Origin: Brachybacterium saurashtrense
GTDB taxonomy: Bacteria > Actinomycetota > Actinomycetes > Actinomycetales > Dermabacteraceae
Direction of reading: 5' to 3'
NCBI RefSeq assembly: GCF_003355475.1
Contig: NZ_CP031356.1
Span: 3,224,001 to 3,288,000 of the forward strand
DNA: 64,000 bases
Shown here: piece by piece, positions 1-64,000 of the stretch
Numbering within the stretch: position 1 is the stretch's first letter
Layout of the letters: every line of letters begins with the position of its first letter
Position numbers and translations under genes: made by a program
The notes under the pieces: model-generated
Told to the model about the DNA's origin: nothing
The model's input: the letters and a program-made list of their open reading frames with translations, nothing else
Database searches by the model: none

Positions 1-940
1 CCCCGCCGACCACGTCCCCCTCGACCTGCTCCACCCCCTCGGCCAGCACGTTCAGCTGCGTGTCGATGCTCGCGAGGTTCGCCAGCGCCTCCTCGCGCGC
101 GCTGCCGGCGAAGGTCCGGAGGAAGCCGATCGTGTCGCTCGCGGCGTCCACCAGCTCGGGCACGTAGCGGCCCGCGATCCCGTCCAGCAGGGTCAGCTCC
201 GCGGCCGACGGGCGCATGGCCTGCAGCTGCTCGGCGCCCACGAGCGCATCGATCCGGGTGAGCAGCGAGGTGACGTCGTCGAGCACGGCGACGGCCGCCG
301 GGGTGCTGCTCGCCTGCGGGCGGAGCTGTGCGACACGGTCGCGGGTGGTGCCGTTCGCCTCCAGGATCCCCGCCAGCATCTCGCGCGTGCCGCCGGTGAC
401 CGAGGCGTCCAGCGTGGGCCGATCGGGGGCGGCGGGCAGCGGGCGATTCGCCGCCACGCCCACGGCGCCGAGGGTCACCGCGCCGATCCCCGCGGCCGCG
501 GCGAGGGCCAGCAGCGGGCCGCCGAGCCCCGCGCCGAGCACCACCAGGAGCGCCGCCAGCGCCGCGAGGGCGCCCAGCACCACGGGCGCGCCGAAGCGCA
601 CCAGCGGCGAGCGACGGGGACGGCCGACGGCGCCGCCGTGGGGTGAGCCGCCGGCAGGGGAGCGGCCGGCGGGGGAGCGGGTCCCGGGGCCGTGGACCGT
701 CCCGTCGAGCGGTCCCTGCACCGGTCCCCACAGGTCGCGGCGCTCCGCCGTGGCCTTCCACGGCAGGTCGCGGTCGCCGGGAGCGGTGGGCGGGGTGTCG
801 GGACGGCGGTCGGCGTCCGGTGTCGTGGTGGCGGGTGCGCGGGAGTCGTCGGGCGCGGCGTCGGGCGCGGTGGGATCAGGGAGCCGGTCGCTCCCGCTGC
901 TGCGCGGCCGATCGGCCGACGGCTGCTCTCCTGCGCTCAC
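1..940 (-). CDS. XpaC-like membrane protein, 3' end outside window
   Basis: The frame opens at a GTG at 940 preceded by GGGGAG and runs off the left edge, so only the first 313 residues are visible. Residues 1-110 are rich in Pro, Gly, Asp and Arg and look disordered. Two hydrophobic segments follow at about 115-138 and 141-165. The cytosolic-looking part then contains LLDGIAGRYVPELVDA and a stretch of regular acidic helices ending near VEQVEGDVVGG. Two N-terminal membrane spans followed by a helical domain with a YxPEL-type motif resemble the XpaC / 5-bromo-4-chloroindolyl phosphate hydrolysis family, often found beside TelA tellurite-resistance proteins. The neighbour that could confirm this lies outside the window. 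It could equally be an unrelated helical membrane protein. That it is a real coding frame is much surer than its family. Confidence 0.5.
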   Translation of the reverse strand, partial: MSAGEQPSADRPRSSGSDRLPDPTAPDAAPDDSRAPATTTPDADRRPDTPPTAPGDRDLPWKATAERRDLWGPVQGPLDGTVHGPGTRSPAGRSPAGGSPHGGAVGRPRRSPLVRFGAPVVLGALAALAALLVVLGAGLGGPLLALAAAAGIGAVTLGAVGVAANRPLPAAPDRPTLDASVTGGTREMLAGILEANGTTRDRVAQLRPQASSTPAAVAVLDDVTSLLTRIDALVGAEQLQAMRPSAAELTLLDGIAGRYVPELVDAASDTIGFLRTFAGSAREEALANLASIDTQLNVLAEGVEQVEGDVVGG

Positions 941-1123
941 TGCTCCCCGCTGTCCTCCCCGAGACGGGGACGAGGCCTGCCCGCGCGGATCCGGCGACGC
1001 CGTCCCCGCTGCTGTGCGCACGCCTCGTCCGGGCGTGGCGCCAGGTTATCGCGCAGGGCTGGACATCGCCCGACAACGATCGTCGCGGGAGGGCGTCCGA
1101 TCGTCGGCGCCGGCCCGACGGGG

Positions 1124-2299
1124 TCATCCCTGCGGCACGGTCTCCCAGGCACGGGACGCCGCCGAGCGGACGATCGCCTCGCACACCTCGGCCGCGGCGA
1201 GCCCGTCGGCGGCGCTGGGCGCGCTCGTGGTCCCGTGCACCACGTCGGAGAGGAAGGCGGCGGCCTCGATGGTCTTGAGGTCGTCGAAGCTCATCGGGAT
1301 CCCCGGCCCGGGCTGGAAGTGCGCGAACTCGCCGTGGCCCGGCCCGGCCAGCACCGTGGTGTAGCCGTGCTCGGTGCCGCCCTCGCCGAGCATCACCTCG
1401 AACTCGTTCATGCGAGTAAAGGACCAGCGGGCCGAGCCCTCGGTGCCGAACACCTCCAGCGCGTAGTCGCTGCGGTGCCCGCGCGCCACCCGGGACGACT
1501 CGAGCGTGGCGTGCGCGCCGCCGTCGAGCCGGGCCAGCGCCGCCACCCAGTCCTCGTTCTCCACCGGGCCGCGCTCCTCGCTCACCGCCACCGCGCCATG
1601 GCCCACGCCCGCGCCCAGCGGCAGCCGTCGTTCCTCGATGAACACGTCCGAGGTGGCGGTGACCTCGGCCAGCCGCTGCCCGGTGACGTGCTGGACCAGG
1701 TCCGCGCCGTGGGAGAGCAGATCCCCGATCACGCCGCTGCCGCCCCGCTCCCTGTCGTACCGCCAGGTCAGCGGACCCTCCGGGGAGGAGGCGTAGTCGG
1801 CGTAGAACCAGCAGCGCACGTTCGTGATCCGGCCCAGCCGGCCGCCGGCCACCAGCTCGCGCAGGTGCGCGATCGCCGGCGCGTGGCGGTAGTTGAAGCC
1901 CACGGCGGTCGCGATCCCGGCGCCGTCGCGGGCGCTGGCCGCCGCATCGCGGATCTCGCGGGACTGCGCCGCGGAGACGCCCATCGGCTTCTCGATCCAG
2001 AAGGGCTTCCCGGCCGCCGCGGCCGCGAGCGCGAAGTCGCGGTGCAGGAAGTTCGGGGAGCAGATGGAGACGACGTCCACCTCCGGATCGGCGAGCACCT
2101 CCTCGATCGAGGCCACCGCCTTCTCGAACCCGAACTGCTCGATCGCGGCCTGCTGGTTCTCCTCGATCGGGTCCGCGGCGACCACCAGGCGGGGGCGGAT
2201 CCCCAGCTCGGTGAAGCGGGAGGGGAGCCGCTGGTAGCTGCTGGCATGGAGGCGACCCATCCAGCCCAGGCTGATCACGCCGATGCCGATCTCGCGCAT
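1124..2299 (-). CDS. Gfo/Idh/MocA family oxidoreductase
   Basis: This is a 391-residue NAD(P)-dependent sugar or cyclitol dehydrogenase of the Gfo/Idh/MocA family. It has an N-terminal Rossmann fold with the nucleotide motif ISLGWMGRLH near residues 8-17, the family EKP motif (IEKPMGVSA), and a C-terminal alpha/beta domain with WRYDRERGGSG and GDLLSHGADL. The ATG at 2299 is chosen because GAAGGAG lies just upstream and the Rossmann strand begins at once; the open frame continues further upstream without similarity. It is the last gene of the leftward iol arm, 31 bp after iolH. It probably oxidises an inositol isomer or related polyol (scyllo-inositol, D-chiro-inositol or a methyl ether), but the substrate cannot be read from the sequence. 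Confidence 0.9.
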   Translation of the reverse strand: MREIGIGVISLGWMGRLHASSYQRLPSRFTELGIRPRLVVAADPIEENQQAAIEQFGFEKAVASIEEVLADPEVDVVSICSPNFLHRDFALAAAAAGKPFWIEKPMGVSAAQSREIRDAAASARDGAGIATAVGFNYRHAPAIAHLRELVAGGRLGRITNVRCWFYADYASSPEGPLTWRYDRERGGSGVIGDLLSHGADLVQHVTGQRLAEVTATSDVFIEERRLPLGAGVGHGAVAVSEERGPVENEDWVAALARLDGGAHATLESSRVARGHRSDYALEVFGTEGSARWSFTRMNEFEVMLGEGGTEHGYTTVLAGPGHGEFAHFQPGPGIPMSFDDLKTIEAAAFLSDVVHGTTSAPSAADGLAAAEVCEAIVRSAASRAWETVPQG

Positions 2300-2330
2300 G
2301 CTGTCTCCTTCGTAGGGGTGGGCCGGGCGC

Positions 2331-3200
2331 TCAGACGCCGCCGAGCTCCTTCTGGATCCGCTCGCGCATCCGCACGTGGAGCGCGTCGGCGTCTTCCTCC
2401 CAGCCGAACACGCACACGGACACCGGCCCGTCGTACTCCCGCTCGCGCAGGTAGGCGAAGGCGGCATCCCAGTCGATCTCGCCGTTGCCGATCTCGTTGT
2501 GCTGGTGGATGCGGGCGTCCACGCCGGGCGGGTTCATGATGTAGCGATTGCCCACGTTCGCGGTGTGGTCGAAGACGTCCGCGATGTGCAGGTGCTTCAG
2601 CCGGTCCCCGGCGTAGTCCATCATCTCGCGGGGGTCCCGGGCCCCCTGGCCCAGGTGGTAGGCGTGGGGGAAGCAGAACTCGTAGTTCAGCCAGTCGCGG
2701 TCCACGCCGCGGATGATCTGCACGGCGCGGTCGTTCTCCTCCACGAAGTCGTAGGGGTGCGCCTCGATCGTGCACTCCAGGCCGTACTTCTCGAAGACCG
2801 GGATCAGCTCCTCGATCGACCTGTAGAACTGGCCCTCGCTCTGCCGGGGCCGGTTCGGGTCACCCGAGAACTCGGTGGCGATCAGCGGCACCTCGAGGGC
2901 GTCGGCGAGCTCCAGCAGCCGCCGCCAGTTGCGCACCTGCGCCTGGCGCTCCTGCTCATCAGGGCTGGACCAGTCGAACACGGGGTTGAACGTCCAGATC
3001 TTCACCCCGGTGTCCTTCATCGCCTGCTTCACCTCGGCGATCAGGTGGCGGTCCACCTTGGGGTAGTGGTGCCACTCGTGGAAGTCCGCGCGGGGGGAGA
3101 GCTCGAGGTACTCGTACCCGAGCTCGGCGGCCTTGCGCAGCTCCTCGGCGACCGAGAGATGCGGGTGGTACATCGACGGGTCCAGCAGGATCTTCACCAT
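2331..3200 (-). CDS. iolH: IolH-like sugar phosphate isomerase/epimerase
   Basis: This 289-residue AP-endonuclease-2/xylose-isomerase-like TIM barrel closely matches the IolH pattern as I know it from Bacillus and Corynebacterium: LDPSMYHPHLSV at the start, YEYLELSPRADF near 30-41, TEFSGDPNRPRQSEGQF, AHPYDFVEENDRAV, a C-terminal NPPGVDARIHQH and GNGEIDWDAAF. IolH is conserved in inositol operons, but its exact reaction is poorly defined; isomerisation of an inosose or of a linear intermediate is the usual suggestion. It lies 10 bp downstream of the preceding TIM-barrel gene and is clearly in the same transcript. The ATG at 3200 directly precedes the first beta strand. Confidence 0.87.
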   Translation of the reverse strand: MVKILLDPSMYHPHLSVAEELRKAAELGYEYLELSPRADFHEWHHYPKVDRHLIAEVKQAMKDTGVKIWTFNPVFDWSSPDEQERQAQVRNWRRLLELADALEVPLIATEFSGDPNRPRQSEGQFYRSIEELIPVFEKYGLECTIEAHPYDFVEENDRAVQIIRGVDRDWLNYEFCFPHAYHLGQGARDPREMMDYAGDRLKHLHIADVFDHTANVGNRYIMNPPGVDARIHQHNEIGNGEIDWDAAFAYLREREYDGPVSVCVFGWEEDADALHVRMRERIQKELGGV

Positions 3201-3210
3201 CGGGGTCTCC

Positions 3211-4182
3211 TCACTTGATGCCCAGGCCGCACTCGGCCAGGAACTCGCGGGTCGCGATCGCGTTGGGCAGCGGCAGCGACGGGTCGCAGGGGTAGAGGTC
3301 CTGCTCGCAGATCACGTACAGCTCCTTGTCGAGCGTGGCGAGCTTCGCGACCAGGTCCTTCATGTCCGGCAGGCCGGCCGGCGGCCGCACCGAGGCGCCC
3401 TTGGCGACGGCCTCGCCGAAGGGCCAGTCCTGCTCGTGGGCCTGGCGCGTGATCTCCGGATCGAACGCTTTGATATGGACGTACCCGATCCGCTCCGGGT
3501 ACTCGTCGATCATCGAGATCGGGTCGCCGCCGCCGTAGATGATGTGGCCCGTGTCCAGGCAGAAGGAGACCAGCTCCGGATCGGTCGCCTCGAACACGCG
3601 GGCGATCTCCTCCGGGGTCTCGATGTGGGAGTCGCCGTGGGGGTGCAGCACCATCGTGAGGCCGTAGTCCTGCTTCACGATGCGGCCCAGCTCGTTGGCG
3701 TTCTCGACGTAGCGCTTCCACGCCTCACCGGTCAGCTCCCGCTCGTCGGTGAACTCCCAGGTCTTCTCGTCGCGGTACATCGGCGGCAGGTGCACCATGT
3801 ACTCCGCGCCCACGGCCGCGTGCGTCTCGGCGATCGCACGGAAGGTCTTCTCCGTCTCCGGCCAGGCCTCCTCCTGGTGCAGGATGCCCCAGCCGGTGCC
3901 GGCCACCACGCGGAAGCCGTGCTCGTCCATGACGGACTGCAGCTGCGTCGCGTCCTTGGGGAAGTAGCCCCACGGGCCGGTCTCCATCACGGAGAAGCCG
4001 GCCTGGGCCATCTCCGCCAGCGCGGTGCGCCACGGGATCTGCTTCTCGTCCTCGGGGAACCACACGCCCCACTGGTCGGGGCACACCCCGATGGTGAGCT
4101 TGTCGAACGGCGCCTCGGGATTGCGGGAGCGGTCGGCCTGCGGGCCGGGGACGCCGTCGGGCGTGCTGGCGGGGCTGGTCAT
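3211..4182 (-). CDS. TIM-barrel isomerase/dehydratase, probable inosose dehydratase (IolE-type)
   Basis: This 323-residue protein of the AP-endonuclease-2 TIM-barrel superfamily has about 25 polar N-terminal residues before the first strand (FDKLTIGVCPDQWGVWF). Likely metal-site residues are visible along the barrel: MVHLPPMY, VLHPHGDSHIET, SFCLDTGHIIYGGG, YVHIKAF and the C-terminal CEQDLYP. The His/Asp/Glu pattern (HPHGDSH, DTGH, HIK, EQD) fits a divalent metal site as in inosose dehydratase. It lies between iolA and iolH in the leftward arm, and the pathway needs an IolE (2-keto-myo-inositol dehydratase) that no other gene supplies more convincingly. The 340-residue barrel at 9872-10894 is the competitor for that role, so no gene symbol is given. 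Confidence 0.8.
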   Translation of the reverse strand: MTSPASTPDGVPGPQADRSRNPEAPFDKLTIGVCPDQWGVWFPEDEKQIPWRTALAEMAQAGFSVMETGPWGYFPKDATQLQSVMDEHGFRVVAGTGWGILHQEEAWPETEKTFRAIAETHAAVGAEYMVHLPPMYRDEKTWEFTDERELTGEAWKRYVENANELGRIVKQDYGLTMVLHPHGDSHIETPEEIARVFEATDPELVSFCLDTGHIIYGGGDPISMIDEYPERIGYVHIKAFDPEITRQAHEQDWPFGEAVAKGASVRPPAGLPDMKDLVAKLATLDKELYVICEQDLYPCDPSLPLPNAIATREFLAECGLGIK

Positions 4183-4199
4183 GGGTCTTCTCCTTCGAA

Positions 4200-4230
4200 G
4201 GCGGTGTGCGGCGGTGTGCGGCGGTGTGCG
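4200..4230. repeat. Three tandem copies of a 10-bp unit
   Basis: The decamer GCGGTGTGCG is repeated three times without change at 4201-4230, followed by degenerate GGTGTG words. It lies in the 135-bp gap between the iolA stop and the start of the TIM-barrel gene on the minus strand, so it would be in the mRNA leader between two cotranscribed genes. No hairpin or ribosome-binding sequence overlaps it. Confidence 0.85.
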
Positions 4231-4317
4231 GTGCGGGCTGCGCGGCGGCGGTGTGGGCGGCCGACGCCGGCCGACCCGTCGGCCGCCGCCGGGCCGCCGC
4301 GCCCCGCCGAGGCCGGC

Positions 4318-5817
4318 TCAGTCGTGGGTCGGGAAGCTCATCGAGGACTCGACCGTCTCGTTCTGCGAGGGCCAGCGGGTGGTGACCGCCTTCTGGCGGG
4401 TGTAGAAGCCCACGCCCTCGGGACCGTGCGCGTGGTGCTCGCCGAACAGCGAGTCCTTCCAGCCGCCGAAGGAGTAGTAGCCCACCGGGGTGGGGATCGG
4501 CACGTTGATGCCGATCATGCCCACCTGGATCTCGTCCTCGAAGCGGCGCGCGTAGTGGCCGGAGTCGGTGAAGATCGCGGTGCCGTTGCCGAACGGCGAG
4601 GAGTTCACCAGCGCGATCGCCTCGTCGAAGTTGTTCACGTGCATCACCACGAGCACCGGGCCGAACACCTCGTCGGTGTAGGTGGGGTGGTCGGCGGCGA
4701 GATCGGTGATCACCGTAGGCCCCACGAAGTTGCCGCCCTCGAAGCCCTCGACCACCAGGCCGCGCCCGTCCACCAGGATCGTGGCGCCGGCGGCCTCGGC
4801 CTCGTCGGTCATGCGGACCACGCGGTCCTTGGCGTCGGGCGTGATCACGGGCGGCATGTCGGTGCCCTCGCGGTCGCCGGGGCCGACGACGAGCTTCTCG
4901 GCCTCGGCTGTGATCGCGGCGAGGAACGGCTCATGCGCATCGCCCACGGTCACCGCGACCGGGACGGCCATGCAGCGCTCGCCGGCGGAGCCGAAGGCGC
5001 CGGAGGCCACCTGGCCCGCGGCGAACTCGATGTTCGCATCCGGCATCACCACGGCGTGGTTGTTCGCGCCGCCGAGGGCCTGCACCCGCTTGCCGGCCGC
5101 GGAGGCGGTGGCGTGGACGTGCTGGGCGATCGGGGTGGAGCCCACGAAGGAGACGGCAGAGATCCCCTCGTGCTCGCACAGCGCGTCGACCACGGTCTTG
5201 CCGCCGTGCAGCACCTGGAACACGCCGTCCGGCAGCCCGGCCTCCTGGTACAGGCGGGCCACGATGTTCGAGGCCGACGGGTCGCGCTCGGACGGCTTGA
5301 GCACGAAGGCGTTGCCGGTCGCGATCGCGATCGGGTGCATCCAGAAGGGCACCATCGCCGGGAAGTTGAACGGGGTGATGCCGGCGACCACGCCGAGCGG
5401 CTGGCGCAGGGTGTGCGCGTCCACTCCGGTGGAGACGTCCTGGGTGAAGCCGCCCTTGAGGTCCTGGGTGATGGAGGTGGCGAACTCGAGGGTCTCCAGG
5501 CCGCGGGCGATCTCGCCCTTCGCGTCGGCGATCGTCTTGCCGTGCTCGCGGGTGATCACCTCGGCGATCTCATCCGTGTGCTCGATCATCAGCTGCCGCA
5601 TCCGGTAGAGGATCTGCGTGCGCTTGGCCAGCGAGACCTTCGCCCACGTCTCCTGCGCGGCGACGGCGACCTGCACGGCACGGTCCACGGTGGCCTCGTC
5701 GGCCAGGCGCAGGGTGCCCACCTCGCCGCCGGTGGCGGGGTTCATGATCGGCTGGGTGGAGGCGGAGTCGCCGGCGTCCTCGCGGCCGTCGATCCAGTGC
5801 GTGATCTCGTATCCCAT
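4318..5817 (-). CDS. iolA: CoA-acylating methylmalonate-semialdehyde dehydrogenase
   Basis: This 499-residue aldehyde dehydrogenase of the MmsA/IolA class converts malonate semialdehyde to acetyl-CoA (or methylmalonate semialdehyde to propionyl-CoA) with NAD+ and CoA, the last oxidative step of inositol breakdown. Diagnostic stretches are ITPFNFPAMVPFWM, LKPSERDPS, FVGSTPIAQHVH, LGGANNHAVVMPDA and GSAGERCMAVPVAV with the catalytic Cys near residue 281. The C-terminal NVPIPTPVGYYSFGGWKDS is typical of MmsA. The usual general-base Glu of hydrolytic ALDHs is replaced in the GGANNH segment, as expected for the CoA-dependent class. The ATG at 5817 follows GAGGAGAA at good spacing. It lies 64 bp after iolD in the same operon. 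Confidence 0.95.
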   Translation of the reverse strand: MGYEITHWIDGREDAGDSASTQPIMNPATGGEVGTLRLADEATVDRAVQVAVAAQETWAKVSLAKRTQILYRMRQLMIEHTDEIAEVITREHGKTIADAKGEIARGLETLEFATSITQDLKGGFTQDVSTGVDAHTLRQPLGVVAGITPFNFPAMVPFWMHPIAIATGNAFVLKPSERDPSASNIVARLYQEAGLPDGVFQVLHGGKTVVDALCEHEGISAVSFVGSTPIAQHVHATASAAGKRVQALGGANNHAVVMPDANIEFAAGQVASGAFGSAGERCMAVPVAVTVGDAHEPFLAAITAEAEKLVVGPGDREGTDMPPVITPDAKDRVVRMTDEAEAAGATILVDGRGLVVEGFEGGNFVGPTVITDLAADHPTYTDEVFGPVLVVMHVNNFDEAIALVNSSPFGNGTAIFTDSGHYARRFEDEIQVGMIGINVPIPTPVGYYSFGGWKDSLFGEHHAHGPEGVGFYTRQKAVTTRWPSQNETVESSMSFPTHD

Positions 5818-5881
5818 GGGTGTTCTCCTCGGGGTGGTGATGGGGGCGGCCGACGGGGCCGCGCGGTGGTGGGCGTTCGGG

Positions 5882-7810
5882 TCAGAGGTAGTGGCGCTGC
5901 CCCACGCGCTGGTTCTCGTAGACGGTGCGCGCCTCGCGGGTGGACTCGAGCGTGGAGACCTCGGAGACGGGCACGTCCCACCAGCCGTTGCCGGGCGGGT
6001 TCGGGCCGTACAGGTTCGTGTTCACCACGATCGCGGTGGCGGTCTCGGAGGCCTCGGCGCGGCGGTACGCCTCACGGAAGGCCTCGGTGTCGGAGACCTC
6101 CTGCACGTCGATGCCGTAGGAGCGGATGTTGGCGGGGATGTCCAGCGGGACCAGCCCGCCGTCCAGCAGGCCGGATTTCTCGTCGCGCATGCGGTACTTG
6201 GTGCCGAAGCGCTGGCTGCCGTGCGACTCGGAGAGCGAGCCGATCGAGGACCAGCCGTGGTTCTGGAGGATCACCAGGATCACCTTCACCCGCTCGGAGA
6301 CGATGGTGGCGATCTCCTGCGGCGCCATCTGGAAGGTGCCGTCGCCGATGATCGCGACCACCTCGGACTCCGGTGCGGCCATCTTCGCGCCCAGCGAGGC
6401 GGGCAGCTCGTAGCCCATGCAGGAGAAGCCGTACTCGAGGTGGTACTGCAGCGGCGAACGGGCCTTCCACAGCGCCTGCAGGTCGCCGGGCATGGAGCCG
6501 GCGGCGTTGATCACGATGTCCTGATCGCCCATCATCTCGTTGAGCGCGCCGAAGATCTCGGTCTGGGCGGGCAGCTCCTGATCGTGTGGGGCGAAGCAGG
6601 GGGCCACCAGCTCCTCCCACTCGGCGCGCAGGGCGCGGGCGCGGTCGACGTGCGCGGAGGGGGCCCCGTACTCGGCCAGCGCCTCGCGCAGGGCGTCGAG
6701 ACCGGCGCGCGCATCGGCCACCACCATGGTCGCGGAGTGCTTGGCGGCGTCGAAGGCCTTGACGTTGAGGTTCACGAAGCGCACGTCCGCGTTCCGGAAG
6801 GCGGTGTGGGAGGCGGTGGTGAAGTCGGTGTAGCGGGTGCCCACGCCGATCACCACGTCGGCCTCCGCGGCGAGGTCGTTGGCGGCGTTGTTGCCGGTGG
6901 CGCCCACGCCGCCCACGCACAGCGGATGGTCGGCGCTGAGCGCGCCCTTGCCGGCCTGGGTGTCGAGCACGGGGATCGAGGTGGCGTCGGTGAACGCCGC
7001 CAGCGCCTCGCTCGCCTCGGAGTAGATCGCACCGCCGCCGGCGATCACCACGGGCCGCTGCGCGGAGCGGATCACCTCGACGGCGCGGTCGAGGGCGGCG
7101 GGCTCGGGCACCGGGCGGCCCACGTGCCAGGTGCGCTCGCGGAAGAACTCCAGCGGCCAGTCGAAGGCCTCGGCCTGGACGTCCTGCGGCAGGGAGAGGG
7201 TCACCGCGCCGGTCTCGGCGGGATCGGTGAGCACGCGCATGGCCTGCAGCGCGGCGGGGATCAGCTGCTCGGGCCGGGAGATGCGGTCGAAGTAGCGCGA
7301 GACGGGCCGGAAGGCGTCGTTGACGGAGACGTCCCCGCCGGTCTCGTCCTCGAGCTGCTGCAGCACCGGGTCGACGGCGCGGGTGGCGAAGATGTCGCTG
7401 GGCAGCAGCAGCACCGGGATGCGGTCGATCGTGGCCAGCGCCGCGCCGGTGACCATGTTGGTGGAGCCGGGGCCGATGGAGGCGGTGCAGGCGAAGGCCT
7501 GCATCCGGTTCTTCGTGCGGGCGTAGGCCACGGCCGTGTGCACCATGTTCTGCTCGTTGCGGGCCATGTGGAAGGGCATCGGCGCCTGGCCCTCGGCCGG
7601 CTCCAGGGCGTTCTGCAGCAGCGCCTGGCCGAGGCCGGCCACGTTGCCGTGGCCGAAGATCCCGAACGCGCCGGGGATGAGGCGGTCGCGCACCCCGTCC
7701 CGCTCGGAGTACTGGGCGGCCAGGAACCGCACCAGCGCCTGGCCGACGGTCAGGCGGACCGTGCCGGCGGGGCGGTCGCTCCGGTCGGGCGCCGTGGGGT
7801 TCTCGCTCAT
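5882..7810 (-). CDS. iolD: 3D-(3,5/4)-trihydroxycyclohexane-1,2-dione hydrolase
   Basis: This 642-residue thiamine-diphosphate enzyme hydrolyses the cyclic 1,2-dione to 5-deoxy-glucuronate, opening the inositol ring. It has the three-domain architecture of ThDP enzymes. The N-terminal PYR domain has the activating Glu in FHMARNEQNMVH near residue 86 and ASIGPGSTNMVTGAA. A central domain contains VIAGGGAIYS. The C-terminal PP domain has the ThDP/Mg motif GDGTFQMAPQEI near 488 with its downstream Asn in LQNHGWSSIG. IolD-specific signs are FGIFGHGNVAGLGQAL near the start and the length of about 640 residues. The ATG at 7810 is preferred over upstream in-frame codons because GGAGG lies 5 bp ahead of it and the earlier residues lack family similarity. 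It is the first gene of the leftward arm. Confidence 0.95.
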   Translation of the reverse strand: MSENPTAPDRSDRPAGTVRLTVGQALVRFLAAQYSERDGVRDRLIPGAFGIFGHGNVAGLGQALLQNALEPAEGQAPMPFHMARNEQNMVHTAVAYARTKNRMQAFACTASIGPGSTNMVTGAALATIDRIPVLLLPSDIFATRAVDPVLQQLEDETGGDVSVNDAFRPVSRYFDRISRPEQLIPAALQAMRVLTDPAETGAVTLSLPQDVQAEAFDWPLEFFRERTWHVGRPVPEPAALDRAVEVIRSAQRPVVIAGGGAIYSEASEALAAFTDATSIPVLDTQAGKGALSADHPLCVGGVGATGNNAANDLAAEADVVIGVGTRYTDFTTASHTAFRNADVRFVNLNVKAFDAAKHSATMVVADARAGLDALREALAEYGAPSAHVDRARALRAEWEELVAPCFAPHDQELPAQTEIFGALNEMMGDQDIVINAAGSMPGDLQALWKARSPLQYHLEYGFSCMGYELPASLGAKMAAPESEVVAIIGDGTFQMAPQEIATIVSERVKVILVILQNHGWSSIGSLSESHGSQRFGTKYRMRDEKSGLLDGGLVPLDIPANIRSYGIDVQEVSDTEAFREAYRRAEASETATAIVVNTNLYGPNPPGNGWWDVPVSEVSTLESTREARTVYENQRVGQRHYL

Positions 7811-7924
7811 GCTGCCTCCGTTGTGCAGGCCCGCCGCGCGGGGGCGGGGCGTGGGTGGCACCGTCGGACGCGGTCCACTCGACGGTGAGTTCGTCAGCCC
7901 CCAGCATGGACCGCCCGTGGCGAC

Positions 7925-7948
7925 ATGTCAAGACAATGTCAGGACAAG
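7925..7948. promoter_or_regulatory. Tandem IolR-like operator upstream of iolD
   Basis: Two overlapping copies of ATGTCnnGACAA occur head to tail: ATGTCAAGACAAT at 7925-7937 and ATGTCAGGACAAG at 7936-7948. The same near-palindrome is found upstream of iolC (11572-11584) and of the gntR gene (17422-17435). TGTCnnGACA fits nine or so positions of the KGWCHTRACA motif I remember for the GntR-type IolR repressor of Corynebacterium glutamicum. Binding is inferred. Confidence 0.72.
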
Positions 7949-8132
7949 ATTCTCCGCGACGTTCGCCCTGTTCGGAGCGGTTTCGCCCGGCTCCAGCACG
8001 CCTCGAGGGCTTCCGGAGGGCCGAGATGCCGTGCTAGCTTGCCGCCAGGTTCGTACGGCGAAGCCCAAAAGACCGGACAAGCCAGCCAGTCGTTGCCGAC
8101 GAAGCCTGACATATCGGGCGCTCCGGCGCCCC

Positions 8133-8184
8133 GCCGCACGTCAGCCGGCCGCACTCTGGCCGGCCGCACGTCAGCCTGCCGCAC
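8133..8184. repeat. 22-bp direct repeat in the iol divergent region
   Basis: The segments 8133-8154 and 8163-8184 are identical except for one base (GCCGCACGTCAGCC followed by G or T, then GCCGCAC), with a period of 30 bp. They lie in the presumed leader or promoter of the rightward arm. No function can be assigned. Confidence 0.8.
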
Positions 8185-8375
8185 GCCCGCCGACTCGCAC
8201 TCCGACGACGGGGTGCGGATCCCGGCCTCAGGAGGGGCCACCGCCCCGCCTTGGCGTCGGCCCGCTCGAGCCCCACCCGCACGCCGCCCCTCGTAGGTCG
8301 CTCCCCGCGAGCCCGTCCGCACACCGCTCCCGCGCACCGCGCGCCTCGCACGACCTCCCCAAAAGGATGTGCCCC

Positions 8376-9569
8376 ATGGCCACCACCCCGCTCTCCGTCG
8401 CCGTGATCGGCGCCGGCATGGCCGGCCGCACCCACGCCAACGCCTGGCGCCAGGCCGGCACCGTCTACGACCTGGGGCTGCCGCCGGTGCGGCTGGCCGC
8501 GATCGCCGACGCCCACCTGCCCTTCGCGGAGGACGCCGCCGCGCACTACGGCTACGAGAAGGCCGTGGGCGACTGGCGCGACGTCGCCGAGGACGACTCC
8601 ATCGACATCGTCTCCATCGTGGTGGGCAACGCCCTGCACCGCGAGATCGCCGAGGCGATGGCCGCCGCCGGCAAGCACGTGCTGTGCGAGAAGCCCCTGG
8701 CCGGCACCCTCGAGGACGCCGCGGCGATGGCCGAGCTCGAGCAGCGCCACCCCGACCTGGCGCTCGCCACCGGCTACACCTTCCGCCGCAACGCCGGAAT
8801 CGCCATGCTCGCCAAGCTCGCCGCCGAGGGCGCGCTCGGCACGATCGCCCACCTCGACGCCCGCTACTGGACCGACTACGGCGCCGACGAGAACGTGCCG
8901 ATGGCCTGGCGGTACAAGGGCCCCATGGGCTCGGGCGCGCTGGGCGACGTGGGCTCCCACCTGGTGGACTCCGCCGAGCTGATCCTCGGCCCGCTGGTGG
9001 AGGTCTCCGGCGCGCAGCTGGTGCAGACCATCACCGAACGGCCCGTCGCCTCGGACGCGGTCGCGGGAGGCCGCGGGGTCACCGCGAACGCCGACGCCCC
9101 CAAGGAGCCCGTGGAGAACGACGACGTCGCCACCTTCACCGCACGCTTCGCCTCCGGCGCGGCCGGCACCTTCTCCGTGTCCCGCGTGGCCCAGGGCCTG
9201 CCCAACTACAAGGCGCTGACCGTGCTGGGCACCGGTGGGACCGCCAGCTGGTCCCTGGACCGCACCGGCGAGATCCAGGTGGCGGACCGCACCTCCCCGG
9301 AGGGTCTGGGCGGTCTGCGCCAGGTGCTGGTCAACCCCGAGTTCCCCTACTTCGCGAACGGCTCTTCGATGGCCTTCGGCGGCGTGGGCCTGAACCAGAT
9401 CGAGCAGTTCACCTACCAGGCCCACGCCTTCCTGCAGCAGGTCGCCGGCATCACCGAGAACGCGCTGCCGCGCTGCGCGAGCTTCGCCGACGGCTACCGT
9501 CAGATGCGGATCCTCGACGCCGTGGCCCGCTCGGCCGCCGCCGGGGGCGCCGCGATCACCCTCGACTGA
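8376..9569 (+). CDS. Gfo/Idh/MocA family oxidoreductase (second copy)
   Basis: This 397-residue NAD(P)-dependent dehydrogenase has VAVIGAGMAGRTHANAW at the N-terminus as dinucleotide motif, VLCEKPLAGTLEDA as the EKP motif, and a C-terminal domain containing WRYKGPMGSGALGDVGSHL. Its best visible resemblance is to larger Gfo/Idh proteins acting on sugars and sugar acids rather than to the short IolG at 14658. The ATG at 8376 follows AAAAGGA with an 8-bp gap. It opens the rightward arm and is followed 302 bp later by a TIM-barrel isomerase. Oxidation of an inositol stereoisomer or a methylated inositol is plausible but unproven. It is not closely similar to the 391-residue Gfo/Idh protein at 1124-2299. 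Confidence 0.9.
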   Translation: MATTPLSVAVIGAGMAGRTHANAWRQAGTVYDLGLPPVRLAAIADAHLPFAEDAAAHYGYEKAVGDWRDVAEDDSIDIVSIVVGNALHREIAEAMAAAGKHVLCEKPLAGTLEDAAAMAELEQRHPDLALATGYTFRRNAGIAMLAKLAAEGALGTIAHLDARYWTDYGADENVPMAWRYKGPMGSGALGDVGSHLVDSAELILGPLVEVSGAQLVQTITERPVASDAVAGGRGVTANADAPKEPVENDDVATFTARFASGAAGTFSVSRVAQGLPNYKALTVLGTGGTASWSLDRTGEIQVADRTSPEGLGGLRQVLVNPEFPYFANGSSMAFGGVGLNQIEQFTYQAHAFLQQVAGITENALPRCASFADGYRQMRILDAVARSAAAGGAAITLD

Positions 9570-9749
9570 GGCCGACGGGGCGGGCCGCGGCCGCCGTGCG
9601 TGTCGGCCGCCGCTCCCGTCGGCCGCTCGCACGCCGACCCGCTCGCCCGCTCGACCCCATCGCCCGCCCGTCGCGCCCACCCATCCCGATACGCGGCGCA
9701 ACTGTCGGATTCCGAGCCACTTTCGGCGCGGATCTGGTTCAGAATCCGG

Positions 9750-9816
9750 CACTTCGCACTTCGCACTTCGCACTTCGCACTTCGCACTTCGCACTTCGCA
9801 CTTCGCACTTCGCACT
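9750..9816. repeat. Heptanucleotide tandem repeat (CACTTCG)9
   Basis: Nine perfect copies of CACTTCG run from 9750 to 9812, followed by a partial CACT. The tract lies in the 302-bp gap after the Gfo/Idh gene, ending about 55 bp before the start codon at 9872. The rest of the gap is GC-rich with repeated GTCGGCCG words and no gene. A 7-bp unit in this position is prone to slippage and would change promoter or leader spacing in 7-bp steps. Confidence 0.97.
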
Positions 9817-9871
9817 CCACCTCGTCTCCGCCGCCGACCCGTCGGCGGCACACCCCGAAAGGGCCCCCGCC

Positions 9872-10894
9872 ATGGCACTCACCTACGGCGCCTACACCGC
9901 CTGCCTGCAGGGCCGCACGCTCGAGGAGGCGCTGGACGTCCTCGCCGCCGCCGGGCTCTCCGGCGCGGAGATCAACACCGGCGGTTTCATCCCCGCCCCG
10001 CACGCCCCCGTGGACCTGCTGCTGGCCAGCGAGCGGGCGCGCACCGACTACCTGCGGATCTTCAAGGAGCGCGGCATCGCGCTCACCGGTCTGACCGTCT
10101 CCGGCAACCCGCTCTCGCCCCTGCCCACCGAGGGCCTGCCGCGCGCCCACGACCTGCGCCGCACCATCGAGCTGGCCGGGAAGCTCGGCGTGCGCGACGT
10201 GGTGGCGATGTCCGGCACCCCTGGCACCGACGCGGGCGCCCGCTACCCGGCGTGGATCGTGAACCCCTGGAACGGCATCGACCTCGAGATCCTTGAGTAC
10301 CAGTGGTCCGTGGCGGTGCCCTTCTGGAAGGAGATCGACGCCCTCGCCCGGGAGCACGACGTGCAGGTGGCGCTCGAGATGCACCCGCGCAACCTGGTGT
10401 TCTCCCCGCTCACCTTCGAGCAGTTCGCCCAGCGGGTGGAGCCCACGAACATCGGCGTGAACCTCGACCCCTCGCACCTGTACTGGCAGCAGATGGACCC
10501 TATCGCCTGCATCGAGCGGCTCGGCCGGCACATCACCCACGTGCACGCCAAGGACACCGCCGTGCTGCCCGGCGCGGCCCTGCGCGGCGTGCTGGACACC
10601 GTCTTCGGCCCGGTGCCGGAGGATCCCGCGCAGCGCACCCCCACCGGCATCGGCCACTACTGCTCCACCTGGCCCGAGGACCCGGCCTGGCGCTTCGTGG
10701 CGCTCGGCGAGGGGCACACCCCCGGCCAGACGCACGACGTCGACTACTGGGCGAGCGTGCTCGCGGCGCTGGCCGCCGTGAACCCCGCGCTGAACGTCAA
10801 CATCGAGCACGAGGACGCCGCCTACTCGCAGGTGGACGGCCTCGAGCGCGGCGCCCGCACCCTGCTGGCCGCCGCCGAGCGCGCCGGCGTCTGA
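9872..10894 (+). CDS. Sugar phosphate isomerase/epimerase (TIM barrel)
   Basis: This 340-residue AP-endonuclease-2/xylose-isomerase-like barrel shows likely metal-binding residues: VALEMHPRNLVF (Glu and His), NIGVNLDPSHLYWQ (Asp and His), THVHAKDTA (His) and NVNIEHEDAAY near the C-terminus. This E-D-H-E arrangement is the standard metal site of IolE/IolI-type and ketose 3-epimerase-type barrels. It is about 50 residues longer than IolI, with an insertion around 235-270 (GIGHYCSTWPEDPAW). It follows the 8376 Gfo/Idh gene and precedes the tautomerase, probably in one transcript. It may be an inosose isomerase, the real inosose dehydratase, or an epimerase for another cyclitol. The ATG at 9872 has only a weak ribosome-binding site (GAAAGGG). 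Confidence 0.87.
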   Translation: MALTYGAYTACLQGRTLEEALDVLAAAGLSGAEINTGGFIPAPHAPVDLLLASERARTDYLRIFKERGIALTGLTVSGNPLSPLPTEGLPRAHDLRRTIELAGKLGVRDVVAMSGTPGTDAGARYPAWIVNPWNGIDLEILEYQWSVAVPFWKEIDALAREHDVQVALEMHPRNLVFSPLTFEQFAQRVEPTNIGVNLDPSHLYWQQMDPIACIERLGRHITHVHAKDTAVLPGAALRGVLDTVFGPVPEDPAQRTPTGIGHYCSTWPEDPAWRFVALGEGHTPGQTHDVDYWASVLAALAAVNPALNVNIEHEDAAYSQVDGLERGARTLLAAAERAGV

Positions 10895-11046
10895 ACCGGC
10901 GCGAGCGCTCGGGGCGTCCGGCGCGCTCGCGCCGCGCACGTCGCACAGCGCGGCCTGCGCCGCCCCGCGCGTCCACGCACCCGGCGCGTCCGCGCAGCCC
11001 GCACCCCCACCCCACCCTCACCCCACCCCTCCAGAAGGAGCCCGTC

Positions 11047-11436
11047 ATGCCCCTCGTCCGCATCACTCAGCAGGACGTCCGCACCCCCGAGCAGTCACGG
11101 CAGCTGGCCGACATCGTCCAGGACGTCATGCTCGAGCACTTCAACGCCCCGCCCGGGGACCGCTACCAGATCCTCGAGACCCACCCCGCGGGCGCGATCA
11201 TCGCCGAGGACACCGGTCTCGGCATCGAGCGCAGCGACGGCGTGGTGATCATCCAGGTCACCCAGCAGGGTCGCAGCACCGAGCAGAAGGAGGCGATCTA
11301 CGCCGCCCTCGCCGAGCGTCTGGGTGCCGCGGAGCTGGTGCGCCCCGAGGACCTCATCATCTCCGTGGTCCACAACGACCGCGAGGACTGGTCCTTCGGG
11401 TACGGCCGCGCGCAGTTCCTCACCGGCGAGCTCTGA
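11047..11436 (+). CDS. Tautomerase family protein
   Basis: This 129-residue protein of the tautomerase superfamily begins Met-Pro-Leu-Val-Arg-Ile, placing the catalytic Pro at position 1 after Met removal. The length and the later segment VIIQVTQQGRSTEQKEAIYAAL, seen here in part, indicate a two-repeat (about 130 residue) tautomerase related to malonate semialdehyde decarboxylase and cis-CaaD relatives. The ATG at 11047 is supported by AGAAGGAG a few bases upstream. A tautomerase is not a standard inositol-pathway enzyme. In this position it might interconvert keto-enol intermediates after inosose dehydration, or handle malonate semialdehyde, the IolA substrate. Confidence 0.88.
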   Translation: MPLVRITQQDVRTPEQSRQLADIVQDVMLEHFNAPPGDRYQILETHPAGAIIAEDTGLGIERSDGVVIIQVTQQGRSTEQKEAIYAALAERLGAAELVRPEDLIISVVHNDREDWSFGYGRAQFLTGEL

Positions 11437-11571
11437 CCGCCCTCGGCGGGCCGTCGGCGCACGTCGACGGCCCGCCCCACCGGCCGGCACCAGGCCGCCC
11501 GGCCCGCCCCGTCGGCCGGCTCGGCGCCGCCCCACACCCACCTCACACCCCTTCCGAACAATCTTCAGGAT

Positions 11572-11584
11572 ATGTCTGGACAAA
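11572..11584. promoter_or_regulatory. IolR-like operator upstream of iolC
   Basis: ATGTCTGGACAAA matches the TGTCnnGACA consensus also seen upstream of iolD and gntR. It lies 116 bp before the iolC start in a 263-bp gap, showing that iolC-iolB-iolG probably has its own regulated promoter rather than depending on readthrough from the tautomerase gene. Confidence 0.7.
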
Positions 11585-11699
11585 GACGGGGCCCCATGTG
11601 ATCATGGGAGCATCCCCGGACCGCCGGCCACCGTCGCCCACGGCAGCAGTCGCCTTCGGCACCGACTCAGGTTCTCAACGCAGGGAGGCATGGAGACCC

Positions 11700-12725
11700 A
11701 TGGCAGCAGACCTCGACATCATCACGTTCGGCCGCAGCGGCGTGGACATCTATCCGCTGGAGATCGAGAAGGGCCTCGAGGACATCCACAGCTTCGGCAA
11801 GTTCCTCGGCGGCAGCCCGATGAACGTGGCCGTCGCCGCGGCTCGTCTCGGCCATCGCCCCGGCGTGATCACCGGCGTGGGGCAGGACCCCTTCGGCCGG
11901 TACGTGGTCAAGGAGATGGAGCGGCTCGGCGTGGACAGCCGCTTCGTGGTCGAGAACGACCGCCTCAACACCCCGATCACCCTGTGCGAGATCTTCCCGC
12001 CGGACGATTTCCCGCTCTACTTCTACCGCCAGCCCTCCGCGCCGGATCTGCAGGTCGCCCCCGAGCACCTCGATCTCGACGCCCTCCGCGAGGTGCCGCT
12101 GTTCTGGTTCTCCGGCACCGGGCTGTCCGAGGAGCCCAGCCGCGCCGCGCACCTCGCGGCCCTCGAGGCCCGAGGCCGCACCGCCCACACCGTCTTCGAC
12201 CTCGACTACCGGCCCATGTTCTGGTCCAGCGTGGAGGAGGCCCGCGAGCAGTACCGCGAGGCGCTGAAGCACACCACCGTCGCCGTGGGCAACAAGGAGG
12301 AGTGCCAGGTCGCGGTGGGGGAGACCGAGCCCGAGCGCGCGGCGGACGCCCTGCTCGAGGCCGGCGTGCAGCTCGCGATCGTCAAGCAGGGCCCCAAGGG
12401 CGTGCTCGGCAAGACCGCCGACGAGCGCGTGGAGGTGGCCCCGAACATGATCCAGGTGATCAACGGCCTCGGCGCCGGCGACAGCTTCGGCGGCTCCCTG
12501 TGCCACGGCCTCCTGGCCGGCCAGGACCTGGAGACCATCCTCACCCGCTGCAACGCGGCCGGCGCGATCGTCACCAGCCGCCTGGAGTGCTCCACCGCGA
12601 TGCCCACCGGCGAGGAGATCGACCTCATGATCGCCGGCGGCGACCCCAACCACGGGCAGACCGTCGAGGAGATGCTCACCGCGCTGCGCAGTCGCGGCAC
12701 CGTCCAGGCAGGAGCCAGCGCATGA
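11700..12725 (+). CDS. iolC: 5-dehydro-2-deoxygluconokinase
   Basis: This 341-residue PfkB/ribokinase-family kinase phosphorylates 5-dehydro-2-deoxygluconate (DKG) to DKG-6-phosphate. It has FGRSGVDIYP and FLGGSPMNVAVAAARLG at the N-terminus, the C-terminal signature NGLGAGDSFGGSL carrying the catalytic base Asp and anion hole, and the IolC-like ending LECSTAMPTGEEID. In the signature the first position is Asn-Gly-Leu instead of the usual Asp-Thr-x, a change also common in IolC. The ATG at 11700 is preceded by AGGGAGG; the frame upstream has no family similarity. Its stop overlaps the next gene start by 4 bp (ATGA), so the two are coupled. Confidence 0.94.
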   Translation: MAADLDIITFGRSGVDIYPLEIEKGLEDIHSFGKFLGGSPMNVAVAAARLGHRPGVITGVGQDPFGRYVVKEMERLGVDSRFVVENDRLNTPITLCEIFPPDDFPLYFYRQPSAPDLQVAPEHLDLDALREVPLFWFSGTGLSEEPSRAAHLAALEARGRTAHTVFDLDYRPMFWSSVEEAREQYREALKHTTVAVGNKEECQVAVGETEPERAADALLEAGVQLAIVKQGPKGVLGKTADERVEVAPNMIQVINGLGAGDSFGGSLCHGLLAGQDLETILTRCNAAGAIVTSRLECSTAMPTGEEIDLMIAGGDPNHGQTVEEMLTALRSRGTVQAGASA

Positions 12726-13639
12726 GCGCCACCGCCACCGATTCCTTCGTCTCCTCCTACGAGGAGGTCACCCGGGTGCGGATCGAGGATCCGGGCCGGT
12801 TCGCCCGCCTCGCCGCCGCCCGGACGCGCCGCACCGTCGCCGACACCGACGGCACGATGATGATCATCGCCGCCGACCACCCGGCCCGCGGAGCCCTCGG
12901 CGTGGGAGCCCGCGGCCAGGCGATGGCCTCCCGCACCGAGCTGCTGGACCGCATGCGCGAGGCGCTCGCCGTGCCCGGCGTGGACGGCGTGCTGGGCACC
13001 GCGGACATCCTCGAGGACCTGCTGGTCATGGGTGCGCTTGAGGACAAGATCGTGTTCGCCTCGATGAACCGCGGCGGCCTGCAGGGCGGATCCTGGGAGA
13101 TCGAGGACCGCTTCACCGCCTACGACGCCGCCTCCATCAAGCAGGCCGGCTTCGACGGCGGGAAGATGCTCACCCGCATCGACCTCGAGGACGACCGCAC
13201 CTCCTTCATCCTCGAGGCGAGCGCGCAGGCCGTCACCGACCTCGCCCGCCACGAGCTGATCGCGATGGTGGAGCCGTTCATGTCCTCCCGGCCCGGCGGG
13301 CCGGGCACGAAGGTGGTCAACGACCTCTCCCCGGAAGCCGTCATCCAGTCCATCCACATCGCGCAGGGCCTCGGCGCCACCAGCGCCTACACCTGGCTGA
13401 AGCTGCCGGCGGTGGAGGACATGGAGCGCGTCATGGACGCCACCACCATGCCCACCCTGATCCTCGGCGGCGATCCGGCCGACGACGACCCGGAGACGCT
13501 GCGCGCCTCCTGGGGCAGGGCCCTGGCCCGGCCGAACGTCCGCGGACTGGTCGTGGGCCGCACCCTGCTGTACCCGGCGGGGGACGATGTCGCCGCGGCC
13601 GTGAGCGCCTCGGTGGACATGCTCCGCAGCGTGTCCTGA
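12722..13639 (+). CDS. Cgl0159-type (beta/alpha)8 protein, probable DKGP aldolase
   Basis: This 305-residue barrel of the DeoC/LacD-like class I aldolase superfamily matches the family known by the Corynebacterium inositol-cluster protein Cgl0159. Visible features are MMIIAADHPARGALGVG near 45-60, GVLGTADILEDLLV, the strand KMLTRIDLEDD with candidate Schiff-base Lys, MVEPFMS, and TSAYTWLKLPA with another candidate Lys. It overlaps iolC by 4 bp. The pathway requires an aldolase splitting DKG-6-phosphate into dihydroxyacetone phosphate and malonate semialdehyde, and no class II IolJ is present. The coupling to iolC makes this the obvious substitute, but the activity is inferred. Confidence 0.88.
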   Translation: MSATATDSFVSSYEEVTRVRIEDPGRFARLAAARTRRTVADTDGTMMIIAADHPARGALGVGARGQAMASRTELLDRMREALAVPGVDGVLGTADILEDLLVMGALEDKIVFASMNRGGLQGGSWEIEDRFTAYDAASIKQAGFDGGKMLTRIDLEDDRTSFILEASAQAVTDLARHELIAMVEPFMSSRPGGPGTKVVNDLSPEAVIQSIHIAQGLGATSAYTWLKLPAVEDMERVMDATTMPTLILGGDPADDDPETLRASWGRALARPNVRGLVVGRTLLYPAGDDVAAAVSASVDMLRSVS

Positions 13640-13683
13640 CCCCGATCCGCGACCACCACCCGCTCGAGACGAGGAGAGAGTCC

Positions 13684-14577
13684 ATGTCCAGCACGACCAC
13701 CGGCGAGTTCCACCTGCCGGCCGGCTCCACCGGCCGCGGGAACTACGAGACGATCATCGACCCCGGCGCCCGCGAGGGCTGGGTCCACACCGGACTGCGC
13801 GTCCTCGCCCTCGCTCCGGGCGGCAGCGAGGTGGTCACGGCGAACGGCGTCGAGGCGATGGTGGTGCCGCTGAACGGGGCGTGCGACGTCTCCGTCGGCG
13901 GCGAGTCCTACGCGCTGCGCGGCCGCACGGACGTGTTCGCCTCCGCGACCGACGTGCTCTACGTGCCCGTGGGCTCCCAGCTCACGCTCTCCTCGCCCGG
14001 CGGCGGCCGCTTCGCGCTCGCCACCGCGGTGGCCACTGGGAACCATTCCGTCACGCTGATCCGTGCGGAGGACGTGCCGGTGGAGATCCGCGGCGGCGGC
14101 ACCATGACCCGCAAGGTGCGCAACTTCGGCGCCGTGGGCGCGTTCGACGGCATGGACTCCCTGATCGCCTGCGAGGTCATCACCCCCGGCGGCAACTGGT
14201 CCAGCTACCCCGCGCACAAGCACGACGAGACGATCGACGACGGCGAGCATCGTGAGAGCGAGCTCGAGGAGATCTACTACTACGAGATCCAGGACGGTCC
14301 GGCCGGGCCCGGCTTCGGCTACCACCAGACCACCGCCAGCGGCGAGGACCGCCCGATCGACGTGCTCACCGAGGTGCGCACCGGCGACACCGTGCTGGTG
14401 CCCCACGGCTGGCACGGCCCCTGCGCCGCCGCCCCCGGCCACGACATGTACTACCTCAACGTGATGGCCGGCCCCGAAGTGGAGCGGGCCTGGAACATCA
14501 CCGACCACCCCGCGCAGACCTGGGTGCGCGGCACCTGGGAGGCGGCCGGGACCGACCCCCGGCTCACCGCCGACTGA
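13684..14577 (+). CDS. iolB: 5-deoxy-glucuronate isomerase
   Basis: This 297-residue bicupin of the KduI/IolB family converts 5-deoxy-glucuronate to DKG, downstream of IolD. Family-typical segments are GWVHTGLRVLALAPGG, GGTMTRKVRNFGAV, WSSYPAHKHDE with metal-binding His residues near 178-181, ESELEEIYYYEIQDG with the metal Glu, and VLVPHGWHGPCAAAPGHDMYYLNVMAG. The length is standard. The ATG at 13684 has AGGAGAG at proper distance. It lies 44 bp after the Cgl0159-type gene in the rightward arm. Confidence 0.96.
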   Translation: MSSTTTGEFHLPAGSTGRGNYETIIDPGAREGWVHTGLRVLALAPGGSEVVTANGVEAMVVPLNGACDVSVGGESYALRGRTDVFASATDVLYVPVGSQLTLSSPGGGRFALATAVATGNHSVTLIRAEDVPVEIRGGGTMTRKVRNFGAVGAFDGMDSLIACEVITPGGNWSSYPAHKHDETIDDGEHRESELEEIYYYEIQDGPAGPGFGYHQTTASGEDRPIDVLTEVRTGDTVLVPHGWHGPCAAAPGHDMYYLNVMAGPEVERAWNITDHPAQTWVRGTWEAAGTDPRLTAD

Positions 14578-14657
14578 CACCGACCCACCGGCACCGGCCC
14601 CGACCGAGGACGGCCCGCACCCCACCGCACGCCCCTCGTCACGAAGGAGAGACGATC

Positions 14658-15698
14658 ATGACCTCAGCAGCACAGGACACCGCCCCCGCAGACCTCCGCG
14701 TGGGTGTGATTGGCGTGGGCCAGATGGGCGCCGACCACGTGGCCCGGATCAGCCGGCGCATCAAGGGTGCCCGCGTCAGCGTGGTCACCGACTACTTCCG
14801 CGACAAGGCCGAGGAGGTCGCCGCGACCGCCCCCGGCTGCCGCGTGGTGGACAGCCCCGAGGAGCTCATCGCCGCCGACGACGTCGACGCCGTGCTGATC
14901 GCCAGCCCCGGCACGTTCCACCGTGACCAGGCCATCGCCTGCATCGAGGCGGGCAAGCCGGTGCTGTGCGAGAAGCCGCTGGCGATGAACCCCGAGGACG
15001 CCTACGCCGTGGTCGAGGCGGAGAAGGCCGGCGGCGCCCCGCTGGTCTCCCTCGGCTTCATGCGCCGCTTCGACGCCGGCTACGCCGACCTCAAGGACGC
15101 GATCGCCGGCGGCGAGCTGGGGCAGATCAGCATGCTGCACTGCAAGCACCGCAACGCCACCACCCTGCCCGGCTTCTCGGACACGATGATGGTCTACGAC
15201 TCGGCCGTCCACGAGGTCGACGCGATCCACTACTTCCTCGAGGAGGAGATCGAGGCGGTGCAGGTGGTGTTCCCGACCCCCGGCCCGCGGGCCGACGAGG
15301 GCCAGCACGATCCGATGCTGCTGCTGTTCCGCACCGCCTCCGGCGTGATCGTCACCGACGAGCTGTACGTCAACACCGACGCCGGCTACGAGGTGCGCAC
15401 CGAGGCGATCGGCTCGAAGGGCATCGCCACCATCGGCCTCGAGTCCGGCCGGGTCACCACCCACCTCGCGGGCGCCCGCTGGGGCGGCGCGATCCCGAAG
15501 GACTTCCGGCCCCGCTTCATCGACGCCTACGACGCCGAGGTCCAGGCCTGGGTGGCCGCCGTGCAGGACGGCACCAACATCGCCGAGCGCTCGGCCACCT
15601 CCTGGGACGGCTACCTGGGCGCCGCCGCCTGCCAGGCCGCCGAGAAGGCCCTGACGGCCGACGGCTTCGTCCCGGTCACCACCCGGCCCCGGCCCTGA
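14658..15698 (+). CDS. iolG: Inositol 2-dehydrogenase
   Basis: This 346-residue NAD+-dependent dehydrogenase oxidises myo-inositol to 2-keto-myo-inositol, the first pathway step. It has the Rossmann motif VGVIGVGQMGADHVARI near 15-31, LCEKPLAMNPEDA with the catalytic EKP lysine, SLGFMRRFDAGY, and DSAVHEVDAIHYFL with the active-site Asp-x3-His that is diagnostic of IolG. Of the three Gfo/Idh genes in the locus this is the closest in length and motifs to characterised inositol dehydrogenases. The ATG at 14658 is preceded by ACGAAGGAGAGACG. It is 80 bp after iolB. Confidence 0.94.
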   Translation: MTSAAQDTAPADLRVGVIGVGQMGADHVARISRRIKGARVSVVTDYFRDKAEEVAATAPGCRVVDSPEELIAADDVDAVLIASPGTFHRDQAIACIEAGKPVLCEKPLAMNPEDAYAVVEAEKAGGAPLVSLGFMRRFDAGYADLKDAIAGGELGQISMLHCKHRNATTLPGFSDTMMVYDSAVHEVDAIHYFLEEEIEAVQVVFPTPGPRADEGQHDPMLLLFRTASGVIVTDELYVNTDAGYEVRTEAIGSKGIATIGLESGRVTTHLAGARWGGAIPKDFRPRFIDAYDAEVQAWVAAVQDGTNIAERSATSWDGYLGAAACQAAEKALTADGFVPVTTRPRP

Positions 15699-15785
15699 GC
15701 GTCTGACCGGCCCCGTCGGCCGACGCGAGCAGGCTCGGCGACCGGCGGACCCCGTCGGCCGACGATCCCCACGCGGAGACGTCCG

Positions 15786-15794
15786 CCCCCCCCC
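15786..15794. repeat. C9 mononucleotide tract upstream of iolT
   Basis: Nine consecutive C residues lie 98 bp before the transporter start, in a 194-bp gap with no gene. The gap also holds two copies of the iterated 11-mer CCCGTCGGCCG (15712-15722 and 15751-15761). Confidence 0.9.
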
Positions 15795-15892
15795 TCCCGG
15801 GGGCGGGCACCCCCGAATCCACCCTCGGCGCGGACCCTCGCGGTCCCTGCCTGCCTTCGCTCACCCATTTTCCGACTGACAATGGAGTCGAC

Positions 15893-17371
15893 ATGTCACA
15901 CAGTCCCGTCCCCCCGGTCTCACCGGGCACCACACAGCTCCCGCCGCTGACCGCCGGCCCCTACCGGCGGCGCCTGGGCCGGGTGGCGCTGATCGCCACC
16001 CTGGGCGGCCTGCTCTTCGGCTACGACACCAGCGTGATCAACGGCGCCGGCGGCTTCATGTCCGAGGACCTGGGGCTCAGCCCCCTCGGCCTCGGCGTGG
16101 CCGTGAGCGCGCTGCTGTTCGCCAGCGCCGTGGGCGCCCTCACCGGCGGCCGGATCTCCGACGCGATCGGCCGGCGCACCACCATCCTCATCATGGCCGT
16201 GCTGTTCATCGTGGGCGTCGCCCTGGTGGTCACGGCGCCCGGCCTCACCCTGGTCGTCGCCGGACGCATCGTCCTGGGCCTCGCCGTGGGCACCGCCTCC
16301 GTGGTGGTGCCGGTGTTCCTCGCCGAACTCGCCCCCTACGAGATCCGCGGCTCCCTGGCCGGGCGCAACGAGTTCATGATCGTGCTGGGGCAGCTGCTCG
16401 CGATCATCATGAACGCGATCATCGGCAACCTCTGGGGCGAGCAGTTCCCCGGGGTGTGGCGCGCGATGTTCCTGCTCGCCGCGGTCCCCGCGGTGTTCCT
16501 GCTGGTGGGCATGCTGCGGATGCCGGAGTCGCCCCGCTGGCTGCTGGACAAGGGCAGGCGCGACGAGGCGCTCGAGATCCTCACGAGGCTGCGTCCCGAG
16601 AACCGGGCCGAGCCCGAGCTGGAGGACATCGCCCGAGCCCGCCACGCCGAGTCGCAGCGTGTCTCGATGGACCTCAAGAGCATCCTGCGCAACAAGAACC
16701 TCGTGAAGATCGTGCTGATCGGCTGCGGCCTGGGCATCTTCCAGCAGACCACCGGCATCAACGCCATCCAGTACTACGGCGAGCGGGTGCTCGAGGTGGC
16801 CGGCTTCGCCCGCGGCGGCGCCCTCATCGCCAGCATCGCCCCCGCCACCATCTCCGTGGTCGCGGCCGTGGTCGCGCTGCAGATGATGGACCGCGTGAGC
16901 CGCCGCAAGACCTTCCTGTGGGGCTACGGCCTGGTCTCCGGCTTCCACGTGCTGATCGGCGCCACGGCCCAGCTGATGCCGGAGACCGACGCGAAGCCGT
17001 TCGTGCTGCTGGCGCTGATCACCGCGTTCGTGGGCTCCATGCAGCTGTGCCTGAACGTGGCCACCTGGGTGACGCTCTCGGAGATCTTCCCGCAGAAGAT
17101 GCGCGCCTTCGGCATGGGCATCAGCGTGTTCATCCTCTGGATGACCAACTCGATCCTGGGGCTGTTCTTCCCCACCATCATCGCGGCCCTGGGGCTGTCC
17201 TCCACGTTCTTCGTGTTCGCCGGCCTGAACGTGGTGGCCTTCCTGTTCGTGCTCAGGTGGGTGCCCGAGACCCGTGGCCGCACCCTCGAGCAGCTCGAGG
17301 AGGACGTCACCACCGGCGAGATCTACCTGCCCCGCGCCTCCCGCGCGGAGGCCCGCTCCGACAAGAGCTGA
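15893..17371 (+). CDS. iolT: Sugar porter MFS transporter, myo-inositol:proton symporter
   Basis: This 492-residue major facilitator of the sugar-porter family has 12 hydrophobic segments. Signature motifs are GGLLFGYDTSVINGA in TM1, RISDAIGRRTT between TM2 and TM3, PESPRWLLDKGRRDEA after TM6, GIFQQTTGINAIQYYG in TM7, and PETRGRTLEQLEED at the cytoplasmic C-terminal end. These match IolT-type inositol/H+ symporters. It follows iolG by 194 bp and precedes the gntR gene. The ATG at 15893 (ACAATGGAGTCGACATG) has a modest GGAG. Inositol specificity is inferred from context. Confidence 0.9.
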   Translation: MSHSPVPPVSPGTTQLPPLTAGPYRRRLGRVALIATLGGLLFGYDTSVINGAGGFMSEDLGLSPLGLGVAVSALLFASAVGALTGGRISDAIGRRTTILIMAVLFIVGVALVVTAPGLTLVVAGRIVLGLAVGTASVVVPVFLAELAPYEIRGSLAGRNEFMIVLGQLLAIIMNAIIGNLWGEQFPGVWRAMFLLAAVPAVFLLVGMLRMPESPRWLLDKGRRDEALEILTRLRPENRAEPELEDIARARHAESQRVSMDLKSILRNKNLVKIVLIGCGLGIFQQTTGINAIQYYGERVLEVAGFARGGALIASIAPATISVVAAVVALQMMDRVSRRKTFLWGYGLVSGFHVLIGATAQLMPETDAKPFVLLALITAFVGSMQLCLNVATWVTLSEIFPQKMRAFGMGISVFILWMTNSILGLFFPTIIAALGLSSTFFVFAGLNVVAFLFVLRWVPETRGRTLEQLEEDVTTGEIYLPRASRAEARSDKS

Positions 17372-17421
17372 CCCTCGCCGCAGAGCCCGGGACCGGACAC
17401 GCTCCGGTCCCGGGCCGTATA

Positions 17422-17435
17422 TTTGTCCAGACCAA
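17422..17435. promoter_or_regulatory. IolR-like operator at the gntR promoter
   Basis: TTTGTCCAGACCAA lies 25-38 bp upstream of the gntR start. Read on the minus strand it is TTGGTCTGGACAAA, sharing GTCTGGACAAA with the site before iolC. The position suggests autoregulation. Confidence 0.68.
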
Positions 17436-17459
17436 TGCACGGCGACGAAGGAGTGCACC

Positions 17460-18215
17460 ATGGCCACGATCCCTCCCGAGGGGACGCTCGTCCGGATCGA
17501 GGTGGACAGGTCCTCGTCGACTCCGCTCTACCTGCAGCTGGCCAGCGGGATCGAGGAGGCCATCCGCGGCGGGGATCTGCCGGCGGGCAGCCGGCTGGAG
17601 AACGAGCTGGCGCTCGCGAAGCGGCTGGGGCTCTCCCGCCCCACGGTGCGCCAGGGCATCCAGGAGCTGGTGGACAAGGGCATGCTGGTGCGCAAGCGCG
17701 GCGTGGGCACCCAGGTGGTGCAGGCGCCGGTGAGCCGCCAGGTGGCGCTGACCTCGCTGTACGACGATCTGCGCACCGCCGGCAAGGAGCCGCGCACCGA
17801 GGTGGTGGAGTACCGCATCGGCCGCCCCTCGGCGGAGGCCGTGAGCCGCCTGCAGCTGGGCGCGGGCGAGCAGGTGCTGGACCTGATCCGGGTGCGCTAC
17901 GCGGACGGCGAGCCGCTGGCGGTGCTGCGCAACACGATCCCCGAGAGGATCGCGCCCTCGCGCGAGGCGCTCGCCGCCTCGGGCCTGTACGCCTGCCTGC
18001 GGGACATCGGCGTCGCCACCGTGCTGGCCCACGAGCGGATCGGCGCCACCGTCGCCGACGAGGAGCTCTCCGAGCTGCTCGAGGAGCAGGTGGGCGCGCC
18101 GCTGCTCACCATGGAGCGGAAGTCCTTCGCGAACGACGGCACCGTGGTGGAGTACGGCAACCACGTCTACCGCGCCTCGCGGTACTCCTTCGAGGTGACG
18201 CTGGTCGACTCCTGA
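17460..18215 (+). CDS. GntR-family regulator, probable inositol repressor (IolR-like)
   Basis: This 251-residue regulator has an N-terminal winged helix (PLYLQLASGIEEAIRGG, then LGLSRPTVRQGIQELVDKG and RKRGVGTQVV, residues about 20-85) and a C-terminal UTRA effector domain (about 95-245) with PRTEVVEYRIGRPSAEA and VEYGNHVYRASRYSFEVTL. UTRA-GntR proteins bind small sugar-type ligands, releasing DNA. It closes the iol locus and has an operator-like site just upstream identical in core to those before iolD and iolC, so it is the likely repressor of the whole locus. The ATG at 17460 follows GAAGGAG. Downstream is a long perfect hairpin. Confidence 0.92.
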   Translation: MATIPPEGTLVRIEVDRSSSTPLYLQLASGIEEAIRGGDLPAGSRLENELALAKRLGLSRPTVRQGIQELVDKGMLVRKRGVGTQVVQAPVSRQVALTSLYDDLRTAGKEPRTEVVEYRIGRPSAEAVSRLQLGAGEQVLDLIRVRYADGEPLAVLRNTIPERIAPSREALAASGLYACLRDIGVATVLAHERIGATVADEELSELLEEQVGAPLLTMERKSFANDGTVVEYGNHVYRASRYSFEVTLVDS

Positions 18216-18250
18216 GGGGCGCGGACGGCTGCGGCCGCGGCGGCGCCGGC

Positions 18251-18309
18251 AGAACTGTGCGGATATGAACCACTTCTGGCACGGAAGTGGTTCATATCCG
18301 CACAGTTCT
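18251..18309. terminator. Perfect 26-bp-stem hairpin between convergent genes
   Basis: Two 26-nt arms (18251-18276 and 18284-18309) are exact reverse complements around a 7-nt loop TGGCACG. The left arm begins AGAACTGTGCGGATATG and ends CCACTTC. It is AT-richer than its surroundings and lies between the gntR stop and the converging nucleoside hydrolase stop. There is no U-run on either side, so it is not a textbook intrinsic terminator. A bidirectional transcription stop or a dispersed intergenic repeat element are both possible. Confidence 0.75.
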
Positions 18310-18311
18310 CG

Positions 18312-18423
18312 GGGCGGGCCGGGCGCAGCGCGGGCCGGGCGCAGGGCGGGTCGGGCGCAGGGCGGGTCGGGCGCAGGGCGGGTCGGGCGCAGGGCGGGTC
18401 GGGCGCAGGACGGGCCGGGCGCC
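18312..18423. repeat. Seven tandem copies of a 16-bp unit
   Basis: The unit GGGCGGGTCGGGCGCA is repeated seven times head to tail; copies 3-6 are identical and copies 1, 2 and 7 carry one to three changes. It starts 3 bp after the 26-bp hairpin and ends 20 bp before the stop codon of the nucleoside hydrolase. Identical central copies and diverged ends are typical of a minisatellite expanding from the centre. Confidence 0.95.
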
Positions 18424-18442
18424 CCGGCGACCCCGCCGCAGG

Positions 18443-19360
18443 TCAGGCCGCGGCGCGGCGGAGCTTCGCGAACATGTCCTCGAGCAGGTAGCGGCCGTCG
18501 TACATCTCGCACACCCGCACGGTGCCGCCGGTGCCGGGAAGCAGCCCGCCCTCGACGCCGAAGGTGGGAGCGGGCCGGGTGCGGAACAGACCGCCCAGCG
18601 GGTTCAGCATCAGGCCGACGGCGGGGGAGTCGCCCAGCGCCCGGTGCTCGATCGGGCCCTGATGCCAGGTCGCGTTCCACTCGATGAGCTGGTCCACGAG
18701 GTAGCGGCCCAGCGCGCCGCAGGGCGCCACCTTCTCCTCGAGCTCCGCGTAGCCGACGGAGGTCATCACGTACGCGGTGCGCGGCACCTGCCAGATCGTC
18801 ATGCCGGAGCGGAACACCACGTTCGCGGCGGCGATGTCGTTGCCGAGGTTGAACTCGCAGCGCTCCCCGGGCTCGCGCACGTCGTAGCCGGGCCCGCCGA
18901 TCCAGATCACGGTGGTGTCGGTGCGCGCGATCGTGGGGTCCAGCAGCAGCGCGGAGGCCATGTCGGTGAGCGGGCCGAGGAACGCGATCCGCAGCGGCCC
19001 GGCGTCCTGCCGGTGCGCCTCCTCGAGAATGAGGCGGGCCCCGGGGGAGTCGACGGGCGTGGCCTCGTCCGGCAGCGCGGCGGCGGCGCCGTTCTCGACC
19101 CGCACGTCCTCCCGCCCCATGAGATCCAGCAGGCGGTCGATCTCGGCGCGGCTGTCGAGCATGCTCGTGGTGGAGCGGTGCTCCCCGAAGTGGGCGGCGA
19201 TCAGGCCGCGCATGTCCAGGGTCTCGGAGAGCAGGGCGTGGACGATCGCGAACTGGTCGTCGGCCTCGTTCTTCGCATCGGTGTTCAGGATGACCCGCAG
19301 CGTGCGGGGCGCGGACGGAGGCTGCGAGGCGGCGGGCGGCTGTGGGACGGCGGTGGTCAC
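18443..19360 (-). CDS. Nucleoside hydrolase-like protein
   Basis: This 305-residue protein of the inosine-uridine nucleoside N-ribohydrolase fold has the N-terminal calcium motif LNTDAKNEADDQFAIVHALL, a variant of the canonical DTDxGxDDA: the first Asp is Asn, while the paired DD is kept. Further family segments are LRIAFLGPLTDMASALLLDP, TTVIWIGGPGYD and EFNLGNDIAAANVVF (metal Asp/Asn region). It begins with GTG overlapping the stop of the D-apionate lactonase-like gene (GTGA), so it is translated as part of that operon. With the altered motif and catabolic neighbours it may cleave an N- or O-glycoside other than a ribonucleoside. Confidence 0.85.
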   Translation of the reverse strand: MTTAVPQPPAASQPPSAPRTLRVILNTDAKNEADDQFAIVHALLSETLDMRGLIAAHFGEHRSTTSMLDSRAEIDRLLDLMGREDVRVENGAAAALPDEATPVDSPGARLILEEAHRQDAGPLRIAFLGPLTDMASALLLDPTIARTDTTVIWIGGPGYDVREPGERCEFNLGNDIAAANVVFRSGMTIWQVPRTAYVMTSVGYAELEEKVAPCGALGRYLVDQLIEWNATWHQGPIEHRALGDSPAVGLMLNPLGGLFRTRPAPTFGVEGGLLPGTGGTVRVCEMYDGRYLLEDMFAKLRRAAA

Positions 19361-21168
19361 AGGGTCCTCCAGGAGACGGGATCGAGGTGGAGCGGGGCAC
19401 GGGCGTCCGGCACGTGCACGCGGCGCGGCCGCGAGGCGAGGTTCGCGAGCAGGAGGGTGCGGCCGTCACCGATCGCCCAGACGAGGCCGTCGACGGAGCG
19501 CCCGGTGAGCAGCGCGTTCTCCGCCCGACCCAGTGCGGCGAGCGGCGCGGGCACCTGCTCATAGGTGAGGGAGGCGATTCCGGGGACGGACAGCGCGGCG
19601 GCGCTCGCCACGGTCCACGCCTCGTGCAGCGCGGTGCCGGCGCGGGGATCGGCCGGCGGGGCCGGTGCAGGCACGGGCTGCGGGCTGGTCGCGACGTTCG
19701 CGAACCGCGGCCGCAGCGAGATCGGGCCGACGTGCACCGGCAGCCCCGGCGCGCGGGCCGTGACCTGCTCGGCGAGCAGGCGCTGCATCGCGACCGCCTC
19801 GAGCAGCTGCTCGGTCTCCAGGGTGTGGAACAGCGGCGTGGTCGCGAACGCGAGGGCCGACGGCTCGGCGGCGAACACGGTGTCCCACTCCCGGTTCAGC
19901 TCCGTGAAGTGCGAGCGGGCCCCGGCGACCACCGGGAGGCCGGCGGGCACCACGGCGCGCAGCGCGGCGTCGAGCTCCGGCGTGGTGACGTGCCGGGCGG
20001 CATCGGCGATCCCGACGAAGCGCGGCCTCGCGCCGCCCGCGACCGCCGCTCGGAGGCGGCGTCCCAGCTCCGCGAGGGCCGACGGGTCCGCGGGGGAGGG
20101 GCAGGCGATCCAGAGCGCGAGGTCAGGATGCGCTTCGAGCGCGGTGTCCAGGCGCTGCGGCCAGTCCGGATCGGCCAGCTCGAGGTTCAGGTGGCCGGTG
20201 CCGATCGCGGGCACGGCGCCGCCGCGATGCCACGTCAGCTCCTCGCCAGGCGCGGGCTCGGCGACCGGAGCGGGGTCGGCGGCGGGGCCCGGCTCCGCGG
20301 CCGACGGCGCGGCGCTCGCCGGCGCGGCCTGCGACGACGCGCCGACCTCGTCGGCCGACGGCGACGCGGTGAGCACGAGGGACTGCCCCACGTGCTCCCC
20401 GGCCGCGAGCGTGTACGGGAAGGGCAGGTCCAGCGGGCGGGAGTACGTCTTGTAGGAGGCGTCGGTCCAGTTGCGCTGGTCCTCCATCTCGAACACGTCG
20501 CCCTCGAGCGCGAGGCGCAGGGCGAATCCGCCGGCCTCCCCAGCGGGGGTGCCCGATTCCCAGGCGAGGCCCGCGATGTCGCGCGCCGGCTGGTGCGGGC
20601 TGACCTGCTGGGGGAACGCGAGCGCGGAGGTGGCGCCGTCCGGGTGTGTGACCTGCAGGGGCGTTCCGGCGAGGTGCGGAGGGTGCAGCACCACCAGGCC
20701 CACCCGGTTGGTGGGGGAGGCGCCGAGCGCCTCGAGATCCAGGTTGATCCGCAGGGAGTCCCCGTCGGCCGCGACGCGGAGCGAGCCCGCGAGGTCGAGG
20801 CCGAGGTCGTGGATCCGCAGGTCGAGCGTGAGGGAGTCGCCGTCGACCGTGACCGCGACCTCCCGCGGCCAGGCCGTCGCCCAGTCCACGTCCCGGGCCA
20901 CCGCGCGCACGGCGCGCAGCACCACGTGGCCGTCGCAGCGCACGTCGGCCAGCTCATCCCCGCGCACCTCGAGCGACCAGCGCCCGGAGGCCCAGCGGCC
21001 CCCGGCGGAGGCGCCGTCGGCCGGGACCTCCTGGGCGGCGTGAGCGGTGTCGGCGGACCGCTCGGCGGGAGCAGTACCGGGGGAGGTGGGCCAAACGGAG
21101 GGAACGGCGCCGGGGGAGGCGGGCCCGGAGGCGCCGACGCGGGGTTGCCGGGCGTCCGCGGTGCTCAC
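19357..21168 (-). CDS. D-apionate lactonase-like protein
   Basis: This 603-residue protein has an alanine/proline-rich head (1-55), a beta-rich domain with VRCDGHVVLRAVRAVARDVDWAT (split here), VGLVVLHPPHLAGTPLQV and the striking stretch FEMEDQRNWTDASYKTYSRP near 225-245, then a C-terminal TIM-barrel-like half with HLNLELADPDWPQRL and VHVGPISLRPRFANV. The FEMEDQRNWTDAS(Y/F)KTY block and the overall length match what I know of the ApnL D-apionate lactonase family of D-apiose catabolism. Family assignment is from memory of motifs; the substrate here may differ. It starts with GTG overlapping the SDR stop and ends overlapping the nucleoside hydrolase start. An Ala/Pro/Glu-rich linker lies at about 270-300. 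Confidence 0.68.
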   Translation of the reverse strand: MSTADARQPRVGASGPASPGAVPSVWPTSPGTAPAERSADTAHAAQEVPADGASAGGRWASGRWSLEVRGDELADVRCDGHVVLRAVRAVARDVDWATAWPREVAVTVDGDSLTLDLRIHDLGLDLAGSLRVAADGDSLRINLDLEALGASPTNRVGLVVLHPPHLAGTPLQVTHPDGATSALAFPQQVSPHQPARDIAGLAWESGTPAGEAGGFALRLALEGDVFEMEDQRNWTDASYKTYSRPLDLPFPYTLAAGEHVGQSLVLTASPSADEVGASSQAAPASAAPSAAEPGPAADPAPVAEPAPGEELTWHRGGAVPAIGTGHLNLELADPDWPQRLDTALEAHPDLALWIACPSPADPSALAELGRRLRAAVAGGARPRFVGIADAARHVTTPELDAALRAVVPAGLPVVAGARSHFTELNREWDTVFAAEPSALAFATTPLFHTLETEQLLEAVAMQRLLAEQVTARAPGLPVHVGPISLRPRFANVATSPQPVPAPAPPADPRAGTALHEAWTVASAAALSVPGIASLTYEQVPAPLAALGRAENALLTGRSVDGLVWAIGDGRTLLLANLASRPRRVHVPDARAPLHLDPVSWRTL

Positions 21169-21935
21169 ACCGAGGTCATGCCGCCGTCGACGCGGAACAG
21201 CGCGCCGGTGGCGAAGGCGGCGTCGTCGCTGGCGAGGAACACCATGATCCCCTCGACGTCGGCCGGGGTGCCGGGACGGCCCATCGGGATCCGGCCGATG
21301 ATCGCTCCCCGCTCGGCCGGGTCGTCGGAGATCGTCGTGACCAGCGGTGTCTCGGTATAGCCGGGGACCACGGCGTTCACGCGGATGCCATCGGCCGCGT
21401 AGGCGGCGGCGACGGTGCGGGCGAGGCCGTGGATCCCGGCCTTGGTGGTCGCATAGGAGGTGAAGTCGTTGCCCTCGCCGGTCAGGCCCGTGGGGGAGCC
21501 GGTGAGGATGATCGAGCCGCCGCCGGCGGCGAGCATCGCGCGCACGGCGTGCTTCACGGTGAGCATGGTGCCGGTGAGGTTCACGTCCACGGTGCGCTGC
21601 CAGACGGCGAGGTCGAGCTCGGCGATCTTCGCGTCCTGGCCGAACAGCTGCACGCCGGCGTTCGCGACCACCACGTCCGGGCTCCAGCCGGATGCGGCGA
21701 GCTCCGCGAACCCGGCCTTGACCGAGGGCTCGGAGGAGATGTCGACGGTGAGCGGGAGGGTGGCGCCCTCGCCGAGCTCCGCGGTGAGAGCGCGGGCGGC
21801 GGCCCGGGCGGCGTCGGCGTCGCGGTCGGCGATCACCACGCGGGCACCCTCCCGGGCGAAGCGAGTGGCCACGGCCAGGCCGATGCCGGAGGCGGCGCCG
21901 GTGACGAGAGCGGTGCGGGAGGCGAGACGAGACAT
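21165..21935 (-). CDS. SDR family NAD(P)-dependent oxidoreductase
   Basis: This 256-residue classical short-chain dehydrogenase has TGAASGIGLAVA as nucleotide motif near residues 13-24, the Asp-Arg pair of ADRDADAARA suggesting NAD+ preference, NAGV near 92-95, the catalytic Ser in ILTGSPTGL, and YATTKAG as YxxxK. The C-terminus DVEGIMVFLASDDAAF and ATGALFRVDGGMTSV is standard. It is first in a three-gene leftward operon with GTGA overlaps. By analogy with sugar-lactone pathways it could oxidise a free sugar to the lactone that the next enzyme opens. A LacI-type operator lies 40 bp upstream of the start. Confidence 0.93.
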   Translation of the reverse strand: MSRLASRTALVTGAASGIGLAVATRFAREGARVVIADRDADAARAAARALTAELGEGATLPLTVDISSEPSVKAGFAELAASGWSPDVVVANAGVQLFGQDAKIAELDLAVWQRTVDVNLTGTMLTVKHAVRAMLAAGGGSIILTGSPTGLTGEGNDFTSYATTKAGIHGLARTVAAAYAADGIRVNAVVPGYTETPLVTTISDDPAERGAIIGRIPMGRPGTPADVEGIMVFLASDDAAFATGALFRVDGGMTSV

Positions 21936-21972
21936 CGTTGGGTCATCCGTTCACGAGGGGATGGACGCAGTG

Positions 21973-21996
21973 TGCCAACCGGTTGACCGGATGGCA
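21973..21996. promoter_or_regulatory. LacI-family-type operator upstream of the SDR operon
   Basis: The core CAACCGGTTG (21976-21985) is a perfect 10-bp palindrome with a central C|G and AA/TT at the positions typical of LacI-family operators (nnAAnC|GnTTnn). It is flanked by the inverted repeat TGCCA (21973-21977) and TGGCA (21992-21996). It lies 38 bp upstream of the SDR start. No LacI gene is adjacent. Confidence 0.6.
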
Positions 21997-22141
21997 AGGG
22001 GGTGGTGGACAGGTGGTGGACCACGAGTGCTCCCGCCCGGCGTACTCTGCCGGGGCGCAGCCGTTCCGCGCGGGCACCCTCGCGACTAGCCTGGGCCCGA
22101 GCCCCCGCGATGCCGCGGGGCCGCGACCAAGAGGATCCGCC

Positions 22142-22612
22142 ATGTCCGAGAACGCTGCCTCCCAGAACTCCGGCGCGGACGGCGCCGATGCGGCCGACGC
22201 CCCCGACCAGAACTGGTCCACCGGCCGCCCCGTCCACTTCGAGATTCAGGCCGCCGACCCGCAGCGCGCGGTCGCGTTCTACACCTCCGTGTTCGGCTGG
22301 ACCACGGAGGACTGGTCCGAGTTCGCGGGCATGCCGTACTTCGGGCTGAGCACGGGCAGCGGCCCCGGCATCGACGGCGCGATCCTGGGCCGCCCCGGCG
22401 GGGAGAACGCCGAGGTGGGCGGGCCGGTGATGGGCGCCGTGCTCACCATGGGCGTCGCCGACTTCGACGAGACGGCGGAGAAGATCACCGCCGCCGGAGG
22501 CACCGTCGCGCTGCCGAAGTACGCGCTGCCGGGCATGGCCTGGCAGGGCTACTTCCACGACACCGAGAACAACGTCTTCGGCCTCCACCAGCCCGACCCT
22601 GAAGCGAAGTGA
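22142..22612 (+). CDS. VOC family (glyoxalase-like) protein
   Basis: This 156-residue protein has one vicinal-oxygen-chelate module. After about 25 acidic residues it runs RPVHFEIQAADPQRAVAFY and SVFGWTTEDWSEF, with candidate metal residues at His in VHFEI and Glu/His in the C-terminal YFHDTENNVFGLHQPD. This arrangement matches the CFP-30/27 type of bacterial VOC proteins, usually annotated as glyoxalase or bleomycin-resistance-like with unknown substrate. The ATG at 22142 is preceded by AAGAGGATCC. It is divergent from the SDR operon and convergent with the M81 gene. Confidence 0.88.
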   Translation: MSENAASQNSGADGADAADAPDQNWSTGRPVHFEIQAADPQRAVAFYTSVFGWTTEDWSEFAGMPYFGLSTGSGPGIDGAILGRPGGENAEVGGPVMGAVLTMGVADFDETAEKITAAGGTVALPKYALPGMAWQGYFHDTENNVFGLHQPDPEAK

Positions 22613-22675
22613 CCCCCGGCGCGGACCGACGGTGAGGCCAGTCGTCTCCGACGGTCCGCGTCCTCGCCCGTCCTC

Positions 22676-24271
22676 TCAGGCGCCACCCCCGCGGCGCACG
22701 TCCGCCGTGGTCGGCGCCGGGATCTCCGCGTCGAAGGGGATCATCGGCCGGTCGATCCGGGAGTGGCCGAGCCGCAGCAGGTCCTGGTCCACGCCGCCCG
22801 GGGTCAGGGCCAGCAGCCAGTCCGCAGCAGACTCGTACTGGTCCGGCTCGAGGTAGCCCATCTTCACGGTGACCACGTCGAACCCGGTCATCGACAGGCC
22901 CAGCCGGGCGAACATCCCGTGCGTCGCCCACTGGGAGCGGCGCCCCGTGACCACCACGGTCAGCCCGGTCCGCGCCGCGCCCTCCAGAGCGACGGGCGCG
23001 CCCGCTGCGTCGGCCGATGCAGTCTCGACGTCCAGCACCCGCAGTGCCGCCGCGCGGCCCGTCGGCCCCGACTCGTCCAGCGCCGCGACCTCGACCGCGA
23101 GCGGCACCGGCCCCGGCTCCCGGGCATCGATTCGGCCGCCCACCTGCACCGCGAGCCGCCCGCCGACGCCCGCCTCCCAGGCCGCGTCGGCCGTCGCGGG
23201 GTCCACGAGCGAGACCATCAGGGCGCTCACCTCGTCGGCGCGGATCTCGGACCGTGCGGCGAGGCGGGCAAGGCAGTACGTCGTGTCGTCGGCCCCGCCG
23301 GCGCCGGGGTTGTCCCCGGAGTCGGAGATCCAGAACGGGCGGGCGTCCGACGCGATCGCCTGCTCGAGGCACTCGTCGAAGGCGCCGGTGGGGGCGACGA
23401 ACTCGAACTCGTGCCGCGCCTCCCACAGGGCGGTAGAGAGCTCGAGCGCCGCCTCCTCGACAGCCTCGGCGCCGTCGCCGACAGCGACGATCGCGGCCTG
23501 GCAGCGCGGCTGGTCCGCCCAGGCGAACCCGATCCAGCAGGACACGTCGGTGACGCCGTCGCGCGCGGTGAGCTCGGGGATCCTGGCGTACAGCGACCGG
23601 GCCGGTTCGATGCGGGTGGAGGTCTTCTCGCCGGGCAGCAGGATCGGCACGTGCACCAGCGCCTTGTGCGGCCGCGCCCCGCCATCCCGCACCCGCGCGG
23701 CTGCGGCGACCAGGTCTCGCAGGCCCCGCTCGCGGGTCTCCCACGCGTCGATGTGCGGGGCGTGGCGGTAGCAGGTGAGCAGGTCACAGGCCTCGAACAG
23801 GGTGTGGGAGACGTTGCCGTGCAGGTCCATCGCGGTGCCCACCACCACGTCCGGCCCGATCGCGGCGCGGATCGCGGTGATCAGGTCTCCCTCGGCGTCG
23901 TCCAGGCCCACCACGCTCATCGCGCCGTGGATGTCGAAGAAGAACCCGTCCAGCGGCACCTCGGCATGCGCGGCGGCGAGGCCGTCCACGATCTCCGCCT
24001 TCCAGCCCTCGTAGACCTCGCGCTCCACCTGCCCGCCGGGCAGGGCCCGTGCGTGCAGCACGCCCACGAACTCCGCCGAGTCCCGCAGCGCCCGGCCCTG
24101 CGCGGAGCCGTCGGTGAAGAACGGGAAGCGTTCCAGGATCTCCTCCGTGCCGCGCCGCACCTCGAAATCGGCCGCGCCGGAGCGGTACGGGGTGAAGGTC
24201 GAGGACTCGATCGCGATCCCGGCGAGGGCGAGGCGTGGGCGGGCGGGCGAGGACTGCGGAGAGGCAGACAT
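22676..24271 (-). CDS. M81 family metallopeptidase (MlrC-like)
   Basis: This 531-residue protein of the M81/MlrC family was first known from microcystin degradation and occurs widely as a catabolic amidase of unknown substrate. N-terminal domain motifs are GIAIESSTFTPYRS, FFDIHGAMSVVG (metal His near residue 137), TAMDLHGNVSH, and CYRHAPHIDAWETRERG. The middle holds the family signature ISDSGDNPGAGGADDTTY. The C-terminal MlrC domain has HGMFARLGLSMTGFDVVTVK. The ATG at 24271 is chosen because GGAG precedes it and the strand LALAGIAIESS follows soon. It is divergent from an alpha-L-fucosidase and shares an operator-like sequence with it. Confidence 0.9.
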   Translation of the reverse strand: MSASPQSSPARPRLALAGIAIESSTFTPYRSGAADFEVRRGTEEILERFPFFTDGSAQGRALRDSAEFVGVLHARALPGGQVEREVYEGWKAEIVDGLAAAHAEVPLDGFFFDIHGAMSVVGLDDAEGDLITAIRAAIGPDVVVGTAMDLHGNVSHTLFEACDLLTCYRHAPHIDAWETRERGLRDLVAAAARVRDGGARPHKALVHVPILLPGEKTSTRIEPARSLYARIPELTARDGVTDVSCWIGFAWADQPRCQAAIVAVGDGAEAVEEAALELSTALWEARHEFEFVAPTGAFDECLEQAIASDARPFWISDSGDNPGAGGADDTTYCLARLAARSEIRADEVSALMVSLVDPATADAAWEAGVGGRLAVQVGGRIDAREPGPVPLAVEVAALDESGPTGRAAALRVLDVETASADAAGAPVALEGAARTGLTVVVTGRRSQWATHGMFARLGLSMTGFDVVTVKMGYLEPDQYESAADWLLALTPGGVDQDLLRLGHSRIDRPMIPFDAEIPAPTTADVRRGGGA

Positions 24272-24287
24272 GGGGGCTCCGAACGGC

Positions 24288-24299
24288 TTAAGCGATTGA
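24288..24299. promoter_or_regulatory. LacI-family-type operator between M81 and GH29 genes
   Basis: TTAAGCGATTGA has the TnAAnC|GnTTnA symmetry of LacI/PurR-type operators with a central C|G. It lies 17 bp upstream of the M81 start and about 104 bp upstream of the fucosidase start, the only AT-rich patch in that divergent gap, so it could control both genes. The regulator is not in the immediate neighbourhood. Confidence 0.58.
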
Positions 24300-24402
24300 T
24301 AGCGTGGCGTCATCCTCGCACCCGGTCGGGCCGGGCCGCCAGGCCCCGGCGGCTCCGTCGGCCGGCCGTCGACGAGGACCGCATCGGGGACGAGGACGCC
24401 CC

Positions 24403-25767
24403 ATGATCAGCTTCGAGGACCGCCACGGCCCCGCGGACGCCGCCCCCGCCTCCGCCTACCCGGATCTCGCCGTCCCGGACTGGTACCGCGACGCGAAGCT
24501 GGGCGTGTTCGTGCACTGGGGCCTGTACTCCGTGCCCGCCTGGGCCGACGTGCTGGACCGCAGCGACGTCACCGCGGAGACCGCCTACGCCCGCCACCAG
24601 TACGCCGAGTGGTACGCGAACACTGTGCGCATCGAGGGCAGCCCCACCCGGGACCGGCACGAGCGGCTCTACGGCGTGGGCCACCGCTACGAGGACTTCG
24701 CGGACCAGTGGCGCCCGGAGGCCGGCGCCGCCGAGGGGATCACCGCGCTCGCCGCCCGCGCCGGCGCCCGCTACCTCGTGCCCACCACCAAGCATCACGA
24801 CGGCTTCTGCCTGTGGGACTCCGCCACCACGCCGTTCACCGCCGCCCGGCGCGGGCCCGGCCGCGACCTGATCGCCGAGTTCGCCGCCGCCGCACGCGCC
24901 GAGGGGCTGCGCCTCGGGCTCTACTACTCCGGCGCGCTGGACTGGCACGTCAGCGACTTCCCACCGATGACCTCGCACGGCGACCTCTTCGCGCTGCGCC
25001 GCAACGACCCCGCCTTCGCCGCCTACGCCGCCGCGCAGCTGCGCGAACTCGTCGAGCGCTTCGCCCCCGACCTGCTGTGGAACGACATCGACTGGCCCGA
25101 CGCCGGCAAGCACCCCGGCCCCGACTCGCTCGTGCAGCTGCTGACCGAGCACCTCGCCGCCGTCCCGGACGGCCTGGTCAACGACCGCTGGGGCGTGCCC
25201 GCCCACGGCGTCCTCACCCGCGAGTACCAGGACATCGACACCGTGCAGGACGAGCCCTTCGAGGCGACCCGCGGCCTGGGCCTCTCCTTCGGGTACAACG
25301 CCGACGAATCCGCCGCCCACGCCCTGGACGGCGCGGCGCTGATCCGCCTGCTGGTGGACGTAGTCTCGAAGAACGGGAACCTGCTGATCAACGTGGGGCC
25401 GCGGGCCGACGGGTCGGTGCCGCCGCTGCAGTCCGCGGCGCTCGAGCAGCTGGGGGAGTGGCTCGCCGTGCACGGGGACGCGCTCTATGGCACCCGGCCC
25501 TGGTTCCACGAGGCGGTGCGGGTGCCGCCCGAGGGGGTGCGCTTCACGCGCGGGATGGCGGACGACAGGGGAGAGGTGCTGCACGCCCTGCTGCTGGACC
25601 CCGCCGCCGGGCCGGTGACGCTGGATGCGCCGGTGAGCGCCGCGGTGCGGGAGATCGCCCAGGTCGCCGGCGGTGCGGGCGAGAGGATCGTGCTCGATCC
25701 GGGTGCGTCGCAGGGCCCGGTCGCCGTGCAGTCGTTCGCTCTGCGGCCAGGCGTCGAGGGCGGCTGA
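24403..25767 (+). CDS. Alpha-L-fucosidase, GH29
   Basis: This 454-residue retaining glycosidase has no signal peptide and so should act on imported oligosaccharides. GH29 landmarks are WYRDAKLGVFVHWGLYSVPA (residues about 26-45), LVPTTKHHDGFCLWDS with the substrate-binding HH near 131, LGLYYSGALDW, and DLLWNDIDWPD where the Asp near residue 228 is at the nucleophile position. NDRWG and NGNLLINVGPRADG follow. A beta-sandwich tail occupies about 355-454. The ATG at 24403 lies just before the domain; upstream in-frame codons are Arg/Pro-rich without similarity. Its neighbours suggest plant or mucin glycan use. Confidence 0.92.
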   Translation: MISFEDRHGPADAAPASAYPDLAVPDWYRDAKLGVFVHWGLYSVPAWADVLDRSDVTAETAYARHQYAEWYANTVRIEGSPTRDRHERLYGVGHRYEDFADQWRPEAGAAEGITALAARAGARYLVPTTKHHDGFCLWDSATTPFTAARRGPGRDLIAEFAAAARAEGLRLGLYYSGALDWHVSDFPPMTSHGDLFALRRNDPAFAAYAAAQLRELVERFAPDLLWNDIDWPDAGKHPGPDSLVQLLTEHLAAVPDGLVNDRWGVPAHGVLTREYQDIDTVQDEPFEATRGLGLSFGYNADESAAHALDGAALIRLLVDVVSKNGNLLINVGPRADGSVPPLQSAALEQLGEWLAVHGDALYGTRPWFHEAVRVPPEGVRFTRGMADDRGEVLHALLLDPAAGPVTLDAPVSAAVREIAQVAGGAGERIVLDPGASQGPVAVQSFALRPGVEGG

Positions 25768-25824
25768 GCTGCGGACGTGGGCGCTGAGCGCGTGCCCTGG
25801 TGCCGACGGTCTCCGCCGCCGACC

Positions 25825-26577
25825 TCAGGCCAGCAGAAGCCGCACCCCTGTCCACAGCGACAGCGCCGCGCCCACGAATCCCAGCACGATCACCAGGCGG
25901 TGGATCCCGAGTTCGCCCAGCCGCTTCTGCAGCAGCTCTCCGAGCCCCACCGAGGCCACGAGGGAGGCGAGCATCGCCGTCCACACCCACCAGGGCATCT
26001 GGGGCAGCTGGCCGTCGTCCCACGCCCACTTCGAGCCGAAGGAGACCAGCGAGACCAGGATCCACAGCGGCTGCAACGTGGCCACCATCGGCAGCGCAGG
26101 CCACCGCGACAGCACCGCGTAGACGGTCGCGGCCGGTCCGCCCACGCCGCCGAGCACGGTGCCCAGCCCGATCCCCACCCCGGTCGCGAGCTGGGCGGGG
26201 CGCCCGTCCACGGTGGTGTCCACGCGGGCCAGCAGCACCGAGATCACCAGGCTCAGCAGCACCAGCGTCGCGACCACCAGGTACAGCGGCGCCGGAGGGG
26301 AGATCGAGGAGAGCCAGGCCGCCCCGGGCATCACCGCGATCGCGGGCAGCCCCAGCCACAGCACCTTCCCCCACTCGATCTGCGACCAGACCCTGGGCAG
26401 CATCACCATCGGCACCAGCCCGCCCAGGAGATTCGCGAGCATGATCCCCTCGTGCGCGCCGATCAGCACCACCGCGTAGGGCGCGAACACGATACCGAGC
26501 CCCATCCCCGCCACCCGTTGGATGATCGCGCAGGTCAGAACCAGGGCGATCAGGGTGAGGGAGAGGGTGAGCGTCAC
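25825..26577 (-). CDS. TSUP family transporter (TauE/SafE-like)
   Basis: This 250-residue membrane protein has about eight hydrophobic segments in two repeats, as in the TSUP anion exporter family. Typical segments are QRVAGMGLGIVFAPYAVVL and GVGIGLGTVLGGVGGPAATV, the glycine-rich helix-breaking motifs at the start of each half. The likely start is the GTG at 26577; the open frame extends 45 codons upstream, but that part is polar and Pro/Ala-rich and is not membrane-like. It converges with the fucosidase gene, 57 bp apart. Substrate unknown (sulfite, sulfoacetate or an organic acid in other members). Two further TSUP genes occur in this window. Confidence 0.87.
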   Translation of the reverse strand: MTLTLSLTLIALVLTCAIIQRVAGMGLGIVFAPYAVVLIGAHEGIMLANLLGGLVPMVMLPRVWSQIEWGKVLWLGLPAIAVMPGAAWLSSISPPAPLYLVVATLVLLSLVISVLLARVDTTVDGRPAQLATGVGIGLGTVLGGVGGPAATVYAVLSRWPALPMVATLQPLWILVSLVSFGSKWAWDDGQLPQMPWWVWTAMLASLVASVGLGELLQKRLGELGIHRLVIVLGFVGAALSLWTGVRLLLA

Positions 26578-26785
26578 CCGGCCACCGTAGCGAGCAGGGT
26601 GCCGCGGCGCGGTGCCGTCCACCGCAGGCAGGTGCGCGCAGCGCACGGGGGAGAGGGCCGAGGGTGGGGCCGGTGCGTGCTGAGGGAGCAACGAAGGTGG
26701 GCAGGCGAGCACGGCAGGGAAGGCGGGCCGGACAGAGCGGTCAGGAATGCTGTCGGTTCTGCGCGGGCCGACGTAGGGTGTCGCG

Positions 26786-26798
26786 GGTAACGCTTACC
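26786..26798. promoter_or_regulatory. 13-bp inverted repeat before the aldo/keto reductase gene
   Basis: GGTAACGCTTACC has perfect 5-bp arms (GGTAA/TTACC) around CGC. It ends 11 bp before the ATG at 26810 and abuts the ribosome-binding site GAGGAGG, so a bound protein would block transcription or initiation. The cognate factor is unknown. Confidence 0.5.
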
Positions 26799-26809
26799 GA
26801 GGAGGCCCC

Positions 26810-27643
26810 ATGACCACTGTTCCCACCCTGTCCTTCCACGACGGCGCCGCCGTCCCCCAGCTCGGCTACGGCGTGTGGCAGGTCGAGGACGACGTCGCCG
26901 CGGACGTCGTGGTCCAGGCGATCAACGCCGGCTACCGCCACATCGACACCGCCGCCGGGTACCAGAACGAGGGCGGTGTGGGCCGCGCCGTGAAGGCGGC
27001 GGGCGTCCCGCGCGAGGACCTGTTCCTCACCACCAAGCTCGCCAACGGGGATCAGGGCTTCGACTCCGCCAAGCAGGCGCTGGAGACCTCCCTGGCCGCC
27101 CTGGACATGGACTACGTGGACCTCTACCTCATCCACTGGGCGAGCCCGCAGCGCGGCACCTACCTCGACTCCTGGAAGGCGCTCATCGAGCTGCAGGCCG
27201 AGGGGAAGGCGAGGTCCATCGGCGTCTCGAACTTCCCCGCCGAGCAGCTCGAGGAGATCATCGCCGCCACCGGCGTGGTGCCCGTGATGCACCAGATCGA
27301 GCTGCACCCCGCCTTCCAGCAGGCCGAGTTGCGCGCCCTCCACGCCGAGAAGGGCATCCTCACCGAGGCCTGGTCGCCGCTGGGTCAGGGCGGCGACATC
27401 CTGCGCGACCCGGTGATCACCGACATCGCCGCCGCTCACGACGCCGACCCCGCGCAAGTGATCATCGCCTGGCATCTCGCGATCGGGAACGTGGTGATCC
27501 CGAAGTCCGTGACCCCCGCGCGGATCGTCTCGAACTTTGCCGCCGCCGATCTCACGCTCACGGACGAGGAGGTCGAGCGGATCGCCGGCCTGGACCGCGC
27601 CGACGGGCGCATCGGCCCGGACCCCGCCAACCCCGGGTTCTGA
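26810..27643 (+). CDS. Aldo/keto reductase
   Basis: This 277-residue NADPH-dependent reductase of the AKR5-like (2,5-diketo-D-gluconate reductase) type has the catalytic tetrad in order: Asp and Tyr in HIDTAAGYQNEGGVG, Lys in FLTTKLAN and His in LYLIHWASP. It also has ARSIGVSNFPAEQL, HQIELHPAFQQ, the loop EAWSPLGQGG, and the cofactor site VIPKSVTPARIVSNF. The length is normal. The ATG at 26810 follows GAGGAGG. It is monocistronic: divergent from the TSUP gene, convergent with GH4. Confidence 0.94.
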   Translation: MTTVPTLSFHDGAAVPQLGYGVWQVEDDVAADVVVQAINAGYRHIDTAAGYQNEGGVGRAVKAAGVPREDLFLTTKLANGDQGFDSAKQALETSLAALDMDYVDLYLIHWASPQRGTYLDSWKALIELQAEGKARSIGVSNFPAEQLEEIIAATGVVPVMHQIELHPAFQQAELRALHAEKGILTEAWSPLGQGGDILRDPVITDIAAAHDADPAQVIIAWHLAIGNVVIPKSVTPARIVSNFAAADLTLTDEEVERIAGLDRADGRIGPDPANPGF

Positions 27644-27683
27644 CGCCGCACGCCGCGGGCTGCCCCGAGCGTCTGCGAGCAGC

Positions 27684-27789
27684 GGGTCGAACGTTCGCGA
27701 ACTCCACCCCGCACGTTTGCGGAAGGTCGGGTCGAACGTTTGCGACGCATAGGTCGAACGTTCGCGACGCTCAGGTCGAACATTCGCGG
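27684..27789. repeat. Four degenerate copies of RGGTCGAACGTTCGCGA
   Basis: Near-identical 17-mers occur at 27684-27700, 27729-27745, 27751-27767 and 27773-27789 (last copy with AACATTCGCGG). The core CGAACGTTCG is itself a 10-bp palindrome; copy 2 has TTTG for TTCG. A related word (CGCACGTTTGCGGA) sits between copies 1 and 2. They fill the gap between the convergent AKR and GH4 genes and could act as a transcription boundary or protein-binding array. Confidence 0.88.
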
Positions 27790-27795
27790 ACCCGC

Positions 27796-29394
27796 TCAGC
27801 CCCGCCGGAACAGCGTCGCGATCTGCGGGTGCCCCGCCTCGTAGCCCTCGAGCAGTTTTCGGCCGAGCTTCGGGGAGCTGACCAGCGGGTGCATGGAGAA
27901 GCCCTGCCAGGCCGCCTCGCGGGAGCCGGTCGTCGCCGCCTCGAGGATCTTCCGTTCGGAAGCCCGTAGCGCGCTCATCATGCCCAGCCGTCCCAGCTCC
28001 ACCGGGGCGACGGGCTGGGGGTGCACGCCGTCGCCGTCCACCACGCACAGCACCTCGAGGACGAGATCAGCGGGCAGCTCGGGCACGATCCGCTGCGCGG
28101 GCGGGGCGTTCGAGCCGGCCGGGGCGTTGCCCACGTCGAGGATCATCCGCTCGCTGCGGCCGGTCGCGAGGGCGGTCATGAGCCGCATCGCCACCTCCTG
28201 GTAGCCGCCGCCGGCGACGTCCTCCTCGCGCCGCTCCTCGTCCCGGGACTCGGCCATGTAGGTCGCCTCCCGCTCGTGGAGGGTCTCGCGCCACAGGTCC
28301 AGCGGCGAGGTGCAGCAGGAGGTGGCGTCAGCACCAGCGTCAGCACCGGCACCGGCACCGGCACCGGCACCGGCACCGGCACCGGCATCAGCGTCAGTGC
28401 CAGCACCTGCATCGGGGCCAGCATCAGCGCAAGCACCAGCACCGCGCACGTCGGCGTTGCCGCCCTCGCCGAGCTCGGCCGCGGCGAGGTAGAAGTCGCC
28501 CTGCTGCTTCGCGAGGAACTCCCCGCGGGTGGTGGCCGCGCCCGTGATCCGTGCGATCGCCTCGGTGGTGTGCAGGTAGTAGAAGAGGTACTCGTTGGGC
28601 AGGGCGCCGTCGGCCCGCACCCAGTCCTTCCCGATAAGGCGCGCCTCCTCGATCTCCTCGAGCGCAGCGTCGTCGGCGAGCAGGCCCGGCAGGCGATCCA
28701 CCCCGTCGATCGTCACCGAGCGCAGCCAGCCCAGGTGGTTCAGCCCCACGTAGTCGACGGCGGCGGGGGCCCCGTCGGCCGCACCCTCGCCCGCTGTGCC
28801 CGCGCTCGCCGCCCTCTCGCTCGCCACGAGGTCCGTGCCCAGCAGCCGGCCCACGCGCCGCACCAGGCCGATCGGGGTGTCGCAGATGCCCACCACCCGG
28901 TCGCCGAGCACCGTGCGCATCGCCTCGGTGACGATTCCGGCGGGGTTCGTGAAGTTGATGGTCCACGCGTCCGGCGCCAGCTCAGCCACCGCGCGGGCGA
29001 TGTCGAGGGCGACGGGGATCGTGCGCAGCGCGTAGGCGAGGCCGCCGGGGCCGATCGTCTCCTGGCCCAGGAGGCCGAGCCCGAGCGCGACCCGCTCGTC
29101 GATCGTGCGGGCCTCCGCGCCGCCCACCCGCACCGCGGAGAACACGAAGTCCGCGCCGGTGACAGCCTCGCGCAGATCCGTGGTGGCGAGCAGGCGCGGC
29201 ACGGTCGCGCCGTGCCCGCGCTGCTGGAGCTGCGCGGCGAGCTCCTCGATCACGGCGGCGATGGTGCGCAGGCGCGCCGGGTCCACGTCGTACAGCGCGA
29301 CCTCGTCCACGGTGAGTCCGGTGGCGGCGGTCGCGACCGCCTCGTACACCAGCGGGACGCGGAAGCCGCCCCCGCCCAGGATCGTGAGCTTCAT
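27796..29394 (-). CDS. Family 4 glycoside hydrolase with Ala/Gly-rich insertion
   Basis: This 532-residue GH4 enzyme uses NAD+ and a divalent metal to cleave (often 6-phosphorylated) glycosides by oxidation-elimination. It has KLTILGGGGFRVPLVYEA at the NAD site, RVGGAEARTIDERVALG, GLLGQETIGPGGLAYALR, NFTNPAGIVTEA, the metal-binding CDTPIGL with its Cys, and YVGLNHLGWLRSV with the His. GH4 proteins are usually about 440 residues. The excess here is mainly a Gly/Ala/Asp-rich stretch (about 318-360) between GEGGNADVRG and CCTSPLDLWRET, encoded by a hexanucleotide repeat. The ATG overlaps the DeoR stop by 4 bp. A 6-phospho-beta-glucosidase-like or galacturonidase-like role is possible. Confidence 0.9.
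   Translation of the reverse strand: MKLTILGGGGFRVPLVYEAVATAATGLTVDEVALYDVDPARLRTIAAVIEELAAQLQQRGHGATVPRLLATTDLREAVTGADFVFSAVRVGGAEARTIDERVALGLGLLGQETIGPGGLAYALRTIPVALDIARAVAELAPDAWTINFTNPAGIVTEAMRTVLGDRVVGICDTPIGLVRRVGRLLGTDLVASERAASAGTAGEGAADGAPAAVDYVGLNHLGWLRSVTIDGVDRLPGLLADDAALEEIEEARLIGKDWVRADGALPNEYLFYYLHTTEAIARITGAATTRGEFLAKQQGDFYLAAAELGEGGNADVRGAGACADAGPDAGAGTDADAGAGAGAGAGAGAGADAGADATSCCTSPLDLWRETLHEREATYMAESRDEERREEDVAGGGYQEVAMRLMTALATGRSERMILDVGNAPAGSNAPPAQRIVPELPADLVLEVLCVVDGDGVHPQPVAPVELGRLGMMSALRASERKILEAATTGSREAAWQGFSMHPLVSSPKLGRKLLEGYEAGHPQIATLFRRG
28344..28385. repeat. In-frame hexanucleotide repeat (CACCGG)7 in GH4 gene
   Basis: Seven perfect CACCGG units lie at 28344-28385 within a longer CAGCAC/CACCGG-type region (about 28318-28440). 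On the coding strand each unit reads GCC-GGT, giving an Ala-Gly tract near residues 337-350. Copy-number change alters the enzyme by two residues at a time without frameshift. Confidence 0.95.
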
Positions 29395-30161
29395 GGCAGC
29401 AGCACCTCCACGTCCTCCCCGTCGGGGAGCGCGATGTCGAAGGGGAGAGGGGGGCGATCGGTGACCAGCGCGGTGAAGCGCGTCAGTCGCGCGACCTCGA
29501 GGAACCCCGAGCCGGGGAACTTCTCGTGGTCCGCCAGCAGGTACGCGGCGGCGGCGACGTCGAGCAGCCCACGCTTGATCGGGACCTCGCTGGGGGTGGA
29601 GTCGAGCACCGCGCCGTCGGTCCGCACTCCGGCGGCGCCGAGGAACGCACGATCTACCCGCACCTGACCGAGCGCGGACTCGGTGAGCGTGCCCACCATC
29701 GAGTCGTAGTTCGGGCGCAGCAGTCCCCCGAGGATCACGATGTCGATGTCGGGGGCGGCGGCGAGCGAGCGCACCACCGCCAGTGAGGCGGTGACGACGG
29801 TGAGCGACCGCTCGACCAGCAGCGGGCACATCGCCGCGACAGTGGTGCCGATGTCCAGGGCGATCACCTCGCCGTCCTCGATCAGGGTGCACGCGCGGGC
29901 GGCGATCTGCTGCTTGGCGACGGTGGCGGTGCCGGCGACGTCCTCGAAGGAGCGTGGGTCCGCCTCCGGGCGCACCGAACCGCGGATCGCCGCCGCACCG
30001 CCCCGCACGCGCCGGAGCGAGCCGGCCTCCGCCAGTGCATCCAGGTCGCGGCGCACCGTCGCCTCGGAGACGCGCAGGTCAGTGCTGAGCGCGGCCACGG
30101 TCACGGTGCCCTGACGGCGCAACGCGGCCGCGATCGCCTGATGGCGCTCCTCGCTCAGCAT
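29391..30161 (-). CDS. DeoR/GlpR-family transcriptional regulator
   Basis: This 256-residue repressor has an N-terminal DeoR winged helix (LSEERHQAIAAALRRQG, LSTDLRVSEATVRRDLDALA and LRRVRGGAAA, residues 2-60) and a C-terminal sugar-phosphate sensing DeoRC domain (about 75-235) with VIALDIGTTVAAM, ILGGLLRPNYDSMVG, RAFLGAAGV and the conserved PIKRGLLDVAAAAYLLADHEK region, quoted in part. Such regulators respond to phosphorylated sugars. The start at 30161 gives the usual M-L-S-E-E-R beginning. Its stop overlaps the GH4 start, and the divergent ABC operon lies 178 bp away, with four 10-bp repeats between them as candidate operators. Confidence 0.93.
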   Translation of the reverse strand: MLSEERHQAIAAALRRQGTVTVAALSTDLRVSEATVRRDLDALAEAGSLRRVRGGAAAIRGSVRPEADPRSFEDVAGTATVAKQQIAARACTLIEDGEVIALDIGTTVAAMCPLLVERSLTVVTASLAVVRSLAAAPDIDIVILGGLLRPNYDSMVGTLTESALGQVRVDRAFLGAAGVRTDGAVLDSTPSEVPIKRGLLDVAAAAYLLADHEKFPGSGFLEVARLTRFTALVTDRPPLPFDIALPDGEDVEVLLP

Positions 30162-30190
30162 GACGTCACCGTAGCACCGAGTTGTCAATT

Positions 30191-30230
30191 TCGTGCAGGA
30201 TCATGCAGATCCGTGCAGTTCTGCGCAGCT
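30191..30230. promoter_or_regulatory. Four 10-bp-phased repeats, candidate DeoR operators
   Basis: The sub-sequence TGCAG (or CGCAG) occurs four times at exactly 10-bp spacing: TCGTGCAGGA, TCATGCAGAT, CCGTGCAGTT and CTGCGCAGCT. One helical turn per copy puts all repeats on the same DNA face, as for cooperative binding. The array lies between the deoR start and the divergent ABC importer start in an unusually AT-rich patch. Confidence 0.68.
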
Positions 30231-30339
30231 CATGTCATGATGGTGGTCCGGACCACGTCGGTCGGGACCGGATCGCACCGGCCGGCGGCGGAGCGCAACG
30301 GCCGCGACGGCGCGGCATCGCCCACCTCAGGAGGACATC

Positions 30340-31704
30340 ATGCTTCGACGGAACTTCCTCGGCTCCACGGCCGCCCTGGGCGGTCTGGGCCTGCTGGCCG
30401 CGTGCGCCCCCGGCTCCGACTCCGGCGACGGCGGCGGCGACGCCCCGGCCCCGGCGGCCGACGAGGTGGACACCGACATCGCGGCCCTGGGCGAGATCAC
30501 CCTCACCGTCTGGGACCAGGAGGTGCGCGGCGCCCAGAACGATGCCATCGAGGCGCTGATCGGCGCGTTCCAGGAGCAGTACCCGAACGTCACCGTGGAG
30601 CGCACCTCGCAGTCCTTCGACGACCTGCAGCAGCAGACCGGCCTGGCGCTGTCCGGCAACGACGTGCCGGACGTGCTCCAGGTGAACAACGCCCGCGGCG
30701 ACATGGGCTCCTTCGTGGCCGACGGCCTGCTCACCGACCTCACCGGCTACGCCGAGGCGTACGGCTGGACCGACCGCTTCGCCCCCAGCGTGCTGGGCAA
30801 GATGAGCTACTCGAGCGACGGCGTCACCTTCGGCGAGGGCTCGCTGTACGGGCTGGCCCAGACCGGCGAGGTGTGCGGCATCTACTACTCGCAGGCGAAG
30901 CTCGACGAGCTGGACCTCGAGGCCCCCACCACCTGGGACGAGGTGTTCTCCCTGGTCGAGGCCGCCGCCGAGGCCGGCGAGCAGCCGATCATGCTGGGCA
31001 ACCTCGACCAGTGGCCCGCGCTGCACGTGTTCGGCCCGCTGCAGGCGCACTTCGTGGACGCCGAGACCATCGTGACCCTCGGCATGGGCAACGCGGGCGC
31101 CGACTGGACCAGCGAGGAGAACGTCGCCGCTCTCACGCGGCTGGCCGAGTGGGGCAGCAGCGGCGCCCTGGGCGATTCCCCGAACGGCCTCGCCTACGAC
31201 GACGCCTGGCCCGAGTTCACCGAGGGCACCGGCGTGCTCCTGATCGGCGGCTCCTGGCTGGGACCGGACATGGAGGCCGTGATGGGGGAGGACCTGCGGT
31301 TCATGGCGCCCCCGCCCGGGGCCGACGGGGCGGTGGCCACCACCGGCGGCACCGGCATCCCCTTCTCGATCCCGTCGGCCGCCGCGAACCCGGCCGCGGC
31401 CGCCGCGTTCATCGACTTCATCACCAGCGATGACGCGATGGCGATGATCGCCGAAAACGGCGGCATGCCGGTGAACCGCACCGCCGAGCTCGCCCCCGAC
31501 TCCGGTGTCAACAAGGACATCTACGAGGCCTTCGACGCCGTCTCCACCGAGGGCACGCTGCTGCCCTACCTCGACTACGCCACCCCCTCCTTCGCGGACA
31601 CCGCCGGGGCCGTGATGCAGGAGGTGATCGGCGGGCAGTCCACGCCGGAGGAGGCCGCCCAGACCCTGCAGGACGACTACGGCGCGTTCACGGAGGGGTC
31701 CTGA
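30340..31704 (+). CDS. ABC transporter sugar-binding lipoprotein
   Basis: This 454-residue extracellular solute-binding protein (family 1) has an RR-containing signal peptide and the lipobox LLAAC with Cys22 as lipidation site. A short Gly/Asp/Ala linker leads into ITLTVWDQEVRGAQNDAIEA, IGAFQEQYPNVTVER and the carbohydrate-binding family block NDVPDVLQVNNARGDM. The middle contains GLAQTGEVCGIYYSQAKLDE and the C-terminal half GGSWLGPDMEAVMGEDL and GTGIPFSIPSAAANP. It heads an operon with two permeases and a PfkB kinase. The sugar cannot be told from the sequence; the divergent GH4 suggests a glycoside. Confidence 0.92.
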   Translation: MLRRNFLGSTAALGGLGLLAACAPGSDSGDGGGDAPAPAADEVDTDIAALGEITLTVWDQEVRGAQNDAIEALIGAFQEQYPNVTVERTSQSFDDLQQQTGLALSGNDVPDVLQVNNARGDMGSFVADGLLTDLTGYAEAYGWTDRFAPSVLGKMSYSSDGVTFGEGSLYGLAQTGEVCGIYYSQAKLDELDLEAPTTWDEVFSLVEAAAEAGEQPIMLGNLDQWPALHVFGPLQAHFVDAETIVTLGMGNAGADWTSEENVAALTRLAEWGSSGALGDSPNGLAYDDAWPEFTEGTGVLLIGGSWLGPDMEAVMGEDLRFMAPPPGADGAVATTGGTGIPFSIPSAAANPAAAAAFIDFITSDDAMAMIAENGGMPVNRTAELAPDSGVNKDIYEAFDAVSTEGTLLPYLDYATPSFADTAGAVMQEVIGGQSTPEEAAQTLQDDYGAFTEGS

Positions 31705-31708
31705 CCCG

Positions 31709-32620
31709 ATGAGGCCCGGACAGACCGGGGCGCGGCGGCGGCACCGGCCCTCCGCGGTCGCCCGCTCCGCCGCCACGCCCTACCTGTTCCTGCTGCCCGC
31801 CCTGCTGGTCTACGGCGCGTTCGCGCTGTACCCGCTGGGCCGGGCCGCGCAGTTCTCGCTGTACGAGTGGAAAGGCTTCGGCTCCTCCACGTTCGTGGGC
31901 CTGGGCAATTACCTCGACCTCGCCGGGGACGCGGACTTCCGGGCCGCGATCGGCAACGCGCTGATCCTCATCGTGTTCTACGCGCTGATCCCGCTGGCGG
32001 TGGGGCTGGTGCTCGCGGCGATCCTGCGCCGCGGGCAGGTGCGGGGGATGGGCTTCTTCCGCACGGTGATCTTCCTGCCGCAGGTGATCGCGCTGGTGGT
32101 GGTGGCCGTGGCGTGGCGGCAGATCTACTCCCCGCACGGCCTGCTGAACGATCTGCTGCGCGGGGTGGGGCTGGATGTGCTCACCCGCGGCTGGCTGGGC
32201 GATCCCGGCACGGCCCTGGCCGCGGTGGGCTTCATCGGCACCTGGATCGAGATGGGGCTGGTCATGCTGCTGCTCCTGTCCGGGATGAGCCGCATCCCCG
32301 CGGAGCTGTTCGAGGCGGCGCGCCTGGACGGCGCCGGCGCCGTGCGCGAGTTCTTCGCGATCACGCTGCCGGCGGTGCGCGGGGAGATCACCGTGGCGCT
32401 GGTGCTCACCCTCATCGCGGCGCTGAAGACCTTCGACCTGGTGTACATGACCACCTCCGGCGGGCCGGGCAACTCCACCACGGTGCCCAGCTTCGAGGTG
32501 TACTTCCGCGCCTTCGAGCTGCGCGCCGTCGGCTCCGCCAGCGCGGTCGCGATCGTGCTCACCGTGCTGATCTTCGCGCTCAACGTGGCGGTGACCCGGA
32601 TCGGGGAGCGTGAGGCATGA
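31709..32620 (+). CDS. Sugar ABC transporter permease (MalF-type)
   Basis: This 303-residue inner-membrane permease has six hydrophobic segments after a basic N-terminus (about 25 residues). The ATPase-coupling EAA loop is present as ELFEAARLDGAGAVREFFAI near 200-219. Other typical features are FLLPALLVYGAFALYPLG at TM1 and VYMTTSGGPGNSTTV close to the C-terminus. It begins 5 bp after the binding-protein stop and overlaps the next permease by 4 bp. No ATPase subunit lies in the operon; a shared MsiK-type ATPase elsewhere is usual in actinobacteria. Confidence 0.93.
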   Translation: MRPGQTGARRRHRPSAVARSAATPYLFLLPALLVYGAFALYPLGRAAQFSLYEWKGFGSSTFVGLGNYLDLAGDADFRAAIGNALILIVFYALIPLAVGLVLAAILRRGQVRGMGFFRTVIFLPQVIALVVVAVAWRQIYSPHGLLNDLLRGVGLDVLTRGWLGDPGTALAAVGFIGTWIEMGLVMLLLLSGMSRIPAELFEAARLDGAGAVREFFAITLPAVRGEITVALVLTLIAALKTFDLVYMTTSGGPGNSTTVPSFEVYFRAFELRAVGSASAVAIVLTVLIFALNVAVTRIGEREA

Positions 32621-33420
32621 AGGTCTCCCGCACCGAGACGACGGTCAACTACGCGATCCTGATCGCCTTCGCCCTGTTCGCGCTCGCGCCCGTGCTCACC
32701 ATCCTGCTCACCTCCGTCTCCGCGCCGCTGGGCCGGCCGGACGGCGTGTACCTCTCCAACTTCGTGGAGGCGTGGACGGTGGGCGGGTTCGGCCGCTCCC
32801 TGGGCAACTCCGCGGTGGTGGCCGTGATCGTGGTGGGACTGGCCACCGTGCTCGCGATCGGTGCCGGCTACGCCTTCGGCACCATGCGGTTCCGCGGCGC
32901 GACCGCGCTGTTCTACCTGTTCCTGGTGGGGATGATGATCCCTGCCGAGGCGACGATCATCCCGCTGTTCTTCGACCTGCGCAGCCTGGGCCTGACCGAC
33001 ACCTACCTCGCGATCGCGATGCCGCAGGTGGCGCAGTCGATCGCCTTCGGCACGTTCTGGCTGCGCGCCCAGTTCCGGGCCCTGCCCACCAGTCTCGTGG
33101 AGGCCGCCGCGCTGGACGGCGCGGGGCCGCTGCAGGCCCTGGTGCGGATCCTCGTGCCCGCCTCCCGGCCCGCGATCGTGACGATGCTGGTGCTGGTGTT
33201 CATGTGGACCTGGAACGAGTTCCTGATCGCCCTGATCATGGCGCCGGGCGGGCGGCTGCGCACCGCCCCGCTGGGCCTGGCCACCTTCCAGGGCCAGTAC
33301 ACCGCCGAGACCGCGCTGCTCGCCGCCGGCGCCGTGATCGTGGCCCTGCCCACCGTGATCCTGTTCCTGTTCCTCCAGCGCCACTTCATCCGCGGAATGC
33401 TCGAAGGAGTCGCCAGGTGA
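32617..33420 (+). CDS. Sugar ABC transporter permease (MalG-type)
   Basis: This 267-residue permease has six transmembrane segments and the EAA loop LVEAAALDGAGPLQALVRIL near residues 162-181. The C-terminal TFQGQYTAETALLAAGAVI and FLQRHFIRGMLEGVAR are standard for the MalG/LacG class. The ATG overlaps the stop of the MalF-type gene (ATGA), and the stop overlaps the start region of the kinase gene, so the four genes form one tightly coupled transcript. Confidence 0.93.
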   Translation: MKVSRTETTVNYAILIAFALFALAPVLTILLTSVSAPLGRPDGVYLSNFVEAWTVGGFGRSLGNSAVVAVIVVGLATVLAIGAGYAFGTMRFRGATALFYLFLVGMMIPAEATIIPLFFDLRSLGLTDTYLAIAMPQVAQSIAFGTFWLRAQFRALPTSLVEAAALDGAGPLQALVRILVPASRPAIVTMLVLVFMWTWNEFLIALIMAPGGRLRTAPLGLATFQGQYTAETALLAAGAVIVALPTVILFLFLQRHFIRGMLEGVAR

Positions 33421-34706
33421 TGACCGACCGCCCCACCGATCCCGCCCCGACCACGCCCGATCCCGGCGCGGCCGCACCGGCCCCCGCCCCGACCACGCCC
33501 GACGGCGGCCCGTCGGCCGGGGGCGCGCCCGGCCCGTCGGCCGCCCACCCCGCCCCGTCGGCCGCCCACCCCGCCGCGGGCGCCTCCACCCCGGCGCCTC
33601 CGGAGGCCGCCGGCTGTCAGGACTGGGACCCGCTGGCCGGGCAGCGCTCCGACGACGACCCGCCGCTGGACGTGCTGCTCTCCGGCACCGTGTTCTTCGA
33701 CATCGTGTTCACCGGGATGGAACGCCTGCCCCGGCCCGGCGAGGAGCTGTGGTCCAAGGGCATGGGCTCCAGCCCCGGCGGGATCGCGAACCTCGCCACC
33801 GCCGCGGCACGGCTGGGCCTGCGCACCGGGCTGGTGGCCGGGTTCGGCGACGACGCCTACGCCGACTGGATGTGGCACACCATGGCGCACGAGGAGGGCA
33901 TCGACCTCACCGCCTCCCGCCGCTTCACCGACTTCCACTCGGCGCTGACCGTCTCCATCGCGGCCGAGGGGGACCGCGCCATGGCCACGCACGGCCATGA
34001 CCTTCCCGTGCCGCTGTCCTCGCTGATCGCCGCCGCGCCCGCCTCCCGCGCCGCGGTGGTGGATCTGGCGGGGGAGACCTCCTGGTGGGCGCAGCTCGCC
34101 CAGCGCGGCGCGCTGATCTTCGCCGACATCGGCTTCGACCCCTCGGGCCGCTGGGACACCGCGGATCTCGCCCCGCTCACGCACTGCCACGCCTTCACCC
34201 CGAACGCGCTGGAGGCGATGAGCTACACCCGCACCGACAGCCCCGACCGGGCGGTGCGGGCGCTCGCCGAACGGGTGCCGCTGGCGGTGGTGACCGACGG
34301 GGCCGACGGCTCCTACGCGATCGACGGCAGCACCGGCGAGGAGGCGTTCTGCCCGGCCGTGCCGGTCACCGCGATCGACACCACCGGCGCCGGGGACGTG
34401 TTCGCCGCGGCGATGGTGCTGGGCACCCTGGCCGAGTGGCCGCTCGACGAGCGGCTGCGCTTCGCCTCGCTGTGCTCCGCGCTCGCGGTGCAGCAGTTCG
34501 GCGGCTCGCTCGCCGCCCCCGGCTGGGGCGACATCACCGACTGGTGGCGCTGCATGAGCCGCGCCGCCGACGACGGCGACCTGCGCGCCGCCTACACCCG
34601 CAGCGGCTACCGCTTCCTCGACGGCGTGGTCCCCGACCACCCCGTGCACGGCCGCCGCCGCGCCCAGGGCACCTTCGCCCTCCGCTCCGACGCCGGGAAG
34701 CACTGA
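33420..34706 (+). CDS. PfkB-family carbohydrate kinase with Pro/Ala-rich N-terminal extension
   Basis: This 428-residue ribokinase-fold kinase starts with an extension of about 80 residues rich in Pro, Ala, Ser and Thr, including a tandem PSAAHPA. The kinase proper begins at VLLSGTVFFDIVFTGMERLP, with WSKGMGSSPGGIANLATAAA, GLVAGFGDDAYADWM and the C-terminal signature AIDTTGAGDVFAAAMVLG containing the catalytic Asp. It likely phosphorylates the sugar imported by the upstream ABC system. Start choice: the ATG at 33420, or the in-frame GTG at 33417 which sits better behind AAGGAG (33404-33409); the difference is one residue. The disordered head is absent from most family members. Confidence 0.88.
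   Translation: MTDRPTDPAPTTPDPGAAAPAPAPTTPDGGPSAGGAPGPSAAHPAPSAAHPAAGASTPAPPEAAGCQDWDPLAGQRSDDDPPLDVLLSGTVFFDIVFTGMERLPRPGEELWSKGMGSSPGGIANLATAAARLGLRTGLVAGFGDDAYADWMWHTMAHEEGIDLTASRRFTDFHSALTVSIAAEGDRAMATHGHDLPVPLSSLIAAAPASRAAVVDLAGETSWWAQLAQRGALIFADIGFDPSGRWDTADLAPLTHCHAFTPNALEAMSYTRTDSPDRAVRALAERVPLAVVTDGADGSYAIDGSTGEEAFCPAVPVTAIDTTGAGDVFAAAMVLGTLAEWPLDERLRFASLCSALAVQQFGGSLAAPGWGDITDWWRCMSRAADDGDLRAAYTRSGYRFLDGVVPDHPVHGRRRAQGTFALRSDAGKH
33533..33574. repeat. Two tandem copies of a 21-bp unit in the kinase gene
   Basis: The 21-bp unit starting CCCGTCGGCCGCCCACC is repeated exactly and in frame, encoding PSAAHPA twice in the N-terminal extension. Each copy contains the iterated 11-mer CCCGTCGGCCG. 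Confidence 0.9.
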
Positions 34707-34737
34707 GAGCTGACCCCGCCCGCAGTAGTCTTCCCGC

Positions 34738-35970
34738 ATGCACGAGACCTCTCTGCTCGTCGAGAACCTGCTGTCGATGTGGTGGCTCGCCCTGGCGGCG
34801 GTGCTGGCGCCCGTCCTGGCGCTGATCACGCGCCGCACCGTCCCGGACGTGGTGTGGCTGCTGGTGCTCGGCATCGTGATCGGCCCCCACGCCCTGGGGC
34901 TGGCCGAGGCCACCGAGGCGGTGGAGTTCCTGCGCGAGCTGGGGCTCGGGTTCCTGTTCCTGCTGGCGGGGTTCGAGGTGAACCTCGCGGACATGCGCAG
35001 CCGCGCCGGGCGCAGCGCCGCGATGACCTGGCTGCTGTGCGCGGTGCTCGGCCTGGGAGCGGGGATCCTGGTGGCCGGCGGGGACTGGCACGTCGCCGCG
35101 GTGCTGGGCATCGCCGCCACCTCCACCGCGCTGGGCACGCTGCTGCCGATCCTCAAGGACTCCGGGGCGCTCGGGGCGCCGCTGGGCCGGGCGGCGATGG
35201 TCCACGGCGCCTACGGCGAGCTGCTGCCCGTGCTCGCGATGTCGCTGCTGCTCACCACCCGGGCCACCGGGCAGGCGGCGGTGGTGCTGGTGCTGTTCGC
35301 GGCCTTGGCGGTGGTGACGGTGCTGCTGCCGGTGCGGCTCTACCGGCGGGTGCCGCTGCTGGGACGCGCCTTCGCCGCGGCCGCGAACTCCACCATGCAG
35401 ACCACCGTGAGGATCACGGTGTGGATCTTGGTCACGCTGATGCTGCTCACCGCCGTGCTCGAGCTCGACGTGGCGCTCGGCGCCTTCGCCGCCGGCCTCC
35501 TCATGCAGGCGGTGCTGCGCAGCCTCGCCCCGGGCCACGTCGGGGAGATCATGCACAAGGTGGAGGTGGTGGGCTTCGGCCTGCTCATCCCGATCTTCTT
35601 CCTCACCAGCGGGATGAGCATCGATGTGGTCGCGGTGCTGGGGGCGTGGCCGCTGCTGCTGGGGTTCCTGGCGATGATCGTGGTGGTGCGCGGCCTGCCG
35701 GTGCTGGCCCGGGAGCTGTGGACCAGCACCGACTCGCAGCTCGCGACGACGCGCGAGAAGGCGGCGCTGGGGCTGTACGCCGCGACGGGGCTGCCGATCA
35801 TCGTGGCCGTCACCCAGATCGCCGCCGGCTCCGGCCTGATCACCACCACCGCCGCCTCGGCGATGGTGATGGCCGGGGCGCTCACCGTGCTGGTGTTCCC
35901 GCTGCTGGCCGCACGCCTCACGCGCGGCCTGGAACCGTCGAAGGAGCCGGCCGACGCCGACGCCGGGTGA
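34738..35970 (+). CDS. Cation/proton antiporter (CPA2/KefB-type)
   Basis: This 410-residue membrane protein has about 12 hydrophobic segments without the C-terminal TrkA-N domain of full-length KefB/KefC. CPA2 features are VVWLLVLGIVIGPHALGLAE in the second segment, ELGLGFLFLLAGFEVNLADM with the half-helix motif, and IAATSTALGTLLPILKDSG in place of the usual transport motif. The later VHGAYGELLPVLAMSLLL carries the acidic residue of the ion path, and a GFGLLIPIFFLTSGM block follows. It probably exchanges Na+ or K+ for protons. It lies 31 bp after the kinase gene but is unrelated in function. Confidence 0.88.
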   Translation: MHETSLLVENLLSMWWLALAAVLAPVLALITRRTVPDVVWLLVLGIVIGPHALGLAEATEAVEFLRELGLGFLFLLAGFEVNLADMRSRAGRSAAMTWLLCAVLGLGAGILVAGGDWHVAAVLGIAATSTALGTLLPILKDSGALGAPLGRAAMVHGAYGELLPVLAMSLLLTTRATGQAAVVLVLFAALAVVTVLLPVRLYRRVPLLGRAFAAAANSTMQTTVRITVWILVTLMLLTAVLELDVALGAFAAGLLMQAVLRSLAPGHVGEIMHKVEVVGFGLLIPIFFLTSGMSIDVVAVLGAWPLLLGFLAMIVVVRGLPVLARELWTSTDSQLATTREKAALGLYAATGLPIIVAVTQIAAGSGLITTTAASAMVMAGALTVLVFPLLAARLTRGLEPSKEPADADAG

Positions 35971-35982
35971 CCCCGCCGCCCG

Positions 35983-36480
35983 CTACCCCGCCGTCACCGC
36001 CTCCTCCAGCGCGGCCAGCGATTCGTCGAGGAAGCTGGGCGGGAACGGCGGCAGGGAGAACTGCTCCCGGAGGAACTCCGGCACCTTGCTCCAGTCGTAG
36101 GTGAGGGTCACACGGGTGCCCTCGCCCTCGGCGGCGAGGTCGTAGCGCCAGGTCCAGCCGGCGCTGCCCAGCTCCCCGTCGGGCCCGTACTGCCCGGGCC
36201 GCCAGGCCACGGTCCGCTCGGGCTCGAGCGCGATCACCTCGTTGTGCATGTCGTAGCGCCCGCCGGCGTTCTCGTGGAACATCTCGATGCCGAACACCTG
36301 CCCCACCTGCGTGAGCGGCGCGGGCTCCGCCTCCAGCGGGCCGCGCACCCAGTCGGTCGGTTCGGTGCGGTGGTGCTGCGCGGGATCGGTGAGCAGGGCG
36401 TACACGGCGCCCGGGGCGGCGGCGACGGTGCGGGAGGCGACGTAGCGGGCCTCCGAGGTCGTGGCGGGCTGCGCGCTCAT
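35983..36480 (-). CDS. SRPBCC-fold protein
   Basis: This 165-residue START/Bet v1-like (SRPBCC) protein begins YVASRTVAAAPGAVYALLTD, followed by GGRYDMHNEVIALEPERTVA and a C-terminal TRVTLTYDWSKVPEFLREQF that closes the helix-grip fold. Such proteins bind hydrophobic ligands or act in stress responses; no catalytic residue is visible. Its ATG overlaps the stop of the DUF899 gene (ATGA), placing it third in a leftward operon. It ends 13 bp from the convergent antiporter stop. Confidence 0.88.
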   Translation of the reverse strand: MSAQPATTSEARYVASRTVAAAPGAVYALLTDPAQHHRTEPTDWVRGPLEAEPAPLTQVGQVFGIEMFHENAGGRYDMHNEVIALEPERTVAWRPGQYGPDGELGSAGWTWRYDLAAEGEGTRVTLTYDWSKVPEFLREQFSLPPFPPSFLDESLAALEEAVTAG

Positions 36481-37175
36481 GCCGTGGCCCCCGTCCCGTA
36501 CAGCGCCGCGACCTCGTCGGAGTCGAGCCACTTGTCGTAGGTGGCGGACTGCGGCCAGCCCTCGGGGGAGTCCTGCCAGTCCTCCTGCCGGCCGTAGGGC
36601 AGCAGGTCCACGAAGGCGAAGGTGTGGCTGAGCTGCTCGGTGCCGCGGCCGTTCGTGTGCCAGGTGCGGAACACCCTCTCCCCGTCGCGCAGGAACACGT
36701 TCACGGCGAAGCCCTCGCCCGGGCCGGCGCCCACGTCGGTCCCGAAGTCGCTGCCGGCGGTGGAGTACCAGTCCATCCGGTTGCCCACCTTCTCGCGGTA
36801 GGCGAGGGCCTCGTCGATCGGGCCCTGGGTGACCACCACGAAGCGGGCGTCGTACTTGTGCAGGAACTCGGTGCGGGTGAACTGGGAGGTGTAGCCCGTG
36901 CAGCCGCCGCACTGCCACTCGGCGCCCGGGGACCACATGTGGTGGTAGGTGATCAGCTGCGTGGCGCCGTCGAACAGGTCCGGCAGGCCCACGGGCCCGT
37001 CGGGGCCCTGCAGCGTGTACTGCGGCATCTCCACCATCGGCAGGCGGCGGCGCTGGGCGGCGATCGCGTCGAGCTCGCGGGTGGCGGCCTTCTCGCGCAC
37101 GCGCAGCGCGTCGAGCTCGCGCCGCCAGGTCTCTGGGTCGGTGACGGGCGGGAGGGCGGGGGCGTGGTCGGTCAT
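36477..37175 (-). CDS. DUF899 family thioredoxin-like protein
   Basis: This 232-residue DUF899 protein has a helical N-terminus ending LPMVEMPQYTLQGPDGPVG, then the thioredoxin-like core with LITYHHMWSP, the cysteine pair in EWQCGGCTGYTSQ (CxxC near 88-91), FVVVTQGPIDEALAYREKVG, and DFGTDVGAGPGEGFAVNVFL. DUF899 proteins resemble peroxiredoxin-type thiol proteins and are often found with SRPBCC and DHFR-like genes in actinobacteria and proteobacteria, as here. A redox or detoxification role is likely but unproven. It starts 1 bp beyond the stop of the DHFR-like gene. Confidence 0.9.
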   Translation of the reverse strand: MTDHAPALPPVTDPETWRRELDALRVREKAATRELDAIAAQRRRLPMVEMPQYTLQGPDGPVGLPDLFDGATQLITYHHMWSPGAEWQCGGCTGYTSQFTRTEFLHKYDARFVVVTQGPIDEALAYREKVGNRMDWYSTAGSDFGTDVGAGPGEGFAVNVFLRDGERVFRTWHTNGRGTEQLSHTFAFVDLLPYGRQEDWQDSPEGWPQSATYDKWLDSDEVAALYGTGATA

Positions 37176-37176
37176 G

Positions 37177-37728
37177 TCAGTCCTTCCTGGGGGTCCATCG
37201 GGTGTAGGTGACGCCGGAGCTGAAGGCGCGGTGCTCGAGGAGGGTGAGGGGCGTGCGGTGGCCGGCGGGGAACAGTCCCCGCCCGCGGCCCTGCACGTAG
37301 GGGTAGGTCCACAGCCGGTACTCGTCCACGAGCCCGGCGGCGATGAGGGTGTGGCACAGCCGGATCGAGCCGGTCAGCGAGATCTCCCCGCCCTGCCCGC
37401 GGGTCAGGTCCCGCACGGCCGGGACCGGGTCGCCGGCCAGGATCGTCGAGCGCTGCCAGGCCGGGTCGGTCATGGTGGAGCTGACCACGTACTTCTCGAT
37501 CGCGTTCAGCTCGTCGGTGATGCCGGTGGTGTCCTCCTCCTGCTGCGGCCAGAAGCCGCGGAAGTCCTCGAAGGTCTGCCGGCCCAGCAGGATCGCGTCG
37601 CAGGCGGCGCTGTCGCGCTGCAGGATCTCGGCCTGATCGGGTGGGGAGTCGGTGGGGTCGAACCAGTCGTCGAGCATCTCGACCGCGCCGTCGACGGTCA
37701 TGTTCTGCGTGATCACCAGGGGTCGCAT
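37177..37728 (-). CDS. Dihydrofolate reductase-like (RibD C-terminal) protein
   Basis: This 183-residue protein of the DHFR/RibD-C superfamily begins RPLVITQNMTVDGAVEM, followed by the NADPH-binding AILLGRQTFEDFRGFWPQQ, KYVVSSTMTDPAWQRSTIL, GGEISLTGSIRLCHTLIAAG and LVDEYRLWTYPYVQGRGRGL. This is the stand-alone reductase subgroup unrelated to folate synthesis. The ATG at 37728 follows GAGGAGG. It is the first gene of the leftward operon facing a TetR gene, with a perfect inverted repeat between the two starts. Confidence 0.92.
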   Translation of the reverse strand: MRPLVITQNMTVDGAVEMLDDWFDPTDSPPDQAEILQRDSAACDAILLGRQTFEDFRGFWPQQEEDTTGITDELNAIEKYVVSSTMTDPAWQRSTILAGDPVPAVRDLTRGQGGEISLTGSIRLCHTLIAAGLVDEYRLWTYPYVQGRGRGLFPAGHRTPLTLLEHRAFSSGVTYTRWTPRKD

Positions 37729-37747
37729 CGGCGCCTCCTCGGGTACC

Positions 37748-37768
37748 GTGGATGTGAACACCATCCAC
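37748..37768. promoter_or_regulatory. Perfect inverted repeat, candidate TetR operator
   Basis: GTGGATG and CATCCAC form a perfect 7-bp inverted repeat around TGAACAC, 20 bp upstream of the DHFR-like gene start and 44 bp upstream of the divergent tetR start. A second partial copy, ATCCACATTGATGTG, overlaps it. This AT-rich patch is the only such sequence between the two genes. Confidence 0.7.
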
Positions 37769-37811
37769 ATTGATGTGCACAAGGTAGACTTCCTGCCCCG
37801 GAGGGTCAAGA

Positions 37812-38477
37812 GTGACCGAGAGATCCCGCCCGTACCACCACGGCGACCTGCGCGCCGCCCTGGTGGACGCGGCGCTGGGGATCGCCCGCATCGGCGGGCC
37901 GTCTGGGGTGTCGCTGCGGGAGGCGACCCGGCGCGCGGGCGTGAGCCCGTCGGCCGCGTACCGGCACTTCGCCGGCCGCTCCCACCTGCTGGACGCCGTG
38001 GCGAGCGAGATCCAGCAGCGCATGGCCGCCCGGATGCGCGAGCGGATGCGCGCCCCGGCGCACGCCGACGCCCAGGAGCAGGCCCTGCAGTCCCTGCGCG
38101 GGGTGGGGCTGGGCTACATCGGCTTCGCCGTGGACGAGCCGGGATGGTTCGAGACCGCGTTCTTCGGCAGCCTGCGCGAGGGGGCGGCGGCGGGGATCGC
38201 CGTGGCGGCAGACGGAGCCGACGGGCCGGTGGCTGCCGAGGGCGACCCGCCCGCGGTGCCGCCGCCGTTCGCCCTGCTGGTGGAGGCGCTGGACGAGTGC
38301 GTGCGCGCCGGCGTGCTCGCCCCGGAGCGACGGCCGGGGGCGGAGTTCGTGTGCTGGTCGGCGGTGCACGGCTGCGCCGAACTGGTGCTGCACGGACCGC
38401 TGCGCGGCGCCGACGAGACCCTGGTGGGCCAGGTCTCGGCCCGGGTGGTGGACGACATCATCGCCGGGGTCCGCTGA
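37812..38477 (+). CDS. TetR/AcrR-family transcriptional regulator
   Basis: This 221-residue repressor begins with GTG. The N-terminal HTH spans about residues 10-58 with HHGDLRAALVDAALGIARIG, VSLREATRRAGVSPSAAYRH and FAGRSHLLDAVA. The C-terminal ligand domain contains GYIGFAVDEPGWFETAFFGS, characteristic of the TetR_C_33-like group. It is divergent from the DHFR-like/DUF899/SRPBCC operon and probably represses it and itself through the intervening inverted repeat. Confidence 0.93.
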   Translation: MTERSRPYHHGDLRAALVDAALGIARIGGPSGVSLREATRRAGVSPSAAYRHFAGRSHLLDAVASEIQQRMAARMRERMRAPAHADAQEQALQSLRGVGLGYIGFAVDEPGWFETAFFGSLREGAAAGIAVAADGADGPVAAEGDPPAVPPPFALLVEALDECVRAGVLAPERRPGAEFVCWSAVHGCAELVLHGPLRGADETLVGQVSARVVDDIIAGVR

Positions 38478-38838
38478 GTCGCGAGGCCGACGGCCGGCGC
38501 GGCCCGCGCCACTGCGAGTGCCCCGCGCCACTGCGACCGGCACGCGCCGCCACGGCCACCCCGCCCCATCACGGCCGCCTCGCCGTCGTCGATGGGGAGT
38601 TCTCCCCGGGGAGAACTCCCCGGGCACTTGGCCCCATCGCGCCGCTGGTCACGGCTTCGTACAGTGATCTCGGCGGGTGCGGGAACCTCCCGAGGGGGAG
38701 CACCGGCACGAGGCTCACGGGCAGCGGGAGCCGCGGGGTCATCGGCGGGGGCCGACGATCCCGCGGCGGGGGACCGCTCCGGAGTGGGCCTCGTGCCCGG
38801 TGCGGGGAGGCGGGCCACGGGCCCGGAGACGCGCGGCG
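38478..38838. other. Gene-free gap between convergent tetR and TSUP genes
   Basis: The 361-bp gap contains a two-copy 14-bp direct repeat (CCCGCGCCACTGCGA words near 38503 and 38524), a 28-bp palindrome at 38594-38621, and otherwise unstructured GC-rich sequence. No open frame in it has coding character. Confidence 0.7.
38594..38621. terminator. 28-bp perfect palindrome, possible bidirectional terminator
   Basis: GGGGAGTTCTCCCC is followed directly by its exact reverse complement GGGGAGAACTCCCC. An outer GATGGGG/CCCCATC pair (from 38591, to 38638) could extend pairing. Each half is itself almost self-complementary, so alternative hairpins exist. It lies between two convergent genes, without a U-run. 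Confidence 0.65.
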
Positions 38839-39576
38839 TCACAGCCGCAGCAGGCCCTGCCCCAGCGAGAGCAGCGCCCCCACCAGCGCGATCATCACCA
38901 CCCAGCGCATCGCCCGCGGGCCGTCCACCCGACGGGCCAGCACCGTGCCGCCTGCGAGGCCCACCACCAGCAGGGCCAGCAGCACCGCCCAGCCCGCGGC
39001 GGGCAGCGAGGGCAGCGACCACTTCGCCACCAGCGCGGCGATGCCGAGCACGGCGAAGTGCAGCTGCGCCGTGGCGGCGAAGCTCCGATGCTCCCAGCGG
39101 GTGGCCAGCGCATAGACCACCAGGCCGGGCCCGCCCACCCCGGCGGTCACGTTCATCAGCCCGGAGGCGAACCCGCCCCCGGCGCCCACCCACAGCGAGT
39201 TCGGCACGTCGAGCCGACGCGCCCCCATCGTGAACAGCAGCCCCGCCAGCACCAGCAGGCTGATCGCGATCGCCAGCACCGGGGCCGGCAGCCACAGCAC
39301 CAGCAGCGCCCCCGGGATCGTGCCCACCAGCCCCGCGGGCACCACCCGCGCGGCCCGGGCCCAGTCCAGGTCACGCCGCACCACGGCCAGGTTCAGCAGC
39401 GCCGCCGCGATCCCGCACACGTTGGTGACCAGGATGCCCTCCACCGGCCCCAGCGCCATCACCAGGAACGGGGAGGACAGCAGCGCGAAGCCCATCCCCG
39501 TGGTGTGCACCGCCACCGCCCCGGCCAGCACGGCCAGCGCGGCCAGGGCCGCCTGCCACCACTGCGGATCAGTCAC
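38839..39576 (-). CDS. TSUP family transporter (TauE/SafE-like)
   Basis: This 245-residue membrane protein has about eight hydrophobic segments and the TSUP helix-break motifs HTTGMGFALLSSPFLVMALG in the first half and GFASGLMNVTAGVGGPGLV in the second. The start is a GTG at 39576. It is of the same size class as the TSUP protein at 25825-26577 but is not closely alike. It follows the M20 amidohydrolase gene on the same strand after 90 bp, so it may export or import an acid produced by that enzyme. Substrate unknown. Confidence 0.88.
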   Translation of the reverse strand: MTDPQWWQAALAALAVLAGAVAVHTTGMGFALLSSPFLVMALGPVEGILVTNVCGIAAALLNLAVVRRDLDWARAARVVPAGLVGTIPGALLVLWLPAPVLAIAISLLVLAGLLFTMGARRLDVPNSLWVGAGGGFASGLMNVTAGVGGPGLVVYALATRWEHRSFAATAQLHFAVLGIAALVAKWSLPSLPAAGWAVLLALLVVGLAGGTVLARRVDGPRAMRWVVMIALVGALLSLGQGLLRL

Positions 39577-39666
39577 GGCGGCCAGCGTACGCGCGGGGGC
39601 GCGGTGCGGCGTGGGGGTCCATCCCGCGGCTCGCCCGACGACCCCTGCCGGCGGCCTGCCGTGGCC

Positions 39667-40893
39667 TCAGCCGGCCCCGCCCAGCCAGGCGAGGGCGGCG
39701 CTCGCCGCGGCCTCGGTGCCGGTGCGCAGCGTGGGCTGCGGGTCCGGGGCGAAGAAGGGGCTGTGGTTCGGGGCGGTCTCGCGCCCCTCCACGTACCCGC
39801 CCAGGCCCCAGTAGCAGTACGGGGCGCCGAAGGCGTCCGGGATCGCGGAGAAATCCTCGGAGGCGGTGACCGGCTCCATGTGCTCCACGCGATCCGCGCC
39901 GAACTGCGCCACGAACGCCTCCCGCACCCGGGCCGTGGCCATCAGATCGTTGTCGGTCATCGGGAAGCGGTGGAAGAGCTCGAACTCCGGCTCGTGCGGG
40001 GAGCGGGCCGCGGTGCACTCGGCACGCATCATCCGCTGCACGCCCTCCACCAGGTGGTCGAGGATCTCCTCGCGGTAGGCGCGGACGTTCAGGGCCAGCT
40101 CCGCCCGGTCCGGGATGATGTTCGCGCTGGTGCCGGCGTGGAGCGCGCCCACGGTGACCACGCCGAACTCCGACGGCGAGATCTCGCGGGACACCAGCGA
40201 CTGGATCCGCCCCACGATCGCGGCGGCCAGCACCACCGGATCCACGCCCAGGTGCGGCATCGAGCCGTGCGAGCCGGCGCCGTGCACCGTCACCCGCATC
40301 GACGCCGAAGAGCTCAGCACCGGCCCCGGCGCCACCGCGACCCTCCCGGCCACGGGGGAGGTGAGCACGTGCTGGCCCAGGCACACCGCGGGCGTCGGCA
40401 CCCTGGCGACCAGGTCGTCCTCCACCATGGCGCGCGCCCCGGCCGCGATCTCCTCCCCGGGCTGGAACAGCGCCACGTACGTGCCGCACCAGTCCTCGCG
40501 ATGCGCGGCCAGCAGCCGCGCCGCCCCCAGGGCCACGGCGGTGTGCACGTCGTGCCCGCAGGCGTGCATCGTGGGCTGGACCTGCCCGTCGGCGTCCTCC
40601 TGGGTGGCGGTGGAGGCGTAGGGCAGGCCGGTGGCCTCCTGCACGGGCAGGCCGTCGATGTCCGCGCGCAGCAGCACCGTGGGCCCCGCGCCGTTCTCCA
40701 GCACGCCCACCACGCCGCCGCCGATCTCGTGCACCTCGTAGCCGTCGCCGGCGAGCTGCGCGGCGACGATGCCGCGGGTGCGCTCCTCCCGCATCGACAG
40801 CTCCGGGTGGCGGTGCAGATCCTCGTACAGCGGCACCTGCCAGGACGCGAGGGCGTCGAGCGCGACGGTCATGGACGCGGGAAGAGCGGTCAC
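39667..40893 (-). CDS. M20 family amidohydrolase
   Basis: This 408-residue metal-dependent amidohydrolase is of the M20D (hippurate / N-acyl-amino-acid hydrolase) type. It has LYEDLHRHPELSMREE, VLLRADIDGLPV, TMHACGHDVHTAVALGAA with metal ligands Cys and His near 111-115, FQPGEEIAAGA with the catalytic Glu, a lid domain containing VHGAGSHGSMPH, and a C-terminal EPVTASEDFSAI with ligand His/Asp equivalents. It probably removes an acyl or aryl group from an amide such as an N-acetyl or indole-acyl amino acid. The GTG start at 40893 follows AGGAGGA. Confidence 0.93.
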   Translation of the reverse strand: MTALPASMTVALDALASWQVPLYEDLHRHPELSMREERTRGIVAAQLAGDGYEVHEIGGGVVGVLENGAGPTVLLRADIDGLPVQEATGLPYASTATQEDADGQVQPTMHACGHDVHTAVALGAARLLAAHREDWCGTYVALFQPGEEIAAGARAMVEDDLVARVPTPAVCLGQHVLTSPVAGRVAVAPGPVLSSSASMRVTVHGAGSHGSMPHLGVDPVVLAAAIVGRIQSLVSREISPSEFGVVTVGALHAGTSANIIPDRAELALNVRAYREEILDHLVEGVQRMMRAECTAARSPHEPEFELFHRFPMTDNDLMATARVREAFVAQFGADRVEHMEPVTASEDFSAIPDAFGAPYCYWGLGGYVEGRETAPNHSPFFAPDPQPTLRTGTEAAASAALAWLGGAG

Positions 40894-41177
40894 GAGAGTC
40901 CTCCTGCGGGGTGGGGTGCCGGAGCCTGCACGGCCCCGGACGGCGGTCTCGCGAGGGTGGTCGGGAGCGCCGCCGCCCTCGAGCGTAGACCCCGGACGAC
41001 GGGCCGTCCCGGGGCTCGTGTGATTCGGCTGACCCCTGCTGTGGGACTCTTCCGCGCGCCCGCGCGAGGACCCTACTCTTGTCGTGCGTACAAAGACGCG
41101 GGATTCAGCGTCTGATCAGGCGGAACTCACCGACCTGACCCGAGCGTGAACCAAGAGCGAGAAGGAGGGACCCAGGC

Positions 41178-41360
41178 ATGGAGTCACAGCATGAGATCGC
41201 CGTCGGCCACGAGCTGCGGACGGCCGCCGAGACGGCGCAGATCCCGGTGGTCCCGGCCGCCGCCGACGCGCCCGAGCAGGCACCCACCTGGCGCACCAGC
41301 GTGGGCGTGGTGATCGCCCTGGTGCTCGCCTTCGTGGCGATCACGCTCGTCGGGCTCTGA
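41178..41360 (+). CDS. Small single-span membrane protein, function unknown
   Basis: This 60-residue protein has a polar, Ala/Pro-rich first part (residues 1-39, ending APTWRTS) and one strongly hydrophobic C-terminal segment (about 41-60: VGVVIALVLAFVAITLVGL). The ATG at 41178 is preceded by the excellent ribosome-binding site GAAGGAGGG, and the gene stands alone with its own upstream AT-richer stretch (41074-41100), which supports it being real. The tail-anchored layout resembles many small actinobacterial membrane proteins. I do not recognise a family. Confidence 0.72.
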   Translation: MESQHEIAVGHELRTAAETAQIPVVPAAADAPEQAPTWRTSVGVVIALVLAFVAITLVGL

Positions 41361-41382
41361 GCACTTCCTGAGGCGGGCGGGC

Positions 41383-42045
41383 TCAGCGCCGCCGCAGCAC
41401 CACCACCGCGTCCAGGTGCTCGCCCTCGGTCCCGTCGGGGCCCACGGCCGGGCGCCGACGTTCCTCGGCGAGCTCCACCGCCCAGTCCGCGGCGGGCTGG
41501 GCGAGCTGCTCCACCTCGGCGCGCACGTCGATCATCGCCGCGGGATGCTCCGCCGCCCAGGACGGCGGGGCCGCGTGCGAGACCGTGACCAGGTGCCCGC
41601 CCGTGCGCAGCGCCGAGGCCGCCCGCTGCAGGATCCCCAGCCTGTCCAGCGCCACCTGCGACTGGAAGAACGAGGCGGTGACCAGGTCGACGGACTCCGC
41701 CTCCGGCTGCCAGGCGCTGAGATCCGTCGCCGTGAACAGTGCCTGCTCGAGGCCTCGCCCCGCCGCCTCGGCGCGGGCGCGCTCGATCGCGGTGGCGGAG
41801 ATGTCCAGGCCGCGGGCCGTCCAGCCCTGCTCCGCCAGCCACAGCACGTCCCCGCCCTCGCCACAGCCCAGATCGATCGAGATGCCCGGCTCGAGCTCCG
41901 CCACCACCTGCGCCATCGTGCCGTTGACCGTCCCCGACCACACCCGCTCGCTGCCGCTGTAGCGCTGCTCCCAGTGCTCGGCGGGGGAGAGGGACGGATC
42001 AGGCTGGGAGTGCGGGGCGGAGCCGTGGGCGTGATGCGCGGTCAT
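41383..42045 (-). CDS. Class I SAM-dependent methyltransferase
   Basis: This 220-residue methyltransferase has motif I ISIDLGCGEGGDVLWLAEQG near residues 55-74, the acidic loop ARGLDISATAIERARAEA, and motif IV-like VDLVTASFFQSQVALDR. The final strand contains HLDAVVVLRRR. The fold and the N-terminal SLSPAEHWEQRYSGSERVW resemble thiopurine-type or TehB-like methyltransferases that act on small molecules. The ATG at 42045 fits the domain start, though its ribosome-binding site is weak. It is convergent with the small membrane protein gene and divergent from the acyltransferase gene. Confidence 0.88.
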   Translation of the reverse strand: MTAHHAHGSAPHSQPDPSLSPAEHWEQRYSGSERVWSGTVNGTMAQVVAELEPGISIDLGCGEGGDVLWLAEQGWTARGLDISATAIERARAEAAGRGLEQALFTATDLSAWQPEAESVDLVTASFFQSQVALDRLGILQRAASALRTGGHLVTVSHAAPPSWAAEHPAAMIDVRAEVEQLAQPAADWAVELAEERRRPAVGPDGTEGEHLDAVVVLRRR

Positions 42046-42135
42046 GCCACGAGCCTGGCAGACGTGGCCGGGGTGGGGAAGCGGAGTTGCCGAGATCGGG
42101 AGGGAGGGGTGGGGGGAACAAGCGTGTGGCGCCAC

Positions 42136-42144
42136 GGGGGGGGG
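42136..42144. repeat. G9 mononucleotide tract upstream of the acyltransferase gene
   Basis: Nine G residues lie 72 bp upstream of the acyltransferase start at 42217, within the gap shared with the divergent methyltransferase gene. Length variation here would shift promoter elements. Confidence 0.9.
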
Positions 42145-42216
42145 TAGGTTGTCGCCACATCCTGCGCTCCCGGTTCGCGGCGCCGCAGGAGTGGGGGACG
42201 AGTCGCAGGAGGCCCG

Positions 42217-43521
42217 ATGACGAGCACGCGCCCGAGCCGCGCCGAGCAGATCGACGCCGCGACGCCCACGAGCCGCAACCGGGTGGTGGACTTCCTCCGC
42301 GCCGCCGCGATCACCGTGGTGGTGCTCGGGCACTGGACGATCATCGCGGTGGACCCCGACGGCGGGATCCTCCCGCACGGCGTGCTCGACGGCGCGGAGT
42401 GGACCCACCCGCTCACCTGGATCTTCCAGGTGATGCCGATCTTCTTCCTGGTGGGCGGCTACTCCAACGGCCTCTCCTGGCGCTCTGCGCGGCGCAAGGA
42501 GATCGGGTACGGCCAGTGGCTGCGCACCCGGCTGCGCCGTCTCGGCATCCCGCTGGTCCCGCTGCTGCTGGCCTGGCTCGTGATCTGGGTGGTCGCCGTG
42601 CTTGCCGGCGCGCCGACGGAGACCGTGCAGCTCGCCTCGCAGATGGCGCTGATCCCCACCTGGTTCCTCGCCGCGTACCTGGTGGTGATCCTGGTAGCCC
42701 CGCCGTGCCTGGCGCTCTGGGAGCGCTTCGGCTGGTGGTCCGTCGTGGGCGGCGTCGCGCTCGCCGGCGCGGTGGATGCGGTGAGCATCGCCGCCGACCA
42801 GCCGCTGCTCGGCTACCCGAACTACCTGCTGGTGTGGGCGGCGTTCCACCAGGTCGGCTACGCCTGGCTCGACGGCCGACTCGCCGGCACCCGCAAGCGC
42901 CTGCTGCTCGCCGGGGTCGGTGCGGCCGGCCTGCTCCTGCTCGTGACGGCGGGCCCGTACCCGGTCTCGATGATCACCGCCGGGGGCGACGAGATCTCCA
43001 ACTCCAGCCCGACCCGCGTCACGATGGCGTTCCTGGGCATGCTCCAGGCCGGGCTCGTGCTGTCGCTGGAGAAGCCGCTCGAGGCTCTGCTGCGCCGGCC
43101 CCGGCTGTGGCTCGTCACCGTGCTGGTGAATCAGAGGATCATGACCTGGTTCCTGTGGCACCTCACCGTGATGGTGGGCCTCGCCCATCTGCTGCTCGCC
43201 CTCGACGCGCGGGCGCTGCTGCCCGAACCATTGACGGGCCCGTGGTGGGCGACGCGGCCGCTGTGGGTGCTCGCGCTGCTCGCGCTCACGGGGCTGGTGG
43301 TGCTGGTGATGGGGAGGTTCGAGTCCCCGCGGGCCGACGAGCGACCGGCCCCGCCGGTGTGGAAGCCCCTCGCCGCCGCCGTGTGCGTCATCGCCGGGCT
43401 CGCCGTGATGGCCAGCGTGGGTGTCGCAGGGGAGGGCGGTGTGACCTGGTGGTGGCCGCTGCTGCCGGTGGTGGGGTTGTGGGGGTTCGGGGTTGCACGG
43501 GCACTGAAAGCTTGGCCATGA
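42217..43521 (+). CDS. Acyltransferase family 3 membrane protein
   Basis: This 434-residue polytopic membrane protein has about ten hydrophobic segments and the family-3 acyltransferase signature near its start: NRVVDFLRAAAITVVVLGHW, with the catalytic His, and FQVMPIFFLVGGYSNGLSW. Arg-rich LRTRLRRLGIPLVPLLLAW follows, also typical. Such enzymes O-acetylate or succinylate sugars of exopolysaccharide, peptidoglycan or antibiotics. The ATG at 42217 follows GCAGGAGG. The last third (after about 330) holds the final spans and no extra domain. Confidence 0.9.
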   Translation: MTSTRPSRAEQIDAATPTSRNRVVDFLRAAAITVVVLGHWTIIAVDPDGGILPHGVLDGAEWTHPLTWIFQVMPIFFLVGGYSNGLSWRSARRKEIGYGQWLRTRLRRLGIPLVPLLLAWLVIWVVAVLAGAPTETVQLASQMALIPTWFLAAYLVVILVAPPCLALWERFGWWSVVGGVALAGAVDAVSIAADQPLLGYPNYLLVWAAFHQVGYAWLDGRLAGTRKRLLLAGVGAAGLLLLVTAGPYPVSMITAGGDEISNSSPTRVTMAFLGMLQAGLVLSLEKPLEALLRRPRLWLVTVLVNQRIMTWFLWHLTVMVGLAHLLLALDARALLPEPLTGPWWATRPLWVLALLALTGLVVLVMGRFESPRADERPAPPVWKPLAAAVCVIAGLAVMASVGVAGEGGVTWWWPLLPVVGLWGFGVARALKAWP

Positions 43522-43563
43522 GATTCTCCATCGCCCGAGGCGCCAACATGGGATCATCTGACT

Positions 43564-44526
43564 ATGTGGTCTGAGGGTGACGAGTTGAAGCTTCGCAAAG
43601 AAGCTATGCAATGGCTCGCCGCGTGGACAAACGACGGGCTCGACGCGATTTCATACGCCGACCTCGGTGACTTCCATTTTTGCGGCGAAGCGTTCGCGCT
43701 AAAAGATCGACAGCTTGGCGTTAGGAAGCCGGCCGGCATGGACAGCGCATTGTCTATTGCCACTGCATACCGAGCGCCGGGCAGAGAGCGTCCTTATGAT
43801 GATGTTCTCGGTCGTGATGGTCTCATGCGGTACAAATGGGACGGAGATGATCCCAATAAGTATACGAACCGCGGACTTCGCTCTGCAATGAGTGAGAAGC
43901 GCCCGCTTATATGGTTTTGGGGTGTTGCTCCAGCGATGTACAAGCCAATATTTCCGGTTTATGTCGTCGCAGAGGAGCCAGAAGACAAGCAGTTCGTCAT
44001 TGCCACTGACGGGCTTCAGAACATCGAGTCGACGGGGCAAGATGTCGATGAGGTGACAAAGAGGTACGTGCTCCAGGAGACGCGCAGGCGTCTGCATCAG
44101 CCGGTTTTCCGCGGGCTAGTGATGCAAGCGTACGGAACTCGCTGCTCGATCTGCAGGCTGCGGCACTCGACGCTTCTGGATGCCGCCCATATCATCCCAG
44201 ATGCCGACCCTGGTGGGGTTGCGGCGGTGCGAAACGGTATAGCGCTGTGCAAAATTCATCATGCTGCTTACAACTCAGGCATAATTGGCATTTCGCCCGA
44301 CTATGTGCTCGGGGTGCGTGAAGATGTTTTGAAGGAAATTGACGGACCGATGCTCGAGTTTGGCCTTAAGGGCCTTCATGGAGATAGGCTGAAGGTGTTG
44401 CCTTCGTCAAAGAAGGAGCGCCCGGATCGAGAGCTACTGGAGCACCAGTATCGGCGGTTCGAGGCTGGCTCTGTGCCCCGAGCGCTCCGTGTGGATTTTT
44501 TGCACTCTAAGGGTTGGGATGGATAG
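43564..44526 (+). CDS. HNH restriction endonuclease-like protein (COG3440 type)
   Basis: This 320-residue protein has a C-terminal HNH nuclease: a CxxC zinc pair in TRCSICRLRH (about 194-197), then LLDAAHIIPDADPGG with the catalytic His near 208, and NGIALCKIHHAAYNSGIIGI with Asn and His. The N-terminal part has a PUA-like recognition segment (RYKWDGDDPNKYTNR, PLIWFWGVAPAMYKPIFPVY), the layout of predicted restriction endonucleases of COG3440. Such enzymes may cut foreign or modified DNA; no methyltransferase partner is nearby. Base composition is about 52 % GC in sampled lines, with A/T-ending codons, far from the roughly 72 % of its neighbours, so recent acquisition is likely. There is no clear ribosome-binding site at the ATG. 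Confidence 0.85.
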   Translation: MWSEGDELKLRKEAMQWLAAWTNDGLDAISYADLGDFHFCGEAFALKDRQLGVRKPAGMDSALSIATAYRAPGRERPYDDVLGRDGLMRYKWDGDDPNKYTNRGLRSAMSEKRPLIWFWGVAPAMYKPIFPVYVVAEEPEDKQFVIATDGLQNIESTGQDVDEVTKRYVLQETRRRLHQPVFRGLVMQAYGTRCSICRLRHSTLLDAAHIIPDADPGGVAAVRNGIALCKIHHAAYNSGIIGISPDYVLGVREDVLKEIDGPMLEFGLKGLHGDRLKVLPSSKKERPDRELLEHQYRRFEAGSVPRALRVDFLHSKGWDG

Positions 44527-44777
44527 GGGGTATTGTCGGACGAGGTTCGAGTGCGCCTCGGCAGGTTATGGGTTGGAAAATCGTGACTTCGCTCTCTCGG
44601 GAGCTTGTCGGCGGGCATTCGGCGATCGGTGTCCACTTATTAGGGGTAAGTTGGCCAGTCCATTGAGGTCGATCCAGATTGCGGAGTTGAAATCGGTGTT
44701 TGGTAGCGGCTTGTCCGCATCTTAATTCGGCCTGCGTGAGTCGGTCGGGACAATTATCTTGCGGTGGACTCGTGCGT
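44527..44777. other. Low-GC gap between convergent HNH and helicase genes
   Basis: This 251-bp stretch has the same low GC as the HNH gene. A short open frame of about 78 codons spans its left part (from 44489), but it overlaps the end of the HNH gene in another frame and has no recognisable features. It may be a decayed remnant of the transferred segment. Confidence 0.5.
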
Positions 44778-47700
44778 CTATGCCACCGCTCGAGCCTCCA
44801 TGAACAGTTCGGCTGGCATCGCCCGATCCAATCGCCACACGATCTGCATCGGTCGCGACCCCGTCGCCTGCTGGAACTGTGCTGTCCCGAGGCAGGTGTA
44901 GGGCTCGGTGCCGATGTCGCCCGTTTTCGCACGCCTTACGAAGAGAACCACGCTCGATCCGCGGGCGGCGTGGTTGATGTACCTCTGACCGGTGCGACTC
45001 TCCACGCTCGTCGTGCTCTGCGACTCCCAGTGGAAGAGGTCCTGGTTGATCGCGAAGTCGCGATACATGGTCGTGGGGGAGTAGTCCGCTTCGGACTTCT
45101 TCAGCGTCACGAGCAGAGCGTCCACGCTCGTGCCCGGCAACCACTTCACCCCTTCGCGAATTGAGCCGGGCGCTCCAGTGTCTAGGGTGCCAAGGCCCAG
45201 TCCGGCGAGCAGCTCCTCCCGGGAGTACCGGGCGTGCGATCGCAGCGGTGACTGCGCTGCGGAGCCTGACAGCCGTGCCGGACGAACCCGAGACGACTGG
45301 TCCTGGTACTCCAGCACGTGGAGCAGTTCCTCTACCACTGCAGGATGTGCCCGGAGCTGCTCGAGGCCGGTGCGAACACTGTGCTCCCCGGAGGGCCAGA
45401 AGGAGAACACGAGCATTGCGGCATAGAGGTCGGTGTCGACTCCGGCCGGAAGAGTGGGCTCGGTGAGGAGCCGGCGGTACGCCCGGATCCGCTCGGGATC
45501 GTCGACGTGAGTCAGGGTGCCGACCCGGCGCAAGAGAGAGTCGGCAGTCTCCGAACGCGTCTCCTCTCGGGTGGCGGGGAAGGCCCAGTCCACGAGCGTG
45601 GACCAGCTTGCCGAGCGCTTCTCTCCGCTTAGGCTGCGCGTCCCCGGCCCGTATACGTCTGCGAGAGACCGCTCTGCCGCATCGAGGTAGGTGCCCAGGG
45701 CGTAGTTGCTCGGTGAGGCATCCTCGGGCTTGTGCTGGCGGACATCTGCGACCAGATCCCTCGTCGAGAGTTTCAGTTGCTTCTTCACGTTCTTGAGCAC
45801 GATGTCCTGCGCGACGCGATCGAACACGATCTGCGTGCCCGGAGGGAGGAACGGGAAGCCGTCGCGGATGCTGCGCTCGAGTTTGTTCCTCGACAGGCCC
45901 GTCAGTGCCCGGTACTTCAGGTCAAAGCGGAAGTTCGTGTGCTGGAGTCCGACGAAGTCGAGCACTGTCAGTACCGCCTTGTTCTCCGCTCGGCGGAGCC
46001 CGCGCCCAAGCTGTTGCAGGAAGATTGTCGCTGACTGGGTGGGTCGGAGCATCAGCACGGTATCGACCATGGGGATATCGAGACCTTCATTGAAGAGATC
46101 GACGGCGAACAGGCAGACGATGTCGCCGCGGCGCAACTTTGCGAGGCCCTCCTGCCGTTCGTCGGAGCCGGAGTCTCCCGTGAGAGCCAGCGAGGGGAGG
46201 CCAGCACGGCGGAACACCTCCGCCATGTAGTGCGCGTGCTCGACGCTGACACAGAACCCGAGTGCCTTCATGCGGCTGGGGTCAGTCACCTTGTCGCGCA
46301 GCGCCTGGAGCACCTTGCCGGCCCGCGCATCATTGCCGGTGTACAGGGAGTTCAGCTGGGTGATGTTGTAAGCGCCGCGGGTGAATCGCACCCCACTGAG
46401 GTCCACACCGTCCGCGAGGCCGAAGTAGTGGAAGGGGACTAGGAGATCCGCGCTGAGCGCGTCCCAGAGCCGTAGCTCGCTGGCGATCCGTCCCTCGAAG
46501 AAGGCATGAGCAACGTCGATGCCATCGGCGCGCTCCGGCGTGGCGGTGAGTCCAAGAAGCTCACGAGGCGTGAAGTACTCGAGAACCTTGCGGTACGTCG
46601 CAGCCTCCGCGTGATGGAACTCGTCGATCACGATGATGTCGAAGTGATCGCGAGCCCATCGCTCCAGCTCACCCGCCTGCTGTAGCGATTGAATCGACGC
46701 GAACACATGGCGGCGGCGCACGGGCTTGTGGCCGCCGACGAAAAGCTCGCCAAATGCACCGTCCTTCAGAACGTCGCGGTAGGTCCGTAGTGACTGCTCA
46801 AGGATCTCTTTGCGGTGCGCGATGAAGAGGATTGTCGGCTGATCAGCCTCCGACGAGCGCAGTCGCTTGTAGTCCAGCGCCGCGACCACCGTCTTCCCGG
46901 TGCCGGTCGCTGCGACCACGAGGTTCTTGTGGCGGTCGTGCACCTCGCGCTCGGCGGCGAGGTCATCCAGCATCTCGATCTGATGCGGGTACGGGCGCAC
47001 ATCGAGATGGCTGATGGACAGGCTCGGAGACGAGGAGCGGCCGCTGTTCTTCTCGAGCAGGGCATCCAGATACTCGGCATCTTCGTCGGGGTCGTATGGA
47101 GCGAATGCGGCATCGTCCCAGTACGTCTCGAAGGTCGACTCGAACTTGTCCACGAGGCTCGGCGTGGCGAGGCGCGACAGGCGTACGTTCCACTCCAGGC
47201 CGTCCACGAGCGCCGCCCTGCTCATATTTGAACTGCCTACGTACGCGGTGGTGTAGCCGCTGGACCGATGGAACATCCACGCCTTGGCGTGCAGGTGCGT
47301 GGATTGGGCGTCGTAGTTGACCCGCACTTCGGCGTTCAGCGACCGCACGAAGTGGTCCAGCGCTTTGCGGTCGGTAGCGCCGATATACGTAGTGGTGAGC
47401 ACTCTGATCGGCACGCCGCGCTCGGCGGCCTCCCGGAGGGCGGATTCCAGTACCCGTATCCCGCTCCACTGCGCGAACGCGCACAGCAGATCGATGCGAT
47501 CAGCGCTCGCCATCTCAAGGCGCAACTCCGATCCCAGCTGCGGATCCATCCGTGAGTTTGTGAAGAGCGCGACGTCGCTGAGCGGTGTGGACGGCCGCGG
47601 CACGCGGGGAGCGTCTGGTGTGCTCACCGACGTGAGGAGCCGCGGACCCGGGGAGACCGACGGATCCATTGGTGCTTCCGGCAAGGTCTGCAACAGCCGG

Positions 47701-47918
47701 TTCGCAAGGGCGATACGGTCCTCGCGCGGCGCGGCGATCAGGGCCTGCTCGACAGTCCGCGCGACGTGCTGCGTGAGAACGTGGGCGACGTCTTCATCGT
47801 CCACATCCTCCGTCGGCGTGAGGAAGCCTCTTTCCTCCGCGCTCTGCACCGACTCCGCCAGCCCAGTGGTGATAAGCAGCTCGTAGAGCCCGGGGTCAAG
47901 TGCCTGCTTGCTCTCCAT
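44778..47918 (-). CDS. PLD-domain SF2 helicase with DUF3427
   Basis: This protein of about 1046 residues has three modules. A phospholipase-D-like nuclease domain (about 130-265) carries HLHAKAWMFHRSS and VGSSNMSRAAL; the HxK is present but the Asp expected four residues on is replaced, as in relatives. A superfamily 2 helicase (about 310-660) has VVAATGTGKTVVAALD (Walker A near 338), VIDEFHHAEA (motif II near 431), LGLTATPERADG (III) and FLQQLGRGLRRAENK (VI). The C-terminal third matches DUF3427. Such proteins occur in defence-associated loci. Start: the ATG at 47918 lies 4 bp behind AGGAGG, while a GTG at 47921 overlaps the NUDIX stop. GC is a little below the flanks. Confidence 0.9.
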   Translation of the reverse strand: MESKQALDPGLYELLITTGLAESVQSAEERGFLTPTEDVDDEDVAHVLTQHVARTVEQALIAAPREDRIALANRLLQTLPEAPMDPSVSPGPRLLTSVSTPDAPRVPRPSTPLSDVALFTNSRMDPQLGSELRLEMASADRIDLLCAFAQWSGIRVLESALREAAERGVPIRVLTTTYIGATDRKALDHFVRSLNAEVRVNYDAQSTHLHAKAWMFHRSSGYTTAYVGSSNMSRAALVDGLEWNVRLSRLATPSLVDKFESTFETYWDDAAFAPYDPDEDAEYLDALLEKNSGRSSSPSLSISHLDVRPYPHQIEMLDDLAAEREVHDRHKNLVVAATGTGKTVVAALDYKRLRSSEADQPTILFIAHRKEILEQSLRTYRDVLKDGAFGELFVGGHKPVRRRHVFASIQSLQQAGELERWARDHFDIIVIDEFHHAEAATYRKVLEYFTPRELLGLTATPERADGIDVAHAFFEGRIASELRLWDALSADLLVPFHYFGLADGVDLSGVRFTRGAYNITQLNSLYTGNDARAGKVLQALRDKVTDPSRMKALGFCVSVEHAHYMAEVFRRAGLPSLALTGDSGSDERQEGLAKLRRGDIVCLFAVDLFNEGLDIPMVDTVLMLRPTQSATIFLQQLGRGLRRAENKAVLTVLDFVGLQHTNFRFDLKYRALTGLSRNKLERSIRDGFPFLPPGTQIVFDRVAQDIVLKNVKKQLKLSTRDLVADVRQHKPEDASPSNYALGTYLDAAERSLADVYGPGTRSLSGEKRSASWSTLVDWAFPATREETRSETADSLLRRVGTLTHVDDPERIRAYRRLLTEPTLPAGVDTDLYAAMLVFSFWPSGEHSVRTGLEQLRAHPAVVEELLHVLEYQDQSSRVRPARLSGSAAQSPLRSHARYSREELLAGLGLGTLDTGAPGSIREGVKWLPGTSVDALLVTLKKSEADYSPTTMYRDFAINQDLFHWESQSTTSVESRTGQRYINHAARGSSVVLFVRRAKTGDIGTEPYTCLGTAQFQQATGSRPMQIVWRLDRAMPAELFMEARAVA

Positions 47919-48355
47919 CACGCCTCCTCAGCCTGTGTGCGAAGAGCGTGGAGCCGTTCAGGAAGGACGCTGATGATCGGGACGTCGCCAGGGGCCCACT
48001 CGAGAGATGCGAGGTCGTCGAGCGGTACCCACTGCATCGCGTCGTGATCGCTGCTCGAGACGGGATCAGTGCCGCAGAACTGCGCTGAGTAGCAGGCGAG
48101 CTCAATGCGGGATGTCCCTATGTTGGTGAGGCTCCGCTCGACTAGCGGCCCCACGGAGATGTCGATGCTCAGCTCTTCCTGGAGCTCTCGTCGCAGCGCA
48201 GCCTCGGGCGATTCGCCAATCTCGACCTTGCCGCCCGGGAACTCCCACAGGCCACCGGCGCTGCGGTCGGCATTCCGTCGCGCGGCGAACACCGCCCCGC
48301 CGCGTTCGACGATAGCGCCCACGACGCGGATGACTGCCTTCTCCACCGTGGTCAC
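47918..48355 (-). CDS. NUDIX hydrolase, (deoxy)nucleoside triphosphate pyrophosphohydrolase
   Basis: This MutT-like protein of about 145 residues contains the Nudix box GGKVEIGESPEAALRRELQE and, continuing directly, ELSIDI, which completes GX5EX7REUXEEXGU. The N-terminus AVIRVVGAIVERGGAVFAAR and LWEFPGG are typical of 8-oxo-dGTP / dCTP pyrophosphatases. It would hydrolyse damaged or non-canonical (d)NTPs to monophosphates. Its stop overlaps the helicase start, so the two are coupled. Start: the GTG at 48355 has AGGAG immediately in front of it; a GTG at 48346, three codons later, has better spacing from the same site and may be the true start. Confidence 0.92.
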   Translation of the reverse strand: MTTVEKAVIRVVGAIVERGGAVFAARRNADRSAGGLWEFPGGKVEIGESPEAALRRELQEELSIDISVGPLVERSLTNIGTSRIELACYSAQFCGTDPVSSSDHDAMQWVPLDDLASLEWAPGDVPIISVLPERLHALRTQAEEA

Positions 48356-48497
48356 TCCTCTTCCGCGAGCCGATGCTGCCGATCGTACGAGGAGGTAGTG
48401 ACACGTGCAGGGGAAACTGAGGAGTGAACGCCGAAGGAGCTATGCCCGAGACGGCGCTGGGTGTTCACAAAGGAAAGGGGAGCGGGCTCCCCACCCC

Positions 48498-49148
48498 TCA
48501 CACCTCGATCTCGCGCCTGTCCTCCGTCCGCACCACCAGCACGAACCGGGAGCCGTGCCCCTCACGGATCTCGGCGAGGCGGTCGTCCAGCCCCAGGGCG
48601 GCGGTGGCCTTGCGCAGCGGTTCGGGCTTGACCTCCACGCGGGTAAAGGAGACCAGCTCCAGGGAGGGCAGGTCGCCCAGGCCGGGCTGGTCGGTGCTGC
48701 CCCAGTCGATGAGGAAGGGCAGGCCGTAGTTGATCGGCGGCTTCGCCTGGGTGAGCCGCCATTGCAGCTCCTGCCCGTCGGGCGTGGTGCGCGAGAGGGA
48801 CTGCACCTCGCCCAGCTCCACACCGTTTTCCCGGGCTCGCTCCACCACCTGGTCGATGTTCTCGGGGTGGGCGGCGTAGGTGAGGAGGGTGGGCTTCTTC
48901 AGCCGGTGGATGTGGAACATCTTCGGCAGCTCCTCGCCCTCCCGCTCGGGGTCGGGGCCCACCAGTTCCAGGTAGTGGGGGCGCTTCTCGCCGTCGACGG
49001 TGAGGGCGATGAGCGCATTCGCGGTGCCGACGGGGTGGCGGCCGCCGGGTGCGGCGGTGACGCCGGTGAGATCGCGGAACCAGTCCACGAGCTCCTCGAG
49101 GGAGGGGCCGGCGATGACGATGTGGTCCAGCAGCGGGGGAACGTCCAT
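48498..49148 (-). CDS. VOC/glyoxalase-like domain protein
   Basis: This 216-residue protein begins VPPLLDHIVIAGPSLEELVD, followed by RHPVGTANALIAL, RPHYLELVGPDPEREGEELP and INYGLPFLIDWGSTDQPGLG. This is the pattern of the Glyoxalase_3-like group, which carries one VOC half followed by a second degenerate half. The His near residue 9 and the Glu of HYLELVG are candidate metal ligands. The substrate is unknown. The ATG at 49148 begins the first strand; another ATG at 49175 would add nine residues, with no ribosome-binding site at either. It is monocistronic. Confidence 0.85.
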   Translation of the reverse strand: MDVPPLLDHIVIAGPSLEELVDWFRDLTGVTAAPGGRHPVGTANALIALTVDGEKRPHYLELVGPDPEREGEELPKMFHIHRLKKPTLLTYAAHPENIDQVVERARENGVELGEVQSLSRTTPDGQELQWRLTQAKPPINYGLPFLIDWGSTDQPGLGDLPSLELVSFTRVEVKPEPLRKATAALGLDDRLAEIREGHGSRFVLVVRTEDRREIEV

Positions 49149-49291
49149 GACCCCGACGATATCCGCATCGGGCATGGCATCGAGACGTGCCCGTTGATCA
49201 GTGCCCGGTGACCCCGCGCACCCGCCAGCCGCCCGGCCTCCTCGATCGCGTCGGGCGCCCCGTGCAGGACCGCGGGGTCCTCCTCTGCCGG

Positions 49292-49319
49292 CCGGCCGCC
49301 GGCTTCAGCCGGCGGCCGG
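49292..49319 (-). terminator. 12-bp-stem hairpin after the GH127 gene
   Basis: CCGGCCGCCGGC and GCCGGCGGCCGG pair perfectly around TTCA, 7 bp downstream of the GH127 stop on the minus strand. There is no strong U-run, as is usual at this GC. It probably ends the arabinofuranosidase/ABC transcript. Confidence 0.7.
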
Positions 49320-49326
49320 GGCTGGG

Positions 49327-51249
49327 TCAGTCCGTCGGGAGGAACACCCTCATCGTGCCTGCACCGCGATTGCCCCACTCGCGATACGGCTGCAGCCGCA
49401 CCTGACGCGACCCGCCGGTGGGCAGAACCGGCGCGGTTGTGGCCACGTAGGGCCAAGGCCGCTCCACGACGCTGCGGCGCGAGATCGTCGCCAGCACCTG
49501 CCCGTCGACCACCTCCAGCCCGGCCGCCGCGTCGAGGACGGCATCCTCGACGTCATCGCCGAGGTCGACCGATTCCAGGCAGTGGACCAGGGGACCGCGC
49601 TCCACGGCGACCTGCCCCCGCACCGCATCGATACGGGGATCGGGCCGGCTGAACCGTGCCGGCATCGGAAGCGACAGCGTCACAACCTCGCCGGCCGTCC
49701 AGGAGCGGGTGATCGACAGCCTGCCCGCGCCGGCATCGACCTCCACGGGCTCGCCGTCCACCTGCGCCGTGGCACCCTCGCACCAGGACGGCACGCGCAG
49801 CCCGAGAGTCCAGGTGCCCGCGCCGGCCACCACCTGGACCTCCACCTCGCCGTCGGCCGGGTAGTCGGTGGCGACCCGCAGCTCGACCCGTCGATCGGCC
49901 ACGGTCGCCCGCACCGTCCCGGTGACGAACTGATGGATCACCAACTCTTCCTCGCCGACCGTCGCCACATAGGCGGGCAGGGATGCGAGCGTGCGCGCGA
50001 TGTTCGTCGGGCAGCAGGAGACGGTGAACCACGGCGCGCGCTGGCTCGAGCTCGCGCGGGGAGTGGGCCGGTCGGCCTCCGGGGTGGAGCCCTCCGTGCG
50101 CTGATGGAGCGGGTTGACGTAGAAGAACGCGTCCCCCTCGGCGGAGACGCTCGCGGTGACCACGTTGAACAGGCATCGCTCGATCACGTCGGCGTAGGCC
50201 TCGTCCCCGGTCCACAGCAGCAGGCGGTGCGCGACCTGGATCGCCGCCACCCCCGCGCAGGTCTCGCAGTAGGCCACATCCGGCGGCAGCTCGTAATCCT
50301 CCCCGAAGGACTCGTCCATGTGCCGCGAGCCCATCCCCCCGGTGATGTAGGTGCGGCGGGCCAGGGTGCGATCGAACTGGGCACGGATCGCCTCGACCTT
50401 CGCCGCGTCGCCGGCCTCCACGGCCGCATCGATCGCGCCGGCCGCCAGATACAGTGCGCGCACCGAATGGCCGCGCAGGACTGCCGCCTCGTAGACGGGC
50501 TCGTCATCCTGGAAGTACTGCTGGCCGAACTCGATCTCACCCAGCAGGCCGCGGCCGCGCAGCTCCAGGAATCGGGTGGCCAGCGCGGTGTACCGAGGCT
50601 CCTCGAGGGTGCGGCCCAGCTCCACCAGCGCGGTCTCCACCTCCGGGTGCCCGCCCACGGCGTCGCGCCCGCCCTCGCCGAACACCTCGCACAGATGGTC
50701 GGCGACCCGCACCGCGGCCGCGGTGAACGCGTCGGGCCCGGTGGTGCGCAGGCGGGCCACGGCCGTCTGGAACATGTGCCCGGCGCAGTACAGCTCGTGA
50801 CCCCACTCGAAGTCCGAGTACCGGGGCTCCTGCCCGTCGTGGCCGAAGCGGGTGTTGAGGTAGCCGTCGCTCTCCTGCGCCGACGTGATCACCTCGGTCA
50901 GCTCCTGGAAGCGGCGCTCCATGTCCGGATCGCCGGTGCGGCCGATCTCCCAGGCCATCGCCTCCATGAGCTTGTAGACGTCGGAGTCGGAGAACTCGCG
51001 GCCCTGACGAACGGCGGCGATGGTCCCGTCGACGACGGCACTGAAGTTCCCGACCCAGCCCAGCTTTTCCATCCACGACTGGGCGTGCGGGATCGTGGTG
51101 CGCGCGTTGCGCTCCAGGTACGGGGCCCAGGACCCGCCGGTGATGGTCACCGCCTCGAGGCCGAGCGGGAGGTGTGCGCCGGCATCGGAGCGGATCGGGC
51201 CCATGGGCGAGGTGTGGGTGAGGGGTGCAGCAGTCACAGAAGATCTCAT
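49327..51249 (-). CDS. Beta-L-arabinofuranosidase, GH127
   Basis: This 640-residue intracellular glycosidase of the GH127 (DUF1680) family releases L-arabinose from beta-linked arabinofuranosides such as those on plant hydroxyproline-rich glycoproteins. The alpha/alpha barrel shows GGSWAPYLERNA, WEIGRTGDPDMERRFQEL, GYLNTRFGHDG, and RRTYITGGMGSRHMDESFGE. YCETCAGVAAIQ supplies a catalytic Glu and a zinc Cys, and SCCPTNIARTLASL has the paired cysteines (near 411-412), one being the nucleophile. Beta-sandwich domains follow. The ATG at 51249 overlaps the permease stop (ATGA). It is last in the SBP-permease-permease-GH127 operon. Confidence 0.94.
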   Translation of the reverse strand: MRSSVTAAPLTHTSPMGPIRSDAGAHLPLGLEAVTITGGSWAPYLERNARTTIPHAQSWMEKLGWVGNFSAVVDGTIAAVRQGREFSDSDVYKLMEAMAWEIGRTGDPDMERRFQELTEVITSAQESDGYLNTRFGHDGQEPRYSDFEWGHELYCAGHMFQTAVARLRTTGPDAFTAAAVRVADHLCEVFGEGGRDAVGGHPEVETALVELGRTLEEPRYTALATRFLELRGRGLLGEIEFGQQYFQDDEPVYEAAVLRGHSVRALYLAAGAIDAAVEAGDAAKVEAIRAQFDRTLARRTYITGGMGSRHMDESFGEDYELPPDVAYCETCAGVAAIQVAHRLLLWTGDEAYADVIERCLFNVVTASVSAEGDAFFYVNPLHQRTEGSTPEADRPTPRASSSQRAPWFTVSCCPTNIARTLASLPAYVATVGEEELVIHQFVTGTVRATVADRRVELRVATDYPADGEVEVQVVAGAGTWTLGLRVPSWCEGATAQVDGEPVEVDAGAGRLSITRSWTAGEVVTLSLPMPARFSRPDPRIDAVRGQVAVERGPLVHCLESVDLGDDVEDAVLDAAAGLEVVDGQVLATISRRSVVERPWPYVATTAPVLPTGGSRQVRLQPYREWGNRGAGTMRVFLPTD

Positions 51250-52061
51250 TTCACGGCGCCGACGGTGAGACCGTCGCGCAGGAGTCGGTAGCTGAAGGTG
51301 TAGACGATGAGGATCGGGACGGCAGTGAGCACGGCCAGGGCCATGAGACCGGGCCAGTCGATCCCGAAGGCGGAGACCTGCTGAGCGAGCAGGGCGCTGA
51401 GCGGATAGGTGCCGGGGGAGAGGAAGAAGTTCACCGCGTACAGGAACTCGCCCCAGGCCAGCAGGAACACGATCGTGCCGGTGGTGGCCACGCCGTTGCG
51501 GGCCACGGGCAGGGCGATGCGCAGGAAGGTGCCCAGCCGCGCGGTGCCGTCGATCGCCGCGGCCTCCTCGAGCTCGACCGGGACCGTGCGGAAGAACGGC
51601 CTCAGCAGGATGACGGCGAACGGCGTCAGCAGCGCGGCGTCGGCGAGGATGACGCCGCCCAGGGAGTCCAGCAGGCTCCAAGAGCCGAACAGCTGGAACA
51701 GGGGGATCACGGTGGCGGTCTGCGGGAGCATCTGCAGCACGATCAGCGCGCCCAGCAGGACGGCGACGAGCCAGCCCCTCGTGCGAGCCAGCCCGTAGGC
51801 AGCTGGAACGGCGATGAGCAGGACCAGCGCCGTCGTGCCGACAGCGATGAGGATCGACTGGCGCAGCGCCGTGAACAGCTCCGAGTTCAGAGCGTTCGCA
51901 TAGGCGTCCAGCGAGGGCGTGAACAGGAACATGCTGGCTCGGTCGAACACCAGCGAGGAGGGTTTGAGGCTGGTCAACACGATCCACAGCAGCGGGATGC
52001 CGTAGAGCATCGTGAGCAGCACCTTGATCAGGATCTCGCCGAGTCCGGCTCTCTGGCTCAT
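51246..52061 (-). CDS. Sugar ABC transporter permease (MalG-type)
   Basis: This 271-residue permease has six hydrophobic segments and the EAA loop VELEEAAAIDGTARLGTFLR near 162-181. It has the usual GIPLLWIVLTSLKPSSLVFD in the first loop and FSYRLLRDGLTVGAVK at the C-terminus. It overlaps both neighbours by 4 bp (upstream MalF-type permease and downstream GH127), so the import and hydrolysis genes are translationally coupled. It probably imports beta-arabino-oligosaccharides. Confidence 0.93.
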   Translation of the reverse strand: MSQRAGLGEILIKVLLTMLYGIPLLWIVLTSLKPSSLVFDRASMFLFTPSLDAYANALNSELFTALRQSILIAVGTTALVLLIAVPAAYGLARTRGWLVAVLLGALIVLQMLPQTATVIPLFQLFGSWSLLDSLGGVILADAALLTPFAVILLRPFFRTVPVELEEAAAIDGTARLGTFLRIALPVARNGVATTGTIVFLLAWGEFLYAVNFFLSPGTYPLSALLAQQVSAFGIDWPGLMALAVLTAVPILIVYTFSYRLLRDGLTVGAVK

Positions 52062-53017
52062 CGTTCCTCCTTCAGGATGCTGCGGCTGTACAGGACGGCC
52101 AGCACGACCACCAGCAGCACCGCGATGACGGACGTGGAGGCGCCCAGCCCGAAGTCATAGCGGCTGAAGGCCTGCAGGTATCCCAGGAACGGCAGCGTGT
52201 TGGTCGCCGTGCCGGGCCCGCCGTAAGTCATCACGTAGATGAAGTCGAAGCTGCGGAAGCCGTAGACGATCGTGAGCACCAGCAGCACCAGCGCCGTGGG
52301 CCTCGCGGCAGGGATCATGATGTGCCGGATCTCCTGCCAGCGTGTGGCACCGTCGAGCGCCGCGGCCTCGAAGATCTCCGGGCTGATCCCCAGCAGCGCA
52401 GCCCGGAACACCAGGGCGTTGAAGGGGATCACCGCCCAGGTGGTCACCAGGGCGACGGAGATCAGCGCCCACGTCGCGTCGTAGAGGAACGGGATCGGCT
52501 CCGCGCGCAGCGGAATCAGCAGCACGAGCGTGTTGACCAGCCCGTCCTCGGCGAACAGGAACTTCCACACCGAGCCGTTGACCACCGGCGGCAGCGCCCA
52601 GACGAACACCATCCCGGCCAGGATGATCGCGGACCAGCGGCCCGTCGTGCGCAGAGCGATCGCGGCGGCGAGCCCGAGCGCCATGCCGATCCCGGTCACG
52701 ATCGCGGCGACCACCACGGTGCGCACGATCGCGTCGGTCATCGCACCGCTGGCGAAGCCCTCCAGGTAGTTCTCCGGTCCCACGAACGGCCACTGCTGGT
52801 TCAGCGTGGCCGACCCGACGTCGGAGACGCTCATCCGCAGCAGCTGGACGATGGGGACCGCCGAGAAGAAGAACAGGAACGCCACCCCCGGCACCAGGAA
52901 CCATGCCCTGGTGCCCAGAGGGCCTCCGCCCCGGGCTCTCCTCCGGCGCGCGCCCGTGGGCGGAGCGGGGTCGGCCGCTCTCCGCGTCGCGGGTCTGATG
53001 TCGGCGTTCGCCGTCAT
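52058..53017 (-). CDS. Sugar ABC transporter permease (MalF-type)
   Basis: This 319-residue permease has an Arg/Pro/Gly-rich cytoplasmic head of about 35 residues, then six hydrophobic segments starting FLVPGVAFLFFFSAVPIVQL. The EAA loop is EIFEAAALDGATRWQEIRHI near 215-234, and the C-terminal VMTYGGPGTATNTLPFLGY is typical. It starts 28 bp after the binding-protein stop. No ATPase gene is present in the operon. Confidence 0.93.
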   Translation of the reverse strand: MTANADIRPATRRAADPAPPTGARRRRARGGGPLGTRAWFLVPGVAFLFFFSAVPIVQLLRMSVSDVGSATLNQQWPFVGPENYLEGFASGAMTDAIVRTVVVAAIVTGIGMALGLAAAIALRTTGRWSAIILAGMVFVWALPPVVNGSVWKFLFAEDGLVNTLVLLIPLRAEPIPFLYDATWALISVALVTTWAVIPFNALVFRAALLGISPEIFEAAALDGATRWQEIRHIMIPAARPTALVLLVLTIVYGFRSFDFIYVMTYGGPGTATNTLPFLGYLQAFSRYDFGLGASTSVIAVLLVVVLAVLYSRSILKEER

Positions 53018-53045
53018 CGGTACCTCCTGGGTCAGTGGTGACGGC

Positions 53046-54326
53046 TCAGGCCGAGAGGGACTCGAGCAGCTGCATCACGGTCTGGGACGCCGCCTCGGGA
53101 TCCTGCTGTCCGCCCAGTGCGGAGCTCCACGCCTGGCCGACGGTGGTCTGCACGTCGGCGACCGCCTCGGGCGGGATCGCGGCCGACGGGTAGGTCGCCC
53201 CGCGCTCGGCGACCGTCTCGGAGAACGGGGTCAGCAGGGCGTTGTCGGCCACGGCCGGGTCCTGGTTCGCATCCTCGCGCGCCGGGATGTAGCCGACGTT
53301 CTCGACGGCGGCCAGCTGGCCCTCGCTGCTGTAGAAGGTGGAGGCCAGGTACTGCCATGCCAGCTCCGGGTTCTGGGAGAAGGCGCCGACGGCCTGCCCC
53401 TCGCCGCCGAGGTAGACCTGGCCGGCCCCGCCCACGGGCAGAGGCACGACCGTGTACTCGAACGTGGCGTCGGACTCGGCCAGGGCGATCTGCCAGTTCC
53501 CGTTCGCGGCGAACAACGACTGGCCGGCGAGGAACTGCTGGAACGGGACGGTCTGATCCCAGGTGGTGGCCTCCCTGGAGAGATAGCCCTTCTCGACCCA
53601 GTCGTGGACCATCGCGAAGCCGTCGGTCAGCGCCTGCTCGTCGGGCGACTCGTAGGTGAAGCCCTGGCTGCTCAGCCACGGATAGGCCTGCCACTCGCCC
53701 TGGGACTGGGGCAGCCCCGACACGGTGATGCCGGCCAGGCCGCTCTCCTGGGCAGCTGCCATGGCGGCCTCGAGCTCGTCGATGGTCGTGGGCGGCTCCA
53801 GGCCCAGCTCATCGAGCCTGTCCACGTTGCACCACAGGCCCAGCAGGTTCACGTAGCCCTGCACGGCGTAGAGGGTGCCGTCGATGGTGTGCTGGACCGA
53901 GTCGGGGAACTGGCCGGCGTCCTCGAAGGCGGCCCACTCCTCGTCGATGGCCTTGAGCCCGCCGCCGAGCGCGAGGACCGCGGCCTCGGCGCCGTTGAAC
54001 ACCACGACGTCGGGGCCGGTCTGGCTGCCGGCGGCGTTGACGACCTTGCTGTTGAGCTGGTCGTACGGGACGAAGACGTTCTCGACCGTCGCACCCTCGT
54101 TCTCGGCCTCGAACATCTCCTTGTACTGGTCCATCAGGGCCACCTGGTTGTCCTCGGCGAAGTAGTGCCAGACCGTGACGGTGTTGCCGCCCTGCGAGGC
54201 GTCCTCGCCCCCGCCGCCGCCGCCGCCCGATCCGGAGCTGCCGCACGCGGCGAGAGCGCCGGTCGCCGCGAGTCCGGCCGTGCCGGCCAGGAAGGACCGC
54301 CGCTTCATGGGGTTCGTGCCTGTCAT
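53046..54326 (-). CDS. ABC transporter sugar-binding lipoprotein
   Basis: This 426-residue solute-binding protein (family 1) has an RR-type signal peptide (MKRRSFLAGTAGLAATG) and lipobox LAAC with Cys28, then a Gly-rich linker (GSSGSGGGGGGGEDAS) and VTVWHYFAEDNQVALMDQ. Later landmarks are NSKVVNAAGSQTGPDVVVFN, YVNLLGLWCNVDRLDELGLE and GGEGQAVGAFSQNPELAWQY. The ATG at 54326 follows GAGGAGG. It is the first gene of the operon and lies opposite the lacI gene across an operator-like palindrome. Likely ligand: an arabinose-containing oligosaccharide, judged from GH127. Confidence 0.92.
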   Translation of the reverse strand: MTGTNPMKRRSFLAGTAGLAATGALAACGSSGSGGGGGGGEDASQGGNTVTVWHYFAEDNQVALMDQYKEMFEAENEGATVENVFVPYDQLNSKVVNAAGSQTGPDVVVFNGAEAAVLALGGGLKAIDEEWAAFEDAGQFPDSVQHTIDGTLYAVQGYVNLLGLWCNVDRLDELGLEPPTTIDELEAAMAAAQESGLAGITVSGLPQSQGEWQAYPWLSSQGFTYESPDEQALTDGFAMVHDWVEKGYLSREATTWDQTVPFQQFLAGQSLFAANGNWQIALAESDATFEYTVVPLPVGGAGQVYLGGEGQAVGAFSQNPELAWQYLASTFYSSEGQLAAVENVGYIPAREDANQDPAVADNALLTPFSETVAERGATYPSAAIPPEAVADVQTTVGQAWSSALGGQQDPEAASQTVMQLLESLSA

Positions 54327-54377
54327 GTCTAACCTCCTCGTTAGTGCCCGGGACCGCCCCGGGCGAGCGAAACTGGC

Positions 54378-54389
54378 GAAACCGTTTTC
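54378..54389. promoter_or_regulatory. LacI-family operator between the ABC operon and lacI gene
   Basis: GAAACCGTTTTC has a central C|G and AA/TT symmetry typical of LacI-family sites. It lies 52 bp upstream of the binding-protein start and 61 bp upstream of the regulator start, in the only AT-rich patch of the gap. The adjacent LacI protein is the obvious ligand. Confidence 0.72.
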
Positions 54390-54449
54390 GGTAACGTACA
54401 GTGGCGCGCATCTCACGTCAAGGGGTCGTCGAGCTGGAGGCTGAGGAGG

Positions 54450-55475
54450 ATGGCTGTGGACAATGGGCACATGGGGAACGGAGGTCCGCGACTGCGCGAC
54501 GTCGCCGAGGCTGCGGGCGTCTCGGTGGCCACTGCGTCGAAAGCGCTCAATGGCAGGCAGGACGTGTCGGCTGCGACCCGGGACAAGGTGCTCCAGGCCT
54601 CGCGGCTGCTCTCTTTCCGTCCCAACCGCGCCGCGCAGCAGCTGCAGGGCGGGGCCTCGGGCACGGTGGGTCTGATCGCCAGCGACCTCGACGGCCGCTT
54701 CTCGATCCCGATCATGATGGGCGCCGAAGACGGTTTCGGGATAGAGAACGTCTCGGTGTTCCTCACTGATGCCCGCGGCGATCTGATCCGTGAGCGCCAT
54801 CATCTCGAGGCACTCATGGCGCGCGGCGTCGACGGCTTCATCTTCGTCGGCAGTCGCACGGATCCGCGCCCGCCGATCGCGATGGAGGTGCCGGTCCCCG
54901 TCGTGCACGTCTACGCCCCGAGCTCGGAGCCGAACTCGCTCTCGTTCGTCCCCGACAACGTCGACGCCGGTCGCAAGGCGACCCAGCACCTCCTCGACCT
55001 CGGCCGCCGCCGGCTCGCGCTCATCTCTGGGGATCCGGACTACGTGGCGTTCACGGACCGTCGTGCCGGAGTCGGCGAAGTGCTCGATGGCGCCGGCGTC
55101 GAACTGGTCGCGCCGGTCCGCTCCGGGGAGTGGTCAGAAGCATGGGGAAGGCGGGCAGTGCGCGATCTGATGGCGAGCGGGACGGACTTCGACGGCCTGA
55201 TCTGCTCCAGTGATCAGATCGGCCGAGGCGCGCTGGAGTCCCTGGCGCGGGCGGGAGTCTCGGTGCCGGACGATGTGGCCGTGGTCAGCCATGACAACTG
55301 GGAGGTCCTCGCCACGCAGTGCACCCCCCAGCTGAGCAGCGTGGACATGCAGTTCCGGAAGCTGGGCCATATGGCCTCCCAGGCTCTGCTCCGCATGATG
55401 GGCGGGGAGAAGGAGTCGGGCGTGGTGACACTGCCGTGCTCTCTTGTCGTGCGGGAGTCGACGCTCGGCGTGTGA
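54450..55475 (+). CDS. LacI-family transcriptional regulator
   Basis: This 341-residue repressor has an N-terminal HTH (residues about 13-35: RLRDVAEAAGVSVATASKAL) and hinge helix (RPNRAAQQLQGG) followed by a periplasmic-binding-type effector domain with TVGLIASDLDGRFSIPIMMG, GVDGFIFVGSRT, FVPDNVDAGRKATQHLLDLG, DGLICSSDQIGRGALESLA and VVSHDNWEVLATQCTPQLSS. The ATG at 54450 follows GAGGAGG; a later in-frame ATG seven codons on is less likely. It is divergent from the GH127/ABC operon and most likely represses it until an arabinose-type sugar binds. Confidence 0.94.
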   Translation: MAVDNGHMGNGGPRLRDVAEAAGVSVATASKALNGRQDVSAATRDKVLQASRLLSFRPNRAAQQLQGGASGTVGLIASDLDGRFSIPIMMGAEDGFGIENVSVFLTDARGDLIRERHHLEALMARGVDGFIFVGSRTDPRPPIAMEVPVPVVHVYAPSSEPNSLSFVPDNVDAGRKATQHLLDLGRRRLALISGDPDYVAFTDRRAGVGEVLDGAGVELVAPVRSGEWSEAWGRRAVRDLMASGTDFDGLICSSDQIGRGALESLARAGVSVPDDVAVVSHDNWEVLATQCTPQLSSVDMQFRKLGHMASQALLRMMGGEKESGVVTLPCSLVVRESTLGV

Positions 55476-55644
55476 CCGCTCGACGGCGGGATTCCCGCCG
55501 TCACGGCGATGGCCGGAGCGCGCGCCGGAACAGGTCGAACGCATGCTACCATCCACGTAGGCCCGGGTCATCGTGATGCCCGGATCAGGCAAACACTGCA
55601 CAAATCGCGTTGCCCCGCCGGTGCGAGTTCGATGAGGTCGGAGC

Positions 55645-56685
55645 ATGAACGAGTTCACACGACGCACCGCCCTCGGCGCCCTGAGCGCCCTTCCCCTGCT
55701 GTCCGTTCCCGTGGCGGCCGGAGCCGTCGGCAACGGCCCCAGCTGGAACGGCAACGGCAACATCACCACCGCCCACCTCTCCACCTATGACGATGTGGCC
55801 GCCTTCCTGCAGAAGGAGGCGCAGAAGCAGCCCGCGATGGAGCTGAGCGTGATCGGCCAGTCGGTGAAGGGCCGCGACCTGTACCTCGCCTCCTGGCTCT
55901 CGGCGCCGGAGAACCCCACCGTCCTGTTCCTCACCCAGCAGCACGGCAACGAGCAGCTCACCACCGAGGGTGCGCTCGAGGTGGTCAAGCACCTGGGCAC
56001 CGGCCGCCTGCGCGAGGTGCTGGACGGCGTGAACATCCTGATCGTCCCGATGCTCAACCCGGACGGCGCCATGGGTGACGTGGACTTCTCCCTAGAGGGC
56101 TACCTCGCCCACGGCGACCGCCACCTCACCCGCTACAACGCGGTGGAGGCGGATCTGAACCGCGACCACGTGGACCGCCTCCAGCCGGAGACCCAGGCGC
56201 TGCACGAGAACGTGCTGGGCGCCTTCGAGATCGACTACATGATCGACCTCCACCACCAGGGCGCCAACCGCGCCCTCGGCGACGAGCTGGTCTCGGGCTC
56301 GATCCTCCACCCCACCACCCCGAACGCCGCCCCGGAGCTGGTGGAGCGCTCCAAGCGCCTGGGCTCGGTCGTCTACGACGCGGTGGACTCCACCGGCTGG
56401 GGCCTGATCGGGAAGTACAACGGCGGCTCCGCCGAGACGATCAGCCGCAACGGCCTCGCCGTCGAGTACGACATCGCCACCCTCCTGTTCGAGATGCGCG
56501 GCATGTCCGATCACACCCGCGAGGACTACGTGCTCGGCGCCCGCAGCAGCGGCTACCTGATCCGGCAGACGGTCCTCACCCTCGAGGCGACCGTGCGCGC
56601 GATCGCCGACGGCTCCATCGAGAGCGCGGACATCTCCTTCTGGGACACCCTCCCCACCCAGGAGACCTACACCCCCGACGAGTGA
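55645..56685 (+). CDS. Secreted M14 family zinc carboxypeptidase
   Basis: This 346-residue metallopeptidase has an RR-containing signal (NEFTRRTALGALSALPLLSV, cleavage likely near residue 27). The M14 zinc motif is QQHGNEQL with His100 and Glu103; the third ligand His is probably in MIDLHHQGANRA near 199-200. Other family signs are VIGQSVKGRDLYLASW and IVPMLNPDGAM. The substrate-anchoring Arg is in LNRDH, and the general-base Glu is expected in GLAVEYD or LLFEMRG. The protein would trim C-terminal amino acids or peptidoglycan-type amides outside the cell. It is monocistronic, with a weak upstream ribosome-binding site. Confidence 0.9.
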   Translation: MNEFTRRTALGALSALPLLSVPVAAGAVGNGPSWNGNGNITTAHLSTYDDVAAFLQKEAQKQPAMELSVIGQSVKGRDLYLASWLSAPENPTVLFLTQQHGNEQLTTEGALEVVKHLGTGRLREVLDGVNILIVPMLNPDGAMGDVDFSLEGYLAHGDRHLTRYNAVEADLNRDHVDRLQPETQALHENVLGAFEIDYMIDLHHQGANRALGDELVSGSILHPTTPNAAPELVERSKRLGSVVYDAVDSTGWGLIGKYNGGSAETISRNGLAVEYDIATLLFEMRGMSDHTREDYVLGARSSGYLIRQTVLTLEATVRAIADGSIESADISFWDTLPTQETYTPDE

Positions 56686-56722
56686 CCCGCCCCGCGGCTC
56701 CCGCCGCGGCGTGATCCGTCCG

Positions 56723-56761
56723 AGCGGCCGCCCTCCGGTGGACACCGGGGGAGCGGCCGCT
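56723..56761 (+). terminator. GC-rich hairpin after the M14 gene
   Basis: AGCGGCCGC (56723-56731) pairs with GCGGCCGCT (56753-56761), with a partly paired CTCCGGT/ACCGGGGG interior. It lies 38 bp after the M14 stop and before the dioxygenase promoter. No U-run follows. Confidence 0.55.
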
Positions 56762-56890
56762 TCGCTGCGCCCTCCCTGGCCCAGCGAACTCTCGGCGAAC
56801 GCCCCTGGAGAGCACGGCGGAGTGACAGGCCGTCCCCAGCAGGACTTTCTACGGTGCCCGCTCCAGCCCCGGAGATGAAGAGGACCCGCC

Positions 56891-58033
56891 ATGACCGCCA
56901 GCGCTCCCCGCCCCGCCCGCCGCTCCCGCTCCGCCCGTCGGCCCTACCCGGAGGCCCGCGAGCACGCCGCCGGCCGCGCCCCTGAGGGCGAGGCCCCCGC
57001 GAGCTTCGAGGGCCGCCCCCTCCACCATCCCGAGGAGGACGTCGAGGACCAGGGCCTCGCCTTCGACGTCGCCACCGTGGTCTCCCGCCGCGGGGCGCTG
57101 GGCGCGCTCGGCGCCGGCAGCGTGGTGGCCGTGCTCGCCGCCTGCAGCACCGGCTCCACCACCACCGGCACCGCCGCGAGCGACGGGGGAGGGGCGAGCG
57201 ACGGCGGCGGCACCACCGACTCCTCCTACACCGAGATGCCCACCGAGACCGCCGGCCCCTACCCGGGCGACGGCTCCAACGGGGCGGACGTGCTGGAGAC
57301 CAGCGGTGTGGAGCGCAGCGACATCACCACCAGCATCGACTCCGGCACCGCCGTGGACGGGGTGCCGCTCGCGCTCACCCTGACCGTGATCGACATGGCC
57401 GGCGGCGACGTGCCCATGGAGGGCGCGGCCGTGTACCTGTGGCAGTGCGACGCCGCCGGGCAGTACTCGATGTACTCCGAGGGCGTGGAGGAGGAGACCT
57501 TCCTGCGCGGCGTGCAGATCACCGACGACGCCGGCCAGGTCTCCTTCACCTCGATCGTCCCGGGCTGCTACACGGGCCGCTGGCCGCACCTGCACTTCGA
57601 GGTGTTCCCGGAGGCGGAGTCGATCGTGGACGCCGGCAACGCCCTCCTCACCTCCCAGATCGCGATGCCCGAGGCGGCCTGCGACGACGTGTTCGCGCTC
57701 GAGGAGTACGCGGGCAGCGCCGAGAACCTCGCCCAGCTCACCCTGGAGACCGACACCATCTTCTCCGACGGCTACGACCAGCAGCTGGCGAGCCTCAGCG
57801 GGGACGTGGAGACCGGCTACTCCTTCACCCTCGACGTCCCGATCGACACCACCACCGAGCCCGAGGCCGGCGGCATGGCCGGCGGCGCGATGGGCGGCGA
57901 GCCGCCGGAGGGCGGTCAGGGCGGTCCCGGAGAGGGCGGCGCCCCGCCCGAGGGCGCGCCCGGCGAGGGCGGCCCGGGCGGGGACGCGCCCGCGGGAGCG
58001 CCGTCGGACGGCGGAGGCGACGAGCAGGCCTGA
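56891..58033 (+). CDS. Intradiol ring-cleavage dioxygenase, Tat-type lipoprotein
   Basis: This 380-residue protein related to catechol/protocatechuate dioxygenases appears surface anchored. Residues 1-64 are a polar head (EGRPLHHPEEDVEDQGLAFD). A signal then begins with SRRGALGALGAGSVVAVL and ends at lipobox LAAC with Cys85. The catalytic domain shows a candidate iron Tyr in TETAGPYPGDG, AAVYLWQCDAAGQYS, GVQITDDAGQVSFTSIVPG and the ligand cluster CYTGRWPHLHFEVF (Tyr, His, His). The last 40 residues are a Gly/Pro/Glu-rich tail. Extracellular location suggests attack on lignin-type or humic aromatics. The family is clear; the substrate is not. Confidence 0.9.
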   Translation: MTASAPRPARRSRSARRPYPEAREHAAGRAPEGEAPASFEGRPLHHPEEDVEDQGLAFDVATVVSRRGALGALGAGSVVAVLAACSTGSTTTGTAASDGGGASDGGGTTDSSYTEMPTETAGPYPGDGSNGADVLETSGVERSDITTSIDSGTAVDGVPLALTLTVIDMAGGDVPMEGAAVYLWQCDAAGQYSMYSEGVEEETFLRGVQITDDAGQVSFTSIVPGCYTGRWPHLHFEVFPEAESIVDAGNALLTSQIAMPEAACDDVFALEEYAGSAENLAQLTLETDTIFSDGYDQQLASLSGDVETGYSFTLDVPIDTTTEPEAGGMAGGAMGGEPPEGGQGGPGEGGAPPEGAPGEGGPGGDAPAGAPSDGGGDEQA

Positions 58034-58099
58034 CACGGCCCGGCCGGTGCGGCGGCGCGGGAGCGTGCCGCCGCACCGGCGCCGACGGGGCGGCCCTGC

Positions 58100-58291
58100 T
58101 CAGAACCCGAACAGGACCATCCGGCTGAACACCAGGAAGACGCCGGAGAACACCATGAACACCACGCCGAACCCGGCGCGACGCAGCTGCGGCCACGGCG
58201 ACATCCGCCGCCCGTCGCGCGGGGCGACGAACAGCTCGGGCCGGTCCCGGTCGTGGAGCACGGTGACGGTGCTGCCCGTGCGGTCCAGCAT
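58100..58291 (-). CDS. Small membrane protein, function unknown
   Basis: This 63-residue frame begins LDRTGSTVTVLHDRDRPELF, continues with VAPRDGRRMSPWPQLRRAG, and ends with a hydrophobic span GFGVVFMVFSGVFLVFSR. Amphipathic then hydrophobic character, a basic residue cluster before the membrane segment, and isolation between a plus-strand stop and a divergent plus-strand start support a real gene. The start is uncertain: the ATG at 58291, or a GTG at 58324 adding eleven residues; neither has a strong ribosome-binding site. No family recognised. Confidence 0.5.
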   Translation of the reverse strand: MLDRTGSTVTVLHDRDRPELFVAPRDGRRMSPWPQLRRAGFGVVFMVFSGVFLVFSRMVLFGF

Positions 58292-58374
58292 CCCGACGTC
58301 GCTGACGGCGGGGACCTCGCGCACACCCCGCCCACGAGGGTACGGGCACGTCGCTGCGGCGGTGGGCGGAACGG

Positions 58375-58405
58375 ACCTGGAAGACTGGCGCACCTGGAAG
58401 ACTGG
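58375..58405. repeat. 14-bp direct repeat, period 17 bp
   Basis: ACCTGGAAGACTGG occurs exactly twice, at 58375-58388 and 58392-58405, about 46-76 bp upstream of the aldo/keto reductase start. The spacing and position fit tandem binding sites for an activator or repressor, or a local duplication. Confidence 0.85.
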
Positions 58406-58450
58406 TCCGAGCGCCGCGGCCGGCGGTGCGCCCGAGCGATGGCGAGGTCG

Positions 58451-59527
58451 ATGATGTCCATGCAGTACCGCACTCCCGCACGGCTGGGCCGGGCGCTGTC
58501 CGTGATCGGCCAGGGCTGCTGGCAGATCGGCGCCGACTGGGGCGAGGTCTCCGACGCCGCCGCGCACGAGGTGCTCGCGGCCGCGCGGCGCGCGGGCGTG
58601 ACCTTCTTCGACACCGCCGACGTCTACGGCGACGGCCGCAGCGAACGCCTGGTGGGCGCGATGCGCGCGAGGGCGGCCGCCGACGCCGACGGGGGAGCGG
58701 ACGGCACCGACGGCGGGGCGGACGGCGCCGGCGGCGGCGAGCCCGGGGAGCTGCCGTTCGTGGCCACCAAGGCCTCCCGCCGCGCGGAGCCCTTCGCCCC
58801 GGAGTCCTTCACCGAGGAGAACCTGCGGGCCTGGGTGGAGCGGTCCCGGCAGAACCTCGGCATGGACACCCTCGACCTGGTGCAGCTGCACTGCCCGCCG
58901 CCGGAGATCTACCGCGACCAGGCCACGTTCGACGTGCTGGACACCCTGGTGGCCGAGCGGCGGATCGCCGCCTGGGGCGTGAGCGTGGAGACCTGCGAGG
59001 AGGCGCTGCTCAGCCTGGAGCGCGAACACCTCGCCTCGATCCAGATCATCCTCAACCCCTTCCGGCTCAAGCCCCTGGACGAGGTGCTGCCGCTCGCCCA
59101 GGAGAAGGGGGTGGCGGTGATCGCCCGCGTGCCCCTCGCCTCCGGCCTGCTCACCGGGAAGTTCTCCGCGGAGACCCGCTTCGCGGAGGACGACCACCGC
59201 CGTTTCAACCGCCACGGCGAGGCCTTCGACCAGGGCGAGACGTTCTCCGGCGTGGACTTCGAGGCCGGGCTGGAGGCCGTGGCCCGCCTCGAGGAGGCGC
59301 TGGCGGGGCAGATGCCGCTGCCCGAGGCGAGCCTGCGCTGGATCCTGGGCCGTCCCGGCGTGACCGCCGCGATCCCCGGGGCCAGCAGCGCCGCCCAGGC
59401 CCGCGCCAACGCCGCCGCCGGCACCGCGGCCACCCCGGCGCAGCAGGCCGTGCTGGACCGCTTCGACGAGGCCGTGCAGGAGACCTACGACGCCCTGCTG
59501 CGGGAGTCGATCCACCCGCGCTGGTGA
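58451..59527 (+). CDS. Aldo/keto reductase with Gly/Asp-rich loop insertion
   Basis: This 358-residue reductase is of the AKR11/YghZ-like type. Tetrad residues are Asp and Tyr in FFDTADVYGDGRSERLVG, Lys in VATKASRRA and His in LVQLHCPPPE. Cofactor-loop elements are VIARVPLASGLLTGKFS and AAIPGASSAAQARAN. Between VGAMRARAA and GELPFVATKA there is a 25-residue Gly/Asp/Ala insertion not usual for the family. Start: the ATG at 58451 behind GAGG; in-frame ATGs at 58454 and 58460 are alternatives. It lies 46 bp upstream of the sulfatase gene and is probably cotranscribed with it. Confidence 0.92.
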   Translation: MMSMQYRTPARLGRALSVIGQGCWQIGADWGEVSDAAAHEVLAAARRAGVTFFDTADVYGDGRSERLVGAMRARAAADADGGADGTDGGADGAGGGEPGELPFVATKASRRAEPFAPESFTEENLRAWVERSRQNLGMDTLDLVQLHCPPPEIYRDQATFDVLDTLVAERRIAAWGVSVETCEEALLSLEREHLASIQIILNPFRLKPLDEVLPLAQEKGVAVIARVPLASGLLTGKFSAETRFAEDDHRRFNRHGEAFDQGETFSGVDFEAGLEAVARLEEALAGQMPLPEASLRWILGRPGVTAAIPGASSAAQARANAAAGTAATPAQQAVLDRFDEAVQETYDALLRESIHPRW

Positions 59528-59573
59528 GCCACCCCGTCGGCCGCTCGCTCTCCACCCACCCCAGGAGCCTCGC

Positions 59574-61025
59574 ATGACCCGTCCCAACATCGTGTTCATC
59601 ATGAGCGACGACCACGCCGCCCACTCGATCTCCGCCTACGGCAGCCGGGTGAACACCACCCCGCACATGGACCGCCTGGCCGCCGAGGGCGCGCTGATGG
59701 AGGCGGCGTACTGCACCAACTCGATCTGCACCCCCTCGCGCGCCTCGATCCTCACCGGCACCTACAGCCACCTGAACCGCGCCTGCTCGATCTACTCCGA
59801 GTTCGACTACCGGGTGCCCACCTTCCCCGAGGTGCTGCAGGGGCGCGGGTACCGCACGGCGCTGTACGGGAAGTGGCACCTGGGCCGCTCGGAGCGGTCC
59901 CGGCCGCGCGGCTTCGACGACTGGCGCATCTTCCCCGACCAGGGCGAGTACGTGGACCCGGTGATGCAGGGCCCGGACGGCGAGGAGCGGATCGAGGGCT
60001 ACGCGACGGACATCGTCACCCGGCAGAGCCTCGACTTCCTCGAGAGCCTCGATGCCGACGAGCCGTTCTGCCTGCTGGTGCACCACAAGGCCCCGCACCG
60101 CCCCTGGATCCCGCACCCCCGCTACCAGGACCTCCACCAGGTCGGCACCATCCCCGAGCCCGAGACGATGTGGGACGAGCACGAGACCCGTGCCCAGGTG
60201 GTGCGCGAGGTCGCGATGCAGCTGGACGACCTGCGCCCCTCGGACTACAAGGACGAGCTGCCCGCCGAGCTGGAGGGGGAGGACGAGACCGCGCGCCGGG
60301 CCCGGACCTCCTGGAAGTACCAGCGCTACATGCGCGACTACCTGCACTGCGTGCAGGCGGTGGACGACTCCGTGGGCGAGATCCTCGAGCACCTGGAGGC
60401 GACGGGGCTGGATCAGAACACCCTCGTCATCTACACCTCCGACCAGGGGTTCTTCCTGGGCGATCACGGCTGGTTCGACAAGCGCCTGATGCTCGACGAG
60501 TCGCTGACCATGCCGATGCTGGCGCGCTGGCCGGCGCAGATCCCGGCCGGCACCCGCGTGGCGGACATCGTCTCGAACGTGGATGTCGCCGCGACCCTGC
60601 TGGAGGCCGCCGGGCAGGAGCCTGCGGATCTCCCGGACCAGCAGGGCCGCAGCTTCCTTCCCCAGCTGCGCGGCGAGCAGGTGGAGGACTGGCGCCAGGC
60701 CGTCTACTACCGCTACTGGGAGCACGACGACCCCGAGCACCACGCCCCGGCCCACTACGGCGTGCGCACCCCCGCCCACAAGTACATCCGCTACTACAAC
60801 GACGGCCTGGGCTCGCCCGGCTCCTCCGACAGGGTGATGCCCGTGGAGGACGAGCTGTACGACCTCGCGGCCGACCCCCGCGAGATGACCAACGTGGCCC
60901 ACGACCCGGCGTACGCCGAGGTGCTCGCGCAGATGCAGGCCCTCACCGCGCAGCTGCAGGAGGAGTACGGAGACGCCCCCTACGAGGGCCCGGACACCCC
61001 GCGCCTGGAGTGGCCGCACGTGTGA
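59574..61025 (+). CDS. Sulfatase (formylglycine-dependent)
   Basis: This 483-residue type I sulfatase begins NIVFIMSDDHAAHSISAYG with two metal-binding Asp near residues 12-13. The formylglycine motif is NSICTPSRASILTG with Cys52 (CxPSR). LYGKWHLGRSE supplies the Lys/His pair, and VIYTSDQGFFLGDHGWFDK the further metal Asp and His. It has no signal peptide, so it should act on imported sulfated sugars. Conversion of Cys52 needs a formylglycine-generating enzyme, not found in the window. The ATG at 59574 follows CAGGAG. A TSUP exporter gene lies 134 bp downstream. Confidence 0.93.
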   Translation: MTRPNIVFIMSDDHAAHSISAYGSRVNTTPHMDRLAAEGALMEAAYCTNSICTPSRASILTGTYSHLNRACSIYSEFDYRVPTFPEVLQGRGYRTALYGKWHLGRSERSRPRGFDDWRIFPDQGEYVDPVMQGPDGEERIEGYATDIVTRQSLDFLESLDADEPFCLLVHHKAPHRPWIPHPRYQDLHQVGTIPEPETMWDEHETRAQVVREVAMQLDDLRPSDYKDELPAELEGEDETARRARTSWKYQRYMRDYLHCVQAVDDSVGEILEHLEATGLDQNTLVIYTSDQGFFLGDHGWFDKRLMLDESLTMPMLARWPAQIPAGTRVADIVSNVDVAATLLEAAGQEPADLPDQQGRSFLPQLRGEQVEDWRQAVYYRYWEHDDPEHHAPAHYGVRTPAHKYIRYYNDGLGSPGSSDRVMPVEDELYDLAADPREMTNVAHDPAYAEVLAQMQALTAQLQEEYGDAPYEGPDTPRLEWPHV

Positions 61026-61159
61026 GCCCGGCGGCGGCCGCGCTGGGCGCCGGGCCGACAGGCGCGCGGCTCACGGGCGCGTGAGCCGACGGGTGCGGGG
61101 CCGGGCCGCGCTGGGACGGGGCGGCGCGGCATCGCCTGCCGCTGGTAGGTTCGCTGACC

Positions 61160-61957
61160 GTGTCCGAACTCCTCGCGCTGCTCCCCGCCCTGAGCGTCGG
61201 CTCCTGGCTGCTGGTGATCGCCGGCGCGCTGGTGGTCGGCTTCTCCAAGACCGCCCTGCCGGGTGCCGGCACCATCGCGGTGGGCCTGTTCGCCCTGGCC
61301 ATGCCCGCGAAGGAGTCCACCGCCGCGCTGCTGCTCCTGCTCATCGTGGGGGACATGACCGCGCTGTGGGTGTACCGGCGGGAGCCGGACTGGCGCACCC
61401 TGCTGCGCCTGCTGCCCAGCGCCATGATCGGCGTGGTGCTCGGCGCGTTCTACTTCGCGCACGTGGACGGCGCCGGGGTGCGCCTCACCATCGGCGTGAT
61501 CCTGCTGGTCCTCGTCGCGGTGACCGTGTGGCGCCGCGGCGCCGCCGCACGCCGGGACCCGTCGGCCGCCCCGCCCGTCAAGGGCTCCCGACCCGGCGCC
61601 GCCGCGACCGCGCAGGGCGTGGGCTTCGGGCTGCTGGGCGGGTTCACCACCATGGTCGCCAATGCCGCCGGGCCCGTGATGTCGATGTACTTCTACGCCA
61701 TGCGGATGCCGGTGCTCACCTTCCTGGGCACCTCCGCCTGGTACTTCGCGATCGTGAACCTGTTCAAGGTGCCGTTCTCCGCCGGGCTGGGCCTCCTCTC
61801 CCGCGGCACCCTGCTGATGGACGCGCTGCTGATCCCGGTGGTGCTGCTGGGCGCCGTGCTGGGTGCCCGGGTGGCCCGGCGCATCCCGCAGAAGGTGTTC
61901 GAGAACCTCATCCTGGGGCTCACCGTCGCCGCCGCGATCGGCCTGCTGGTGATCTGA
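61160..61957 (+). CDS. TSUP family transporter (TauE/SafE-like)
   Basis: This 265-residue membrane protein has about eight hydrophobic segments. TSUP motifs are ALVVGFSKTALPGAGTIAVG in the first half and GVGFGLLGGFTTMVANAAGP in the second, with a basic cytoplasmic loop between (about 125-150). It starts with GTG at 61160. Next to a cytosolic sulfatase, export of sulfate- or sulfite-type anions is a reasonable inference and matches known roles of the family. It converges with the lipoprotein gene. Confidence 0.9.
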   Translation: MSELLALLPALSVGSWLLVIAGALVVGFSKTALPGAGTIAVGLFALAMPAKESTAALLLLLIVGDMTALWVYRREPDWRTLLRLLPSAMIGVVLGAFYFAHVDGAGVRLTIGVILLVLVAVTVWRRGAAARRDPSAAPPVKGSRPGAAATAQGVGFGLLGGFTTMVANAAGPVMSMYFYAMRMPVLTFLGTSAWYFAIVNLFKVPFSAGLGLLSRGTLLMDALLIPVVLLGAVLGARVARRIPQKVFENLILGLTVAAAIGLLVI

Positions 61958-61974
61958 CCGCGGGGCGGTGGAGC

Positions 61975-62778
61975 TCACCCCGCGGTGAAGCCCTGCGCCG
62001 CCACGTCCTCCGGGGTGCCCGCGTAGAGCACCTCGCGCACCTCGACCTCGACCGGCTCGGACCGGCCCACGCCGAGATCCACCGTCCACACCGCCCCCTC
62101 GACCTCGAAGTACCGGCTGGCGGTGGTGAGGTCCAGCAGCAGCGCCGCTCCCTCGCCGCAGTGCATCCAGCTCTGGCGGCCGGCATGGTGCTCGAGATCG
62201 TCACGCGGCACCGGGGCGCAGGTGGTGCCGTCGGCGAGGATCACCATCAGCGGCAGGGGATCCTCCGGCGCGGGCGCGGTGAACCCCTCGATCCCCGGGG
62301 AGCGGATGCGCACGGCCGTCTTCTCCATGGGGTCGCGCACGCAGAGCGCCCGGTCGTCGCTCTCCTGCTTGCAGGCCAGCAGCCGATCCTCCGGTGCGCC
62401 GCAGGTGAAGTAGTCCTGCCCGAGCGCCCAGCGGGAGATCACCGGCGGCGAGTCCCCGCACGCGTCCCCCTCGAGCTCCTCGTGCAGGGCCCACGTCCCG
62501 TCCGGCCAGATGCCGGTGATCTCGGTGGCGGTCACCGGCGCCCGGCGCGTTCCGGCCTCCCCGGGAGTGCCGGTGCCGGACGGTTCCTCGGACGGGGCGT
62601 CGGCGGTGGGCAGCTGCTGCGGGGTCGGGACGCCGGTGCGCTCCGGAGCGGGCGGGGCCGCGGACGGCGTCTCCTCCGCGGGACCGTCGCCGGCATGGCA
62701 CGCGCCGAGCGCGAGTGCGAGCAGGAGGGCGGCGTAGACGGTGCGGAACAGGGAGGTCGATCGACGGTGAGCAGCCAT
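61975..62778 (-). CDS. Hypothetical lipoprotein
   Basis: This 267-residue secreted lipoprotein has the signal RRSTSLFRTVYAALLLALAL and lipobox LGAC with Cys27. A Pro/Thr/Glu-rich linker (30-80) follows. The globular part has six or more cysteines (DACGDSPP, YFTCGAPEDRLLACKQE, ALCVRDP, TTCAPVP, SWMHCGEG) that could form disulfides outside the cell. I do not recognise the fold. It is upstream-adjacent to the WYL regulator gene on the same strand, 98 bp apart, and convergent with the TSUP gene. The ATG at 62778 is the natural start of the signal peptide. Confidence 0.8.
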   Translation of the reverse strand: MAAHRRSTSLFRTVYAALLLALALGACHAGDGPAEETPSAAPPAPERTGVPTPQQLPTADAPSEEPSGTGTPGEAGTRRAPVTATEITGIWPDGTWALHEELEGDACGDSPPVISRWALGQDYFTCGAPEDRLLACKQESDDRALCVRDPMEKTAVRIRSPGIEGFTAPAPEDPLPLMVILADGTTCAPVPRDDLEHHAGRQSWMHCGEGAALLLDLTTASRYFEVEGAVWTVDLGVGRSEPVEVEVREVLYAGTPEDVAAQGFTAG

Positions 62779-62876
62779 GGGGCGGACGTCCGTTCGGGCA
62801 CGGGGACGGCGGCCCGTTCCGCCCTCCCCAGGGGACTGCCTTCGAGGATAGGCCCTCCGCCGCGGCGGGGGAACGG

Positions 62877-63869
62877 TCAGGAGGGGGCTGTCGCCGCCCC
62901 GTCGGCCGGTCCGTTCCCCGGCGCCGCCCGGACCCCGCCCGCCCAGGCGCCCAGCCGCGTGATCACCTCGAGCAGCTCCGGCGGGTCGATCACCTCGATC
63001 GGCGCGCCGATCCACGCCAGGTGCATCGCGATCCAGTGCAGATCATCCGCGCCGGCGCGCAGGAGGCAGGCGCCCGGACCGTCGGCGGTGACGGTTCCGG
63101 CCCGGGCCGGGATCCGCGGGGCGATCTCCTCCGCCGGGGCGAGGATCCGCACGGTCGCCGCGGCGGCGTAGCCGCCCACGGTGATCGACTCGTGCACCGC
63201 CTGCTCGATGTCCGGGGCGGTCCGCTCGGAGATCGTGAAGGTCGAGACCTGGACCGTGCCCATGCGGTCCAGGCGGAAGGTGCGCCAGTCCTCGCGGTCC
63301 AGGTCCCAGGCGAACAGGTACCAGCGCCCCTCCACCGACAGCACCCGGTAGGGCTCGAGCCGGCGCTCGGCGCGCTCGCCGTCGGCCCGCACGTAGTCCA
63401 CCCGCACCCGCACCCGGTCCCGCACGGCGGTGGCCAGGGCGGTGAGCACCGCGGCACTGGTGCCGGCCCCGGGCCGCGCGATCACGCCGAGCGCCTCCGT
63501 GACCGCGCCGGCCTCCGCCCGCACCGGCGCGGGCAGGATCCGCTCCAGCGCCGCCAGCGCCCGCAGCGCCTCCTCGTCCAGACCGTCCACCCCGGACGCG
63601 GCCGCCAATCGCAGTCCCACCGCGACCGTGACCGCCTCGGAGGCGCTCAGCAGCAGCGGCGGCAGCGCGCGTCCCGCGCCCAGCTGGTAGCCGCCGCCGT
63701 GCCCGGCCGAGGTGAGTACCGGATAGCCCATCCGCCGCAGCCGGTCCACGTCCCGCCGCACCGTCCGCGTGGTCACGCCCATCTCCGCGGCCAGCTCCGG
63801 CCCGGTCCACACCGACCGCGACTGCAGCAGCGCCAGCAGTCGCAGCGCCCGTGCCGTCACATCGCTCAT
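62877..63869 (-). CDS. WYL-domain transcriptional regulator (YafY type)
   Basis: This 330-residue regulator has an N-terminal HTH_11 winged helix (ALRLLALLQSRSVWTGPELA, then VTTRTVRRDVDRLRRMG, residues 5-55), followed by YPVLTSAGHGGGYQLGAGR. The WYL domain (about 140-215) carries RRLEPYRVLSVEGRWYLFAW (the W-Y-L core is WYLFAWD), and a C-terminal WCX extension reaches about 315. WYL proteins sense nucleic acids or nucleotides, and many control DNA-repair or defence genes. The ATG at 63869 follows AGGCGGGG. Nothing recognisable lies between it and the window edge. Confidence 0.92.
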   Translation of the reverse strand: MSDVTARALRLLALLQSRSVWTGPELAAEMGVTTRTVRRDVDRLRRMGYPVLTSAGHGGGYQLGAGRALPPLLLSASEAVTVAVGLRLAAASGVDGLDEEALRALAALERILPAPVRAEAGAVTEALGVIARPGAGTSAAVLTALATAVRDRVRVRVDYVRADGERAERRLEPYRVLSVEGRWYLFAWDLDREDWRTFRLDRMGTVQVSTFTISERTAPDIEQAVHESITVGGYAAAATVRILAPAEEIAPRIPARAGTVTADGPGACLLRAGADDLHWIAMHLAWIGAPIEVIDPPELLEVITRLGAWAGGVRAAPGNGPADGAATAPS

Positions 63870-64000
63870 CGCCCCGCCTCTCGTCTCCGTCGGCCTCCAG
63901 TCTGCCCGTCTTCGCGGACAGAAGCTGTCCGCCGAGGGGTCGAGGGTGGGCATCGGCCGACCGGCGCGGGAGGTCCGCCACGGGCCGGCCCGCCGCAGGA

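Follow-up and report, generated by a model that had tools for sequence, protein, structure and literature searches.

The closest described relative of the enzyme considered here is SauUSI, which is a restriction barrier in S. aureus (PMC7913695), uses ATP or dATP, is active in vitro as a single polypeptide and restricts by itself when cloned in E. coli (PMC3874153); these statements follow the passages available of each source. According to the same passages, the CglI and NgoAVII restriction systems also combine a PLD nuclease with an SF2 ATPase, but they are two-subunit enzymes that have B3 and Z1 domains (PMC7913695), whereas the enzyme described below is one chain with an SRA-like end. Among Nudix proteins, E. 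coli NudG (Orf135; PDB 2rrk) is a pyrophosphohydrolase of 5-methyl-dCTP, CTP and dCTP. In the accessible part of one source its kcat/Km, in the units of one table, is 1,300 with 5-methyl-dCTP and 47 with CTP, and 2-OH-dATP is tabulated as another likely substrate, with knock-out support (PMC5158307). RefSeq names NudG a 5-hydroxy-CTP diphosphatase, and its gene lies between ynjF and ynjH with no adjoining restriction gene. The PADLOC family PDC-S07 is a single-gene phage defence candidate; this is a candidate label alone, and the library output gives neither partner nor mechanism.

In the window (the whole stretch of 64,000 nucleotides that was analysed), positions 44778-48355 contained two overlapping open reading frames on the minus strand, and their Pfam domains agreed with the coupled Nudix and PLD-SF2 helicase-DUF3427 pair described by a sequence-only reading. 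The upstream frame (48355..47918) was identified, from the ORF and from domain and family searches, as a Nudix (deoxy)nucleoside triphosphate pyrophosphohydrolase of 145 aa; the downstream frame (44778..47921) encodes a large SauUSI-type protein of 1046 or 1047 aa. The overlap is 4 nt with a start of the large gene at the GTG at 47921, and shrinks to 1 nt (TGATG) with a start at the ATG at 47918. The ATG is preceded at 4 nt by AGGAGG, a Shine-Dalgarno-like site read from the sequence within the Nudix gene (47923..47928, minus strand), and a length of 1046 aa agrees with this start. The stretch around the locus had a G-C content of 62.5%, against 73.0% and 71.9% in its flanks. There was no cognate DNA methyltransferase within the two-gene operon; the only nearby methyltransferase scanned (41383-42060) matched types such as Methyltransf_25 and TPMT in Pfam.

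The large protein matched PLDc_2 (7.6e-12), ResIII (1.6e-37), Helicase_C (5.3e-14) and DUF3427 (2.4e-18) in Pfam, the PADLOC model mREase_IV PDLC03659 (1070.8 bits), and SauUSI itself (PDB 7clg, E = 3.2e-94) over residues 135–670 and a C-terminal stretch. Its PLD-type nuclease domain (residues 159–268; 47118..47447, minus strand), located by Pfam and alignment, retains His211, Lys213 and the GSSN motif at 229–232, with His rather than Asp at position 218, as the sequence-only reading had observed. The absence of Asp is no anomaly: SauUSI carries Glu at that position (PMC7913695, passages available), and the residue varied among aligned homologues. The catalytic His, by comparison, was present in 129 of 129 aligned homologues and the Lys in 127 of 129, in an alignment that counts some loci twice. 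The SF2 helicase-like ATPase (approximately residues 309–665; 45927..46997, minus strand) has an intact Walker A motif (Lys343-Thr344) and DExH box (433–436). DNA repair helicase RadD was seen among the distant relatives of this motor. PLD nuclease, ATPase and SRA-type recognition domain follow one another in the window enzyme as they do in SauUSI, and the two have the catalytic His and Lys, Walker A and DExH in common; the window enzyme differs in being 34.3% identical over residues 119–680, in being some 90 residues longer ahead of the nuclease (residue 135 corresponds to SauUSI 46), and in having His for the Glu that follows HxK. Its assignment as a SauUSI-type (type IV) restriction enzyme is well supported and was made with high confidence, so that the earlier statement that no named system could be matched no longer holds.

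The C-terminal target recognition domain occupies approximately residues 899–1047 (44781..45227, minus strand) and forms part of the region labelled 'DUF3427'. A profile built from the last 248 residues and ten relatives matched 7clg only, at residues 738–953 (E = 7.5e-41, limit E 1). When the same 248 residues were modelled by AF2 (mean pLDDT 81.8) and compared by Foldseek, the sole matches at E ≤ 0.001 were SauUSI and SUVH6, including one entry with methylated DNA, followed at E of 0.0013–0.07 by MspJI, the SUVH5 SRA domain, AbaSI, KRYPTONITE, SUVH9 and PvuRts1I; the query TM-score was 0.53 against SauUSI chain A and 0.29–0.42 against the others. The 'DUF3427' end thus has an SRA-like fold, the fold of domains that bind modified cytosine. 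Among the pocket residues of SauUSI, Asp858 and Trp868 are retained as Asp955 and Trp965, while Phe841 and Ile842 are conservatively replaced by Leu937 and Val938. Tyr831, which was assigned to the methyl group (PMC7913695, passages available), is replaced by Val925, and the mark recognised by the window enzyme may therefore differ. Across 83 rows, Tyr occupied this position in 27 of 51 Nudix-linked enzymes and in 2 of 32 unlinked enzymes.

The upstream protein matched Pfam NUDIX (1.2e-19), and both Glu columns examined in the Nudix box were intact. It shares the Nudix fold and box with E. coli NudG and was 41% identical to it (126 aligned residues), against 33% to MutT. In MutT, Asn119 acts in 8-oxoguanine recognition; the window Nudix has Asp in this column, as does NudG, and the same residue was found in all 54 enzyme-linked Nudix rows and in 88 of 93 unlinked rows. 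The NCBIfam equivalog cut-off for NudG was not reached (92.5 of 156 bits), so the protein would at most work like NudG and is not filed as NudG; neither were the cut-offs for MutT (70.8 of 97.9 and 75 of 148 bits). Phylogenetically, a clade of 118 Nudix rows comprised all enzyme-linked rows and 60 unlinked ones, with E. coli NudG outside. PDC-S07 matched the window Nudix at 136.8 bits (E = 8.4e-41), in output that gives no cut-off, and the three best matches of this model in the phylum sample adjoin SauUSI-like genes. The top PDB matches, tied at E = 1.2e-19, were 2rrk and 5x1x; the latter was deposited as 'Mutator mutT protein'. The likeness to NudG and the Asp in the Asn119 column suggest that the substrate may well be a 5-substituted dCTP, with the balance about level.

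Searches for the large enzyme found it in 13 of the 38 genus genomes and in 26 of the 296 phylum genomes. A Nudix gene adjoined it in 12 of the 13 (two of these on broken contigs); in the thirteenth, G344, the enzyme gene is cut by the contig end. Elsewhere, a Nudix gene lay within 85 nt of a SauUSI-like gene at 12 of 30 loci opened in Bacillota and 17 of 30 in Bacteroidota, and linkage was seen at 3 of 23 loci opened in Actinomycetota outside the genus. The remaining 20 actinomycetotal and 18 Bacillota loci were Nudix-free, 16 of these 18 coming from the lower-scoring part of the list and mostly having shorter or cut genes. In the controls, a Nudix gene stood beside HsdR at 0 of 30 loci and beside McrC at 1 of 30 (from 43 places found, with 1.5 kb flanks that would miss a Nudix gene beyond McrB), and the sole positive McrC locus also has a SauUSI-like gene adjoining its Nudix. 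Among 50 linked rows the Nudix gene was upstream on the same strand in 34, downstream and convergent in 12, and downstream on the same strand in 4. Distances among Nudix proteins correlated with those among their enzymes (Mantel r = 0.69, none of 2000 permutations being as high). The adjacency recurs over at least four phyla and the pair was also found on plasmids; the pairing is far beyond chance, and the coupled pair noted from the sequence is real. On viral contigs, the enzyme search returned one weak relative and the Nudix search 37 loci, none of which had a SauUSI-like gene above 150 bits in its flanks.

The pairing extends to SauUSI itself. In one S. aureus record (L194), a Nudix gene ends at 8909 and the SauUSI ATG is at 8911, placing the Nudix gene 1 nt upstream; a second contig with S. 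aureus as host (L437) has the same two frames. Residues 2–125 as printed for 5x1x are identical to the L194 Nudix protein, which is itself 35% identical to the window Nudix. Such adjacency is mentioned in a figure legend (PMC7641849), without explanation in the passages available.

Generalisation of the Nudix gene to a partner of all type IV enzymes was abandoned, given the single McrC locus and 0 of 3 loci for RE_AspBHI_N. At L199 a Nudix gene lay near genes of AspBHI-like and GmrSD-like type, and at L162 one stood beside a McrB-like gene paired with DUF2357-PDDEXK_7; these were single cases. At 7 of 18 listed loci with an unlinked Nudix gene, ten neighbouring genes were scanned: five were ordinary genes, two were nuclease or helicase genes (both at L162) and three had no Pfam match.

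An HNH_2 nuclease gene of 320 aa (43564..44526, plus strand), with no assignment for the N-terminal half of its product, lies convergently beside the pair, in the same low-GC stretch. It was considered as a third part of the system and rejected, since the window and genome G002 alone carry it among the loci of the genus that were opened. In G002 the homologue stands beside a related Nudix gene, as does one in Brevibacterium that is read in two frames; other HNH_2 proteins were found beside Nudix genes on a Sphingomonas plasmid and a Priestia plasmid. No Nudix gene occurred within 3.5 kb of an HNH homologue in four opened records of 79 matching plasmid records, and the search of viral contigs gave no match. 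The structure model was poor (mean pLDDT 36.2), no credible PDB match was obtained for the N-terminal part, and the profile touched PDB 6yex in its HNH part and TagI weakly. A role as a modification reader of SRA or EVE type is a conjecture for this protein. This neighbour is probably a separate restriction gene and not a required part.

The pair is very probably a defence against DNA parasites, as had been proposed, and the Nudix protein is, with little doubt, functionally tied to the SauUSI-type enzyme. Judging from fold, domains and residues, the SRA-like end would recognise modified cytosine in incoming DNA, the ATPase would move along it and a dimer of the PLD nuclease would cut, by the mechanism reported for SauUSI. 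An enzyme of this type would be expected to need ATP, and two sites, to cleave 5mC or 5hmC DNA. The co-translated Nudix would be a dedicated accessory, most likely converting a 5-substituted dCTP (5-methyl-dCTP, possibly 5-hydroxymethyl-dCTP) to its monophosphate. In this way it could keep such nucleotides, whether recovered from broken-down phage DNA or arising by damage, out of the host chromosome, where the enzyme would cut; a further effect may be to starve phages of modified dCTP. For cleavage itself the Nudix is not required, given that SauUSI restricts without it in E. coli (PMC3874153), a host that nevertheless has NudG. The whole reading, a SauUSI-family type IV restriction operon in which the enzyme cuts modified-cytosine DNA and the Nudix hydrolyses 5-substituted dCTP, was judged about as probable as its converse. 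Protection of the host as the main purpose of the Nudix is a doubtful proposition; shielding from any 5mC-dependent nuclease would require McrBC to carry a Nudix too, and the control count speaks against this. Somewhat tentatively, and short of an even balance, the locus may belong to a two-level surveillance of modified cytosine that spans several phyla and includes SauUSI, the Nudix policing the nucleotide pool and the SRA-PLD enzyme the DNA, such that the pool enzyme makes a suicidal enzyme safe or blocks phage DNA modification. In the open-access literature passages covered, no restriction system was described as having its own enzyme for the nucleotide pool.

The same substrate class would serve an offensive purpose, in which the Nudix destroys modified dCTP made by the phage (such as 5hm-dCTP), leaving phage DNA either modified and cut, or unmodified and open to ordinary restriction, with both escapes closed. 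This accords with the presence of the pair on plasmids and with how strongly the Nudix is linked to a restriction enzyme for modified cytosine. However, modified dCTP is made by only a minority of phages, we know of no phage with an affected nucleotide pool for these hosts, and McrBC, which cuts hmC DNA too (PMC3874153, passages available), is unlinked to Nudix genes; offence of this kind is unlikely. A regulatory partner, binding the enzyme or setting the level of a nucleotide that it senses, would hold a dangerous nuclease in check or license it. Such a role is in keeping with the co-variation of the two proteins, with a linkage seen at SauUSI-like genes but lacking at McrC and HsdR loci, and with a translational overlap, which favours fixed stoichiometry. 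It is nonetheless improbable: SauUSI is active in vitro as one polypeptide and works unaided in E. coli (PMC3874153), and the reported substrates of NudG are mainly cytidine nucleotides, not ATP (PMC5158307), as far as these passages go. Of the two joint mechanisms first suggested, removal of modified nucleotides remains the best lead, and no support was found for a nucleotide signal controlling the helicase.

That the Nudix is an ordinary MutT-type cleaner of 8-oxo-dGTP, placed in the operon by chance, gains something from the 70 of 80 named related Nudix loci that lie apart from any SauUSI-like gene, and from further Nudix copies elsewhere in the genus. Yet this is strongly disfavoured, and very unlikely, given adjacency in three arrangements over several phyla against almost none in the controls, and Asp in place of MutT's Asn119. 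A core DNA-repair operon, to which the kinship of the motor with RadD might point, is effectively refuted by the patchy distribution; the low-GC island, the SRA-like recognition domain and the role of SauUSI as a restriction barrier (PMC7913695, passages available) stand against it too, and vertical inheritance as a core operon in all relatives does not hold.

In S. aureus, SauUSI is one of the main barriers to gene transfer, and it is treated as a one-gene system in the literature passages available. That an adjoining Nudix gene has been retained in several phyla despite rearrangement suggests that a pair often forms the functional unit, and PDB 5x1x, named MutT, may have its real job in a pair of this kind. 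Removal of 5-methyl- or 5-hydroxymethyl-dCTP by the Nudix, if it takes place, would explain how cells tolerate an enzyme that cuts any chromosome with modified cytosine in it; alternatively, it would amount to a layer of defence that attacks the precursors of phage DNA.

The locus is a SauUSI-type operon, and its enzyme side is ordinary. On the minus strand, a Nudix gene of 145 aa (48355..47918) runs straight into the restriction enzyme gene (47921 or 47918..44778; 1046/1047 aa), as read from their open reading frames; the Nudix stop codon overlaps the enzyme start in GTGATG, with AGGAGG immediately ahead. An HNH_2 nuclease gene (43564-44526) is convergent with this pair, and all three genes lie in a stretch of low GC content (62.5%, versus 73.0% and 71.9% in the flanks) of a genome assembled as one contig of 3.72 Mb. 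The HNH_2 gene, the N-terminal half of whose product is unassigned, had a GC3 of 0.60, versus 0.95 for the preceding acyltransferase gene; in genome G002, the same acyltransferase and methyltransferase genes neighbour HNH and Nudix genes at a locus that lacks the restriction enzyme.

The enzyme carries the Pfam domains PLDc_2, ResIII, Helicase_C and DUF3427, the last being predicted to bind modified DNA (PMC7159879). PADLOC identified it as mREase_IV (PDLC03659, 1070.8 bits, residues 108-1045), and SauUSI was by far its best solved relative (7clg, E = 3.2e-94). The structure paper on SauUSI describes a PLD nuclease with the motif H(X)K(X)4E, an SF2 ATPase, a coupler and, for recognition of 5-methylcytosine, an SRA domain (PMC7913695). 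The sequence-only reading had observed that the PLD motif lacked its Asp; this was correct, and is explained by the Glu that SauUSI carries there. Among 129 aligned homologues, some representing one locus entered twice with different flanks, His211 was present in 129 and Lys213 in 127, while the Glu position was variable (mostly H, K, R, E, Y or D). The mechanism of the enzyme would follow that of SauUSI.

A profile built from the last 248 residues and ten relatives had 7clg (residues 738-953) as its sole match. The AF2 model of this recognition end (mean pLDDT 81.8) matched SauUSI and SUVH6 at E <= 0.001, one entry having methylated DNA bound, followed, at E = 0.0013 to 0.07, by MspJI, the SUVH5 SRA, AbaSI, KRYPTONITE, SUVH9 and PvuRts1I. 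The query TM-scores were modest (0.53 for SauUSI chain A, 0.29-0.42 for the remainder). By HMMER alignment, Asp955 and Trp965 correspond to SauUSI Asp858 and Trp868, and were kept in 74/83 and 67/83 rows, but Tyr831 of SauUSI, proposed for methyl contact (PMC7913695), is replaced by Val925. The C-terminal end is thus well supported as a predicted reader of modified cytosine; the precise mark is not. Tyrosine occupied the 925 column in 27/51 Nudix-linked and 2/32 unlinked enzymes, near-duplicates being present among these rows and relatedness uncorrected; its near-restriction to linked enzymes may reflect ancestry or a real functional link.

The Nudix protein matched PDC-S07 of PADLOC (136.8 bits), where it is already carried as a candidate. 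NudG was its best NCBIfam model, yet fell below the cut-off (92.5 versus 156), and identity was 41% to E. coli NudG, 33% to MutT and 35% to the S. aureus Nudix protein. The column of MutT Asn119 is Asp in both the window protein and NudG, as in 54/54 enzyme-linked, 4/4 HNH-linked and 88/93 unlinked rows. Phylogenetic analysis placed every linked row, plus 60 unlinked, within a clade of 118 rows (support 97/91) that excluded E. coli NudG and MutT; the linkage label required 21 changes on the tree, versus 44.9 when labels were shuffled. In genome G275, a high-scoring PDC-S07 Nudix gene (L111:9688-10161) lay 5 nt downstream of a 643-aa ATPase-like gene (L111:7751-9682), which we take to resemble a DUF2075-type protein.

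Within the genus, the enzyme was found in 13/38 genomes. The Nudix gene adjoined it by coordinates in ten of the 13 and was adjacent in two more whose contigs broke within the locus (G018, and G017 with a partial Nudix); in the last, G344, the contig began within the enzyme gene. Across the wider phylum the enzyme occurred in 26/296 genomes, the window's genome counted, and Nudix was adjacent in 3/23 non-genus loci opened (21 of the other 25 phylum genomes plus two of the same order). The SauUSI-like model matched 64/348 Bacillota genomes (73 places) and 31/247 Bacteroidota genomes (33 places). Nudix lay within 85 nt in 12 of the best 30 Bacillota places and was adjacent in 17/30 Bacteroidota loci opened, or 11/29 and 16/29 without the centre genome of each set, which was picked for having the pair; several loci scored as lacking Nudix end near a contig edge. 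All 12 Bacillota cases were among the 14 best-scoring (951-1054 aa), versus 0/16 for the next 16, of which 13 were <=838 aa or cut. These lower-scoring genes (L281-L296) were mostly about 790-840 aa. A scan from the Nudix side gave 80 named loci, ten with a SauUSI-like gene above 60 bits within about 7 kb, one of these (L132) being a weak partial match; pairs came from Actinomycetota, Bacillota, Bacteroidota, Spirochaetota, an Opitutia bin and a bin labelled Pseudomonadota, a label that is doubted. In one Bacillaceae locus (L138), a single Nudix gene was flanked on both sides by SauUSI-like genes.

Control loci in Bacillota were examined with flanks of equal length (1.5 kb). Nudix of this kind adjoined HsdR in 0/30 and McrC in 1/30 (best 30 listed each; a Nudix beyond McrB would escape), the single McrC case having a SauUSI-like gene after the Nudix, and RE_AspBHI_N in 0/3. 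Against these values, the 12/30 and 17/30 at SauUSI-like loci bear out the coupling of the two genes proposed from sequence. Among 50 linked rows (one genome entered twice), the Nudix gene was upstream on the same strand in 34, downstream and convergent in 12, and downstream on the same strand in four. Nudix and enzyme protein distances were correlated (Mantel r = 0.69, or 0.65 without the genus; 0/2000 permutations as high), with shared ancestry contributing. McrBC genes stood immediately beside one Bacteroidota pair (L301), and an McrC gene adjoined one Bacillota pair (L374).

The enzyme was also found in 21 plasmid records. Of six opened, those of S. aureus, Latilactobacillus and Hymenobacter canadensis contained the pair, and those of Peptoclostridium, Pseudoalteromonas and Arthrobacter did not. 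The Nudix search additionally led to a Lactiplantibacillus plasmid that carries the pair, there followed by a MazG-like nucleotide pyrophosphohydrolase (L201:9313-9633), a second possible dNTP-pool gene. In the fetched stretch of S. aureus NZ_CP077890.1 (L194), the Nudix gene extends to 8909 and SauUSI starts with an ATG at 8911; order and frames were the same in a contig deposited as a Staphylococcus phage of S. aureus. The S. aureus Nudix is identical to the printed residues of PDB 5x1x; 'Nudix' occurs 0 times in the main text of the SauUSI structure paper (PMC7913695). Some restriction genes were broken: split by about 1.65 kb (L101, genome G332), in two overlapping frames (L113, G017), interrupted by one in-frame TAA (L144) or ending early (L194). 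Beside those of L101, L144 and L194 the Nudix frame was open across its domain; L113 held only part of Nudix.

The favoured role for the Nudix protein would be hydrolysis of 5-substituted dCTP. Two purposes would fit: the modified-cytosine mark could be kept out of the host's own DNA, or withheld from phage. The strongest point against general host protection is the missing linkage to McrBC, which also allows for Nudix and enzyme being direct regulatory partners. SauUSI was reported to be sufficient when cloned in E. coli (PMC3874153), which speaks against an essential role for Nudix in cutting. A figure legend in PMC7641849 identifies small 'DNA repair' proteins adjoining SauUSI homologues in Streptococcus as MutT homologues; no explanation for the pairing was found in the portions of the open-access literature searched. 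The Nudix partner is strikingly conserved, and it yields an idea that is open to direct test.
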